Of a stretch of 64,000 nucleotides of DNA, positions 1 to 64,000 are shown one piece after another. Both the position numbers and the translations under genes were made by a program. Where the stretch lies: assembly GCA_947034885.2 (NCBI GenBank), contig OX344750.2, positions 39,542,821 to 39,606,820 of the forward strand. Reading direction: 5' to 3'. Within the stretch, counting starts at the first letter, position 1, and every line of letters starts with the position of its first letter. The DNA is from Thuidium tamariscinum (taxonomy: Eukaryota > Streptophyta > Bryopsida > Hypnales > Thuidiaceae). The notes beneath the pieces are model-generated. The model did no database searches. It saw only the letters and a program-made list of their open reading frames with translations, and was not told the DNA's origin.

Positions 1-1364
1 ATTGTTACCTTCATTACTGGTAAAATTTTTAGATTATTCTAATATATATTCTAGTTGGTATAATTAATTTTTATCTTTAACTTTAAGAAATAACAATAAT
101 TTGTAATTTTCATAAAAAAATATTTGAAAAAATTTGAGTGAATAGGAAGTTCAATTTACTATTAGTAAAAAACATCAAATTTTTATACCTCTATTCAATA
201 AAGTGTTAAATGTGGTTTAACAGGCAAATATTACTTCAAGGTCTTTGTTGTGGTTGTTTGGGGTCTTAAAAATAGAATAATCAATTGAAAATTTTGTAGA
301 TTAATATTAATTGCTACTTGTAACTCTTGAGAAAATTTCAAATAATTTGAATCATTTCTTCTATTTTTACGTATTTATTTCTAGTTTTTGCAACAAAAAT
401 GATAACAATTACAATTTCTTACAAAATCAATTGAAATTTCTCCTAATATTATATTTTTCATAATTTGAAGTAATAAAAATATAAGATCAATATTTGAAGG
501 CCATCTAATATGCTAAATTCACCTTGGACATGATGTTTGACCAAATGGCAATGGATCCTATCGTTTAAGGGTTAATGAATGCTTATGGACAAATTTAGTG
601 ATACTCTAGGATTCAAGAATAGGTACATGGACAGAAATGGGTGTTACCTTACCAATGATTCCCACGGTTTCACAAGAGACGGTTTCCAGGTGACCCCACA
701 TCATTTAAGGGTTAAATGAGAGGTTTCTGAGCCTACGCTGGATTGTTTGGATTCATCCATCAATGAGTCTGTTACGGAACTTTGGTGGGACTTGAAGTGG
801 CCGCAAGCACACCCACCCAACAAATTCTTTACTGTGAGTATGATGAATTGATTGGATGTCTTTCCCTTTATTTTGAATGAATGAATGAAGTATTGGATGA
901 TAAGTGACTACCCACATCAATATATCATCCAGGGTTGGTCAGTCCTGCGTCCTACTGCTTACTGTTCACTTAATGGCATCTTATATCATCACCTTCAGTT
1001 CCACATAAGTTACAGTACAGTTACAGTGCAATGGTTTATTTTTTTAATTTTAATTTTTTATAAAAAATAAATGGACAATTTCCATTGAAAAAGGAAAAGG
1101 TACATCCATGGGACCAAGGGAACTGGTCCCAAGTCATTTCTCAAACAGTGGTTAACTTTTACTGCAGACATGAGCATGTTCCAGCTCATGTCCTTTGCAG
1201 AACATTGGAAAGGAGCAATTGCCATCCAGGGCTTATCTAGTCTTTTTGATTTATTTTATTATTTTTTTGAAACAATAGAAAATATTAAAGAATACATCCA
1301 ATACAAATTATTTTTAAATTACAATCCATTGCAAACAGGTCAAAAACACAGCAGCAGTGATCCC
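1..1364. other. AT-rich gene-less DNA
   Basis: No gene seen. It contains two copies of TTTAAGGGTTAA (564-575 and 704-715), which look like the right-hand ends of the TTAACCCCTAAA transposon family. A poly(T)-flanked motif, ATGGACAATTTCCATTGAAA, lies at 1071-1090 and recurs elsewhere in the window. Confidence 0.5.
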
Positions 1365-2125
1365 CGAACTAGTTTATAGAATCTAGTGCAATATGCTACC
1401 TAGTTTAGGGGATTAGTGCAATTTGCTACCTTCAAGATAAACTAGGGTGGCCCGTGCTGTTGCCACGGTCTAAAAGAAAAGAAAAATATATTTTTATAAA
1501 TGTATAAAAACTTCAAAATTCAATAACTTTCATGGCATAGGTTGGAACACCGTGAATCAAAGCCCATGCACCCCTCCTCGCTGAGGGCTTTCCGACGGTA
1601 CCAAACACACACCCAGGGGACTCACGGTCCGGGAGATCTCAACGTAACATATAAAAACTTCAAAATTCAATAACTTTCATGCCGTAGGTTGGAACACCAT
1701 GAATCAAAGCCCGTGCACCCCTCCTTGCCGAGGGCTTTCTGACGGTACCAAACACGCACCCGGGGGACTCACAGTCCGGGAGATCTCAACGTAACAAACA
1801 AACATCCAAACAAACAGCTTATCTTCATAGGAGGATAAGCATCAACTTTGGCTATCTTGAGAAAAAGTGGCATTAAAAAAAATTAGAAAAGAAAGGATTT
1901 TGCAAGTTGTAAAGGATAATGGGGGGTACTAATACCCATAACTAACTACAGAGATGCTAATTTCAATGTAGAGGAAGTAACAAATTGGCTATCAAATTCT
2001 ATTGGTTGTTGAAATCTTAGCTAAAATTTAATTTTTTTCAAGGATTTTTTCCTATAGAGATTTAGCTACTGAAATTTGTTAGTAGCAATGGAGCAAAATT
2101 TAGCTAGTTTTGTGAACGCTGCACA
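1365..2125 (-). repeat. Dispersed repeat with Helitron insertion (paralog of 18403-18761)
   Basis: The two flanks of the Helitron at 1442-1835 align on the opposite strand with 18403-18761. Shared stretches include GCAATTTGCTACCTTCAAG, AAGCATCAACTTTGGC and TTAGCTACTGAAATTT-type sequence. The class of this repeat is not clear; its ends were not resolved. Confidence 0.75.
1442..1835 (-). mobile_element. Non-autonomous Helitron, complete
   Basis: Read on the minus strand the element starts TCCTCCTATGAAGATAAGC and ends with a GTGGC/GCCAC-type hairpin followed by CCCTAG and a flanking T. It sits between A and T with no target duplication. Joining its flanks gives exactly the sequence of the uninterrupted paralog near 18657-18678, so both borders are proved within this window. 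The 394-bp length reflects two tandem copies of an internal unit of about 147 bp. There is no Rep-helicase, so it must have been mobilised in trans. Confidence 0.92.
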
Positions 2126-2421
2126 GCAGCCAAGCCAAAGGCCAGACAAAGCAGTTTCTCTGGTCCTTGTAGGAACGGAAAAAAAAAAAATCCAAAAATT
2201 TCCCGGTAGAGAAAATCTTCCACATACATAACGACTAGCAACCCCAAAACTTTGCAATGAATTGTAGTATTCTCTTCAATGAAGAATGCTCACTTGCCAC
2301 ACTCTAGGTTTTCATCATAAAGGTTGTATTGAATTTGATTATAAGTATTTCTCCATGAAGAAAACTTGACGGATTTTGTGATAAGGGTCATGACACTATG
2401 TACTTAATTGTTATATATGTA

Positions 2422-2670
2422 ATATAGTGTGTCCTATACCATTGTCATAGTTTAAATAAAAGTAAAAGTAATTTTCTGATTTTTGAGACAAAAAAATAAG
2501 ACAAAAATCAATCATTTTCACACTATGGACTCAAATGTCACAAAATCAAGCTTGTGCAACCCTAGGAGCTTTTTCATAAAATGAAGAACACAATCTAAAG
2601 ATGCATCATCCACAAGGTCTCAACATTACAAACAAACAAACAAATAAACAACCTAACATAAAAGGAAGGA
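2422..2670 (-). mobile_element. Degenerate Helitron copy
   Basis: Homologous to 3590-3856 on the opposite strand. Shared features are the CTATA-type 3' end, the weak hairpin in a CATTGTCATAG context, the AAAGTAAAAGTAA stretch, GTCTCAACATTACAAACAAA and a GGAAGGA|T 5' border equivalent to GGAGGA|T of the intact copy. Much older than the copy at 1442-1835. Confidence 0.65.
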
Positions 2671-2702
2671 TAGATGGATGGATTTTTACCAATAATAGAA
2701 AC

Positions 2703-3042
2703 CATTAGGGGAGATTTGGGGCAAAAAAAGGGTTGTTTTGGAGTTGTTCCCCTGACAATTCCCTATATTGTGTAGGAATTGTGAACTAGTCCTGACAACT
2801 TGATTTTATGAATTTTTGGAAAAAAACTTAAAAACTTTCCCTTTCAAAAATTTCAAAAAGTATTAAAAAAAATTCAAAATTGAATTTAAATTTATTCAAT
2901 TAATTAATTAAATTGATATATGATGTGGCATGGTTTTGGCCACCACATAGTCCTAATAATGGCATTGTCCCAAGCATTGTTCCTAGACTTTCCACATTAT
3001 GGGAACTTACAATCTTGTATTAGCCTCAAATCTCTCCTAATG
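2703..3042. mobile_element. MITE, CATTAGGGGAGATTTG family
   Basis: Terminal inverted repeats CATTAGGGGAGATTTGGGGC and, on the other side, GCCTCAAATCTCTCCTAATG. The interior holds TTCC/GGAA-rich palindromic blocks as in its relatives at 13553, 22274, 30873 and 48856. A clear target duplication was not identified, so the superfamily is open. Confidence 0.8.
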
Positions 3043-3589
3043 CATGTTCCAAGCTATTATATCTACACTTGATCTAACTTTTTACAAGTTAGACCTACTC
3101 AGACAATGTTTCTACTACTACTAATAGTAAACACTATTGATTCAATTTTGTAGGAGCCTCTTTTGAATTTTTAACAAGAGAATTTTTATGCTAGAAAAAA
3201 AAATGGGTTGGTTCTTTTTGCTAAAACAACCAAATGTACATTATTTGCACAAATGAAAAAGCAGCATGTAAAATTAGTGTACATTTGAAGAGGTGGACAA
3301 TTTTAGAGCTTGAATGTATTTTGAATCTCCTACCTTATGCCAAAATACTTCATATTGTTGGGAATAAGTTGTAACCTTTACATAATTTCTTGATATCAAC
3401 ATAGACATTAAATGTTGGATGCATAGTTGATAAATTTTATCTTTGAAATTGATCAAAAGAAAAAAGTGAAAGAGAGAGAAATGGAAAAGAAAAGGAATAA
3501 GAACAGGATGCATCTCCAAAAATCTAAATTTGAATAAGAAGTCCCGATTCAATAAACTTTTTTCAAACAAATGAAAATAATTATTTCTA

Positions 3590-3856
3590 TCTATGCCTTG
3601 AGACATGTTGTTTATTTGTTGGTTAGTGGGTTTCTTTTGTTACATTGAGATCTCCTCGCCCATGCATCCCCTAGTCATGTTTTTGGTATTGTCGGAAAGC
3701 TCTTGATGAAGAGGGTGCATTGGCTTTTAATTGTTTCATGGCATTCTAAAGCATAGTGAAAAAGTGATTGAATTTCAAAGTTTTCATGCATTGAAAAGTT
3801 TTTAAATTACTTTTACTTTTGTTTTGGTTGTGGCAACGACACAAGGCACACTATAG
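3590..3856 (+). mobile_element. Degenerate Helitron copy
   Basis: Starts at a TC preceded by TA and runs through TTACATTGAGATCTCC, a GTCGGAAAGCTCTTG block and GTGGCAACGACACAAGG to CTATAG followed by T. Block order matches the intact copies at 1442-1835 and 45491-45710. The GC-rich core has decayed by C-to-T changes, suggesting age and methylation. Confidence 0.7.
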
Positions 3857-4222
3857 TAAGGGCAAAACACCCATTCCCGCACCTGCTCTTTGCAGTGGAC
3901 TGTAGATTCATCCAAATGTGTCAGTAGACTTCCCTAAATGTGTTCGCCACATGTATGATTGTAATTTGCTGACAAAACTGAAGGACACATAGGGAAATTT
4001 GGTTAGCTGAGTGCTGATTTTCATAGGGTTTAGTTTTGGGGGCACCTATAGGACAGTTCCATGTGAATACATTGAAAATTTGTAGAAATTACATGCAGTA
4101 TCTGACAAATCTAATTTTTTTTTAATATTCATGATTTTCACTCGCTAATACTAGAAAAATATCATTTTTAGAAAATGCTGAATTCCTTATTTAGACGGTT
4201 TTGGGTGTTTCCACTGTAGTTC
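3857..4222 (+). mobile_element. MITE family with AAACACCCA termini, copy 1
   Basis: Aligns with 16642-17031 and, inverted, with 41107-41495. Shared segments include ATTCATGATTTTCACT and a TGTGTTCGCCAAATGT-like block. The ends AAAACACCCATTCCCG and CGGTTTTGGGTGTTTCC are roughly inverted. Borders are approximate. Confidence 0.65.
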
Positions 4223-5550
4223 ATTTGAAACTAATGAACAATTCTACATTTACTGTTTTTATTATATCACAAAACAGAACCAATCGTATTGTCCCAACAC
4301 CGAACCGTGGGCAGGTATAAATAATAAATATTCTTAATGAAATTGATTTTTCTTCTCAACAGTTATATGAACTAAACAGCATGGATGAAGTATTTATTAA
4401 ACACTTCATCCATGAGATTATCATCCGTCTCTCCGGCACCGGCATTGTGTGACAAGTGACGACTACTATTATCCAGACCAAAGAACATCCTCAAATAGAC
4501 AAATCATATTGAACTGCTTTGCAGGGGTCGAGCGGCAATAGGTCCCCCAACCCTTTGTTTGTTTTTTAATTCATTGATTATGTTGATAAGGTTATTTATT
4601 AGTTGGGCCCGGGGTTTCAAGAGGGCAAATTATAGACGAAGACGGCACAGATCTCAAGACTTGGAACCTATTTGTGGGTTCTTCTGGAACTGACTAAATT
4701 AATAATCTGGGACATTGATAGCTATTTATTTTATTAAGAAAAAATCAGCTAATAAGGACGTTTAAAAAATGAGGCAAAACGGATGAATAAAATTCTACCG
4801 ATCCCAAGACAGTTATGCCATAATAACAATTATTATTATAGAAATTATTATTAATGAAAGTTAATTCTGCTCTCCAAGTTTGGAATTGTTCTGGACCCCC
4901 CCCCTCATGAGAATAATAAGTTGGGTATATTTGGAAAATGGACGAGAATCTTTTTTCTTTCTTTTTATTAACAAATGGACAATTCTCATTGGACGAGAAT
5001 CTTTTGAGGGGAATGGGTGAGGTAAGTCCCGTCCTTGGAAGCTTTAATTTTCTCTTCAAGCCCCTAATTTTTTGTTTTCTTTGAAATGGATGCAATGAAT
5101 TTTTTTCGGACTAGGGTAAATTTTCACTTGGTGGGAGTAAAATTTAACAATAAATAATGTCCTTTGCCTTTGGTTTTTAATGGCCATTGTCCTTTCAAAA
5201 AAAAAAAGTAAACAATAACGGGGACAATTAATCTTCAAAGGTAAGATTGTGTTTGGTAGTGGAGTTGGTGTGTCATTTGAATTCATGCAAGTAAACATAC
5301 ATTCAAATTGGTCTAAATGTATAACTTAAAACACATCGTTATCATAACAATCTAAATTTTAATTCTTTAAACATAAGATCAAAGCCAAATCTTAATATTC
5401 TATTTACAAAAATAATTGGGACTTTGATCAAGATTTAAGCCTAGCCAAAATAGAAGATATACAAATGTACTAGGTCCCAATACTTTTACTCCAAGTCTTC
5501 AAAAAAGTCTTTAAAGCTTCAAGAAACTTCAAACTTGAACCAAAATGTCC
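4223..5550. other. AT-rich gene-less DNA with poly(A/T)-linked motifs
   Basis: No gene seen. Motif AATGGACAATTCTCATTGG lies next to a T-rich run at about 4958-4991, and TTTAATGGCCATTGTCC followed by an A-run at about 5177-5208. Both resemble the 3'-tail motif seen at 1071, 17768, 24872 and 28595. Confidence 0.45.
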
Positions 5551-6480
5551 TTAACTCCTTAAAGCCCATTGTCCCCTCAAGAGACAACTTGGATGTTAGA
5601 CACGTTCCGATGACCTCAATTTTTTGTGAAACTTTTTGAAACTCTCTCATAAGATAGGAAAACTCATTAGCTTTGTGAGAATATAATTTTTATTTCAATT
5701 GATGCCTGGGAGCAAAAGTTATACTACAAAAATCCCAAATTTTAACTCGGCGGGTAGAAAAATAAATCTACAAAAACTTAAAATTAAACCTTTAAATCCT
5801 TTATCTTATAGATTATATTTTTTTCTATATATGAAGCTTTGATTCATTCCATTTGGATTAGTTATGTGAAAGTATGAACAATCTTGTTTTTTGTTTAGTT
5901 TGAGCATCTTCTCGGAAAAATAACTTACAGGATTCATTTCTCAATGAAATTTTCACATTTTTTCAAAAAAAATTTGCCTAACAAGGTTAAGTTTACTTGC
6001 TAGAACAATCTCACCATTGGAATTATTTTGTTTCAATTCCATCTTAGAGCTATTAACGATTTAATTTTTCTTTCAATCTTGGACCTACTTCTACTTAATA
6101 GTTTTTTAAAGAATGAAAATCAAACATTCTTTTTTGGAAAAGAATTTCCTAGACTTTCAACACAATGTTTAAACACATAAATTTTTTAATTCAAAGTCTA
6201 TAGTGCAAAAAAATTCAACAAATGAAAATCAAAGTCATCTGAAATTGTAGGACAATGTTCAAAATAACTATGTTTTCCAATTTTTAATACTCATATCTTC
6301 TTATCTATATAGTCAAACTTCATGAAAATTTTGCCACATGATCTTAAACAAACAAAGTATAGGATCTTACAATTAGATTCTCTAAGAACACTTTTTTTTG
6401 TTCTTTTGGATGAATGCAATAAAAATGGCAGTTTTGAGTGTTTTTTGATAGAAAAATGGCCTTGGGCCTTGAGGGGTTAA
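5551..6480. mobile_element. TTAACCCCTAAA-family transposon, copy a
   Basis: Left end TTAACTCCTTAAAGCCCATT, right end GCCTTGAGGGGTTAA. The interior aligns, inverted, with 47096-48004, for example TGGCAGTTTTGAGTG beside the right end. No coding capacity. Confidence 0.75.
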
Positions 6481-6838
6481 AGCATTTCCAAGGAACAACC
6501 AAAAATCATTGTGCTTATTTAGGGTTTAATTTCTACTAATATTTGTAGCCTAAGCTCAATCATCTAGATTGATGGCAGAAATATGAATCCTTGCTATTAG
6601 TAGGAGAGCTAACCTTGGAGTAATAACTAGTTTCATCAATCTACTACTTTTTAAATTGACCCAAGTACCATATATGGACTGAAAAAGTGTTGATATACAT
6701 TTTTCATATGTCTAAGTGAATTGGAACTAGGGACTTATTGTAAACTACAAATCTTGAGTTCATAGGTGTTGAACGATTAGATTCTTGTGAATTTAGGAGA
6801 ACTTGCATGAGTAGAAACAAGCCTCAATAGACTAAGCC

Positions 6839-7497
6839 TTAACCCCTCAATGCCCAAGGCACCAAAATCTGGTGTTTGCAAAATTTTAGAGTTGAAGAAA
6901 ACCTAACCAAGTTATTGTTTTTAATAGTTTGTATTTTTGAAGAATTCTTTTTGAAGTCTACTTTAAGCATCAAAAACTTGATCTTGAAAATAATTGACTA
7001 TGATTTTTCCATTCAAAATTTTGTGCATGGATACCCATTGCAATCTTGACTTTCTCTAGTGTTGAGGGCTCTTGGAAATGAGACTCAAATGTACTAAATC
7101 TTGGAAAAAAAATCACATTAGAAATTCATTTAAAAGAATTGTAGAGTAGATTTTGAGAAGCCATAAATTGATTGGAGTTATGCATATTAGACCCTTTCAC
7201 CTCATATTTTTTTAGTCACCAACTTTTTAGATTTGACTTGCAAAAAGAGGATTGAAAGACTTCGTTCACATCACTTTTGCAATTTTAACACCTTCATGAT
7301 CAAACATTATGATCTTTCATTCCATGAGTGATTTTGTCAGGTTTTTTTCCCCTAAATGATTGCTAATATGTCTAGTTTGAATTTATATGGTTACATTTTT
7401 TTTAAATTGATAAAACTAATTATAGAATTGACTTTTTGTTCACTTTAGAGCAAATTCCTAGAAGCTCAAAAAAGGCCTTGGACATTTAGGGGTTAAG
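6839..7497. mobile_element. TTAACCCCTAAA-family transposon, copy b
   Basis: Termini CTTAACCCCTCAATGCCCAA and TTGGACATTTAGGGGTTAAG are inverted repeats. The interior aligns, inverted, with 13287-14125. About 660 bp, non-coding. Confidence 0.8.
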
Positions 7498-8237
7498 ACT
7501 TATATTTCATCTAACTCATTTGATTTAAATTACTTTGATGAATTAGACCAAGTGTAAGTCTTAAAGCTTGGTCTATTCATTCATATTTTCAACTAGTGTT
7601 GGTCTTGGTTTTGGTTTGAGACATAGAGAGAATTGGCCTTTGCATATAATCTATAAGATGTTGATCTCTTTTTCCTTTAGTAGACAATATGCCTTTAAGG
7701 CATGAAGCTAAGAGTGTGAAGATATGATATTGAATCACCATGTAGGCACTCATAAAGTTAGGATGATTGCACAAAAGACACACTAATTTTGTTGCATTTT
7801 ATAATTCTCATGCCTTTTTCTAGAATACTCTCAGAAAAAAATTAATTAAAAAAAATATAGCTAATGAATACATCTATAAGATGAAGTTAAGTGCCAAAAG
7901 CAAATCATGGAAAAATTCTTTTAGTAGAAAAACTAAAAATATGCCAAATTTCAAGAACATCTTTAGCAATTCAATGGACATGGCCATTTTCCAAAAAACA
8001 ACCCGATATACATTTTTAAATGCTTTACAAGTAGAAAGAGGCTCATTTTATAGACTTCTACATACACATGTAGTTAGATATTCTTAAAAAAAATTTAAAT
8101 GGTAGCTAAAAATGTAAGACCATCTACTCCAAAATTCAATTCCAAATTTTGGATACTATTTTTTTTTCTGAAAAATCCCCCAATTGGCAAGTGTGAATTA
8201 GGATCATTTCCCTCAATTGGCAAGTGCAACTAAATGT
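7498..8237. other. AT-rich DNA with an old fragment of the GGGTGATTGC family
   Basis: No gene. The stretch 7870-8090 resembles interior sequence of the GGGTGATTGC-family transposons (GTAGAAAGAGGCTCATTTTA and ACTTCTACATACAC compared with 53325-53360), without preserved ends. Confidence 0.4.
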
Positions 8238-8473
8238 TTAGAGTCTTCGAATATGCATCATAGCCGAGACTACTTTTCTACTTGGTAACTTACTTCCTAC
8301 ACACTTTATGACACCTTCGGGGACATGTGTCATGATTTTATTAGCCCCAACTCTGAATACGGAAAAAAATACATTGTAAGTTTTGATTGGAAATCTCTTC
8401 CAGCCTTGGTTGCAAATAGTTGTATCCTACAACTTGGGTATGGGTCCCTACTTGGGAATAGGTCGTTCTACCT
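8238..8473 (-). mobile_element. Partial AGGTAGAACCACC MITE
   Basis: Ends ATAGGTCGTTCTACCT|TA and aligns, inverted, with the left half of the complete copy at 60109-60543: AGAGTCTTCGAATATG, GGACATGTGTCATGA and TGGGTATGGGTC correspond. The other terminus is missing. Confidence 0.7.
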
Positions 8474-8798
8474 TACAATTGAAAGTTGACAAGTTTTCTA
8501 ATAAAGATAATGTTATTTACTTGTTCATCAACATTGAAAACAAGCTAAAACATGTAACATATACAAAATTTTGTATCAATAGGAGGTGCTACAAAAATGA
8601 CAACATATTTGCTACTTGCCCACCACAACTTGAAAATGATTTTAGGTAAATTTAAAATTTTGTAAAATCTTGATATAAATGACTAAAAGTATCATTTTTA
8701 TCACTATAAAAAATAATGGCAATTTGTACAATTTCTAGATAAAATATCCCCCGTCCTTTTGAAGTCAAGTAGCTGTAATTTTGATAGAGCATTTTAGG

Positions 8799-9729
8799 TT
8801 AACCCTTAAAGTTCTTTGACTATGTTTTCACCAAAACCCCTCCAAAACTGCCATTTCTAACACAAGTACCAAATATTTGGTAAATATTGTTTTCAGACAC
8901 ATATAATTGTAGGATCTTGTAGTATTCAGGTTTGAGAAGACAAGGAAAAAATTTCACAAATTTTTACCGTGTGGATTACAAGATATTAGTGTTTGAAGTT
9001 TCAAAAATCCTTTTTTTATCACTGCGAAAATCCGGGCAGCTGCACTTTACAAGCTCACATTTGCATGAAAAAGAGTCCAAAATGGTAGTGCTCCTTTGGA
9101 TTCATTCTCTAAGGCAAGTTGGCTACATGCTCGAAAAATTTCAAATCATTTGGAATTGGACAACATACAGAAACAAAAATAGTAAGTAAAAAGAAGTAGA
9201 GAATGATTCAAAATACTAAATTGTTAAGAATTTATTTGTGAAATTGAAACTTGCCAATTCCAATAGTTCAAATGTTGTAATAAACAACCTACACCCAATT
9301 TTTTAAATTTTTTCCAAAAATATTGAAAATTGAGTAAAATAAAGGGCTTCAAAGTTTATTTTAGAATAGGGAATCTATAACTACTTGCAAACTAAAACTC
9401 TTCATAACTTTTGATTCATTAGTCCAAATGGAATGATTCAAAGCTTTCCATATATATATAAACCTATAAAACCAATTAAAAAATTTTATTTTCTAAAAAA
9501 GTGATTTTTTTATCTGCCCAAACTGCCCGAGTTGAGAAATAAACAACACATCATACGAGAACTTTTTAACCATGCAATCAAAAATCACAAAAATTGTTGG
9601 GCTTTAAAGATATTCTTTGTCTACACCTTCTATTAAAATTTGGTTCCAAAATATGAAAATCTCTAGTCACACGTACCTGCTTGAAATAGTTATGTTGCCA
9701 AAAAAGGCATGTTGGTCCTTTAGGGGTTA
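8799..9729. mobile_element. TTAACCCCTAAA-family transposon, copy c
   Basis: Left end TTAACCCTTAAAGTTCTTTG, right end GGTCCTTTAGGGGTTA. It is co-linear with 49451-50300 over its whole length (AGGATCTTGTAGTAT, AAATGGTAGTGCT, ATGCAATCAAAA). Non-coding; the homology and the clean ends define an element of about 0.85-0.93 kb. Confidence 0.85.
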
Positions 9730-10000
9730 GAATCAAATTCATTTATAACCATTGCTTTACAAAACTTTAGTGTCCTAGAAAATTAAAATGTGCATATTTT
9801 TGCTTCACTAATGAAAATGGAATTAATGAATTTGTCCTATATATTTAGAGATCCTACTAACTATAGAGAATAGTCTCAAGTGATTAGTTCTTAAAAACTT
9901 TTTTTTGGGGCTTAACCTCAGACTTTCACAAAAATTTCCTTCAATTATCATCTAATTATTTGCGATAAATGTTTTGAATGTAGGTGTCTATACATATGAT

Positions 10001-10118
10001 TTCAAAAAATGAAGTTTTACACTCATCACCTTGTCCTTCAAAAGTAAGAAAAAATAAATTTCAAAAAATGAAGTTTTACACTCATCACCTTGTCCTTCAA
10101 GAGTAAGAAAAAATAAAA
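10001..10118. repeat. 59-bp tandem duplication
   Basis: Two nearly identical copies of a 59-bp unit beginning TTCAAAAAATGAAGTTTTAC; the second starts at 10060. One A/G difference is visible in CTTCAAAAG versus CTTCAAGAG, so the duplication is recent compared with the surrounding repeats. Confidence 0.95.
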
Positions 10119-10945
10119 ATGATTTATAGCAAAAGTTTATTGATGACAAAATTGGAATAATTGTAAGACTCAATAATTTCTTGATTGGGAAAAAATTCAC
10201 TTCTCACAAGTAGAGAAGGGTTCAATGGTTTCAACTATAACTTTAGGATAAGGTCCCAAACGCTTTGACAAGTACCAAGCTAATGCTCATATACTCTTTG
10301 ACACCAAACTTTGCCATTATAATTTGGTGCTCCAAGCCCTTCTTTCTCTTAATATTTTTTCATTGAATTTTGTATGAATTATATTCTTCAAATATAATTT
10401 TGTGAAATATACATACTGACTACGAAAATATATTTGAAACCTATGATAAATGTTATAGTATCAATCACAATAGGCTACAACAAGTACAAATATTTCTACA
10501 ATATTTGGCTAGAATTGCCATTAACTTTAGAAGAATAGAATGGAAGTAGCTCCAAGTGGGGGCAAGCCAAAGGTTTGATTTGTTTTGGTGAAAGCATAAA
10601 AATACTTGTTCATGTTGTTACAGGATAAGGAATGTAGGAAGAATATCTAAGCTTTTGAAATGAAAATAAATAAATATGAATACAATATTGTAAATATTGT
10701 ATTTTTAAATTCTTTGATAGAAAAAAGTTCTCCAAAAATTATACGCAATCACACAAGTTAATGGAGCATATTAGAAAAATAATGCTTAGATGTTTAAATT
10801 GTTAGAAAATGGTGAAAACTTAAGTAAACAATCTTCTTAAAGAACTTTAGTAATATAATATTCCAATGAAATGAAAAAATAATGAAGGAATGCTTTTGAA
10901 TGTCTTGAAATGCACAAGTGCAAATGACTTCTTTATATCTATATA

Positions 10946-11218
10946 AGGTAGGTACACCCAAAAAAGCCAGTTTTTCATACTGTGCCTAGTTCCTGTTATT
11001 AACTAGTTCAAATTTTTATGCAATCTTGTGGGAAAGAGAAATCATGTTCCAACGCACCAAAGAACGCACGATTTGGATACTGTATGCAAAAGTTATTAAT
11101 GGTCAAAGTCTGTTTCTGAAAGCACCATCTACAATTTGCGAACATGACTGATTTTGGAAATGTATGTGCACTGTAGATGGCGCTTTTAGGAACATGGTGC
11201 TTTTGGGTGTACCTACCT
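10946..11218. mobile_element. MITE with AGGTAGGTACACCC termini, TA duplication
   Basis: 273 bp with TIRs AGGTAGGTACACCCAAAA and TTTTGGGTGTACCTACCT, flanked by TA on both sides (10944-10945 and 11219-11220). The copy at 56132-56403 has the same length. TA duplication suggests a Tc1/mariner-type transposase. Confidence 0.92.
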
Positions 11219-11668
11219 TAGAAGACAAAGAATCTATTTTTATTATAATCCCTTGAAAAAAAAGAGCAACCTTTAGAAGAACTTGCTCTCTAAACTTACA
11301 ATTGTGGTCAATTGTCTACGAAACTTGACAATACTAAAATCAATGAAAGCAACAAATTTCTAAAAAGTAAAAAATTATCTTTTAATTGAGTAAATACATG
11401 GTTATAGTAGGACTGAAAAATCCAATTCTTGTATTAAACTCAAGTGCATTGATCCATATATATTACTAAAGTTATATTGGAGCTTGTATTGAATCCACAA
11501 CAAATTACATTGCATGTAGTTTCATATTTTCACCGGGATTTTCACCCTATATTGACCTAAGATTTCAAAGGCATTTCAAGGATGGTATACAAATAGTGGG
11601 TTATTTTTTTCCAACATTTTGAAAACAAAAGTCAAATTAGATCTTTTTGGCGCAATGCTAAATTTGTA

Positions 11669-12130
11669 GGGTGATTGCAAGAAAGAGTTGTAATATTTTA
11701 TGTCACATTTTAAGTAATAGAGTTGTTTTCTACTAGAATTTTTGAAGGTAGAATCCAATGAACTTGAAATTTTTATTAGAGATGGCTAATTTTATTTCAA
11801 TCATATGCCTTTTTTAAAAATTAGAAAAAATATATATTTAAAATTGAATTTTTTTAATTTGTCATATTTTGAGGTTTAGGGGGATGTAGTACTGGAAAAT
11901 ATTCAAAATTAATGATTTAGAGCTGAAATCTTTTTGGTCTATTCTATCAATAGAGGAACATGTACCTACCAAGGATATTTCAAAAATATATTATTTATGG
12001 CCTCTATGTTTGAGCAAATAGGACTCCCTTGTGAGTATACCTCTAAACATTGAAGATGGTTTTGGATTCACTTTTTTGATTAAATATGATTATCATTAAG
12101 TCTTCACAAATTTCTAATTTTTAGATTTGA
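11669..12130 (+). mobile_element. Decayed GGGTGATTGC-family element
   Basis: Begins GGGTGATTGCAAGAAAGAG and aligns with 44815-45300, sharing GAGCTGAAAT, CCTCTATGTTTG/CCTCCATGTTTG and CTAAACATTG-AGATGGTTTTG. No right terminus was found, so the end is approximate. Confidence 0.65.
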
Positions 12131-13286
12131 TTTTGTTCATCAATTTTTTATTTTTTATTAATTTATACCTCATTGTATCTATTTTATGCGACAAATTGTC
12201 TTTTTTTTCAAATAGTACTATTTCAATTTTTGCTAGTAGTTATAGTATTCAAAATGGTACTTTCAGCTCTCAATTTTTCAAACTAATGATTAAAATTGTT
12301 TTCTTTCATAGTACTTATAGTACTTATAGTATACAATACAAAAATTGCAATTTTGGAAAAATGCTATAAAAAATGGATGGCCTTTCTTACAATGACAATG
12401 ACCATGTATTTCATTGTCATTAGGTTATTCTTCTTACATGTTTCCATAGTGATCAAGAACTTGTAAAGGTAGCAAAAAGTGATAACCAAATGTAACCTAG
12501 CTTTGCTTGTTTATACTTGTAACTAAAACCTTTTGTCACATTATATTATAATCCTTTACTTTTTGATCCCTTCATGTTATGTTTAACTAGAGTTTAGTGT
12601 TATTATTTCCCATGACGAATCATTTTCATTTTGTATAAAAAAAAAAATTGAACATATTTGTATAATTCTACATCATTGTATCTTATCTTTTTTCTATATC
12701 TTTTCCTTCAAATAAAAAAGAAATTAACTTTTATTTTCCATGAACCATTGTCATTTCAAAAAGTTGTGTGGATTTGTCTTTAGGATATAACCCTCAAAAG
12801 ATGGATTGGTCATTGTGGAAATCATCCTTTTGAACTTTGTATAAATCATTTGCTAAAAAATATCCCCCAAACACTGATTTGAGGTCAAAGTATTGTACAA
12901 TACCTCCCTTTAGACCACAAAATTCTAAATACAAACATTTGGACTTTTGTTCTATACATCGTACATAGAAGAAATTTTTGTCATCCATTGGAATGAGGGC
13001 CTCTTTACATATATCAATCCGTAGGTGTATTTATTGATATTAGAATATAAAATATTTTTTAATATTTCTTCTATAGTGTGGAATGCAATGATATTGGTGG
13101 AAGTAATTCTCCTACATTCTTCACTCAGTAATAATTGGTAGAGTTGGTCTTGTATTTTAGTACTTTTTCAATCCACTAGGCTTTACATGTTAGGCCATTG
13201 TTAGTTTCCATAGCATCTTTCTACAATTCATCATCTTAATAGAGTTGGAAATACTAAGAATGAAGTGTGCATTATTACATAACTTG

Positions 13287-14125
13287 TTAACCCCTAAATG
13301 TCCAAGGCCTTTTTGAGCTTCCTAGAATTTTCTATAAATTGCAAAAAATACCAATATTTTGATCAATTATATCAAAAAAATTGAATGGTAACCGTACAAA
13401 TTCAAACTAAAGATGTCAAAGATCACATTGGAAAAAAACCATAGTTAGATCACTTATAGATTAAAAGATAATTATGTTTGATAATGACAGTATTGAAATT
13501 GTGAAAGTGATTTGAAGTCTCTCAACCCTCTTTTGACATGCTAAATCTAAAACATTAAAAGAGATTGGAGGCCTCTGAGAGACTATGAGTTCCTACACTT
13601 TGAGAATGCAAAAATCTGACGTGGCCACAACATCGCCATGTCATTAAATTATCTTAAAAAAGGTAATTTTGGACTTCTTTTTACATTTGGGGACCCCAAT
13701 TTTTTTTGGTAAATGCCATCATGACAGTAGCTGACCGTTTCTGGCACTGTTTTGGGAACAAACGTAAAACAGCCCTTTGCACGCCTCAAACTTCATTTAA
13801 TGAATTGGTCACTAAAAAAATGAGGTTAGAGGGGCAGAGCATGCACATCCTTAATTAACTATTTGTGGCTTCTCAAAATCTATTCTATAAGTTTTAAAAT
13901 GAATTTCTACAATGATGTTTTCTTCAAGATCTATTGTATTTGAGGTTCATTTCTAAGAGCCCTAAGCACTAGAAAATCAAGATTTGTAATGGCCATCCTT
14001 GCACAAAATTGTAAAAAAACACGAATTATTAATAATACTAATCTAGTTGGATTTTATATAACTTCAAAGTATTTTTGACACTAGAATCTGGTGCTTTGAG
14101 CATTCAAGGATTTACTACGTCCTAA
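13287..14125. mobile_element. TTAACCCCTAAA-family transposon, copy d, carrying a nested MITE
   Basis: Starts TTAACCCCTAAATGTCCAAG and aligns on the opposite strand with 6839-7497. The alignment is broken at 13553-13802 by a CATTAG-type MITE. The right end is decayed (CATTCAAGGATTTACTACG). Confidence 0.75.
13553..13802. mobile_element. MITE, CATTAG family, nested in copy d
   Basis: TIRs CATTAAAAGAGATTGGAGGC and GCCTCAAACTTCATTTAATG. It interrupts homology to 6839-7497 between CTAAATCTAAAA and GGTCACTAAAAAAAT, which proves it is an insertion and younger than its host. Confidence 0.82.
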
Positions 14126-14462
14126 CATCTATGGGCCAATGGATGGCAAGTTTAGTCATTTAGAAGAAAAAACACCCATCTTCAACAGTGACACTAAGCC
14201 TAAGTACAATGCATACAAGATTATCTATCAATTAGTACACGTTGCATTAGCTTATCTTAACCCTTAAGTGCTCCAATGTCAGTCCATATTCTAGACAATG
14301 AACTTGCAAGTGTTGGTTAGACCAACAAACTTCTCCATCATCTAATATAATATTCAAATCTTGAAAAGATAACCTTCCTTAATGACCAATACCATGAAAT
14401 TGCAATCAATGATATTTTTTTGCAAAGGTATAAATATAATTATGAAAAAAAAAGGTTTGAGG

Positions 14463-15270
14463 TGTTAAGGGATTAATCTCTAAAAAGCCAGACTGTATTT
14501 TTAGCAATATAGTTCACCATGAAATTTTATTTTATTTTAAATTTCACACAATATATGTCTAAAGGATAGCTTAAGGCCTTACAATTTCTTTTATCTTTTG
14601 ACTACATGGTTAAGAAGTTATTCTATGATATGTAATTTGTAGTTATTAATATAGCAAACAAATGGGCAATTTAGTTTTTTTTATTAAAATTAATTTTTAA
14701 GAAACAAAAATCTAAAGTTGGATTTCTACATTTATATATACATATGAAAAGCTTTAATTCATTCCATTTTGATTGATGAGATGAAAATTATGACTTTTAG
14801 TTTGTGGACAATTATGAATTTTCTACTCTACATGAAACTTTGAAGACCTTTATTTAGCTCAATTTTTAATATAAATCATAGGATTTAGATTGTTTATTTC
14901 AACCTTATAACCATTGGATTGACATCTTTCAATTCAATAACTAAATTATTAGCAATTAAATATTTTGAATCACACTCTATTTCTTTCTACTTATTATTTT
15001 TTTCCCTTTATGTTGTACAATTCCAAATGATTTGAATTTTTTTAAACATGTAGACAACTTGCCTTGAAGAATGAATCCAAAAAAGCACCACCAATATGGG
15101 CATTTTTTCATAAAAATGAAACCTTGTTGAGTGGAGCTACCTTGTTTTTCACAATGCCAAAATAAAGGTTTGTAATGATTCAAACACTAATATCTTGCAA
15201 CCTACAATATGGAAATTTGTGAAATTTTTTCTACATAATTTCAAAACAAAAAACTACAAGTTCCTTAAAA
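14463..15270 (-). mobile_element. TTAACCCCTAAA-family transposon fragment
   Basis: Aligns on the minus strand with 8799-9729 (TTGACTACATGGTTAAGAAG, AAAGCTTTAATTCATTCC, CAAATGATTTGAATTTTT). The right part is lost where the foldback element begins near 15.25 kb. Confidence 0.65.
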
Positions 15271-16228
15271 GAAAATAGGTCCAAAAAAGAATTTCCCACA
15301 AATTTTACACTTGCACAATAGGTTACAAGTCAAAATGGTGATTTTCCATTCCCAAGGAAATAAATTTCACTATTGCTAGCTTTGACACACTCCCAAGGAT
15401 TGAATTTTTTTTGTAATAAGATCATTTCTATGTTGATAAAAAGTGTGCAAAATTTCAAGGCCAAAAAATTCACACAAAAAAAATATATTTGAAATCTACC
15501 AATATGTGCAGTTGTGAGAAACAAATTCACTACTACCAATTTTGACACCCTTCCAAGGGCTAAAGAATTGTTTGTTTACCATGAAATTTTTGTCATGAGA
15601 TCACCTTTATGTTGATATTATGTGTGCCAAGTTTCAAGTTCAAAAGATTCATCCAAAGAAGATATTCAAAATCTACCAACATATATAATTCTGAGAATTT
15701 TTTTTTACATCCACGTAAAACTTTGATCTACAAAATAAAACTTTCCAAAGTGTTGAAAAAACCATTCTCACAACTAGACATATTGGTAGATTTTGAATAT
15801 CTTCTTTGGATGAATTTTTTGAACTTGAAACTTGGCACACATAATATCAACATAAAAGTGATCTCATGACAAAAATTTCATGGTAAATAAACAACTTGTC
15901 AACCTTTAGAAGGGTGTCAAAGTTGGAAATATGGAATTTGTTTTACACTAACTACACATGTTGGTAGATTTCAAATATCTTTTTTTTGTGTGAATTTTTT
16001 GGCCTTGAATTTTGGCACATTTGTTATCAACATAGAAATGATTTCTTGACTAAAATTTCATATCAAAAAGTAAATTTTCAATCCTTGGAAGGGTGTCAAA
16101 ATTAGCAAGAGTAAAAATTTTCTTACAACTATACATATTGGTAGATTTCAAATATCTTTTTTTGAATGAATCTTTTGGCCTCAAAATTTGGGAGACTTAT
16201 TATCAACATAGAAATGATCTCATGACTA

Positions 16229-16640
16229 AGGTAGAACCACCAATAATTGATCATTTAAGGTATTTTAGACATGATTTGGTATAGTGCAAGACAAAGCAAA
16301 TATTTCCAAAGGTGTGATGATAGAAATGATAGAAATTACAAAAACTTTAGAAATTTTATCAGATGAATTGAAATTACTATGAATTTTGAAAGGCAAAAGT
16401 TGGGCTTGACCTATGACCAACATCTAGAGTCATTTGATTCTGATCATCCAAGAATTACTTTCCCACTCATTGCTTCATACTTTCTTACTCATTTATGTGT
16501 CATCAAGTTATTGGTCCAAACCTTCAAGACGTACAAAACGCACATTCCAAGGAAAAAATGGAAATCCAGTCCAACCTTAGTTAGAAATATGGTACCCTTT
16601 TGATTGGTTATTGGGTGGTAATCAAGAATGGGTGGTTCTA
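16229..16640. mobile_element. AGGTAGAACCACC MITE nested in the foldback arm
   Basis: Left end TA|AGGTAGAACCACC; right end GGGTGGTTCTA, truncated against the next repeat. The interior aligns with 47071-48375 once the insertion there is removed (GATTTGGT-TAGTGCAAG, GAATTGAAATT). Confidence 0.75.
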
Positions 16641-16641
16641 A

Positions 16642-17031
16642 TGGAGAAACTCCCAATACCGTCCCTATGCCTTGTAGTGAACCCTAGACTCATCCAAAAC
16701 CATCCCTAGACTGCAATGAATGTATTCGCCAAATGTTTGACTGTAATTCACTCACGCAATTAGAGGATACATACTAAACTTTGATTGCCTCACTGCAGAT
16801 TTTGGTAGTGTTTAAATTTGAGGGCATCTATTGAACAATTTCAGTGGTTCAAAGAGCCAACACTTTGAAGAATTATAGAAATTACATACAACATCCGAAA
16901 AATCTATTTTTTTTATATTCATGATTTTCACTAGCTAATATTTAAAAAATATTATTCTTTTAGAAAAAACTACCTTAACTATATTGAATTCCTTATTGGT
17001 ATGGTTCTGGGTTTTTCTACCTTACTTTAAA
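16642..17031 (+). mobile_element. MITE family with AAACACCCA termini, copy 2
   Basis: Co-linear with 3857-4222, including the ATTCATGATTTTCACTAGC block and the end GGTTCTGGGTTTTTC. It lies directly beside the preceding MITE inside the foldback arm. Confidence 0.65.
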
Positions 17032-17179
17032 GTCTCATGTCCAAAAAAATTCAATCCTTGAGAAGGTGTCAAAGTTGGCAACAATAAAATTTCTTTCCTT
17101 GGGAATGCTAAAATGCCATTTAGACTTGAAAACCTATTGTCCTAGGAACATATGGCACATTCTTAACCCTGTAAGGACA

Positions 17180-17740
17180 GGTTGGTTACCATGGGAGGGA
17201 GGAATCACTAATTCTATTACAGTGCTTGAAGATTAGAAAAGCCCCTAAAGTGGTTTGTTTGAGTGATTTGATCCCGTCACTCATACAGCAAGTGGAGAGA
17301 GAATCTAGGAGTAGTCTAGTGCCTTTATACATGCAAAAATGCTAATTTAAAAAATGTCCTATAGATTGGGTTCTGCCATTTTGGGGGAATCTTGTTCTGC
17401 AAAAAAACCCGAGTGCCTCTATTGCTTTGGAAAGTGCCCATGCCTTATTCCCGATTACCTCAAGTACTCCCGAAAAATAAAAAATTGATGAAAACTTGGA
17501 ATTCTGTCGTCTCCGGAGCGCTCTAAAATCATTCATCGGACACTTAGTATCCTTGGCGTTGCGACAGGGTTATTGAACTTCTATTGATTCATCAACAGCA
17601 TTGGCAGCACAAACTTGTGATCCGGAGTCGGAGATTGAGGAGATGGGAAATCTTTGCGGATGCAGGGAGTGCGGAGGGAATTGTTTAATAATAATGGGTT
17701 AATAGTAGGCAAGAATAATCTGAAGATGGATGACAATTTT
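17180..17740. other. Small moderate-GC island, no gene recognised
   Basis: Sequence at about 17350-17700 is less AT-rich than its surroundings and has no match to other repeats in the window. The 64-residue minus-strand frame (17342-17536) has no recognisable motif. It could be a remnant of a gene or of an unrelated element. Confidence 0.35.
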
Positions 17741-17767
17741 AATTTTAATTTTAATTTTTTTTTAACA

Positions 17768-17786
17768 AATGGATAACCATTGCATT
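17768..17786 (-). repeat. Poly(T)-flanked 3'-tail-like motif
   Basis: AATGGATAACCATTGCATT follows a T-rich run ending near 17763. It is one of six related sites (1071, 4974, 5178, 24872, 28595) in which an imperfect palindrome abuts an A/T run. That arrangement resembles the tail of a non-LTR retroposon, but no body could be defined. Confidence 0.35.
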
Positions 17787-18402
17787 AAATGGATGACAAT
17801 TTCATTAGCAACTTAAAAGACTAACAATTTTTTTAAATCAATAAATAAAAGACTAACAACTCCCCTTCAACATGGCCAAAGGGAAAAGAAAAAGAAAAAA
17901 GAATTTAAACTTTGGGTCACACATTGACATTGAAATCATTAACTAACTTACTTCAAGAGTAAATGGAGAAATGCGGAGTACAACTTAAGGTTTAGGATCC
18001 ACACCTTAATGTAGCTTGAACTTAGTCATGAATATTATAAGTTAGGTCCCTCAAAACCATCACTTTTTGATTGTCTGCCTAGTCATTAGTTGTTATAATT
18101 AGACTTGTCAAATTTTCATAATTTTTTGTTGCTAAGTGAAAAAGAGGTTCCAACGCACCAAAGAATGTAATATTTGGTTATATCATGTGAAAGTTATGAA
18201 GGAACAAAGTTTGGTTTTAAAACAATTTCTTCAACATAGATTCATAATTGGTTTTGGAGATCAATACTAACATAGTGAAGGTGACAATTTAGAATTAGTA
18301 GGACATTTTGGGATGTTGACCTTATCCACTAGGTGACAAAATCATGGGATAGAGGGACAACTAATAAGGTGTATACATCCCAATTAGCATTCACAAAACT
18401 GG

Positions 18403-18761
18403 CTAAATTTCGCTTCATTGCTACTAAAAAATTTCAGTAGCTAAATCTCTATAGGAAAAATCCTTGAAAAAAAAAATTTTAGCTAAGATTTCAACAACCA
18501 ATAGAATTTGATAGCCAATTTGTTACTTACTCTACATTGGAATTAGCATCTCTGTAGTTAGTTATGGGTATTAGTAACCCCCATTATCCTTTACAACTTG
18601 CAAAATCCTTTCTTTTCTAATTTTTTTAATGCCAATTTCTCTCAAGATAGCCAAAGTTGATGCTTATTTATCTTGAAGGTAGCAAATTGCACTAAATCCC
18701 CTAAATTAGGTAGCATATTACACTAAATTCTATAAACTAGTCTTGGGATCATTGATCCCAA
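18403..18761 (+). repeat. Dispersed repeat carrying the empty Helitron site
   Basis: Aligns on the opposite strand with the flanks of the Helitron at 1442-1835. The stretch GATGCTTATTTATCTTGAA near 18660 is the undisturbed target. Its distal side was later hit by the CACTA-like MITE at 18762-18977. Confidence 0.85.
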
Positions 18762-18977
18762 TACTACAAGAGAAATGGGTGTTTTAAATATAGTCCTAGA
18801 AATAACATTTTTAGTAATGACCTTTTTAGGAGACTTTAAATAAGAAATAAGTGTCTTTCTAGTAAAATTCTACTAAAATGACACTTATTTCTTACTTAAA
18901 GTCTCCTAATTAAAAAGGTCATTACTTAAAATGTTATCTCTAGGACTATACTTAAAACACTTCTTTCCCTTGTAGTG
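18762..18977. mobile_element. CACTA-type foldback MITE
   Basis: Ends TACTACAAG and CTTGTAGTG (CACTA consensus with one change), flanked by the 3-bp duplication CAA (18759-18761 and 18978-18980). The two arms of about 100 bp are nearly perfect inverted repeats (GTCCTAGA-ATAACATTTT, GGAGACTTTAAATAAG), so the whole element folds into one hairpin. Confidence 0.92.
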
Positions 18978-18980
18978 CAA

Positions 18981-20638
18981 ATTGCACCTTGCCTATACAT
19001 AGCATCATCACTTGGTATACATCTCAAAAATCAATATGTAAGTATGTGGAAGATACAATTTTGGAACATCTACAAAATAAAACTTTGTCCCTTTCTAACA
19101 TAAGCATATAATATCCAAATGTCACAAGTTGTAGTGCATTGAAACCTCATTTCACTCACTACAACAAAATATGAAAATTTGACCAATCTCATAGTAGTAA
19201 CTAGGCATAGAAGTCGAAAGCGGTGTTTTGGAGGGTACTGAGGGGGATACTTGTCTTATCATAACTATGGTATAGAATGACAAGATTTAGCCCAAATAAC
19301 TTTCATGTCATCTTTGGAGAAAATATTTCAAAGAAAGAAAATATATCAAAACTAGGGTACATTGATTTTTTGAAGTTTTTTGAAAAGTAGATTGTTTTTT
19401 CTTCAGTGATCAATTTTGTCATCCTTCCAACCCTCAAATTCACCATCCTCCTATACCATTGTCTAAACATTTAATTTCCTTTGAATTAAAATTTACATTA
19501 GTTCGAAGCCTCTAATCAACCATAAAATTGTGGGTTTTGAGTTCAAAGTAATAATTTTCTTGCATCCTTGCAAGATTAAAATCAGACATGGCCTTTTATG
19601 ATATAAAGGTCATGAATCCTTCCAGCTCATCTAAGATGGAGTTGACAATGGTAGTCAAAATACTATGCAAAATTAAGAGGATGTAGGATTCAAACTTCTC
19701 ATCTTTTTTTGATTGTTTTATTGTTTAAGTAAGACATCATTCAAAATTTGGAAACAAGGAAAAAAACAAAGTGTCATTCCTCTATAAAATGATGGCATCA
19801 AATGGTCCAATCAACCAATTTTAATGCTTCTCCCAACAAGTCTATATTATTCAACCCCCATCCATCTAATACTTGTCATGGATTCTTCAGGTATTGGCTA
19901 ATATACAATGCCCCATACAAAATGAAATGCTAAAGTTTGATTGAAAGGTAAGTTTTAATCCACCCTTTTTGAAATTCATGTGATGAAAATATTGGCTATT
20001 TTTTTTCATTCACTACATGCTTTTGAATCCTTTCATATTACACCGAGGTTTTATAAGGTCCATTTTTGAAGGTCAACCATGTTTTTTCCAATTTTTTCAT
20101 GTTCAATTTAGGGTATCCCTCCAAATGTATTTTTTGCAAATCAAATTGTATTTTTTGAAGTTTTAGTCTGTTGTTGCATTTGACTTTTGGCTTGTATAAG
20201 ACTACAAATCCATTTTTAGGGTGCAAATTCTCACTACAAGTCAAATTATGTAAATACCACACATTGGCAACTTGGGAGGTATTTTTTTTAATATATTTGA
20301 GAATAATATGACCTTCAAAACTGAATTTGCATTATTTATAGAGAAATAGTGAGGAATTGCCAATTTGCAATTTTTTTACCACTTGAGAATAATGGCAAAA
20401 TAATTCATGTCCAAGGCTAAAAGATTGTATTAAAAATAAAGATATCTTTCCCTCTCCATCATATATTTTACTAATACAACTAATAACCATTTTGATTGAA
20501 AAAAATACAAATTTTGAGATTTTGGTGAATTAATTAGTATTTAGGAGTTTCTCAGTTTACTAGTATAATATAGCAATGCAAGATGTATAAATTTTTACCA
20601 AAGTGAAATCACATTTAATTCTCATTTTTACGGTGTTA
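18981..20638. other. AT-rich gene-less DNA
   Basis: No gene and no element with defined ends seen. Short frames are not protein-like. Confidence 0.4.
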
Positions 20639-21065
20639 GAGCATCTGCAATCCTTCTTGTAGAGGGGACGGTAACTTTACTCTACCGTCAGAAAAACAAT
20701 TTAGAATTAATTGCATGCTCCAATGCAACCGATATGGGGGACTGTAGTTCCACGGTCTCTATAAAGGACAACACGGTATTGGCAAATTCTGTCTTTTTGC
20801 CTGTCCCTTGATACATCTCGGCAAGTTGATTCCTGTGGTCATCATGATGGCAACTTTGTCTTCTCTGCTCTGAAATTTCAACAACCACGCCACCTCGACA
20901 CCTTTTTCGATTGACTTCGAGAAAAATTGCAGATACAGTTTCTCAAAGCGGTCGCGTATTGGGGCTTCTCTAACGAAAATGGGCTTTGCATAATGTAGGC
21001 CTCGTTTTCAGCCCTGGCATTTGCCGTTACAGGGCCTATTTAGAGGGGATGCATTGTAGATGCCC
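20639..21065. mobile_element. MITE with GAGCATCTGCAAT termini
   Basis: GC-richer 427-bp block bounded by GAGCATCTGCAATCC and ATTGTAGATGCCC, with TTA on the left and TCA on the right as imperfect 3-bp duplication. The ends belong to the broad plant GAGCATC(T/C) MITE group, usually assigned to PIF/Harbinger. Confidence 0.7.
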
Positions 21066-22273
21066 TCAGTTCTAAATCCAAACATGTACATCACACTAAA
21101 AAAATTGAGATTCAATTCTCTAATTTTTATTGAATTTTAAAGTTGACACCCACCTACAACTAAACAGTAGGAAACAAATCTTTAATTTATCTCACAAATG
21201 CTATAGAATTTGATATTGGTATATAATCCATTTCTATCCACTAAAGCAATTTAGCCTATTAATCAATTCTAGCCATTTAAGCAATTAAGCAATCTAGGCT
21301 TAGAAAAAGTTGAGGAGAAAATTCCCCTATGTAGCGTATTTAATTTAAGGAGTATTTAATAATTTTTTACATTTTTTTCCCTCAAAAATAAAATTACCAT
21401 AAACTTTTTTGGATGGATATTCTATTTATCCTATTCTCAATATATATAAGCAAACCTATTTCCTCCCAAAATTAATGTAAGTGATAATTGTGGCTTTCAA
21501 TGTACATTTTGTGATTCATCAATGCTTTAAATGTATACTTTTTGGACATTTATGTTGCTCCTATCCATCCTACTATATGTGAGTTGTGACCTAAAATACA
21601 ACTAATTGGAAATATAGCAACCTAATCTATGAAATTGGGAAGCGAGGTAGGAATGAGTGATCAACCTCGTGGATTTTGGCCCAACGGTATTAGTATGAGA
21701 GCATGAAAGTGTGACCATGTTTATAATATAAACACCTATAACATACTCCTTCTATTCCGCTAAAAAGCTCCAAATTAGATAGAATCTTTGTTCCACAAAA
21801 AACCTCCGTTTCTTAATTTTGACCATTTAGTATTAGTTTTTTTTCAAGTTTTTTGTGTTGAATGACCTTACGAGGGCAAGTGAAACAATGTGGGAGCAAA
21901 CCTTAAGATTTGCAAGCTTAGCCTTGCCCATTTAAAGCTCATTGCATAAATTGCTCCTTCAAATACTAGTATTAACAATGCATCATGTACCCACTTTGTG
22001 CCTATGCAAATTTGATTATAAAGTCAACTAGTTTTGTTTTTTTGGGATATTTAGGTTAGAGAAGAAGATTCTAGAATCTTAGTGTTGCCACCACCCTTTA
22101 AATAATTTAAAATAATAGAAGCATCAACATTTCTAAACTATGCTCAAAAATCATACTTTGCACATGGATTTTGGATGTTTAAACAATAGCACCTAAACTA
22201 AACATTTTGCATAGATTTGAGGGATGGGTTCATTGTTCTTCAATGCATGTATTTCTAGCACTATGACTAAAAA
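21066..22273. other. AT-rich gene-less DNA
   Basis: No gene or bounded element recognised. Confidence 0.4.
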
Positions 22274-22624
22274 CATAAGAGGATTTTCAGCTCTTGTACA
22301 AGACTGCGAGTTCCCAAACGCTGGGAACGCATTGGGAACTCTGGGAACGTGATGCTGATGTGGTCGAGCGACTGCCACATCAGAAAATATTAATTTTTTA
22401 TTAATTTTAATTAAATATTAATTTTATTTTTTAAATTAAATTTTTTTTTAAATCATTTTTTTTCTCTTTAATACATTCTGAAGTTTTTTGAAAAAATAAT
22501 TAATTAATTAATTTTTTTCAAAATTCAAAAATTCAGATCAGCAGGGTGCTAGTCTACAGCAGTGGGAACAATTTTGGGGAACATCCCTGAAACGGTCTCT
22601 TCGGGGCCCAAAAATCCTCTTATG
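22274..22624. mobile_element. MITE, CATTAG family (diverged)
   Basis: TIRs CATAAGAGGATTTTCAGC and AAAAATCCTCTTATG. The interior has repeated GGGAAC(G/T)/GTTCCC blocks and an AT-rich centre like the other family members. Confidence 0.72.
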
Positions 22625-23553
22625 AATAGTTAATTTTTTAAAGGGGAAGATTTTAGGAGGTTTATAGTAGAACAGAAGGAGTAGGTTTTTATAGGATATA
22701 TGCATTATTATCATAGAAGGTTATTATAATATAGACTCTTATATCACAGATTTATAGTCTCCTAGACTCATGGCTGACATTTCTAAACTCATATAATAGC
22801 ACCCCTAGGTTTTGGTGTAAAAATGAAATGTAGTAAAATTTTAAACTTAACACTAGCTAATTTTTCCTTGTCATTAGACATACAAAAAATCAATGTATGT
22901 TTTTGTTCCATCTCACTTCCATTGACCCTAAAACTAACCTTTGAAGGCTAGTTGTTCATTGAATAGATAGTTGAAATCCAAATAGGTTCCAATTAAGTCA
23001 ATTTTTATTAGATATTCACAATATTTTGACATATGGTGTGAACATGCAACCCCTTACTTGAAATTTAATTCTTTCCAAATAGGTGCTTGAATCAAAAGTT
23101 ATACTACTTTGAACGTTTTTAGCAACTCAAATAATTTGGGCATCTTTTGCAAAAGCGCTCATCAACTTTTGAAACTTGGTATGTCTACAACTAATAAAAT
23201 ATGGCAAACAACTATCCAAAAGAAACAAATTTTAGTTCTTAAAACACATTTTACGAAGAGTCAAACTTTTTAAGCTATGTCAAGGTGATTTCAAGGAAAA
23301 AAACATTTTATTCTAACTTCAAGTTTTATTATCTTGCAATCTATGATGTCAAAGTTCTTGAAATTTTTCCCTTGCACTCAAATGTTTGTCTCCGATTTTT
23401 CACTGTTTAGATTCTAACAAAAAAAATTCCTCATTGCATAAGAAATCATCAAGAAATGACTAGTATATTGCCAATTCATTCTTGCTTTTGAAACTTTCTG
23501 TGAGCAAACCTAACATCACACACTTATCATTTCAATATTCAACAACCATTTTA

Positions 23554-23959
23554 AAGCATCCCCATGGGCCTCAAAGAATGACTCAGGGAGTGAGGAAACT
23601 TGGGGAATGGCTAGGCCTATGCAAACAAATTGCCCCACGGGAGGCACAGCCAAGCAAGAAGAAAGGCTGGGCCCGGCCAAATTCAACGATGGCTACGCCA
23701 AATGGTAGGAAGTTGGCCTGGCTCAATGTGCTTTAAAAATTAATTTAAATCCTCCTTTTGAGGTACTTTAGCATTGACTATGGGTTTATTTTCTTGGAAT
23801 CTACAACAAAGGTTTTCGTATTCCGAAATTCTTTATTCCCCGTGCTTGTTTGCCATGTTGGGGTGGGGGAAATTTCTTTGGCCGGGCCCAAGCTTCTTCA
23901 ATGACTCCCCAAGCATCCCCTGGCCGCACCTCTCCCTTGCACAGCTTGTGGGGATGCTC
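23554..23959. mobile_element. GAGCATCCCC MITE with TTA duplication
   Basis: 406-bp GC-rich element, ends AAGCATCCCCATG and GTGGGGATGCTC, flanked by TTA on both sides (23551-23553 and 23960-23962). Subterminal GGGCCCGGCC-type palindromes are shared with 29828-30226. Three-base TTA duplication fits PIF/Harbinger (Tourist-like) MITEs. Confidence 0.9.
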
Positions 23960-23962
23960 TTA

Positions 23963-26900
23963 TTGGTCACGGGCTCAAATTTTCCTTACCATGTTTTGTA
24001 AAAATGAAAAATAATTTTTATTCCTACTTCAAACATTGTAATTTTTCAATCAATAAGGTCAAATGGGCTGAAATTTTTTCCACACATCCTTGCATTTGTT
24101 TAACATACTTCTGTACGGCTAGAATTGGAAAAAAAGAAAGTTTTAGTTTTGATTTTGCACAATGCATAAACAATCGGCAGTTTTGGACTTTCCCTCTTTC
24201 AGAAAACCCTCCGGGCTTTCGGGGTTATATATCAATTAGTGTAGGTAATTTAGTTGCAGCCTGGCTATGAATGGACAATTTTATCTACTGACAAAAGGTG
24301 GACTTTTGAAAAATATTCCTTTTCTATTTGCAGAAACCCATTCACTCACTGCTGCAACAAAAAATTCAGTTGCCTCAAATCATTTGTAGCTGGCAATTAT
24401 CGATTACAGGACAAATATATTTTAATTATCCAATGAGGAATTTCCACTGATTTTAAGTTTGACAGCCATTTGTGTACGGATCAATCACTTGGTATGTGTG
24501 CAGTGTAATTACCTGCACCAACTGATTTGTTAATTGATTTTAAATGCTAGAAGCTACTAGCCTTACATGAATATTTTAAACAACTATATATAGAGATCCA
24601 GGGCTTTTTTGGGCTTTCTAGTGCCAGATTGCACCAGAAAAAATAATCTGGCTGAAAAGCACTACAAAAAAATGCCAAAAAAACTTGGATGAAATCGTCA
24701 AATAACTTTGAAATTATAAATAATATTAGATGAAATCGTCCGATTGTGGATGAAAACTGTACTATACATCCAATAAGTGGATGAATGTTGCAATTTAGAG
24801 CACCACTACAACATTTTATATCGCCACTATGGCACTTCTTCAAATATAAAAAAAAAGCTTCGGTGTTTTTAATGCAATGGGTTTGCCCACTTGTTAAAAA
24901 AATGAAAAAAACCCTGTAAAGATCTTCCTCTTTGAATTTTGTACGAGTATTTGTATATTTTGTAAAAATATTCATGAATGTATAGGGTTTTCTAATCAAA
25001 TGAAGTAGGTTACAATAGATATTATCATTAGGATAGTTCATGCTTTATTGTATTGATATTGTAATGAAATATGATGGATTTGGTGCATGAAAAACAATTG
25101 TCATATATGTATTTCATGTGGGCAAGAAAGTGGTTACAATTCAATGTGTACTTTGATATTTCAAATATCTCTATTTGGCTTAGATAGTTGTGGTTTTATT
25201 GGTCTTTTTTCCATTTATATTTTGAATTCCTTATAGATGGATCCATAAAAAATTTGGCTCAAAGACAAATTATAATTCAATTCTAGGTGGAACAAAAATA
25301 TGTTTTAAGTGTTATAACCATCTACATTTTCTTTCTTTTATAGCAACCACTTGAATCTAAAAATTCCTTTGTTCTAATATCTAAGTGTTTTGAAGAAGGA
25401 CAAACCACCCACCGTACCCCTCCCTTCTTTTTACACTAAATAGGATTAAGGGGATTAAAAATGACTAAAGGGACTTATCATAGAAGATTGTAGATGTTTA
25501 AAATATAATGTGCAATCCCTAAAAACTTAAATAACTAATCATGTACATCAAAGTTAGAAATCTATGTAGTATAAAATGATGATAAATTAATATAGGTCCA
25601 TAAAAGTCCCTATTTAATAACTAGGAATAGTTGTAAGAAATTGATTTTTTATCTTGAAAATAATTAATTTTGTATGTTTTACCTTACAAAGCTAAGTCAA
25701 TGTTGTTTGTTCTAAATATAATTCAAATTTTAAAATTTTTCCAATCCATGTTGATAAAAGAATTGTGAATGTTTTCTATAATGAAATTTTTGGAGCAATG
25801 TTCTAGATGTAGCATTCCTATTGAGCACTCATAGAAATAGTTTAGATAGATTCATATTTGAGTTCATAAAGTCTAAATATATACTAAGAGTGTCTTCTCT
25901 ATTTTTTTATGACAAAGTTACATAGATGTTATAGACACTAGGTGGGTTTCAATTCATGTGCAATCCAATAATGTAAATAGCATTGTTAGGATCACACTAT
26001 TAGTGTGTATTATAGTTAGTTAATGAACAATTAGCAAATTGGATAAAAAAAACACAATTGCTTTTAAGATCCACTATAAAACTAGAGAATGTTGATACCC
26101 AAATAGATGGATGGCAAGATGGATGGTGTTTGAGACAATGTTTGTTGCTTTAATTTTCTTCTCGATTGGGTTCCTTTTAGATCTTTGTAGGGTTCACTCA
26201 TTTCATTTATCAAAACAATTTCCTATCTTGACATTCAAAACATAGATTGTTATAAAATCAATTGTCATTTCATTTCTTCAAAAAGTTCTAAATACATGTA
26301 TAACACAATACCAATTTAGGACTACTCAAAATATCTCATTGTCCTAGTGTTTCAAAATAGTAAGAGTTGAAGGAAGGAGAAGCACCATACAATAATGTAT
26401 GGTGCTCTACAATCTTGATTATCTTCTAAAGTTCCTTGATGTTTGTAGTCCTAATACTTGTCTCCAAATTAAAGCTAAAGTCTTCATCTATATTTATTTT
26501 GAATGAATTTCTTTATAGGATCCTTTGCTAGTAACTTCTTCAAGTACATCCTCTCCAAATTTTAGAGTGGTTATCCCTACCATTTGCAAAATTAATTCAA
26601 TGTGCCTACACTTAAAAAGAAAAGCCTTTTTTTTTCCTTTTGAAAATTAAAGTTTGTCTTCTTTAGAAAAAACATGTAATTCCTATAATTTGTCTTTTCT
26701 ACTTAGTATCTTGAAAGATAGTTTGTGGATAAATGTTAGAAAATTATAATTAGAAAATATCATTTTCATCTTTTAAAAAATGATGAAATAGAAGTTAGTA
26801 GTGAATGACAGAAAAAAATAAACCACTAACAACTTTGACAAAAATTATGAATTTTTAATATCAATGGTGAAAATATTCTAGTTTATAATTGGTATCTTCT

Positions 26901-27471
26901 TCTTGTATTTTTATTTGAGAATTTTCAAAATTGAATTCAAAAATTGACTTGATGTATTTATCCTACCTTCATTGCCTCCAAAATAAATTAATTCCTCATA
27001 AATTTTACCTCAATTACATTTGGAATTGAATGATTTTAACATTAAAGTAGGCATATGTCTACAAATTATAATAAAATTAATTGATATTTCTCTAGAATAT
27101 ATTATTAGCCACCCAATTTTACATATCAATTTAAAAACTTCTGACTTTTGCATTGTTTAATGTAGCCACCTAAAACAAAAATTCATGCATATATTAGGGT
27201 GATTAGTATCCATCCTAAAAATTTCATAAAAAAACTTGAAATCATCAAATCAATAGAGTATATATAAATTCTCAAAAATCCCAAAGTAGTGTCCTTAGTC
27301 CTTTAGAAATTCTACTACTGTATGGGGGATGCTAAACAATTTCAAATATGCACTCTATAATGACATGTTCTCTTGGTATTAGTGGAAACCATTCCCAAGA
27401 CAATAGATAACTAGTCATATTTTTTCAAGTGGTAAAACTAGTCACATCGGTCCTATCCAAAGTTTTATTTA
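23963..27471. other. AT-rich gene-less DNA
   Basis: No gene. A 164-residue minus-strand frame (24547-25041) is AT-driven and shows no domain. A tail-like motif with an A-run, GCAATGGGTTTGCCCACTTG, lies at about 24874-24893. The rest has no element with clear ends. Confidence 0.4.
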
Positions 27472-28000
27472 ACTCCTAAAGGATTTAGGCACATTTTAGA
27501 TAGAAGTTGTTAAAAAATTGCCACTTTTTAGGGTAGTGAGAAAAACTGTTTTTTTCTTTTCAAAATTCAATTATAAATTTTTTTACTAAACTACTATGGG
27601 AATATGTAGAAAAAATTCAAAAAATCTAAGAGTACAAATTGAAAAATTATAATGTGAAGTTAGAAGAAAATGCTTCTTTTGACCTTGCTTGACAAAGTCA
27701 ACAACCTTTAACTTCTCCTAAAATGATATTTTACACTACACATGGTTACATCTAACTAACACAATTGCCAATTTCAAAAGTAAATGAGGAATTTAGCAAC
27801 AGTTGTTTGAGCTCCTCAAAATGTTCAGGGCATCATAACTTTTGATCTAGGCACCTGAATAGAAAAAGAATTCATCAAGGGGGCATATATTTACACATTG
27901 TGTCTAAATTTGAGGAACATTTGATGAAAAATGACTTTGTAAGAACCTATACAAGATTTCTTAACTACATTGAATGGACACTTGGTCCTTCAGGGATTAA
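27472..28000. mobile_element. TTAACCCCTAAA-family element, short copy
   Basis: Ends TTAACTCCTAAAGGATTTAG and TTGGTCCTTCAGGGATTAA in inverted orientation, 0.53 kb. Interior homology to other copies was not established; it is probably an internally deleted or diverged derivative. Confidence 0.55.
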
Positions 28001-28319
28001 CCTTTAAAATTATAGAGGCCCAAAAGTGACCAATGGATGACTTTCAGGATTATTGTAGAAATGAAGATTGCACCTATTTGATCCTTAAGTCAAATCATTG
28101 TTGGTAAAGTATATTGGTGATAGCCTCGTATCCTCTCAAGGTTGTTCCGTAAAGAATGCAACCTCCTATAATCAAAGTAACCACCAAAATGTTCAAATCA
28201 TTGAACCAAAAGGTGCATTCTTTGTTCCTATAGTCAACAATGAAGTCATCCATTAAACACTTTTGGTCTGCATTTGTCCTTTATGATTTAATCTTGTAGG
28301 AATGCTAGAGACCATAGTG

Positions 28320-28530
28320 GTCCAATTGATGACACAAAATCATTCTATTCAAGACAAAAGTACATATGTTCATCCTTAAAATTTTATGTAGAAAAGGAGA
28401 TTTTATTGAATAGTTTGACCTCTTACAAATGTTTTTGAAATTTTTTAAAGTGGATGATTCATACTATACCCCCAAAGGACAATTTCCATGGTGACCAACA
28501 AGCTTCTCTTTCCAAGGTTAAGCAAGCAAG
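28320..28530 (+). repeat. Dispersed repeat, copy 1 of 3
   Basis: Co-linear with about 48580-48780 and 56450-56655: ATTCAAGACAAAAGTACA, ATGTTCATCCTTA, GTGGATGATTCA and a block GGACAATTTCCATGG with ACCAAC. The type and true ends are unknown. Confidence 0.6.
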
Positions 28531-28615
28531 GTTGATTTTCACAGAATGGTGCAGCTTTTAAAAAAATTTAAAATCAATTAATTTTTTTTAAACACATGGA
28601 CAATTTCCATTGAAA

Positions 28616-29644
28616 TAGTACAGAGAAGCAGAGGCGAGCTCCCCGGCGGGTCCGGTTGGTTTCACCGCACCCTCCGTCCCTTCTTGACGACGCTGAGTAA
28701 GTTATATGTTGTCCGTGATGGGTCCGGGAATCCAAGGAAGCGGACTCACAAGTTGCAGCAGCTTCAGTTGGACCCCCAATTCCCTGCTGGGGTGGACAGT
28801 GAAGGAGGAGCTGGAAACAAGGCCCGTCGTTGATTAGGGCCTAAAAATACAAAAAAGAATGGTAGCAAAAGGATTCGCGTGTATCTAGCATTCCGCGTTA
28901 GCTATGGAGGGGAGGGAGGGAGGGAGACTGTGCACACAAGCCTGCTGCAAGCCTGCAACTCATCTCATCATCACTGGTACAGTATTCTTCTGCAGACGAA
29001 GGAAGAGGGAGGGAGGGAGGGACGGAGGGACGGAGAGGGGAATCTTGGCGAGGCTATTTTTAAGCGCGGAGCAGACGACTGAGCAGACGGAGGTCACGGA
29101 CCCCCCTCCCTCCCTCCGCTCCCCTTCAAGTTGGATTATGATTATTTCCCTTCGAAACCTCCCTGCGCTGCGAAGCCTCCTTGTTTCTGGGGTCGTCGCT
29201 TCTTCTCTCACAAGCGCAGCTAGCTGCTGCAGTTCAGTTCTGCGGTTCTGCCCAGGCTGGGCTGGGGCGCGAGGCTGGACTGTAGGTACCGTGTCTTTAT
29301 TACGGTTTCTCGCGTTTGGTGCCGCTGCTTCCTCGCAGGCATAATTTCGTCGCCCCGGCTCTGACAAGCAACACTGGTTTTAGGACATGGGTCTTGCACG
29401 GCCGTGTCCATGGCTCCATGCAGTAATGATGGGTCGTCCACTAGGGAGAAAAAACCAACAACAACAACAAAGCCTCCGTTCATCCACACAGTGTCGGACA
29501 TTACTTCGATACAGTACTGAATGGATCTCCTTAACTTACATCCAGCTACAGGAGGAACTGAAGCTAGGTTTCCTCTCCCCCCAAGTTATGGCCCTGTTCT
29601 TCTTCTTCCTCCCTCCAGGCCGAGGGAGGGTCTTAACCCACTCA
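28616..29644. other. GC-rich island, no gene recognised
   Basis: Begins abruptly next to a poly(T) tract and the tail-like motif at 28595-28612. It contains GGGA/GGAC short repeats (about 28908-28925 and 29005-29040). Overlapping frames exist on both strands (up to 146 aa) but are low-complexity and conflict with one another. It might be an old promoter or leader fragment, or a retroposed copy; neither is shown. Confidence 0.35.
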
Positions 29645-30505
29645 GAGCATCCCCATGCCATACACGGCAAAGAGGGGCGCCAAATCTTGATTTGGAGTGC
29701 TCAGTCAGTTAGCCCGAGCCTTGTGGTTCTTCCTTGCCCCATTCCTGAAACTTTAATTGACACGTCAAGACAGGAGTTCATCAATTTAGTACAAGTACCT
29801 AAAACATGAAAAACTTCATTCTACTAAGAGCATCCCCACGCCTACACAAAAGAAGAAGCAAACTGGGCAAGTGGTCGGGCCCGGCCATGTGAATTGCCCC
29901 ATGGCACGCACGGGGAAGGAAAAAATAAGGCCGGGCCCGGCCAAATTTGGTGATGGCTTGGCCAAATGACAAGCCATCAAGTGCACCCGGCATGCCTTTT
30001 TTTTTTGCCTTTTTTCCAACTTCCGAGGCACTTGGGATTAGAAAAAGGTTTTCTCATGTTGGAATCTCCTTAGGTGCCACCTTGAAGTCCGAAATAACTT
30101 GTTTCCCCGCCTCGTTGGCCGTATTGGGGTGGGACAAATTTTTTTTAGCCGGGCCCAGGCTTCCTTAATGGCTTCGCAAGTAGTCCCTGGCCGGGCCATT
30201 TGCTCGAGCCAGGCGTGGGGATGCTCTAATGAGGTGCATCTTATGAGTGACTTTGCACACAATACTTACCTTTTTGCATTTACAAGCCCAAGGGCCGAGA
30301 ACTGATCTGCACATAGTAACTCGAAATCTGAACCAGATTACATAGCGTGCCACGCTTTGCACACACAATTTGGTCGTGTCCCCATCAAAGTATGGAGTTG
30401 ACATTTTTTTTTTCATTTAGCAAGTCTGGCATGGGGCTCTCCCACTGCCTTGGCCCACCCAATGAACATGTTTTGCCTATTTAGCATGTTGGCATGGGGA
30501 TGCTC
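29645..30505. mobile_element. GAGCATCCCC MITE (outer), interrupted by a second one
   Basis: Ends GAGCATCCCCATGCC and GGCATGGGGATGCTC are perfect 15-bp inverted repeats, with TCA on both sides (29642-29644 and 30506-30508). Removing the inner element and one TAA leaves about 459 bp. Confidence 0.9.
29828..30226. mobile_element. GAGCATCCCC MITE (inner), TAA duplication
   Basis: 399 bp, perfect TIRs GAGCATCCCCACGCC / GGCGTGGGGATGCTC, flanked by TAA (29825-29827 and 30227-30229). It has subterminal GGGCCCGGCC. Nested in the outer element, so it is younger. Confidence 0.93.
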
Positions 30506-30872
30506 TCAGGACGTAAGGACTCCGGTAAATAAGTTTTAAGGAATTTATGGAAACAAAGGATGGAATCTATTGATATAAGAAATCTGATAGATCTCTGGTT
30601 GACAAACATGTTGATAGAATTGCATCCTTTTAGGGTTTGCTATGAGGATAAGAGTGTCCAATAACTAATTGACTTTCAAAGGTATTGCAAAACAAACAAT
30701 GCCTCTATTCATTTAAGAATATGATCATAGGCACTTCATGCTATGGTCAAAGATTGAGAGGTTGTTGATTTTTATACATCAAATTGCAAGGAACCAAGAA
30801 TTTACCATTGTAATTGGTGGAAATTGATGGTCTTTCAACCTTTGGTCTAAAGTACACTTATGTTTTGGCAAA

Positions 30873-31150
30873 CATTAGAAGAGATTTGAGGCCTTTAGAA
30901 GATTGCAAGTTCCTAGATTGTGGGAACGCAAAAACTACTTCATGAACATAGAAATACATGAATTTGATTTAGGTCAAGAGTGTGCCATATCATTAAATTT
31001 TTTTGACTTTTTTTTTTGCATTTGAAGACCAATAATTTTATTTACTTATTTATTTGATAATTGTTGGCTTGATAGTAGCCGACAATTTTGGGAACAATTT
31101 TGAAAACAAACATAAAATGGCCCCCTGGAGGCATCAAATCTCCCCTAATG
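30873..31150. mobile_element. MITE, CATTAG family
   Basis: TIRs CATTAGAAGAGATTTGAGGC and GGCATCAAATCTCCCCTAATG-type end, 278 bp. The interior contains CCTAGATTGTGGGAACGCA, similar to the relatives at 13553 and 48856. Confidence 0.83.
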
Positions 31151-31183
31151 CTATTGTGGTAATAGGCTCATGTCCTTCCAAGG

Positions 31184-32264
31184 TTAACTCCTAAAAGACC
31201 AAATGGTGGTTGAATGAAGTTTATATTTAAATTATATTTGATTTATACTTAATTTTATATAGGGACAAATTCAATGTAGAATGAAAGTTGGAAATATTGA
31301 AAGTAGGTTGCAAAATGATGATCTCAAAGAGTTTAATGAATGGAACCATGACATTAGTACATATAACAAAGACTTGTATGTGGTCTTTGTATCACTAAAG
31401 TAGCATCTAGAAACTAATAGTGGAATTTGAAAACCTTAGGCCAACCTAAACAATGGTCAAAGTTTCTTTTATTTTTATTTATATTTATTTATCTACTTAA
31501 TACACATGAAAAGTGATTCACACAATTTTATAGTAGTTGAGGGATTCTTTTAGATAATCATTGTAAAGTTTAGAGACTCAAATCCTAATGCTAGAAGAAT
31601 GTTGAGGACAATTTTTGTCTTTGATTTAGAAGGTCAACCAAGATTTGAGAATGAATGATTTTCATCCAATTTTTTGATTGCAACTTTATTAATTCTATAT
31701 TATCATTAGTGACCAAAGTTCAAAATATTTTAGTTGTATTTTGATTATATAATGTAGAGGTTTATCAAGAAATGCTAAACTATTCAATGTATTTCAATAG
31801 ATTGAGATGTTTCTCTTTAGACTTGATTTTGCAATTCAAAATGATTTCTTTTGCTTTTGACCAAATCTAAGAAGCTTCTAAAGTTTGATCTCTACTCCAC
31901 TTGAAGATTTTGAAAAATTCTTTACAATAAGTATTTTAGAAAATTTTGATGTTGAAGGTCTATGACCAAATTTCTAAATATGGATGTTGCAATGCTATGA
32001 TCTATAATTTACTTCTATTTAAAAAAAATTCTAGATTTTTTGAATATGATTTTATTGATTTGTATTTGAGATGAATTTTTCATATTTTTTCTTTGGAGAT
32101 TTGTGATGCTTTGAATACTTTTGACAAGTATTGAGCATGTTATTTCATCTATGACAAATTGAAACCAAAAAATTCACTCTTATATAGCAAAAAAATAAAT
32201 AGTACAATGTAAAGGCTTTCAAATTTAACTACACCATCATGGACTCTACTCTTGAGGGGCTAAA
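31184..32264. mobile_element. Possible TTAACCCCTAAA-family element, long copy
   Basis: TTAACTCCTAAAAGACC at the left and CTTGAGGGGCTAAAG at the right are in the expected inverted orientation about 1.08 kb apart. I did not find strong interior homology, so the pairing is tentative. Confidence 0.4.
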
Positions 32265-32535
32265 GGTTGAAGGTATAGTTTGGCCAAAAATTGTCAAAAA
32301 TTGTCATATTCTAAGATATTGCCTATCTAAAAATAAAATTAGTTTTATGGAAATTAACTATACAATATTGCACTATCTACACTACTAACTATAAAAACTT
32401 TTGAAAAAAACATAGAACTTTCACTCTATAGGTTATAGTTTCACAACATTTAAAAAGAAAAGATTTTTTTTCTTGACTCTACCCTAAGAATCAACCAACT
32501 TCAAGCTATAGGCCTATATATGCAGATGCACCTAT

Positions 32536-32804
32536 ATGATCAATTTCGTTAAAATGGCAGTATTCCGAGTGCCATTTTGACAAATTCCTGTGCCATTTTG
32601 ACATATTTCATGTGCCACTTTGACAAAGTTCAAGTGTCATTTTGACATATATTGTGTACCATTTTGACATAGAGGCTTAGTGGTAGAGGAAGAAAATGTG
32701 CCATTTTAACGGAATGTTGTGCCACTTTAACGGAATGTTGTGCCACTTTAAAGGAATATCATGCCATTTTATTGGAGTATCGCCATTTTAACGAAATTGA
32801 CCAT
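32536..32804. mobile_element. MITE whose interior is a minisatellite of its own terminus
   Basis: TIRs ATGATCAATTTCGTTAAAA and TTTTAACGAAATTGACCAT, flanked by CTAT on both sides (32532-32535 and 32805-32808). Between them run about ten units of 20-26 bp: first GTGCCATTTTGACA-type, then GTGCCACTTTAACGGAATGT-type. The second type is a variant of the terminal repeat itself. Confidence 0.88.
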
Positions 32805-33179
32805 CTATAAGTCTATAAATCAATCAAAGTATTGTGGTGATTGGTTTGGTACTTTAATCTTCTAGGAAATAACTCATAGGATGAGATTTCTGAGGCTATA
32901 CTTAAAATAGCTCCCCCCGAAGTGCTACCAACTTTACTATGGACACATGTATCTCCAAAATCAATTATATACCTATACGAAAGAAATTGTTTTAGAACCA
33001 AATTTTATTCCTTTGTAACTTTTGCATACTGTATCCAAATGCCACCTTCTGTGGTGCATTGGAACCCCCTTTTTTTTTTTTCCGAATCAAATGTAAACCC
33101 ATTGAATTGGAACCTTCTTTGAAGTACCAACAAGTAAATATGAAAATCTGACGGTCTAACTAATAATACTACTTAGGCA

Positions 33180-33908
33180 CAGAAGCAAAGTGACGGTTTG
33201 GGGGGGTACCCACGTTATGCCTGATGTTTCTTCAACAGTTTAGCAGCTTGGTTCCTCCGACCCAGCCCCAACCCGAGCACAGAAATCGCTCTGACTCTCT
33301 TTCGTCAGTGCACGTTGGGCCGTTGGGGGTGGGGAGCAAGGGAGGAGCAAGTTGAAGCTACCCGAGCTCGTCACGCGCCACCGTTGGATGGGAGCGTGAT
33401 CGGGCTGGTTTCCCTGGATTCTGTTCCCAGGCGGTCCTTCTTCCCTTCTTCGTCTCCCTCTCTTGTCCGGAGCGGATCCTTTCTTTAGCTCTTCCCGAGC
33501 CTGCAATAACCCTTTCTCACCAGTGATCAGTGGTTGTGTCTGGGCAGGAGCCGAAACTTACATGCTCTGATTAGAATTATATATCTACCCCTTTATTGTC
33601 AGGCTGCCTTTCCTATTCATTGCATTGAGGCGCGCGGGCACTGGGCAGCCAGGCACCCCGCTTTTTGGTTGTCGTCGTCGTCGACCGTCAGTCGTCCTCG
33701 AGTCTGGGTTCTAGTGCTGCAAGCGATCCGCACCTTCGCCGCAACATTAAGTTCAGTTAACTTACTCACTCCGTGGCCCCCACTCGTGGCTTGCTGGCTG
33801 GCTTGCGTTGTGCATGTGGGCTTGCTCCCTAGCTCTCAACCTGCTGCCCTGGATGGCGGGGTGCTTCTCCCCAGTCGATCAGCCCGGCTTGCGCTTAGGA
33901 ATCCGGCC
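33180..33908. other. GC-rich upstream region of the MYB gene
   Basis: Sequence changes sharply from AT-rich repeats to GC-rich DNA at about 33.19 kb, starting near a G-run (33199-33205). Several overlapping short frames exist on both strands, none recognisable. Most simply it is the proximal promoter or regulatory region of the MYB gene. Confidence 0.4.
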
Positions 33909-33915
33909 TATATAG
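33909..33915 (+). promoter_or_regulatory. Candidate TATA box of the MYB gene
   Basis: TATATAG within GGCCTATATAGAGCTC, in a GC-rich context upstream of the MYB gene. It is the best TATA-like match I found between 33.2 kb and the start codon. If used, transcription would begin near 33940 and give a genomic leader of about 0.9 kb, parts of which may be intronic. Inferred only; no transcript start is known. Confidence 0.45.
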
Positions 33916-33939
33916 AGCTCGGTTTTCCTCCACTGCAAG

Positions 33940-34854
33940 GCTTTGGCACTTTGCTTCAGTGCTGCTAGAGAACACACTTCGTACTGGAGGTCGACGACAG
34001 GTCGTCACATCGAGGAGTTGAACCTCGTGAATCGCTAGCTGCACTTGGAGAGGAGTTCGGACTGGGACAAGGTTGCTACGGAGCCAGCGACGTCTTCGAG
34101 AAGGAGAAGCGAGCTAGACAGCGGAGGATCTTCGGGTACTCTGAATGTGCTCGGGCGGCTTCTTCGAATAATGTGTTGGACGCTGAACACATTCGTAGGC
34201 TTGGATATTCAAAGGTGTTCGGCGGGCGTCCTTTCCACACCGAATTTTTTTCGACGATGCACGGAAATGGTTTGTGGGAAATGCGTGTTACTGGACTAGC
34301 TCGTGAAGTGCAGATGTTGAAGCTTCGTGTACACACAAGAGGTGAGGGGGTTCATCTGTAGAAATCGATGGGTTTGGGTCCTTTCGGAGGCGATACCAAC
34401 AGAGTACTTCGACGGCAGTAGAAGCTCCCATGAGGAGCATTGCATTCCTCCGTGCCTGACGGGATACCGAAATCCGGTGAGAAAAGGGAGTTTGTTAGAT
34501 AGGGGAAGAGCATACGACGCTGCAGCCACGCTGGCTCGCTTCTTCATTTTATCAGAGCGAGAATTGAAACGGCAGCAAGCTGCGGTACGGTTGGTGGCAG
34601 TCCAGCCGAGGGTTTGACAACATAGTCACATGATCAATTTCTATTATTTCCTTCTCGCTGCTCTAGTAAGTGAACTTCCTCCTCGTCACGCACATTCCAC
34701 CACCAAAACGATTGGTGCCGCAACTGCAACTGGGAGATGCCGCGAAAGGTTGGAGCGTGTGTCTAGCTCTCTCCCCCACTAATTGTACGTGTTTCCACAT
34801 CGGGCATGCTCTCTCTCTTCTGTCAGTTGGCAAGGTTTACCCAAGGATAGGAAT
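33940..34854 (+). promoter_or_regulatory. Probable MYB 5' leader region
   Basis: GC-rich stretch between the candidate TATA box and the MYB start codon. It holds several ATG triplets with short reading frames, so either these act as upstream ORFs or part of the leader is spliced out. One possible leader intron runs from a donor at about 34341 (AGAG|GTGAGG) to a pyrimidine-rich acceptor at about 34665 (GCTCTAG). None of the short frames resembles a known protein. The last 50 nt carry the miR156-like site listed separately. Confidence 0.4.
34806..34825 (+). promoter_or_regulatory. Candidate miR156/miR529-type target site in the MYB leader
   Basis: The 20-mer ATGCTCTCTCTCTTCTGTCA differs from the classical miR156 target site of SPL genes only at its first base. 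Paired with canonical miR156, positions 2-13 (including the 10/11 cleavage point) are perfect; mismatches fall at position 14, as in SPL targets, and at 20. The site ends 29 nt before the ATG. Part of it is a CT run, common in plant leaders, so chance similarity is possible. Whether this lineage expresses the miRNA and whether the leader contains the site are untested. Confidence 0.5.
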
Positions 34855-37574
34855 ATGATGGTAATGGAAGAGAGGGCTGCCTGGTCCAACTGCAACACCA
34901 AGTCGATTATGGGTCCGCTTCACAGCTTCGCCGAGGAAGCACGAGTGTTCCACAAAGCGCAAATTTTGGAAACGAGCAGCATCCTGTCCAAGACGACAAG
35001 TTCGTTTTTCCAGACGAAGCCCGGATTCTCCTCGGTGACCACGGTGACTGACGGCGACGGCGACGGCGAGCGCACCTCGTCCGACACCGGCACCCCATTC
35101 GCAGTTGCAGCAGCCGACACTGGGATCCCCTACCAAGCGCTTGTGGCCGACGAACGTTTGTGGCGCATGCACTCGGTGGAGAGCTGCAGCGGCTTCAGCC
35201 GCGACGAGGGGACGAGCTTGGAGGAGGGTGAGGACATGAAAGAGTCCCACGAAGAAGAGGATGTGGAGATGGTCAGTTTCCTGGGCCGAGATGGCGACAA
35301 CAGTAGTGTGCAGTCGAAGCTCTCTCCTCGCGGTCACTGGCGGCCTGCAGAGGACGATAAACTCCGGGAGCTAGTATCGCAGTATGGCCCGCAGAACTGG
35401 AACCTGATTGCGGAGAAACTGCAGGGTCGATCAGGTAATGTTCTTCCTAAGCACGCTCCGTAGTATTATATCGGGTTTTGGAATCGCATCCCCGTCCCAA
35501 ACAGATTATCAACCCCTTGGACCGGTCGACACAATAATTAGATATCCAAAGCTGAACAAATTGACACCTTCGAAGGAACTAATTGGTCCTGATTCAAGCT
35601 TCTACCTCGTAGATTTTACTAAGTGTTGTGAAGTTGCTGAGGTGGGAGCATCGTTGAGCCGATGCAGCTCAACCACGTTAACATCTAGCGTTAACATCTA
35701 GCGTCGGAACGCCGGATCTAAGTTGGAGCACCGGTTCCAAAGAAATCTAGACTTTCTAGATAACAATAAAGTTTCAGTGGCACCGTCTAGAACGCAAGCA
35801 GGGCACTTGGAAAACTGAATTAAGAAAGTCATTATCCTTAACCCATGTACTTGTGATTCAATCTCTTTTTTACATTCGGAGCCTGATGTAAGTTAGTGAT
35901 GTACTCAATTTGCGGCTTACGTTTTGATATGTTCCTGACCCAGAGACGGTCGCGGTGGTTTGTATGTCCAGGCAAAAGCTGCAGGCTACGTTGGTTCAAC
36001 CAGCTGGACCCTCGTATCAACCGGCGCCCCTTCACGGAGGAAGAGGAGGACCGGCTCCTCGCAGCGCACCGCTTCCACGGCAACAAGTGGGCCATGATCG
36101 CGCGTCTGTTTCCTGGTCGCACAGATAACGCCGTGAAGAATCACTGGCACGTCGTCATGGCGAGAAAGCTGCGGGAGAGGTCCCGCGCCTCCGGCCGTCG
36201 CAACAAGGCATCATCTCAGGCGAATCACCATCGCCGCAACAACAGCAACATCAGCAACAAGGCGACTAGAGCCAGCACTCGCAGTACTCGAGCTTGCAAT
36301 CATCCTTCTCCTGATTCTGCCCTCACGGCTTGGATAGAGAAGCAGCAGTCGGACGATCTAGCACGATCGCCACCCCTTGTGGCCAACACTACGAGCTCGA
36401 TGAGCGATGTGTCGAGCTTGTCGCCTCGGAACGAAAGGGTGAACCTCGCCAGCTGTGGGGCTTCGACGTCGACGCCGTTGGCGAAACCGGATTTAAGAAG
36501 TTCTGTTGTTGCAGGTGCCCCTTCAGCTCGTATTCTCAGACTTCGCATTCTCATTGCATTCTGGTTTTTATCTAGTCAATGCTAGAAGTCGGTTACTCCG
36601 AATATTAGTCCCTGCATTTCTGTCAATGCTTGTCAATGCTGGAAATCGGTTACCTAGTATGCAATTCCCAGTACCTTTGATCCAATTTCAAGCTAATGCC
36701 TGATCAAAGTTGAAGTCTGCTTCTAGATCGATGCCCTCTTGAGGTTACTAGTCCCCCGCCGGGATGGACTGCATAGGATTTCTAGGTGCAGTTTCTAAAT
36801 TCTCAGATTTAGAGTTACTGTCTGTTTCATGATGCACTACTAAGTTTACTAGCTGTATGCCCGGTAAACTAGGATCAGGCATCTGGGAATGCCGAGACAG
36901 AATGCTATCATTTGGATCCGATTTTTCAGTTTAATCACATGTTTCTCGCAAGTTTGGGTATTGTGATTTCCATTGAGATCATTATTTATTTTAGGCTTTT
37001 GTTGGTTTCTGATTGCACAGGTGGTAGCAGCAGGCCCGTGTACTTGCCGGGGTTGCCATCGAGTTCTGGGGAGATTTTCCACACCCATCTAGACAGCCAG
37101 ATCACCGCTGGTCTTCTAACTCGTGCGGCCGAAGCGCGAGCGGAGATGAGTGCCTCTCTCGACCTCCCAGACACTACCACCACTGCTTCCTTCGTGGGGC
37201 TCAAGACCACAGTGCAAGGAAGCCTGAGCTACGCAGGCGGTGCGACTCACTGGAGTTCCTCCCTTCCCAACCCTTTCATCAGCCGCAATGGGGACTCCAA
37301 CGGGGAGCTCAGCTACAGATATCAACATCAACGCAATCCCAGTACTCGAGTTTCGCCGGCTTTCAATATATCAAAGGAAGTCGGCAGCTGGGTGCCCATG
37401 GCCTTGACACCCGGCCGTGTTCAGCAGCGCTCGTGTAAGGACAGTAATGCGCTCTTTCTGGGACCTTCCACTTGGGCGACATCTGATAAAGGACTATCAG
37501 AGGAAGTTGCATCACCGCCGGGAAAGCCTGCACAAGTTACGTTCATTGATTTTCTAGGTGTGGGAGCGGCATGA
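34855..37574 (+). CDS. R2R3-MYB transcription factor, subgroup 21 (MYB52/54/105/117-like)
   Basis: This is a nuclear DNA-binding regulator read from three exons: 34855-35434, 35972-36514 and 37021-37574 (558 residues). Both introns are GT-AG and phase 1, and the frames join exactly. R2 (about residues 157-208) has RGHW, NW and LRW tryptophans; intron 1 splits the glycine of GRSG just before [14 protein letters not shown]3 (about 209-260) runs from RINRRPF through HGNKW to [11 protein letters not shown] without an intron. The protein ends [12 protein letters not shown], the subgroup-21 C-terminal signature, so the last exon is secure. An acidic stretch lies at about residues 116-150, and a basic, Asn/Ser-rich stretch follows R3. 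I chose the ATG at 34855 (MMVMEE) because the frame upstream of it holds no earlier ATG. Subgroup-21 genes act in organ boundaries, meristems and cell-wall or seed programmes in Arabidopsis; the role here is inferred. No neighbouring gene is visible. Confidence 0.93.
35435..35971 (+). other. MYB intron 1
   Basis: 537-nt intron, donor CAG|GTAATG and acceptor TGTCCAG|GC. It interrupts the split glycine codon of GRSG in R2, an intron position widely kept in plant R2R3-MYB genes. It contains a 14-bp direct repeat (about 35675-35704) with core GTTAACATCTAGC. No transposon was recognised inside it. Confidence 0.9.
36515..37020 (+). other. MYB intron 2
   Basis: 506-nt intron, donor GCAG|GTGCCC and acceptor TGCACAG|GTGG. 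Phase 1 on both sides restores a glycine codon (GGT) followed by [10 protein letters not shown] in exon 3. The intron is AT-richer than the exons and holds short imperfect direct repeats near 36577-36655 (AGTCAATGCT / GTCAATGCTGG). It lies about 115 residues after R3, not within the DNA-binding domain. The exact donor is supported by frame continuity, not by a transcript. Confidence 0.8.
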
Positions 37575-40500
37575 ACAATCAAAGCTCTGCGAATGAACTT
37601 GTCTACCCCTTTTTTGAGTGAGCTTATGATGAAACACGAGTTGCAACACTCATGTGAGAGTTCCCGGCGCTCATTTCTGATCTTCAATCCGTCGATCACC
37701 AAGGTAGGAGTGTACTACTTGATGGGGACACTTCTGGAGGTTTGATCCAAGGGTGCGGCGGATCGTGTATTCCGTAACTAATGAAGTGACTAGAAAGGAG
37801 AAATCGAGGAGAAATCTCTTGCAACGGATTTTAAACGACAGTTTTGAACAAGTTTCAGTGGACACTCTCAACAACGTAATCCCAGGCTTTTATGGAATCT
37901 AACATGCGTGCTCCAGCTACGACCTTAGGAGGCGACTCCTTTTTGCAGTGTATGCATACTTCCATTTATTTATAGAACATCGTGTGTGTTTTGTCTACAG
38001 TTCACGTATATATTAAATAGGTCTAGCGAGCTGGGTTGTCGATCACCTGGGACTTAATGTCCTGGTTGAACTGGCGACCTTCTAGCTCTTCGAACGGGCT
38101 TTTGACAGAGTGACCACTTTTGTAAAGATCGATACGCCCTCCTTGTACATTGGATGCTGATAGCATTTCATGGAACCTGAGATTTCTGATCGGAAATTGT
38201 GACTAAGAGAGAGAAAAAAATCCCTTGATTCTTGCTGCACTACGCACCGACGTTGACAATAATCCAAGATAGAGTGTGGGTGAAGAGACTAGACGTCGAT
38301 GGGTTTGAACTAATATGTGAACGGCCCTGTCTCTGTATGAGTTATTGAGGCAATAAAAAATGACTCTCGAGTCTTGAAGGTTGCTATCATACTCCAGTTT
38401 CATACTCTCAGTGACTTCTTATGATTGTATAGTCTGGCTTTTTGTACTGGCCGAAATCAGGTTATGTTATTTGTCGTGCAAGGACCATGCTTGATTTCTT
38501 GACTTACTACTTGCTAAACTTGGTTAATGGCTAAACCGAACCAAGAATTAGGACTAAGGTGAAGGTAACAGTTTGTAGTAATCCGTACTACTCTCACTGA
38601 GGTGAATAACCTGCATGCTCGTGCTTACTATTCCGCAACAGCACAGTAGCACACTAGCTGGAGTTAGAGATTGTGCTGAGAAAATGATTTTGATAGAAGC
38701 ATGATTCGAAATATACCATGAAAAATGTTTGGCGTCCTTGTGCACCAACTGTTTTGTCAGCTCAACTAGAATTTCGACTTATACTATGTGAATATGTGAT
38801 CGAAGTCCTACTGATGTCAACGCTCTCGTTTATTTAGCAATAGTTATATCTTTAAATTGATTCGTTTCGCAGGGGATCTAGCACAGTGAGTGTAGGACTG
38901 GAACTCACTTACACGAGCCAGTGAGCAAGATCCTTGCAAATAACGTTGTTTATCTGGACACGATTATCTCCGAGTATGAATATCGATGCTCATAGTTTCT
39001 GATGCCGTTCACTGTTGCTAATATTGTATTCGAAACAATAAACTATGGATGTCAAACAAATGAATTGATTCGAGACTAGATCTTCTGGAATTGCAATATA
39101 TACGTGGTGGCGTTTGGCTAGAATTCAAGAACTAGGTTGAGCAAGATGATGGACACTGTATAACCCCATAGGATTGTCGAGTAGCTAGAGGCCGGTCCCG
39201 GCCTAGCCTGCAGATTGTGAGGTCGTCGCCACTGGCGCGCGCTTCCTTCGTAAAACGATTGTATTCTCTGAGGTTACTACTCCGTATTAAAGTCACATTC
39301 TCAAAGTCCTCTGGACCTGCCTATCTCGGTTTAATTTTTGAAATTCCTGCGGAAATCATAAAGTCGCGCATATATGTATCTTCTTCCGCAGGAGGTTGAT
39401 TCCCTTTCAGAAAATCTGAACTTGATCGATCTTTGTGGCGTTCAGGTTATGTGCAGACAGTAAGAAGCTCATGACCATAAATTTGCCATCATTGAATCAT
39501 CAAATGTTAGTTCCAGGTCCAGGCATGTGTAAGAGTACAGTTACAGATTATGAGTCCTGAGTCACTCGTCATTAAGTTACATGAGCTCAAGGGGTACACC
39601 CCAAGGCCGGAGTCAGTGCAGTGCAAGGTAGACTTCTCCGTCTTATTAAGATGAATCTACTGCCAGGTCGGGATGAATCATTGTGGTTAAAAGCATCTGG
39701 GACTCTTCAGTCGTAACAGCATGGACAGATGATTTAATTACTGTTTGCCACATACCAACTGCCTTTGTCCAGTCTTGGAAACCAATAAGCGGGTACAGCG
39801 CGTAATGATCAAGCACGAGAATGATTAACCGGATAAACATCAGTGAAAGGACAAACTAACGCTATGTGTATGGAAAACTTGTCCGATTTAATCCAAATCG
39901 TGCACACCAGTGACACCACTATATGACAGTCGTGCAACTCCAGATGAAATCTACAGAATTTTCTGGTCAACCTTTTTACAGTCAGGAAGGTTTAAAGCCG
40001 AAGCAGATTCAGCATGTACAGTGCCATTGGGCCAGGTGAGTCAGGGATAATATGATTGTGTTCTGGCGTCTCCAAACTGTCCAAAGTCCACCTTGTATAT
40101 ATAATTATCCGGGTCTTGTAGTGGGAATGGGAAAGTAATCCAGTGTGTCTACGAATACCAGTACGATTGTAGATCTTTTTTTCGTAACGGTGTTTTGGCA
40201 TGTAGGTTCATCCGGCATCCCGGGTTCCTTTTTGTACTTAGAAATTTCATATGATATACGTACGTTCAGAAAGTGTGCTCACTGGCTCAGAACAGATGTC
40301 AAAAGTCTCAACACTGTGAGAATCGCCACCAGTTAAAAGGTTTGGCTTGCGTCAGTTACACACGTTAAATTGATTGTCAGCTGGCGTCCGGACTGAAATG
40401 TACATGGTGGGTACTGACTCCAGCTAAAATTGTAATGGTACTTGGGACGGGGAATTTTCTTATTTCACATTTTTTATCATTTACGGAGTATATTTTTAAT

Positions 40501-43500
40501 AAACTACAATATGGTACAAAGCAGAGGCAAACGTCATTGCAAGTGGACCTTCAAAGTTTTGAAAAAAGCTACAATTCGTGCCCACTTTAGAATAAGTATG
40601 GGACCTTTTCTGACACGATTATGAGGCAATTAAGCTCCACTCGTACGGGTGCACCAGAAACATTTCTTCTGTGCGAGACTTGATTCATATATCTTAAGCC
40701 TTAAGTTATTGATGCAGTATGTTGAAAGTCAAGACAAAGATTTTTTTTCAAGCTCTGACGGAGTGACGGCTGACACTTGAGAGTCAGTTACATATCGTGG
40801 TTTAGTGATAATAAAAGAATTCTGAGCAATTTTTGCAAACTTTACCCGCCAGCCAAGCGAGCCAACGTGCCTGGAGTCTGTTACGTTGGACGCAGTGACA
40901 TTTGGGCATGGGTGGCAAGCCAGTTCTTTCAACTATTGCAAGTCTACAGTTCTTCACCTTGGAATTCAAAAATTAAGCTGGGAGTACAATGGACAATGAC
41001 CGACCCTTGCCTCGATCCATACAAAATTTAGATTAATTAATTACAATGTTCATTTTCTCCCACAACATCGGTTACAATACAAATCGGGCCCAGTTTAACT
41101 TAATATGGGAGCACCCCAAACCGTCAACATAAGCAATTTTGCATAGTTGGAGGCATCTTTTCCTAAATATAATATTACTGTAGTATTAGCAAGTGAAAAC
41201 CATGAATATTAAAAAAAAAATCAGATTTTTTGGATGTGATTGTAATTTTTATAATCTTTCAAAGTATTGGCTACCTAAACTACTCAAACTATCACATAGG
41301 TACACCCAAATTAGAACTTTGCAAAAATCAGTTGTCAACGAAATCAATTATAAATAAGAGTCCTTCAAATGTGTCAATGAATCAATGTTAAATATTTGAC
41401 GGACACATTTGCCAAAGTCTAGGGACATAATTGGGTGAATTTAGGGACAAAGAATAGGAACATGTTTGAGAATCATGGGTATTTTTACAATTCTACCTTA
41501 TAACAAGACAAGGCCCAAACCAAATTTTCCTAGGTTTGATTTGTTTAAAGTCAAGAAGTCCTTGGAAAATGGATTTATACGATGAAATGACAGATAATTG
41601 ATCTTCAAAAAGGCCCAATGATGCGGTGTACACATTTACCTAGGTGAGATAAAAGTCCTTGAATTTGGAGCCTTGGAATTATAATCAAATTCAATTCTTA
41701 GAGGTGGGTGAGTGGGTCTGACTTTAAATTAGGAGGTCGGAGTTCCTTATTAAAAAAAAGTAAATGTAAAACATGCAAATTTTCAAATATTTTTTGCAAT
41801 TTTGTCCAAATTTACGAATCCTATTTAAAAAATTTATTAAAAAGTTTGGTGGTTCATTTCAATCTCCCTTGTTGGTTTACGCCAATCCAAAGGTCATTAC
41901 CTTTGAAAAGGGGACTTCTAATAGCAAACAATGAGATTTGAAGAGGGAGACTTCTCAATATTCTGGCCCCAGTTTTTTGTTGTAAACCTGGGCTCATTAT
42001 CGAACAGGCAGGATATCGTGTAAGTGTGTAACGCAAGCACAATGTGGAGAGATTCCGATGGAGGAAAGCTTGGTTAAGTGTATACCAGCATGTATTTGGA
42101 AAGTACATACGTGATCTGTAACTCAAACAATGTGGTACTCCTTACTATGTTTAGTTCATAATGTCCATTTATTTTTATTCTGATTGATTCCCATGCTTTC
42201 TGTTTTTTCCTATTTTACGCAAACCATGTCGAGTAGATCACGTTCCTCATCAACGTACGTATGCTTGCTTTAGCTTCCTTAGTATGCTCATCGACTATTA
42301 CAAATAGAACACTCATGCACTATAATCAAAAGGCAGCGTATCTGTACAATATATAGTATACTCAAACTCCACCACACGTACTGTCCTCCATTCCCGTATC
42401 CAGATTCGGCATTTGCTAGAACCAGCGATCGACAAATCCCGACAGACCAGTACTGCAGTAACGTAACATTTAAATCCATTCCTGAAATCCCTGAACTTCG
42501 TGGACACCGAAGTGGCAAGCCATGCACAAGCTTCTCACTGTTGCACTCTTCTGGGTTGGGACGCTCCATTGAATCTCTCAAAACTCGACTTGATAAATCC
42601 AAAAAGTCTAGAGACCCCATTCCGTAGATCGAGCAACTATGCAATTGTAGAGCTCAGCTAAGAACCCGATATCTAGGCTTGCAATACATATGAACAAGAA
42701 AAGAATCGCGACTCTAGATGTAGCTAGGTTCTGAAATGAAATGAAGATGAGGTCTCGATTGTGATGCCGTAGTAAGATAGGGTTTGCAATTAGGTCAACC
42801 TTAGAAGGAGCTAGTGAGCACGGCATAGATTCCAAAATTCCATCGTGGTTGCATTATAAAATTGGCTCTACGACTTCTCTGGTAGTGCTTGCTCGTCTAC
42901 AACTCTACATTGAGTTGTAAATAAAGATCGTGGAATACAGACCGGCCATTGAATAAAGACCATTCAAAATCAGGTGAATCAGGCCACCAGGGAATCCAAC
43001 GAGGGTTCGTGAAGTTCCTCGATTCCTGATCGAGTTGCTTATTAATTTGCACGCTAACATTCGCAAGGAATAGCCCCACATATACTTTGATGCCTTGACC
43101 TGTTTTACGGAGCGATGTAGTCGAAGCTTGCTCGCCACATAACTTACACACAGCCAGATGATTCGTAATGTTCTCTATCTATCTTTGCCAGGGTTCCAGG
43201 CTGGGGTTGATGCCTTGAATGCGGTGGGGATAGGCTAGCTACGGCCTCACGACCCAGTCAACAATTCCTCGTGCTTGCGTGCCTTCGCCGGAGCCGTTTC
43301 TGCACTAGGATCATCGGACCGTTATGTCCTGATCCTGGGACCGGGAGTACTACGAGCTACTGTACTGGTATACTTGATTTCGTCAGGAAGAATAAGAAAG
43401 AAGGAAAAGGAAAAGGAAAAAGAAAGAAAGAAGGATCTCATGATGAAAAAAGAAACAAGACAATGGGGTCTGCCAAACTTGTACGTTGTTCAAACCCTGA

Positions 43501-43640
43501 AACGATGGACCTATAACCACTGGTTTCAAGCCCCTTTGTCCATCAATCAGTTTGCTGCCATTTCCGGACTAGATATGTACGAAAAATTTTATATTTATTT
43601 TTCGGAGGTGACGTTACATGTCATCTGTACTTCCCTAAAA
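37575..43640. other. Unique-looking intergenic DNA downstream of the MYB gene
   Basis: About 6 kb of moderate-GC DNA with few repeat families seen elsewhere in the window. It should start with the MYB 3' UTR; the first AATAAA I see is at 38352-38357. Short frames occur (for example 118 aa on the minus strand at 42288-42644 and 123 aa at 43275-43646) but none shows a known domain. A purine-rich GGAAAA/GAAAGA tract lies at about 43388-43434. One MITE copy at 41107-41495 is listed separately. Confidence 0.5.
41107..41495 (-). mobile_element. MITE family with AAACACCCA termini, copy 3
   Basis: Aligns inverted with 3857-4222 and 16642-17031 (GTGAAAACCATGAATATTAA, ACACATTTGCCAAAGTCTAG). The far end has GGGTATTTTTAC. 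It is the only clear repeat copy in the MYB-side unique region. Confidence 0.65.
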
Positions 43641-44814
43641 ATTTAGATTTTTTTGAGTAAAATTGATTTTTCTAAGAATTTTTGAAAAAAAAGGGAAGAA
43701 AAAACATAGTAAATAGAAAATTATCTCAAAAATTCTGAAAATTCCACCATGTGTGTACATTACACTGGCAAACATCATGGTGTAAACTGAATTTCCGTGT
43801 CTTTCTATAATTACAATGTAGAAGACATTGAAAATACATCCAAAGTTCAAATTGCAATAAAATATTCAAAATTATGAGTTTTTTCAAAATTGCAATTGGA
43901 GAAGAAACTAGAAAAGATGATCATGATTTTGTTAGTTGGGCTCAAACTCAAAAAATATTATTTTTGTGAAGAAATTCCAGATTTAGAGCAAGGAGCAACA
44001 ACTTCCCTAAATACATTGATAATAGCATAATTTGTGATTGATTTTTTTTTTCTAACTTCTCATTCAGATAAAGGCAAATACAAACTCAATTAGGTACTCT
44101 TCATAACCTTCTATGAAAAGTCAACAAGTAAAATATGGATGAAAAATTGCTTTCAATCTTTGTATAGACTAACTTCTTGTCATCCAACTGTCACAAATTG
44201 GCATTGCCAACATTTTTAAATTAACAAGTTGTATATGAATCACTTTTCACAAGGCCTTGGGTCGAGGTAACTTTCATGGACCTTTTTCAAAGAAGCTTGG
44301 AGGAGGCTTAGGAAAGTGAAGAAAATTCAATGACTAGTTTATAAATTGTATCGTGGATATTTTCTAAGGAGTAGTAATTTGGTACTCCGTATGAAAGATG
44401 CTAGGAAATTTGATTTTTAATCGTGGATTGGAAAGATTGGGGATTAGTCCTAAGAGCTAAAGTATTGAAGGAAAAGAAGGGAGGGGGGGTACTAATACGT
44501 TATGTGATATTATAGCCAACTTATATATGGAGTTAGGGGCCGATGGATGTCATTGATTATGAATGAGATGGGAGTTTAGTTCTTTTAAAGTACCGATCTT
44601 ATTAATCATTTGTAAAGTTCACCAATTCTAAATTCCACATTTAAACCAACATTTAGCTCCTTTACAAAATCATTCATCCAAAATCTCACTTCAGGGTAAG
44701 AATGTTTATTGTCCTAGGACTAACATGATGACAAATGAGGATTAATATGCTTCGAATTATTTAAAAAGTAAATACTTCCTACATTATCCTAGACGATGGA
44801 AGCATGGTTGTATA

Positions 44815-45410
44815 GGGTGATTGCAAGAAACACCTACCAGTTTTGTTGAGTTTCAATTTTGAAATGTTATAACTTTTAAACTATGAACTAAATACCAAAA
44901 ATAAAAATAAAAACTATTTCTAAATATCTTGTTTGCAATTGTATCCCTTTTTTTTTAAAATAAAATTTAAATCATTTTGTATTTAAAAGTCAATTTTGTT
45001 AATTTGTCACACTTTGACATTTAGGGTTTCTTTATACCATTGAACAATTTATATTAATTTTTTAAAATTTGAGCTGAAATTTTTGTGTTATATTTTTCAA
45101 GAAGGCACACGTGATCCTACCAAAGGAAATCCAAAAATACATTAATTATTTTATACCCTCCATGTTTGTACAAATAGGCCTCCTTTGTGCATGCACTTCT
45201 AAACATTGGAGATGGTTTTGAACTCATTTTTTGGGTCTAATCTCATCACTGATAAGTCTTCCTCAATGGCCAATTTTTAGTCTTATTGAAAATGATTTTT
45301 TCTATTTTCTATAAATTAAAACGTGAACGTATGTATTTTCTTGGCCATATTCTTGACTAGAATTCTGGCCATGAAAATACATACTTCCACATTTTAATCG
45401 GCCAAGAAAA
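44815..45410 (+). mobile_element. Truncated GGGTGATTGC-family element
   Basis: Begins GGGTGATTGCAAGAAACACC and aligns with 11669-12130. It includes a foldback of ATGTATTTTCTTGGCCAT with a partner near 45372-45396. No right terminus was found before the Helitron at 45491. Confidence 0.7.
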
Positions 45411-45490
45411 ACATTGACAACCCCACTCCAACCTCCCATTGTTTGTGAGGTATTTTCTTGTGGTGTTCTCTCTCTTGACTCCTGAGGGTA

Positions 45491-45710
45491 TCCCCCTATG
45501 AAGATACGCTGTTTGTTTGTTTGTTACGTTGAGATCTCCCGGACCGTGAGTCCCTGGGTGTGCGTTTGGTACCGTCGGAAAGCCCTCGGCAAGGAGGGGT
45601 GCACGGGCTTTGATTCATGGTGTTCCAACCTACGGCATGAAAGTTATTGAATTTTGAAGTTTCTATACATTAACAAAATTAGACCGTGGCAACGGCACAG
45701 GCCACCCTAG
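45491..45710 (+). mobile_element. Non-autonomous Helitron, complete single-unit copy
   Basis: Starts TCCCCCTATGAAGATACGC after an A and ends GTGGCAACGGCACAG-GCCACCCTAG before a T. No target duplication. It matches the minus-strand element at 1442-1835 but has only one copy of the 147-bp core. The GTGGC/GCCAC hairpin next to CTAG is the Helitron 3' terminus. Confidence 0.92.
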
Positions 45711-46870
45711 TTTGTATGATGTCTCGGAGACATTCTTTTGCCGATCACTAGGGGTTCCGTATCTCATCACTTTGGGTGTTGTTTCTGAACCTTTGTGCAA
45801 CCGTTTGGGACTCCAAAGTCTCAGACCTGTGTGACAGTCCCTTTCCTTTCCTGTCTGAAAAGTGTCAAAACCAACCCCTGGCTGGCTGGCTGGCTATTTG
45901 GGGGAATCTAGCTCGCTCTGGCATTGTGTTTTCAGTTTGTGGTACCATGCATTTCTACATTGGAATCATCAATCTTGCTTTTCGTGTTTCCCCAGAAAAA
46001 GACTCCCAAGCAATCAACGCCTTCCTTCTTCCCTCCTCTGCCTCTGGCTCTGGCTCGCGCTCTCTCTCTCTCTCTCTCTCCTGCCTGGGTCCCAGGGTGT
46101 AGCAGCTGCTGCCCACAACGATCGGCTCCCATCCCCAAACCGAGAGCACCGCTCCGTCATCAGAGGGATGGAGGAAAAGGCACATTCTCCACCCACGTGA
46201 ACCCACTTGTTGGTTCCTGTCCATTGCGCTCCTCAGAACCGATGATCGGCGCAACCTAATAATAAATGGAAGTTGAAGTTGTTGATTTGAATCCATCCCA
46301 GGTTTCGACACAGGCAACTGAAGCCTTCCAGTTCCATCTATTTACAGATAAGTTAGTACGGCCATTTCATGGTCCGATCCGTTCGCTGCCGGGAGGGCCG
46401 GGAGGGGAAGGCAAATATCTGCCTCGGATAATGGGTCGTCGCAGCAGTCCCGCACTCCCGCTCGGTGCCTCGGTCCCTCCCTCGTAGTGACTCCCGTTCC
46501 TTCCCTGCCTGCCTGTCCGTTCAGAGAATCATCAATGCTGCTTCCATTGCCGTTCCTAGATTCTTGAGCTCCGTCAGGCACATGCTGGGGGATCGTCGAG
46601 CTTTCCCTGAATAGAAGCCTCGCCCTTCCTCCCAGACGGGCAATGATTTGGGACCGGAGGACGGAGGTACACTGGACGACGTTAACTTACTAGTAAGTCA
46701 CTACTGTTCTCCAAGGGCATTGGTGAATGGGGGAAAACAATTAAACAACAGGCTCCTGGACTTGGACCTGCATGCAACAGCATTCCTTTAATGAAAAAAA
46801 AATCAGGGGGTCAAAACTCAATTCAGCAACTGCTCCGTTTCCGTATTTGTTTTAAGAAAAACTAAAAAAA
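45711..46870. other. GC-rich island, no gene recognised
   Basis: Unique-looking DNA with a (TC)n tract at about 46059-46080 and GGCT repeats near 45881-45894. Several frames of 100-120 aa overlap in three frames and on both strands without a domain, typical of open but non-coding sequence. Confidence 0.35.
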
Positions 46871-47070
46871 ACTGCACACCTGATTATATTAGGAGTTTGT
46901 CAGTATTCATCTTTATCACATATTCTCTCACATTTGGTTGCAAGCTACGAAGTGAGGTAATCAACACTTGAACAGCAGGCGAAGTCCTTCCAGCCCTAGG
47001 ACCCACTTCAACAGTGAATGTGACTAGGGCTGTTGGTGTAAAAAAAAGGAATCGATAAAAATAGTGAATA

Positions 47071-48375
47071 AGGTAGAACCCATAACTGATCATATGAAAC
47101 CCTTGAAGGCCTAAGGCCATTTTTGGGGGTCAAAAATCACTCAAAACTGCCATTCTTGTTGCATTCATTCAAGAGAACAAAAAAAGTATTTTTTTGTAAT
47201 CTAACTACAGGATCTTATATTTTATTTGTCTAATATCATGTGGTAAGAATTTCATGAAGTTTTACCATATAGATTGGAAGATATTTGTATTCAAAGTTGA
47301 AATTTTTTTTTTTTTAACATTGTCCTGCAATTTCAAATAGCTGTGACTAACATTTGTTGAAATTCTTTTACTATGGGCTGGGAATCAAAAAAAATTGTAT
47401 TGAAGAATTGAGTTGAAGGTCTAGTTTTTCACTTTTTTGGGTGTTTTCAATCTTTAAAGAATTATTAACTAGACATAGATTGAAAGATTGAAAGAAAAAA
47501 CTAAATCATTAATAGCTCTAAGATGAGATTAAAACACAACAATCCCAATGGTGAGATTATTTTAGCAAGCAATCTTAACTTTGACAAGCAATTTTCTTTT
47601 TAAATTGTAAAAATTGCATTCAAAAACAAATCCTATAAATTATTTTTTCAACCAAACTACCCAAAAAACAAAATTGTGCATAACTTTCACATAACTAATC
47701 CAAATGTAATGAATCAAAGCTTCACATGTAGACAAAAACTATGATATGTAAGATTTAAAAAAATAATAATTTAAATTTTTTGTGGATTTATTTTTTTGCC
47801 CACTAAGTTGAAATTTCAGCTTTTTGTACTATAGCTTTTGCTCTCGAGCACCTATTGAAATAAAATTATATTCCTATATAGCTAATTAGTTTTCCTATCT
47901 TAAAAAAAAGTTTCAAAAAAGAATTAATTAAAAATTGAGGTCATCAGAACCTACCCAAATTCCAAATTGTCCCATGAGGAGACAATGGGCTTTTAGAGGT
48001 TAAAGTATTCTAGACTTGATTTGGTGTAGTGCAAGGCAAAGAAAATATTTTCAAAGGTGCAGTGATAGAGTATTGGGGATTTAAGACATTTGGTAATTTC
48101 ATCACATGAATTGAAATTGCTATAAATTTTGAAAGGCAATAAGTGCTCCAAAATTATGTAGCGAGTCTCTAGACTCTTCCTATTCTGATTAGTCAAAAAA
48201 CTACCTTTCCACTCATTGCTTCTTACTTTTTTGTTTACTACTTTAAAACATGTGTCATAAATATATAGTCCCAACTTTGAAAAAGAAAAAGAAAACATAT
48301 ACTAGTATTAATTTGAAATAAGTTAGTCTCCAAGATTGGCTATAGAGCAATGGTAAAAAATGGGTGGTTCTACCT
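47071..48375. mobile_element. AGGTAGAACCACC MITE split by a larger transposon
   Basis: Left end TA|AGGTAGAACCCATAAC, right end GGTGGTTCTACCT|TA. The two halves together match 16229-16640; homology is broken at 47096-48004 by a TTAACCCCTAAA-family element. Confidence 0.85.
47096..48004. mobile_element. TTAACCCCTAAA-family transposon nested in a MITE
   Basis: Left end AAACCCTTGAAGGCCTAAGG, right end CTTTTAGAGGTTAAAG. The interior aligns inverted with 5551-6480. It separates sequences that are adjacent in the MITE copy at 16229, so it is the younger insertion. About 0.9 kb, non-coding. Confidence 0.82.
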
Positions 48376-48579
48376 TACGGCTTGCCTAGCACTACAATGA
48401 GGATGCAAAGTCAAAGCACTAATGCATTTACTATTTACTTTTGCATGTCCTAATTGCACAAACTTTGGTAAAGCAATAACACCTATAGCTTGCATTAAGG
48501 AGATTTTAATTCCCTTTTGGACTATTATGTAGGCAAGTCAATGTTGTTTAACCCTTGAACAATGCAATGGATGTTTATT

Positions 48580-48780
48580 GTTCAATGAATGACAAAAAAT
48601 CCTTCTATGCAAGACAGAAAGTATAGATGTTCATCTTTGGGATTTTGTGTGGACAAGCCAAAGGTCTCAAACAATAGTTTGATCTCAAATGAGTGTGTTT
48701 GGATTTTCTTAAGCAAATGATTCACATAGTACCCCAAAAGGATGATTTCTAGGGTAACCATTCTTTCTTTTTAGGCTAGA
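48580..48780 (+). repeat. Dispersed repeat, copy 2 of 3
   Basis: Aligns with 28320-28530 and 56450-56655 (GACAAAAAATCCTTC, ATGTTCATCTTTGG, CAAATGATTCACATAG). Type unknown. Confidence 0.6.
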
Positions 48781-48855
48781 TTAAGAATTAACAAGGATAT
48801 TGAATTATTGATGAACCTCTATAATCTATATATGTTATAAGTAGGGAGTAGAAGA

Positions 48856-49191
48856 CATTAGGGGAGATTTGAAGGCATTACATCACTATGAATTCTTGGA
48901 TTGTAGGAACTCTAGGAACAATACCACATCAGTCAAGCTTTATATGGCCAAAACACTGCAACATTAAATATTTATTTAATCATTATTTTAAAAGAATATT
49001 TTTCAAATATTTTTTTAGTTCGGTTTTCAATTTTTTAATACTTTTTGAAATTTTTGGAAAAACATTTATAATTTATTTCAATAATTCAAAAAATCAAGTT
49101 GTAAGGGTTGGTTTGTAGTTCTTAGAGTCTTTAATAAACACAGTGAATGACCTTGAAAAAACCCTGTCTTGCTCTCAAATTTCTCCTAATG
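48856..49191. mobile_element. MITE, CATTAG family
   Basis: TIRs CATTAGGGGAGATTTGAAGG and CAAATTTCTCCTAATG, 336 bp, AT-rich centre flanked by GGAACTCTAGGAAC-type blocks. Confidence 0.83.
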
Positions 49192-49450
49192 TTTCTATTA
49201 CGCGTACCATTATGACATGTAACAAATAATACATGTTTAACTTATCAACCATTGATTGGGCTATTAATAGTTCTACATACATTCTCATTTAACAACTTTT
49301 AGACAATTCTAACACAAAGCATGGTATACTTATAAAAGATGTTCTAACTTCTAAACCATTGGTAACATTTAGTATCTAGCATTTCTCTATGAGGATTGAG
49401 ACAAGGGAGGGGTATGATATTGTGCAACATATATGAGATTTTAACACTTA

Positions 49451-50300
49451 TTAACCCCTAAAGTTCCTTGATGCAATATATTTTTACCAAAATCCCACCA
49501 AAATTGCTATTTCTAATGCAAGTACCAAATAATTTAGAAAATATTATTTTTAGACACATATAATCATAGGATCTTGTAGTATGTTAGTTTGAAAAAATGA
49601 GAAAAACAAATTCAATTTTTTTTACCATGTAGATTACAAGATATGAGCATTTGAATTGACCAAAATCTTTTTTTTGACCTTTTATAAGTTCACATTTTCA
49701 TGAAAAAAAGTCCAAAATGGTAGTGCTTCTTTGGATTCCTTTTTCAAGGCAAGTTGGATACATGCTTGAAAATTTTCAAATCGTTTGGAATTGTACAACA
49801 TATAGGAAAAAAATAGTAAGTAAAAAGAAGTAGAGAATGTTTCAAAATACCAAATTGTTAAGAATTTATTTGTGAAATTGAAACTTACCAATTCCAATAG
49901 TGCAAATGTTGTAATAAACAATCTGCACCCAGTATATTAGTTTTTTCCAAAAATATTGAAAATTGACTAAAATAAAGGACTTCAAAGTGTATTTTAGAGT
50001 GGAGAATCCATAACTACACGCAAACTAGAACTTCATAACTTTTGACTCATTAATTAAAATGGAATGATTCAAAGCTTTCTACATATACAAATCTATAAAA
50101 CAATTTCAAATTTTTGTTTCCCAAAAAATAAACAACATATCATGTGATAACTTTTTAACCATGCAATCAAAAGTCACGAAAATTGTTGGGCTTTAAAGAT
50201 ATTCCTCGTCTATACCTTTTATTAAAGTTTGGTGCCAAAACATATAAATCTCTATTCACATGTACTTGCCCAAAAATTTTATATTGCCTTTAAGGGTTAA
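49451..50300. mobile_element. TTAACCCCTAAA-family transposon
   Basis: Ends TTAACCCCTAAAGTTCCTTG and GCCTTTAAGGGTTAA. Co-linear with 8799-9729 from end to end, including TAGGATCTTGTAGTAT and ATGCAATCAAAAGTCACG. 850 bp, non-coding. Confidence 0.86.
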
Positions 50301-50404
50301 AGTAACAAGCATAGAATTCCTACTATTAATAGAAGCAAAATTTAAGCCATCTAAATCAAATTACTCAAAAAAGGGATGATTCCTAAAGCATGCCCAAATA
50401 ATTT

Positions 50405-51153
50405 GTCTCTTAAATGCCCTAAGTGTTTTTTTGGCAATACAAAAATTTTAAGGAGCTCACTACAAATGGAGATTTTTTTTCTTTAAAATTTTCACACAAT
50501 ATGAACACAAGGAGTAGCTTTAAGCCTTTAACGCCCAACAATTTTTGTAACTTTTGACTACATGGTTAAAAAGTTATTGTATGATATGTGATTTTCATTA
50601 CTTAGTGGGCAATCCAAGAAAATCATAAAATTTCTTAAAAAATCACTTTTAATGCAAATAAAAATTTGAAATCAATCCTCTATATTTATGTATACTTAGA
50701 AAGCTTTGAATCACTCCATTTTGTTTAACAATTTGAAAGTTACGAGGAGTTTTACTTTGGGGGTAGATATGGAGTCTCCAAAAACCTTATCTACCCACGA
50801 ACTAAATTTCTCATAACTTTCATCTCATTAATCAAAATGGAGTGATTCAAAGCTTTCTAAGTATATATAAATGTAGAGATTCAATTTCAAATTTTTATAT
50901 TTCAAAAAATATATTTTTAAAGAATTTTTCTGAGCTCCCTAGATCACCCACTGAGCAATGAAAATCTCATATGATACAATAGCTTTTTATCCATGTAGTC
51001 AAAAGTTATAAAAATTGTTGGGCCATAAAGCTACTCTTTGGGCACAATTTGTGTGAAAATTTCATAGAAAAAAGTTTTCTATTCATAGTGAGCTTCCCGA
51101 AATTGCTATATTGGCAAAAGAAAATCCATAGTTTAGGCATTTAGGGGTTAAGT
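50405..51153. mobile_element. Near-complete palindromic (foldback) TTAACCCCTAAA-family element
   Basis: The two halves are inverted copies over about 350 bp: AGGAGCTCACTACAAATG mirrors the CATAGTGAGCTT block, TTTGACTACATGGTTAAAAA mirrors TCCATGTAGTCAAAAG, and AAAGCTTTGAATCACTCCAT mirrors ATGGAGTGATTCAAAGCTTT. The centre is near 50770. The right end is GCATTTAGGGGTTAAG; the left end is less clean. Confidence 0.82.
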
Positions 51154-51154
51154 G

Positions 51155-51881
51155 GGTGATTGCAAGAAACACTTGTCCTTTTTTTTGTCCCCTTGACCTT
51201 TAGTAGGTAATTTTTTGCTCATAACTTTTGCATCTTTTTTCATATGACTTTAAACTTGAAAGAAAGGTGCCTACAAAAGTTTTACATTTTGTGTAAATTT
51301 TTCAATTTTTTCAAAATTAGTCTACTATTTTTAAATTGCCCCTGATTGGGTGTCTATTTTGGCCATTTTGGGGGGTTTTAGTCCTATTTTTGACCCAAAA
51401 ATGCAAATTTTGAGCTGAAAATTGGCATGCAAGGACCTCACCTAAAGTTACACAAGACCAATAAGAGATTTTTTGAAAATACTATACTGTTCAACCTCCA
51501 CATGTCGTCAAAGTGGCTGATTTTGTGTAAGTGTAGAGAATAGAATTAATTTTTTTCAAAGATGAAATCTGTTGGAAAAGACAGACCTTTACTTGGAGAA
51601 AAAAATGAATTTTTCATTTTCATTTTTTGATCTTTTTTACTATTTTTACCAAATTAGTGAAAAAAGAGCTATTTTCATTGTATTTTCCATTGTCTATAAC
51701 ATTTAGAGAAAAAAATTCTTAGGCCTGAATTTCAAGAGACATAATATTCTCATTGCTCTTCAAATTATCCATGTTTTTTTCAATTTAAAAAAAATTTATT
51801 CCAAAAGTCACAGGACTCACAGGACTCACTGATTTTGAGCCATTTTGAGCCAAAACCGGTAAGTGTTTCTTGCAACGACCC
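51155..51881. mobile_element. GGGTGATTGC-family transposon, AAGT duplication
   Basis: 727 bp, ends GGGTGATTGCAAGAAACACT and AAGTGTTTCTTGCAACGACC-C, flanked by AAGT (51151-51154 and 51882-51885). It sits exactly at the right end of the palindromic element before it. Non-coding. Confidence 0.9.
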
Positions 51882-52703
51882 AAGTAGATAAGTATATGGG
51901 TGATGTTTAATAAAAGGATATTGAAACTAGGGCACAAGTATTTTACAATTGTAATTTGATACCATACTATTTTTACATCCAATATTCAAATTTCATTCTT
52001 TTTATTTCCACATGCAATTGTTGCTTCTTTAATACTCATGTAATACTTGGTGGTATGCAAATCGAACCTAAATGATATGTAGGTAAAATTTGTCTACTTG
52101 TCTTAAAATACAATAATAGTTTTAATATTTTTTCCTAAAAATAAAAACTCCCTCGAAAAATAGAGCCAATGTCTTTCAACTATATGAAAACTCATGTATA
52201 AGAAAACATTGATTATGAATTTCAAAGTAGGGATAGTTATACCTTCTTCATTGCTTCAAATTTCTTTTAAGAATGAGAGAAATGAAGAACCAATTAGGAG
52301 CTAGAAATTATGGAGAAGGTGTGATATCCCATTTTTTTTGTCTTGAAAATGAAACTATAGAATGCATAACAAGATATAGGAGTGCAAAACGTGCAACTAG
52401 TGAAGGAATAAGAAATGACAAAAGTGCAACTAGAGTAGAATATTCTTGTTCTACAAAGCTTTTGTAGTGTCTATTATTCACTTCTAGAAGAGACTAATGG
52501 ATGTTATAAACCTTTCACAAATTTTTTTTTTACCGAAGTATTCCTTCCCAAAGTCAATCCTAAACCATGACCCTCTCCATTCTTTAAAGAAGTTTTGGGA
52601 GGTGAAGAAGCTATGACTACGCTTAGTGCTAATGTTAGATACATATACCAAAAATTGACTCTCTACTTCCATGATCAAGGCAAGAAGTTGTAGTGGTCAA
52701 TTT

Positions 52704-54015
52704 TGCACTAGGTTATCTTATCTACACTAAATAGTGACTAAATCAGGTTGCCATATCCCAAGAAATTTATTGTAGAAGTCATCAAAGTCAACAAATATTT
52801 CTACAAACACAATTTCCATTTGTATTCATAGAAGTTTAGGAGTTCCAACTACACTAGTAACTAATTCAAAAGTAGTGCATTCTTATACAGTGACAATAAA
52901 TATTTATATAGTATAGAATGTCGAGAAATTAGTAAGGGGAAATCTAATTTCACTATTTCATATATTAAGTGTTGTTGGGTGATTGCAAGAAACACCTGTC
53001 CTATTTGTTCCGTTTGACTAATTTTTTCGGGAGTACTTTAAAATTTGAAAATTAATTTGAAAAAAATTTGAAAAACATGAATAGTGTATATACCTCTAAG
53101 ATGAAGGTTTTCACTGAAGGAAATGGATAGAGAAATTCTCTAAGTAGGAGAACTTGAAAAGTGCCAAACCTCCAGAAAATACATACTTTCATGTTTTAAT
53201 TAGGGAAAAATAGTAAAAGTAGATATTTTCAAAAAATAAAAAATGGACATTTGCAACAACTTTATGGAGATGGTCATTCACAAAAAGACCCACCAAAATA
53301 ATATTTTATATATTTCAAAATACAAGCAGAAGGGAGCTCACTTTGTAGACCTCCACACCTCACAAAATTAACTTTTTTTTAAAATCCTTCCTTGGAAAGC
53401 TAGAAGTCTACTAGAAGACCATCTCATCCAAATTTCATGTTAAAATCATTAAAAAAAGGTATAGCTCAGGTACTAAAAAACCCTAAACTACCAAGTGTGA
53501 CATCCAATTGGGGTCTATTTTTGGATAGTAAACTATTTTTGAAAATTATGAAAAAATTATGGAAGGTTTATGATAGTTATGAATACCTTCCCTACAAATC
53601 TTGAGTCAATCGGAGCTAAAACACAAAAGTTATGGCCAAAAAACAAATCAGAATGCAACGTGTGACACAAAATAGGACAAGTGTTTCTTGCAATCACCTT
53701 GTTAGACTTGCAAGCTGCAACAAAAGCACTTGGATGCTTGGGTCAGGAAGGACAAAAGAAAGTAAGCTTAAGTAATCACACTAACTAGTGAAATTAGATT
53801 GCCCTCACTAATTTCTTGACATTCCACACTATGTAAATTATTTTTTGTTATTGGAGAAGAATGCACTACTTTTGAATTAGTTATTGGTGTATGAACCTCC
53901 ATGTTTACAAATGGAAGTATTTGTTGAAAGATTTATTGACTTTGTTGACTTGTAGAGTAACTTTCTTAGGGTAAGGCAACCTATTTATAAAGGCAGCCTA
54001 ATTTCACTATAATTT
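52704..54015. mobile_element. Long-inverted-repeat element split by a nested transposon
   Basis: Left arm 52704-52967 and right arm 53785-54015 are inverted copies (AGAAATTAGTAAGG / CACTAATTTCTTG; AAAAGTAGTGCATTCTT / AGAATGCACTACTTTT; CAGGTTGCCATA / AAGGCAACCT). The right end reads AGTGCAGATGCTC, like the GAGCATCTGC MITE terminus. The middle holds the 723-bp element at 52977-53699. Confidence 0.75.
52977..53699. mobile_element. GGGTGATTGC-family transposon, TGTT duplication
   Basis: 723 bp with ends GGGTGATTGCAAGAAACACC and CAAGTGTTTCTTGCAATCACC-T, flanked by TGTT (52973-52976 and 53700-53703). Nested in the spacer of the long-inverted-repeat element. Confidence 0.92.
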
Positions 54016-55400
54016 AGTGCAGATGCTCTTGGTTCTCCTAACTGCTTGATTCCGCTACCAGTAGTCCGAACGGTTATTGTCACGAGTTCTATCCAGAAGA
54101 TCATTTTTCAGTGAATGGCGTTTGCCGGTGCATCATCATTAAAGAAATGATTTCTCATGTTGCAAGTCGTTAGGTTCACGTGGCCGAGCACGTGACTTGA
54201 TTCTGCTGCCGTTTAACTTCGTTTGTCCCCAACTCCCCATTGATTGATCAGTTCATGTTCGGTTCCTCCCCTTCGCCGCTTCATAGACTTTCCATGTGGT
54301 TCATTTGTTTCCAAAAATTGAGAAATTGAAAAAACAACAACTTTCCATGTGTCTGAGGAATCTCAGCCTCAATCGATCAACGACGCAGTTCACTCCCCGG
54401 CTCCATTCTCAAGGTACATTCAAACAAGGGAGTATATATCTTTTTTTTTTTCTGAAAAGTCTGTGATGTTGTCATTAAAGAAACAACGGAGGCTTTGTCC
54501 ATGCAGAACTGGCTCGCTTTTCGAGGAAAGGTCTGATCAAACTTCCTCTGAACTCAGGTGGGTACACCCAAAAGCTCCAGAAATTGGTACTGTGCCTAGT
54601 TACTATTATTAGGCTATTCTGATTTACCCACCCCAAAGCACCAGAAATTGGTACTGTGCCTAGTTACTAGTATTAGGCTATTCAGATTTTCGTATAGTCT
54701 TGTTGACAAGTGAAAGCACATTCCAATGCACCAAAGCGGAATGCAACATTTGAATACGGTATGCAAAAGTTATTGTCTCCAAAAGCACCATCTACACTCT
54801 CTGTACAAAACTGATTCTAGAAATGTACACAAATTGTAGATGGTGCTTTAAGGTCAGTTGTACTTTTGGATTTACCCACTATATGTATCTTCTATCTATG
54901 TAAAAGCTTTCTTATTTAATTCAAAGATTGGGGTTAGAGCAAGGTCCAATCCAATTTCCTCACTATGTATCATGTATCCATCTATCCATCTACCTAAGCA
55001 AAGGTCTACTCTTCTTTCTTTTTTCATTCAATTTAAGGATTGGGATTGGCTAAGGAGCCGTAGAAGACAATTTTGTTCTCTGCCAAGGTCCTCTTATCAA
55101 GATGCAAAAGAGACCTCCCCCGGCCTCGTTGGTCAACAGTGCTATTCATGAACCCAGGGAAGTTAGATAGTTTGGTTGCCGGATCGATTCCTCTTGCTCC
55201 CCAGGCCGTATTTCTGCAGGGGTTCAGTTGCTGTGACATACTATTTTATTCTTCAGCTGCGTTGAAAGTGAATCCATTCATTCGTGCCATGAAAAGTTGT
55301 TGCCGGAGGGTGAGTGGCAGGTCCCTCATGGGCCCAACCCATTGAAGCGGCCCTTTGGAGTTTGTCTTGGGCTCCTTGGCTCGTAGCAGGTGCGGCAAGT
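54016..55400. other. Moderate-GC island with a MITE
   Basis: No gene recognised. Apart from the MITE at 54556-54879 the sequence looks unique. Short frames have no domains. Confidence 0.4.
54556..54879. mobile_element. AGGTGGGTACACCC MITE with internal 64-bp duplication
   Basis: Left end AGGTGGGTACACCCAAAAG, right end ACTTTTGGATTTACCCACT (decayed). The block CCAGAAATTGGTACTGTGCC occurs twice, 64 bp apart (about 54578 and 54641), making it longer than the 272-273-bp relatives. TA flanks are not preserved. Confidence 0.82.
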
Positions 55401-56130
55401 ACGGTGGATTCTCTTTCTCTCTCGCTCTTTCTCGCTCTCTTTCTCTCTCTCTCTCTTTCTGCGCGCAGGCCAGGCAGGGCAGGGAACTGAGGGAACTGAG
55501 GGAAGGTCACGTTTCCTCTCCGGCCTGTTCCCGAGGGCCGAAAAGGAGCCTCCAAATTGACTTGACCTTCACGTTGGTCGGCATGGAGGCATGGACCCTT
55601 TGACAGCCTTTGGAATTTGCTAATTGCATCGATCGCGCAGCATGATTTCGGGAATTTGATTCCTGGCGGGAGGAATCGAATCCGCAGGGGCTATTGGGGA
55701 GAAAAAAACAGGACCACCCAACAGTGGGTTCTCTGCAACAAATGCGGCCAGCTGCAGCTAGCCAGCTTCTCGATTATCTAGATTCTCGAAACTGCCCTGG
55801 CCCTGCCGCAGTGCCGCGCCGCTTCAAATAGGAGTGAGTTCAAGAAGCAGGGCTGAGTATGTTTTATTGTCTGGCCCGCCTCGTCCAAGCACATGGAAAG
55901 AAAGTCCGGGAAACACATGGAGTCATGGACGTCGATCCGGAGGGAAGGATTCCCAAACCCCCCGGCCAGAGAGGGAGAGGGTATCCCCAGATTCTCGCTT
56001 CTTACTAACTTTGCTTTATTCGAGGCAGCGCAGAAAGCGAGCTTCACTGGAGCGATGCAAGCTATTTACATCCACGGAAATGGGCGAAGCCTGCAGGACA
56101 TGGACGAAAGTTGATTTATTTATCCGAAGT
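55401..56130. other. GC-rich island with CT tract, no gene recognised
   Basis: A CT/TTCT tract lies at about 55411-55461, followed by GGCAGGGCAGGG and a repeated GGGAACTGA. Overlapping frames of 73-113 aa show no recognisable motif. Similar in texture to the islands at 28.6 and 45.7 kb. Confidence 0.35.
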
Positions 56131-56131
56131 A

Positions 56132-56403
56132 AGGTGGGTACACCTAAAAGCGCCACTTACTCTTACTGTGCCTAGTTCTTGTTATCATGCTATTCAGATT
56201 TTTATACAGTCTTGTTGGCAAGTGAAAGCATGTTCCAATGCACCAAAGAACAGAGGATTTGGATACCATATGCAAAAGTTATTAATAGTCAAAGTCTGTT
56301 TCTAAAAGCTCATCTACAGTATGACTACATGACTGATTTTGGAAGTGTATGCACATTGTAGATGGCATTATAAGGTCAAGTGCCATTTTGGGTGTACCTA
56401 CCT
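56132..56403. mobile_element. MITE with AGGTGGGTACACC termini, TA duplication
   Basis: 272 bp, TIRs AGGTGGGTACACCTAAAAG and TTTTGGGTGTACCTACCT, flanked by TA (56130-56131 and 56404-56405). Co-linear with 10946-11218. Confidence 0.92.
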
Positions 56404-56449
56404 TACTCCATAGTATACATTCATATAAGCCTTGAATGTCAATGCGGAC

Positions 56450-56655
56450 ATTTTTGTATTAGATTAATGACAAAAAATCTTTCCTTACAAAACAGAAGTG
56501 CAACTATTCATCCTCGGTATTAGGGGTAGAAATGAGAGATCTTTTACAATACTTCAATTTCAAATGAGTATATTTGGCTTATTCAAAGTAGATGATGTCA
56601 CACGGTATCAAAATGCATGATTTTCATGGCCACCAATTTGTCCTTCAAGGTTTGG
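56450..56655 (+). repeat. Dispersed repeat, copy 3 of 3
   Basis: Aligns with 28320-28530 and 48580-48780 (ATGACAAAAAATCTTTCC, CTATTCATCCTCGG, TTTCATGGCCACCAA). It begins right after the MITE at 56132-56403. Confidence 0.6.
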
Positions 56656-57586
56656 TAGCATTTTGCAATTTCATCGATTGAAAAAGGAAGAATATTTCGT
56701 CAAATATTGCTTGTAAAAAGTTTTTCATTACTTTTTAACAAAAAATTGCTCAACCCACCCACCCTACCTTCAACCATGTCACTCATTTGGCAATTGTTTG
56801 GCACATAAAGGTGTCAATTCATACTATTTTTCACTATATTTTTTCATATTTTTTTAATTTGTGCCTTGTAATTTACTATAACAAAAAAGATTTATGGATC
56901 AAAGTCCAACCCTTGCTTGGATGGAATTCACAAAATGTAGTAAAAGATGTGCCTTAATTTTTAAAAAATTCTTTTGTCACATTTGTAACTTGCAACAACT
57001 GTTTGAGGCAAGTTAGTTTTTGGCAATGTGTTGCGAAAAACAACCCAATTGATATATATGTGTACTCATTTACTGTATATTGATGTTGTTTTGATTTTTG
57101 TTTTGTTTTGTTTTTTGGGTCTTGGTTTGGGTGCAAGGAATAGTAGTACAACAACTTTCTACTTTTGAAGGTTTTAGTGTTTCTTATATCTAGAGTGTGG
57201 AAAAGAGATGATTCCATTGCAATATTATTTAAAAAAAATGGGGTTTGAAGAAGGTTGCAAACTAAAACAACAATGACATTACTTGTTAAAGTTTTGTTTT
57301 TAAATTACAAAAAAATCCATCAAAAAAACTTAATGAATTAATAATTGCAATGTGCACTAGTTGAAATTCAACATAATTATTAGGATTGTCTTTTTTTTTT
57401 TTAAATTTGTTTCTTAGAACATCATTGTTGGTCTAGACTTTAGGGGCCTTCTTGACGCCACATTCCTTTTGTAATGGTAGGAATGCTTGTCTTTGTCTCA
57501 TAATATTTTGAATTTTAATCAGTTAATTTCTTTTATACATGAAGAATCATAATCAAATGCAAGAAAAGGTAATATTACAATAGCCA

Positions 57587-58971
57587 AGGTCATTACAAGG
57601 AACATTTGTCCTTTTACATGTTTTTTGGGTCTTAGGCAATTTATTTTTTGTTCAATTTTTTTTGTGTTTTGTGCTTATTTGACATGATTTTGGAATAATG
57701 GTACATGTGGTAATTTTTTCAAACTTCTTAAAATTATTTTAAAATTTTAAAATTTTCTTCAATTGCATGTATACCTTTTTGAGGTCTTTAATACTATTTC
57801 TCATCCAAAATGCAAACTTCAAGGATGCAAAATTGGGACAAAAAGACTCCTTCTAAAATTATACAAATGTGTAAATAGAATTTTTTTTATATAATAAAGT
57901 ATCCACCTTCTACATGTGTTCAAAGTGCACTAGTTTTGCGTATGTGTAGAGGATAATTTTGGTTTTTTTTCCATCAATTCTTTTTACTATTATACAATAA
58001 TCAAATTCCAAAGTATTCATTTTTTTTGCATTTTTCATCAATTTTTTTTGTGCATAACTTTAGAGATAAATTTTTGCCAAGCTTAAATTTTCACACATAC
58101 TATTTTGAATGCTTTAAAAATTATCTATATATTATTTCATAATTATTTTAAATTTTAATTTCAAATCAGAGATACTCTAGAACTTAGGTTGTTTTGAATC
58201 CAAAGTGGCAAGTGTTTCTTGCAAGGATGATTGCAAGAAACACTTCACGTTTTTGGCTCAAAAAGTTGTTTTTGGATATAGTACTGCAGTACTACGCGAT
58301 CCTGACAGACAACGTGTTTGACGCGCACCTACAAATCTCAATTGTTGATTTTGCACGCCTATAGATCTGGACCATCATTGTAGTACTATCCAGTACTATT
58401 GACTACTACAAGTACTTCACAAGCCACATGGAACAAAAAATAGCAGAAAAAGGATCTATGGATCTTTTTATTTTTAATAATTAAAAAAAAAATCAAAAAA
58501 TTATTTTAAAAAGAACCCATTTTTCTAAACAAAATTGAACTCATATTGCAACAAAAAGATTCTCTAAATTTTTTTCCCCTCTTTGTAGCATTTATGCAAA
58601 GGAAGGTCACTTTGATCCCATGTAGGACAATAGACATTTTACTAATTTTATAAAAACTAATCTTCAATCCTTAAAATGTTAGTAGACCTCCAACTTGTCC
58701 AATTTGTGGCTTCAAATTCGGATTTTTGAGTCAAAAATAGGACTAAAAACCTCCAAAATGGCCAAGGCAGACAACCAATCGGGGGCAATTTTAAAATAGT
58801 AAAATAATTTTTTCTAAATTGAAAAATATATAAAAAAATTTTGTGCATCTTTGTTCCAAATTTCAAGTTGATAGGGCAAAATATGCAAACGTTATGAGCA
58901 AAAAACTACCCATTGGAGGTCAAGGGGACAAGAAATAGGACAAGTGTTTCTTGCAATCACCTGCAACTATA
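57587..58971. mobile_element. Old GGGTGATTGC-family element interrupted by a younger relative
   Basis: Left end AGGTCATTACAAGGAACATT (decayed). The right terminus AAGTGTTTCTTGCAA is cut at 58224 by the element at 58225-58962 and continues as CTATAG. Right border approximate. Confidence 0.65.
58225..58962. mobile_element. GGGTGATTGC-family transposon, GCAA duplication
   Basis: 738 bp, ends GGATGATTGCAAGAAACACT and CAAGTGTTTCTTGCAATCACC-T, flanked by GCAA (58221-58224 and 58963-58966). It is inserted in the terminal repeat of a relative. The block at about 58275-58420 is less AT-rich and contains AGTACTGCAGTACT-type palindromes not seen in the other copies. Confidence 0.88.
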
Positions 58972-59441
58972 GTACCTAATAGCAATTGAAATATATTTTC
59001 AACAAATATGAATTTGTTACAAGAAAGTTAAAGTCTATTATTGTAATAAGCCCAAAAGCTTTACAAACTTGATATCTTAAACCAACATAAAGTTCATTCA
59101 TAATCATGGTTCTAGAACTCACCTAAAATGGTCAAAATTTCTTTTTGAATTGACTAGAAGGTCTTTGTAAATTGTCACATCATCAAGGTCCTAAAATAGA
59201 ATGATTTTAGATGATTGTTGCAATAAACCAATGTTGTATTTAATGAGCTATAATCCTATATTTTAAAATGAGAAGAATGTTCCAAAGATATCATCTAAAT
59301 TAAAATATGGCAAAATCTTGCTTATTTTTTTTTAAGAAGATTGAATTGCAGATTAAACCTAAGAAGATTAAATATAAAATAATTCTTTACGCTTCAGAAC
59401 TTTAAAGAGCTCAATCTTGAAATAATATGCATTTTCACATA

Positions 59442-59910
59442 TTAATCCCTAAAGTCCCAAGGCATTTTTTAGCTTGAAAATCACTCAAAACTATCATTTC
59501 TATTGCAAGTTGCAAATTTTTTTAAGTTTTCATCTTCTTGCATGTTTGACTATAGAATCTTCCACTAGATTTATATGAAAATGTCTAGTAGAAATTTCAA
59601 AAACTTTGACCATATAGATTGCAAGATATTTGAAATTCAAATGAAGAAAATAAGTTTTTTAGCACATTTCATGACAAGATTTTTTGGCTTTGAATCTTTT
59701 TAATTAAATTTTTTTGCACTATTGAGTTTGAGGTTAAAATTTATTTAAATGAAGATTTAAGTTGACAGTTATAATTTAAAAAACAAAAAAAATTATACTT
59801 ATCACATAGAAACACCAAATTGTTAATAGGTCTATTGAATGAAACACCAAATCATTAATAGCTCTAAGGTAGAAGTACCTATTTCAAAAAAAAAAAATCC
59901 TTTAATGGAT
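59442..59910. mobile_element. TTAACCCCTAAA-family fragment
   Basis: Starts TTAATCCCTAAAGTCCCAAG and continues AAAATCACTCAAAACT-TCA, matching the left half of 47096-48004. The right half and terminus were not found. Confidence 0.6.
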
Positions 59911-60108
59911 TTATAGGCTTTATTGTGGACAACATTTAAATACACTATTTTTGAAAAAGATCCTCTATTTGTACCTTCATGTCCTATCATCTCTCTTCTT
60001 TTATTCCTTCCGGAGAAATGCCAAAGGAGGGTTGCTATTATGTGACCCTAGAAGTGTGAGCCTATGAAGATAGAAAATCTTCTATGATTATAATGTATTA
60101 ATATTATA

Positions 60109-60543
60109 AGGTAGAACCACCTATTCTTGATTAAAGACCTATACCCAACCCATACCCAACCTATAGAATACGGCTATTTCCAACCAACGTTAGAAGAGAT
60201 TTGCAATCAAAGTTTGGATTGTATTTTTTTTCCATTTTCAAGGTTGGAACTAATATGGTCATGACACATGTCCCAAAGTGTCTTAAAGTATGTGGAAAGT
60301 GCTAAGTAGGAAAGTAGTCTTGGCTATGATCTGAATTAGAAGACTCTAGACATTGGCTATGGGGTTCAATGCACTTTTTGGCTTCCAAAAATCATAGTAA
60401 TTTTAGTTTGTAGAATAAAATTACAAAAAATCTTCAATCCCTATATTTCCTATCTTTATATATGAAAAAAATTTGCATAGCTTCATACTCCTCATATTCT
60501 GTTCCAGAATTGCTTAAATAATCCAATACAAGTGGTTCTACCT
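60109..60543. mobile_element. AGGTAGAACCACC MITE, complete, TA duplication
   Basis: 435 bp, ends AGGTAGAACCACCTATTC and AAGTGGTTCTACCT, flanked by TA (60107-60108 and 60544-60545). The terminus shares its first bases with the AGGTRGGTACACC family. Confidence 0.9.
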
Positions 60544-60545
60544 TA

Positions 60546-61314
60546 GATACCTATATTATGGGTGTTTATGTTATTAGTGCCTTCAATTGTGGTAGTAGAT
60601 CTACTTATGTATATACTCAAGGCTCACATGCTCACAATTCATATTCACATACTAGTACTGTTGAGTGCTAGAGCTAACTATAATAGGTGAATCTATGAAA
60701 CCATAATGGGTACTAATGAAAAATCTTTGAATAAAATATTCATTTTCAAGATTTTTAATTGTTTTAAATTGCATTGTTTCTCATCCTTATGTTTGCACAC
60801 ACTGAGTTCAATTTTATAGTGAATTTTCCACATTTTACATGTGAAATGTTTTAGTTATTTGTTATTGGTACTTTTCTTTTTAGATGGAATTGAAATACCA
60901 TAATTCCAAAAGTAAGAATGTTTTTGCAAACAAATTTGAACTTGTCAAGGAGTTTTTTGAAAAATTATGAAAATTCCATTCATCGAAAATGATTTCTATA
61001 AGTATTTTTTTCAGAAAGATGCTTAGCTTGTCTAAAAAACAAGGCTATCCATAATTTTCTCAGTATTAGCCTAAAAGGAATGATTAAATTATTTAAATGG
61101 AGAAAAAATTATAATCTTCGAGAAAAGAGAATTTCATTAAAATACTTCAATTTCTGTATTTTTTTAATGCCTAGACTATTTTTTAGACATAGGATGGGCA
61201 TAACTCTTGCTCATGGCTAGCAATTGAAATAAAAAATTTATTTTTAGAAAGATAATAAAGTGATTTCACATCTTCAAAAAATTCAAAAAATCATGCCAAA
61301 AATTGAGGTCACAC
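60546..61314. other. AT-rich gene-less DNA
   Basis: No gene or bounded element recognised. Confidence 0.4.
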
Positions 61315-62166
61315 AAGTGATTGCAAGAAACACCTATCCTATTTTGTGTCACATGTTAAATGCAAACGTTGTTTTATGCCATAAGTATTGTGAAAATGAT
61401 ATAGTGGTTGTGAAATTTGGAATGAAGCTTCCTCAAGCATGAAAGATTTTACTTGAATTTTTACAAATTTTTCAAAAATGATAAAGTAAGGGGTATTGAA
61501 TTTTAAACTTATGTCACAATGTCACACATGTGGGTTTGGTGGTTTTTAGTACTATTGAGTACCTTTTTTGAAGAATAACATTGTGAAATTTAGTAGACTG
61601 GGTCTTCTAATAGAAACACACTTTTTTAAATGAAGGATTTCTGAAATCATGTTCCAAGTGTATTTTATATTGGCTTAAAGTGTGTATTATTTAGGTTGAA
61701 TTTAAGTTGAATTAAATTTCTTTTTATAGTTCTAGCTTTGATATTCTATCTTTGTCCTTAGTTGGCAAAAATGACCATTTTTTAAATGAATTTTAAAAAT
61801 AAATTTTCTAATTTAAGAAAATAGAAATGTAGAAGTCTCATTTTCTAATGTAAATTGTAGGATGTGACTCAAAATAGTATTCCACAATACACAAAAAGAC
61901 TCAATAGTACTACTAGAAACCTATAGTGCCTTCAATTTGTTCATGAAAACTTTTTTTATGGCAAAATTAAGTATTGCCATTCATCCTTGCTATTTACTAA
62001 TGAACATTATAAGTTTTTTGAATAGTAGATTTGAAATCCAATTGACTATTCAGATGTCATATTCTATACTCCAAATAACACTGAAGGTGATTTATAGTAC
62101 AAAAAATAAAAATATTCTAAAATAAAAAACACAAAAAATGATACAAGTGTTTCTTACAATGGCTAT
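61315..62166. mobile_element. Decayed GGGTGATTGC-family transposon
   Basis: Left AAGTGATTGCAAGAAACACC, right ACAAGTGTTTCTTACAATGG. The internal TTTTGTGTCACATG and GTCACAATGTCACA blocks fit the family. Target duplication is no longer legible. Confidence 0.7.
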
Positions 62167-62368
62167 ATAGCAAATAGTTGCACCAAAGTAGTATGTAATT
62201 TCTTTTTATGTGCACAATTGAATAAGATTCTTAATATATACAATCAATGAATTATGTTGTTTAATTCTATTAAATGTAGATTTTTCTAATATATATTTTT
62301 TAATAGCTACAATTTCATCAAAAAATAAATTCTAAATTCTATCTTCAAATCTTTAGAATAGGAATGGT

Positions 62369-63840
62369 GGGTGATTGCATGAAAGACTTGTATTATTTTT
62401 TGTCACACGTCTCATGCTGATCTGTTTTTTGACTATAACCTTTGCATTTTTGCTCCAAATCATTCAATATTTTTAGAGAAGGTACTCATGACTATCATAC
62501 ACTTTACATAATTTTTTTCATAATTTTCAAAAATATTTTGATATAAAAATAGTACTAGTCATAGAATGTCACAAATGATAATTTGGAGGTTTTTAGTACT
62601 AAGAAGTACCTTTTTTTTAATGATTTTAAGGTGAAGCTTGGATGAGATGGTCTTCTAGTAGACTTATAGCTCTCCAAGGAAGGATTTTTGAAAATAGTTA
62701 ATTTTATATGGTGTGGAAGTCTACAAAGTAAGCTTCATTCTGCTTGTATTTTAAAACATATAAAATATCATTTTGGTGGGTTTTTTGGTGAATGACCATC
62801 TCTATAAAGTTTTTGCAAATTTTCACTTTTTATTTTTTTAATTTACTTATTTTTGATATTTTTCCCTAATTAAAACATGAAAGTATGTATTTTCTTGAGG
62901 TCTAGCACTTCTCAAGTTCTCCTACTTAGAAAATTTTCCTATACAATTCCTTCTTTGGGTACCTTTGCCTTAAAGGTGTATACATAAGTCATTTTTATTT
63001 TTTATTTAAAAAAAATTAATTTTTTAATTTAATAGTACTCCAAAAAAGTCAAGAGTGCTATTGCAAAACGCAACAAATAGTACAGGGTGAATGCAAGAAA
63101 CACTTGTACTATTTTCCATCACAAGCTAATTGCTGATCTGTTTTTTGGCCATAACTTTTGCATCTTTGCTTGAAATGACTCAAGATTTATAGGGAAGGTA
63201 CTCATGTCTATCATACACCTTACATAATTTTTTCGTAATTTTAAAAAATATTTTAATACTAAAATAGTACTAGTGATTAAATGTCACAAATGAAAATTTG
63301 GAGGTTTTTAGTACTAAGGAGTAACTTTTTTTAATGATTTTAAGATGAAATTTGGATGAGATGGTCTTCTAGTAGATTTACATCTCTCCACGTGAGGGAT
63401 TTTGAAAAAAGTTATTTTTATGTGGTGTGGAAGTCTACAAAGTGAGCTTCTTTCTGCTTGAATTTTGAAACATATAAAATATTATTTTGGTGTGTTTTTT
63501 GGTGAATGAACATCTCCATAGAGTTGTTGCAAATGGCCACTTTTTATTTTTGTATTTACTTATTTTTACTATTTTTCCCGAATTAGAACATGAAGGTATG
63601 TATTTTCTTGAGGTTTGGCGCTTTTTAAATTCTCCTATTTAGAGAATTTTTCTATCAATTTCCTTCGGTGAAAACCTTCATCTTAGAGGTCTATACATTG
63701 TTCATATTTTTCAAATTTTTTTCAAATTAATTTTCTAATTTTAAAGTACTCTAGAAAAAGTCATTAGTACTGTAGTAAAACGCAACAAATAGTACAGGTG
63801 TTTCTTGCATTCACCCTACAAGTCTTTCGTGCAATCACCC
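62369..63840. mobile_element. GGGTGATTGC-family transposon (outer), TGGT duplication
   Basis: Ends GGGTGATTGCATGAAAGACT and AGTCTTTCGTGCAATCACCC, flanked by TGGT (62365-62368 and 63841-63844). After removal of the inner element and one TACA it is 736 bp, in line with its relatives. Confidence 0.93.
63085..63816. mobile_element. GGGTGATTGC-family transposon (inner), TACA duplication
   Basis: 732 bp, ends GGGTGAATGCAAGAAACACT and AGGTGTTTCTTGCATTCACCC, flanked by TACA (63081-63084 and 63817-63820). It is inserted in the right terminal repeat of the outer element and is similar to it over its whole length. Confidence 0.94.
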
Positions 63841-64000
63841 TGGTACATTGAATAAATTGTACTCTTGAACCCCTAACATTCAAGTGTAGCATATTTTTAA
63901 AAATCAATACTTCTTACAAATTTAATTTTATAAAATAACAAATATATTGAATAAAGTTTGAAATGTTCATATTTACCTTGATTATGAACTTTAGCTTCAG

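Follow-up and report, generated by a model that had tools for sequence, protein, structure and literature searches.

The R2R3-MYB gene and its presumed leader

The window, by which we mean the whole 64,000-nt stretch of Thuidium tamariscinum DNA that was analysed, lies on contig C2 and holds an R2R3-MYB gene, with PF00249 matching in two stretches (E 4.2e-35) and the c-Myb, B-Myb and WER chains matching over the MYB domain. A signature of 19 protein letters presumably places the gene in subgroup 21 (AtMYB52/54/105/117 type), whose members have boundary and growth roles in flowering plants. The gene has no SBP domain; 14 SBP places were found genome-wide, none of them on contig C2. When neighbouring genes were sought for synteny, the ORFs of at least 180 aa came from the MYB alone. 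A genome search placed the gene in a group of four MYBs, named below by their contigs: C2 (the window), C3, C1 and C4. The gene is composed as follows:

33909..33915, plus strand, candidate TATA box TATATAG, picked by eye; the C3 paralogue has the same spacing to AAGGCTTTGG
33937..34854, plus strand, putative 5' leader of ~0.9 kb, inferred, which may hold an intron
34855..35434, plus strand, MYB exon 1 (start codon, acidic N-terminus, most of R2), from Pfam Myb_DNA-binding
35972..36514, plus strand, MYB exon 2 (remainder of R2, whole R3), from GT/AG boundaries and paralogue comparison
37021..37574, plus strand, putative MYB exon 3 to the stop codon, with two stretches 82-84% identical to C3

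The intron-2 donor (36515) has a weak score of 1.6. The 10-mer AAGGCTTTGG starts at 33937, 28 nt past TATATAG, with the C3 equivalents of the two at L006:695 and 723, and we infer a transcription start near 33937-33945. The TATA-like box stands ~0.9 kb (window) or 0.8 kb (C3) upstream, and an acceptor-like sequence overlaps the site described below. The presumed leader contains 11 upstream ATGs in the window and 15 in C3 (the site's own counted); so many in a long presumed leader would suggest that translation is strongly controlled or that an intron of the leader has gone unrecognised.

Some minor features of the leader were also noted. Two words spaced 154 nt apart are common to both leaders (34170-34180 and 34324-34333; L006:999 and 1153), the first of which overlaps, in the window, one arm of an 8-bp inverted repeat. 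A conserved hairpin near 34170 was rejected: the inverted repeat is perfect in the window, but none was found in C3, and the folds were unremarkable (z -0.97 and -0.32). The 13-mer GAATTGAAACGGC, found at 34561-34573 and L006:1262-1274 with an AG a few bases before each copy, is possibly the start of a leader exon.

A rare miR156-type site ahead of the start codon

At 34806-34825 on the plus strand, 29 nt separating its 3' end from the MYB ATG at 34855, lies ATGCTCTCTCTCTTCTGTCA, which differs by one mismatch from the SPL-type miR156 site GTGCTCTCTCTCTTCTGTCA (19/20). The first-pass annotation had reported this match, and its sequence and coordinates proved exact. It is the only match to GTGCTCTCTCTCTTCTGTCA in the window at three or fewer mismatches, and none of 100 shuffles produced one. 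Over the 363 Mb scanned (19 contigs, both strands), six places came within one mismatch of the SPL-type site against none for a reversed-pattern control, which puts the likeness beyond chance:

C3:41.46 Mb, nearby SBP exons in the same orientation
C7:7.96 Mb, nearby SBP exons in the same orientation
C1:15.77 Mb (15771502), MIR156 hairpin, exact miR156 complement
C2:37.54 Mb (37539409), MIR156 hairpin, exact miR156 complement
C2, window MYB, 34806-34825, plus strand
C3:21880269, MYB paralogue, 20-mer identical to that of the window

Markov models of order 1-5 predicted 0.05-0.32 such places genome-wide, an expectation that is pushed up because the 159 kb of training sequence (the window and the MYB-hit loci, some overlapping) included loci bearing the site. 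With up to three mismatches allowed the excess fades (41 places versus 29 for the control); weak matches therefore mean little, and we placed the weight on the class with at most one mismatch and on the C3 paralogue having kept the site.

The possibility that the site is main-frame coding sequence was considered for both genes and discarded. Read in the MYB frame, the window site has no in-frame ATG upstream before a stop, and in C3 the frame meets a stop ahead of the main ATG.

Predicted pairing and the miRNA loci

The mature miR156 from both MIR156 loci is TGACAGAAGAGAGTGAGCAC, the sequence given for Physcomitrella miR156 in the part of PMC1838911 consulted. Its mismatches to the site fall at nt 14 and 20 only, leaving nt 2-13 intact as had been claimed at first reading, and both SPL loci of the genome share the mismatch at nt 14, again in line with that reading. 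The AGAA form of miR529 pairs perfectly at nt 1-15 and is mismatched at 16, 17, 18 and 21; the other two miR529 variants pair more poorly. The position-14 mismatch is explained by the site being of the miR529-compatible form, i.e. a dual miR156/miR529 site:

34806..34825, plus strand, predicted miR156/miR529 responsive element, from pairing and rarity

In pairing scores that leave out nt 21, miR156 obtained 2.0 on both MYBs and 1.0 on both SPLs, and the AGAA form of miR529 obtained 3.0 on the window MYB, 2.0 on the C3 MYB and 1.0 and 2.0 on the SPLs. No pairing of miR535 was found within a score of 6, ungapped, on the seven targets scored. Cleavage is predicted at 34815/34816 for miR156 and at 34811/34812 for miR529, 4 nt apart, and the same 4-nt spacing of miR156 and miR529 cuts is described for maize SPLs in PMC8541648.

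The MIR156 hairpins (L003, L004) and the MIR529-like hairpins (L029, L079) carry the mature strand in a near-perfect arm, with fold z of -3.3 to -8.7 (five folds). Searched by E-value, these four loci had MIR156/MIR529 families of Rfam as their top matches (E ~1e-8 to 1e-9, below gathering); at gathering thresholds Rfam gave no match in the window, the four loci or L006. The miR529 pattern is not rare (27 places at two or fewer mismatches versus 15 for the control), so the case for MIR529 rests on the hairpins. Two adjoining MIR529-like hairpins are seen at C8:4.396 Mb (L079) and possibly two at C6:4.025 Mb (L029), where the E-value search returned a second MIR529-like match at L029:1200-1320. 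On C6 the duplex forms a perfect inverted repeat of 22 bp, with the variant AGAAGAGAGAGAGTACAGCCC.

Accessibility, unfavourable in the window and favourable in C3, was left out of the support. Opening the window site is predicted to cost a high 13.6 kcal/mol, and 43 of 52 other sampled 20-mers of the stretch open more easily; the C3 site is open (6.8), with only 5 of 52 sampled 20-mers easier.

Conservation of the leader block in a MYB paralogue

The C3 copy of the site sits 58 nt ahead of the ATG of its own MYB gene. BLASTN aligned the two leaders over a single block at E<=1e-9 (the next leader match having E 0.66), within which a shorter core is nearly invariant:

34790..34837, plus strand, leader block shared with the C3 paralogue, 48 columns, 87.5% identical (BLASTN)
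34806..34837, plus strand, core conserved block, 31/32 nt identical to C3:21880269-21880300
34806..34850, plus strand, uORF MLSLFCQLARFTQG of 14 aa, its ATG formed by bases 1-3 of the site

Outside the block, the best 32-mer of the leader reached 22/32 (823 windows), and dinucleotide-shuffled C3 leaders reached at most 20/32 (300 shuffles). The 12 nt beyond the miRNA footprint (GTTGGCRAGGTT) are also kept, at 11/12, which makes a second function of the block plausible. Since smaller words, namely AAGGCTTTGG, AATGTGTTGGA, TTCGTGTACA and GAATTGAAACGGC, are colinear in both, the leaders look homologous throughout, and they are nearly unchanged only at 34806-34837.

The two genes are old duplicates. 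In the R2R3 domain, C2-C3 dS is 0.90 (NG86), 1.30 (ML) or 1.34 (YN00), and 23 of 50 fourfold sites are identical (46%). The R3-bearing exon of the C3 MYB has 95% identity to that of the window; C2 and C3 have in common LQGRS, TEEEE and an N-terminus with VMEER, and C1 and C4 have in common LHGRS, TEDEE and the N-terminus MCLHF. The C1 and C4 genes lack the site: their best forward-strand match had 7 mismatches in stretches that include ~4.9 and 5.1 kb upstream of the presumed start codons.

Over the 101-codon domain, pairwise dS for the six pairs among the four MYBs runs from 0.80 to 1.62, near saturation, so that it says little on age and cannot alone decide which genes pair. In that comparison C3-C4 has a marginally lower value (0.80) than C2-C3 (0.85), and BLASTN gives the C3 R3 exon an identity of 88.9% with C4 against 83.7% with the window. 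The probable pairing of C2 with C3 rests on the N-terminus, the residues listed, the 3' exon matches and the leader, dS having been compared pairwise only. Should C3 instead be closer to C4, the site would have an even earlier origin, followed by its loss in C1 and C4.

Interpretation of the conserved block

We consider that 34806-34825, in the putative 5' leader of the R2R3-MYB, is probably a functional target site of both miR156 and miR529, with a probability of roughly three in four; most likely the MYB pair would be a non-SPL target bearing a dual miR156/miR529 site. What is observed is the sequence itself, its rarity, hairpins of both miRNA classes, SBP-box loci with the element and the conservation of the block. 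The leader would be transcribed from the TATA-like box at 33909, with the site retained in the mature mRNA, where AGO1-loaded miR156 and/or miR529 would pair with it; the mRNA would then be cut at one or the other predicted position and MYB output lowered wherever either miRNA is abundant. The site would predate the C2/C3 duplication and have been kept since. Expression of miR156/miR529 in the cells that make the MYB, and an effect of the cut on growth, are likewise presumed. A miRNA site alone leaves the extra 12 conserved nt (GTTGGCRAGGTT) unexplained.

The earlier proposal that this MYB may be tied directly to the miR156 module gains strong support from the identical 20-mer in the C3 leader, at a dS of ~1 and with the rest of the leader diverged, and from the presence in the genome of MIR156 genes and of SBP-box loci that carry this site. 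It calls for three changes: miR529 pairs too, the block also contains a uORF start and a moderate candidate splice acceptor, and only two of four close paralogues have the site. The uORF and the acceptor, considered alone, offer other accounts of the conservation.

The block could be the start of a conserved uORF (MLSLFCQLAR...) that controls MYB translation, the miR156 match being secondary or accidental, which we regard as unlikely. It does open exactly at the ATG in both paralogues; the sole base departing from the SPL site is the A of that start codon, the only substitution among the 32 nt (GCA/GCG) leaves the uORF peptide unchanged, and the conserved stretch extends past the miRNA footprint. 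The C3 uORF, MLSLFCQLARLSTRIVLRRL, shares its first 10 residues with that of the window. However, its length and C-terminus differ (20 aa versus 14 aa), and the nucleotides behind the shared residues are nearly invariant too, with all silent positions of the footprint kept; under peptide-only constraint this has P ~0.04, a modest value obtained with assumed figures for two of its five rates. The 19/20 identity to the SPL element is also left unexplained: read by hand in the open frame, the same nucleotides of the SPL coding sequence give ALSLLS, and the MYB uORF gives MLSLFC, and because the frames differ a shared peptide cannot account for the likeness.

An equally improbable alternative is that a leader intron ends here, the block serving as its polypyrimidine tract and 3' acceptor (CTCTCTCTCTTCTGTCAG/TTGG), so that the site would be absent from the mature mRNA. 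The last bases of the block (CTTCTGTCAG/TT) resemble an acceptor, and the site could therefore be intronic; they score 6.1 in both genes, a moderate value on a table that gives the three true acceptors of the gene pair 5.9-8.7. Candidate donors lie upstream (window 34270, 34666 and 34342; C3 L006:905), and such an intron could remove many of the upstream ATGs. Against this, higher-scoring acceptors are present upstream in both genes (window 34555, 7.9; C3 L006:1305, 7.7, and 1167, 6.7), and the intron-1 acceptors of C2 and C3 keep just 9/20 nt, against 20/20 at the site. If pyrimidines alone were constrained, the identity would have a P of 1e-6 to 2e-3 (rates assumed), and the SPL match would again go unexplained. 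The miRNA target site was put first because neither the uORF nor the acceptor alone explains both the SPL identity and the frozen silent and C/T positions.

CT tracts are common near plant starts, and the first-pass annotation had cautioned that the CT-rich context lowers the weight of the match. That the CT-rich sequence arose by chance, or serves as a core-promoter or DNA-binding element, and lacks miRNA function is nevertheless very unlikely: the small genome excess at three or fewer mismatches (41 versus 29) leaves the caution some force, but the expected number at one mismatch or fewer and the empty control speak against chance, and the caution is answered mainly by the identical copy at the same place in an old paralogue. 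Hardly credible is a recent origin of the leader likeness by gene conversion or a small segmental copy, uninformative on selection, for although the genome holds just two copies of the block at three or fewer mismatches, the identity ends sharply outside 34806-34837, the flanks and remaining leader have diverged and fourfold sites of the coding domain are only 46% identical.

Returning to the miRNA target site, a broader proposal that joins it with the other two signals is offered tentatively, and as a whole we find it doubtful. A compound leader element would tie a subgroup-21-type R2R3-MYB pair directly into the moss miR156/miR529 phase-change module, the first bases of the miRNA site being a uORF start codon and its end a possible splice acceptor. 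Splicing or start-codon choice could then set how open the MYB mRNA is to the miRNA. Under the same proposal, the element would have persisted from a duplication at dS ~1 onwards, and miR156 sites in leaders, of which a second SBP-box pair of this genome has weak examples, would represent a pattern of mosses.

Relation to known miR156/miR529 targets

The closest known system is the miR156/miR529-SPL module of land plants (MpmiR529c-MpSPL2, moss miR156-SPL), which has the same 20-nt element up to one base and the same dual pairing with the position-14 mismatch, two SBP-box loci of this genome carrying the exact element. The case described here differs in that the target is an R2R3-MYB, the element starts with the ATG of a uORF, and it is placed in a presumed 5' leader, whereas in SPLs it lies in the coding region or 3' UTR.

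The TAS6/TAS3 precursors of mosses are likewise non-SPL transcripts cut by miR156/miR529, according to passages of PMC3565333 and PMC5907777. TAS6, however, encodes no protein and is a source of ta-siRNAs, whereas the MYB is a protein-coding regulator and has a single site. Over the 3 kb examined, no miR390-type site was found near the MYBs, the best matches having 9 mismatches (L005) and 8 (L006). At L008 (C2:35516557), a miR156 site at 1501 (1 mismatch) is followed ~970 nt downstream by a miR390-type site at 2474 (3 mismatches), and a second, with 7 mismatches, is at 2703. L008 appears to be a TAS6/TAS3 composite locus, so that a known kind of moss miR156 target would have been recovered as a control of the method. 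The combination of MIR156, MIR529-like and TAS6/TAS3-like loci is reported for mosses in PMC5907777, which also states that in Sphagnum fallax TAS6 signatures were not found near TAS3; the set of loci seen here is in keeping with a moss other than Sphagnum.

The GAMYB clade is, we assume, another clade than that of the window MYB. The miR319/miR159-GAMYB module likewise has a miRNA controlling an R2R3-MYB, the miRNA being a different one; action of miR319 on MYB genes in Physcomitrella and Marchantia is mentioned in the available parts of PMC10721683 and PMC4957126. The same combination of miRNA and MYB as ours would be that of the Marchantia miR529-MYB pairs, which rest on one statement contradicted by another assignment. 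A passage of PMC8541648, citing Lin et al. 2016, says that many MYB genes of M. polymorpha are miR529 targets, whereas the portion of PMC9291395 consulted pairs miR319 with MYB and miR529 with SPL. By the same section of PMC8541648, non-SPL targets of miR156/miR529 in single species are the maize COX19 genes and, by that one statement, the Marchantia MYBs.

Non-SPL targets of miR156/miR529 are thus already known in mosses (TAS6), and the MYB pair may be a further target of that sort. Our literature search returned no moss miR156/miR529-MYB pair; it lay outside the main moss degradome and small-RNA papers, the key ones reportedly being Addo-Quaye 2009 and Axtell 2007, and does not establish absence from print.

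If the target site is real, the moss phase-change module would reach a second class of developmental regulator without passing through SPL. According to PMC10721683, the protonema is the main place of miR156 in P. patens, miR529 being in gametophores with sporophytes, and moss miR156 promotes the step from protonema to gametophore. Seed plants and Marchantia show the opposite direction (PMC9516144). A direct MYB target, if confirmed, would bear on why moss miR156 promotes that step.

A second SBP-box pair has a weak miR156-like site, GTGTTCTCTCTCCYCTGTCA, at L010 (C4:29123556-29123575, minus strand) and L089 (C7:7878938-7878957, plus strand). It would make a poor cleavage site because of mismatches at nt 8 and 14 (in the C7 copy also 7) and a wobble at 17. 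In both genes it falls in the presumed 5' leader, ~70-77 nt ahead of the presumed ATG; a 24-nt stretch, CGTGTTCTCTCTCCYCTGTCACTC, differs between them at one base, the surrounding leader being less alike.
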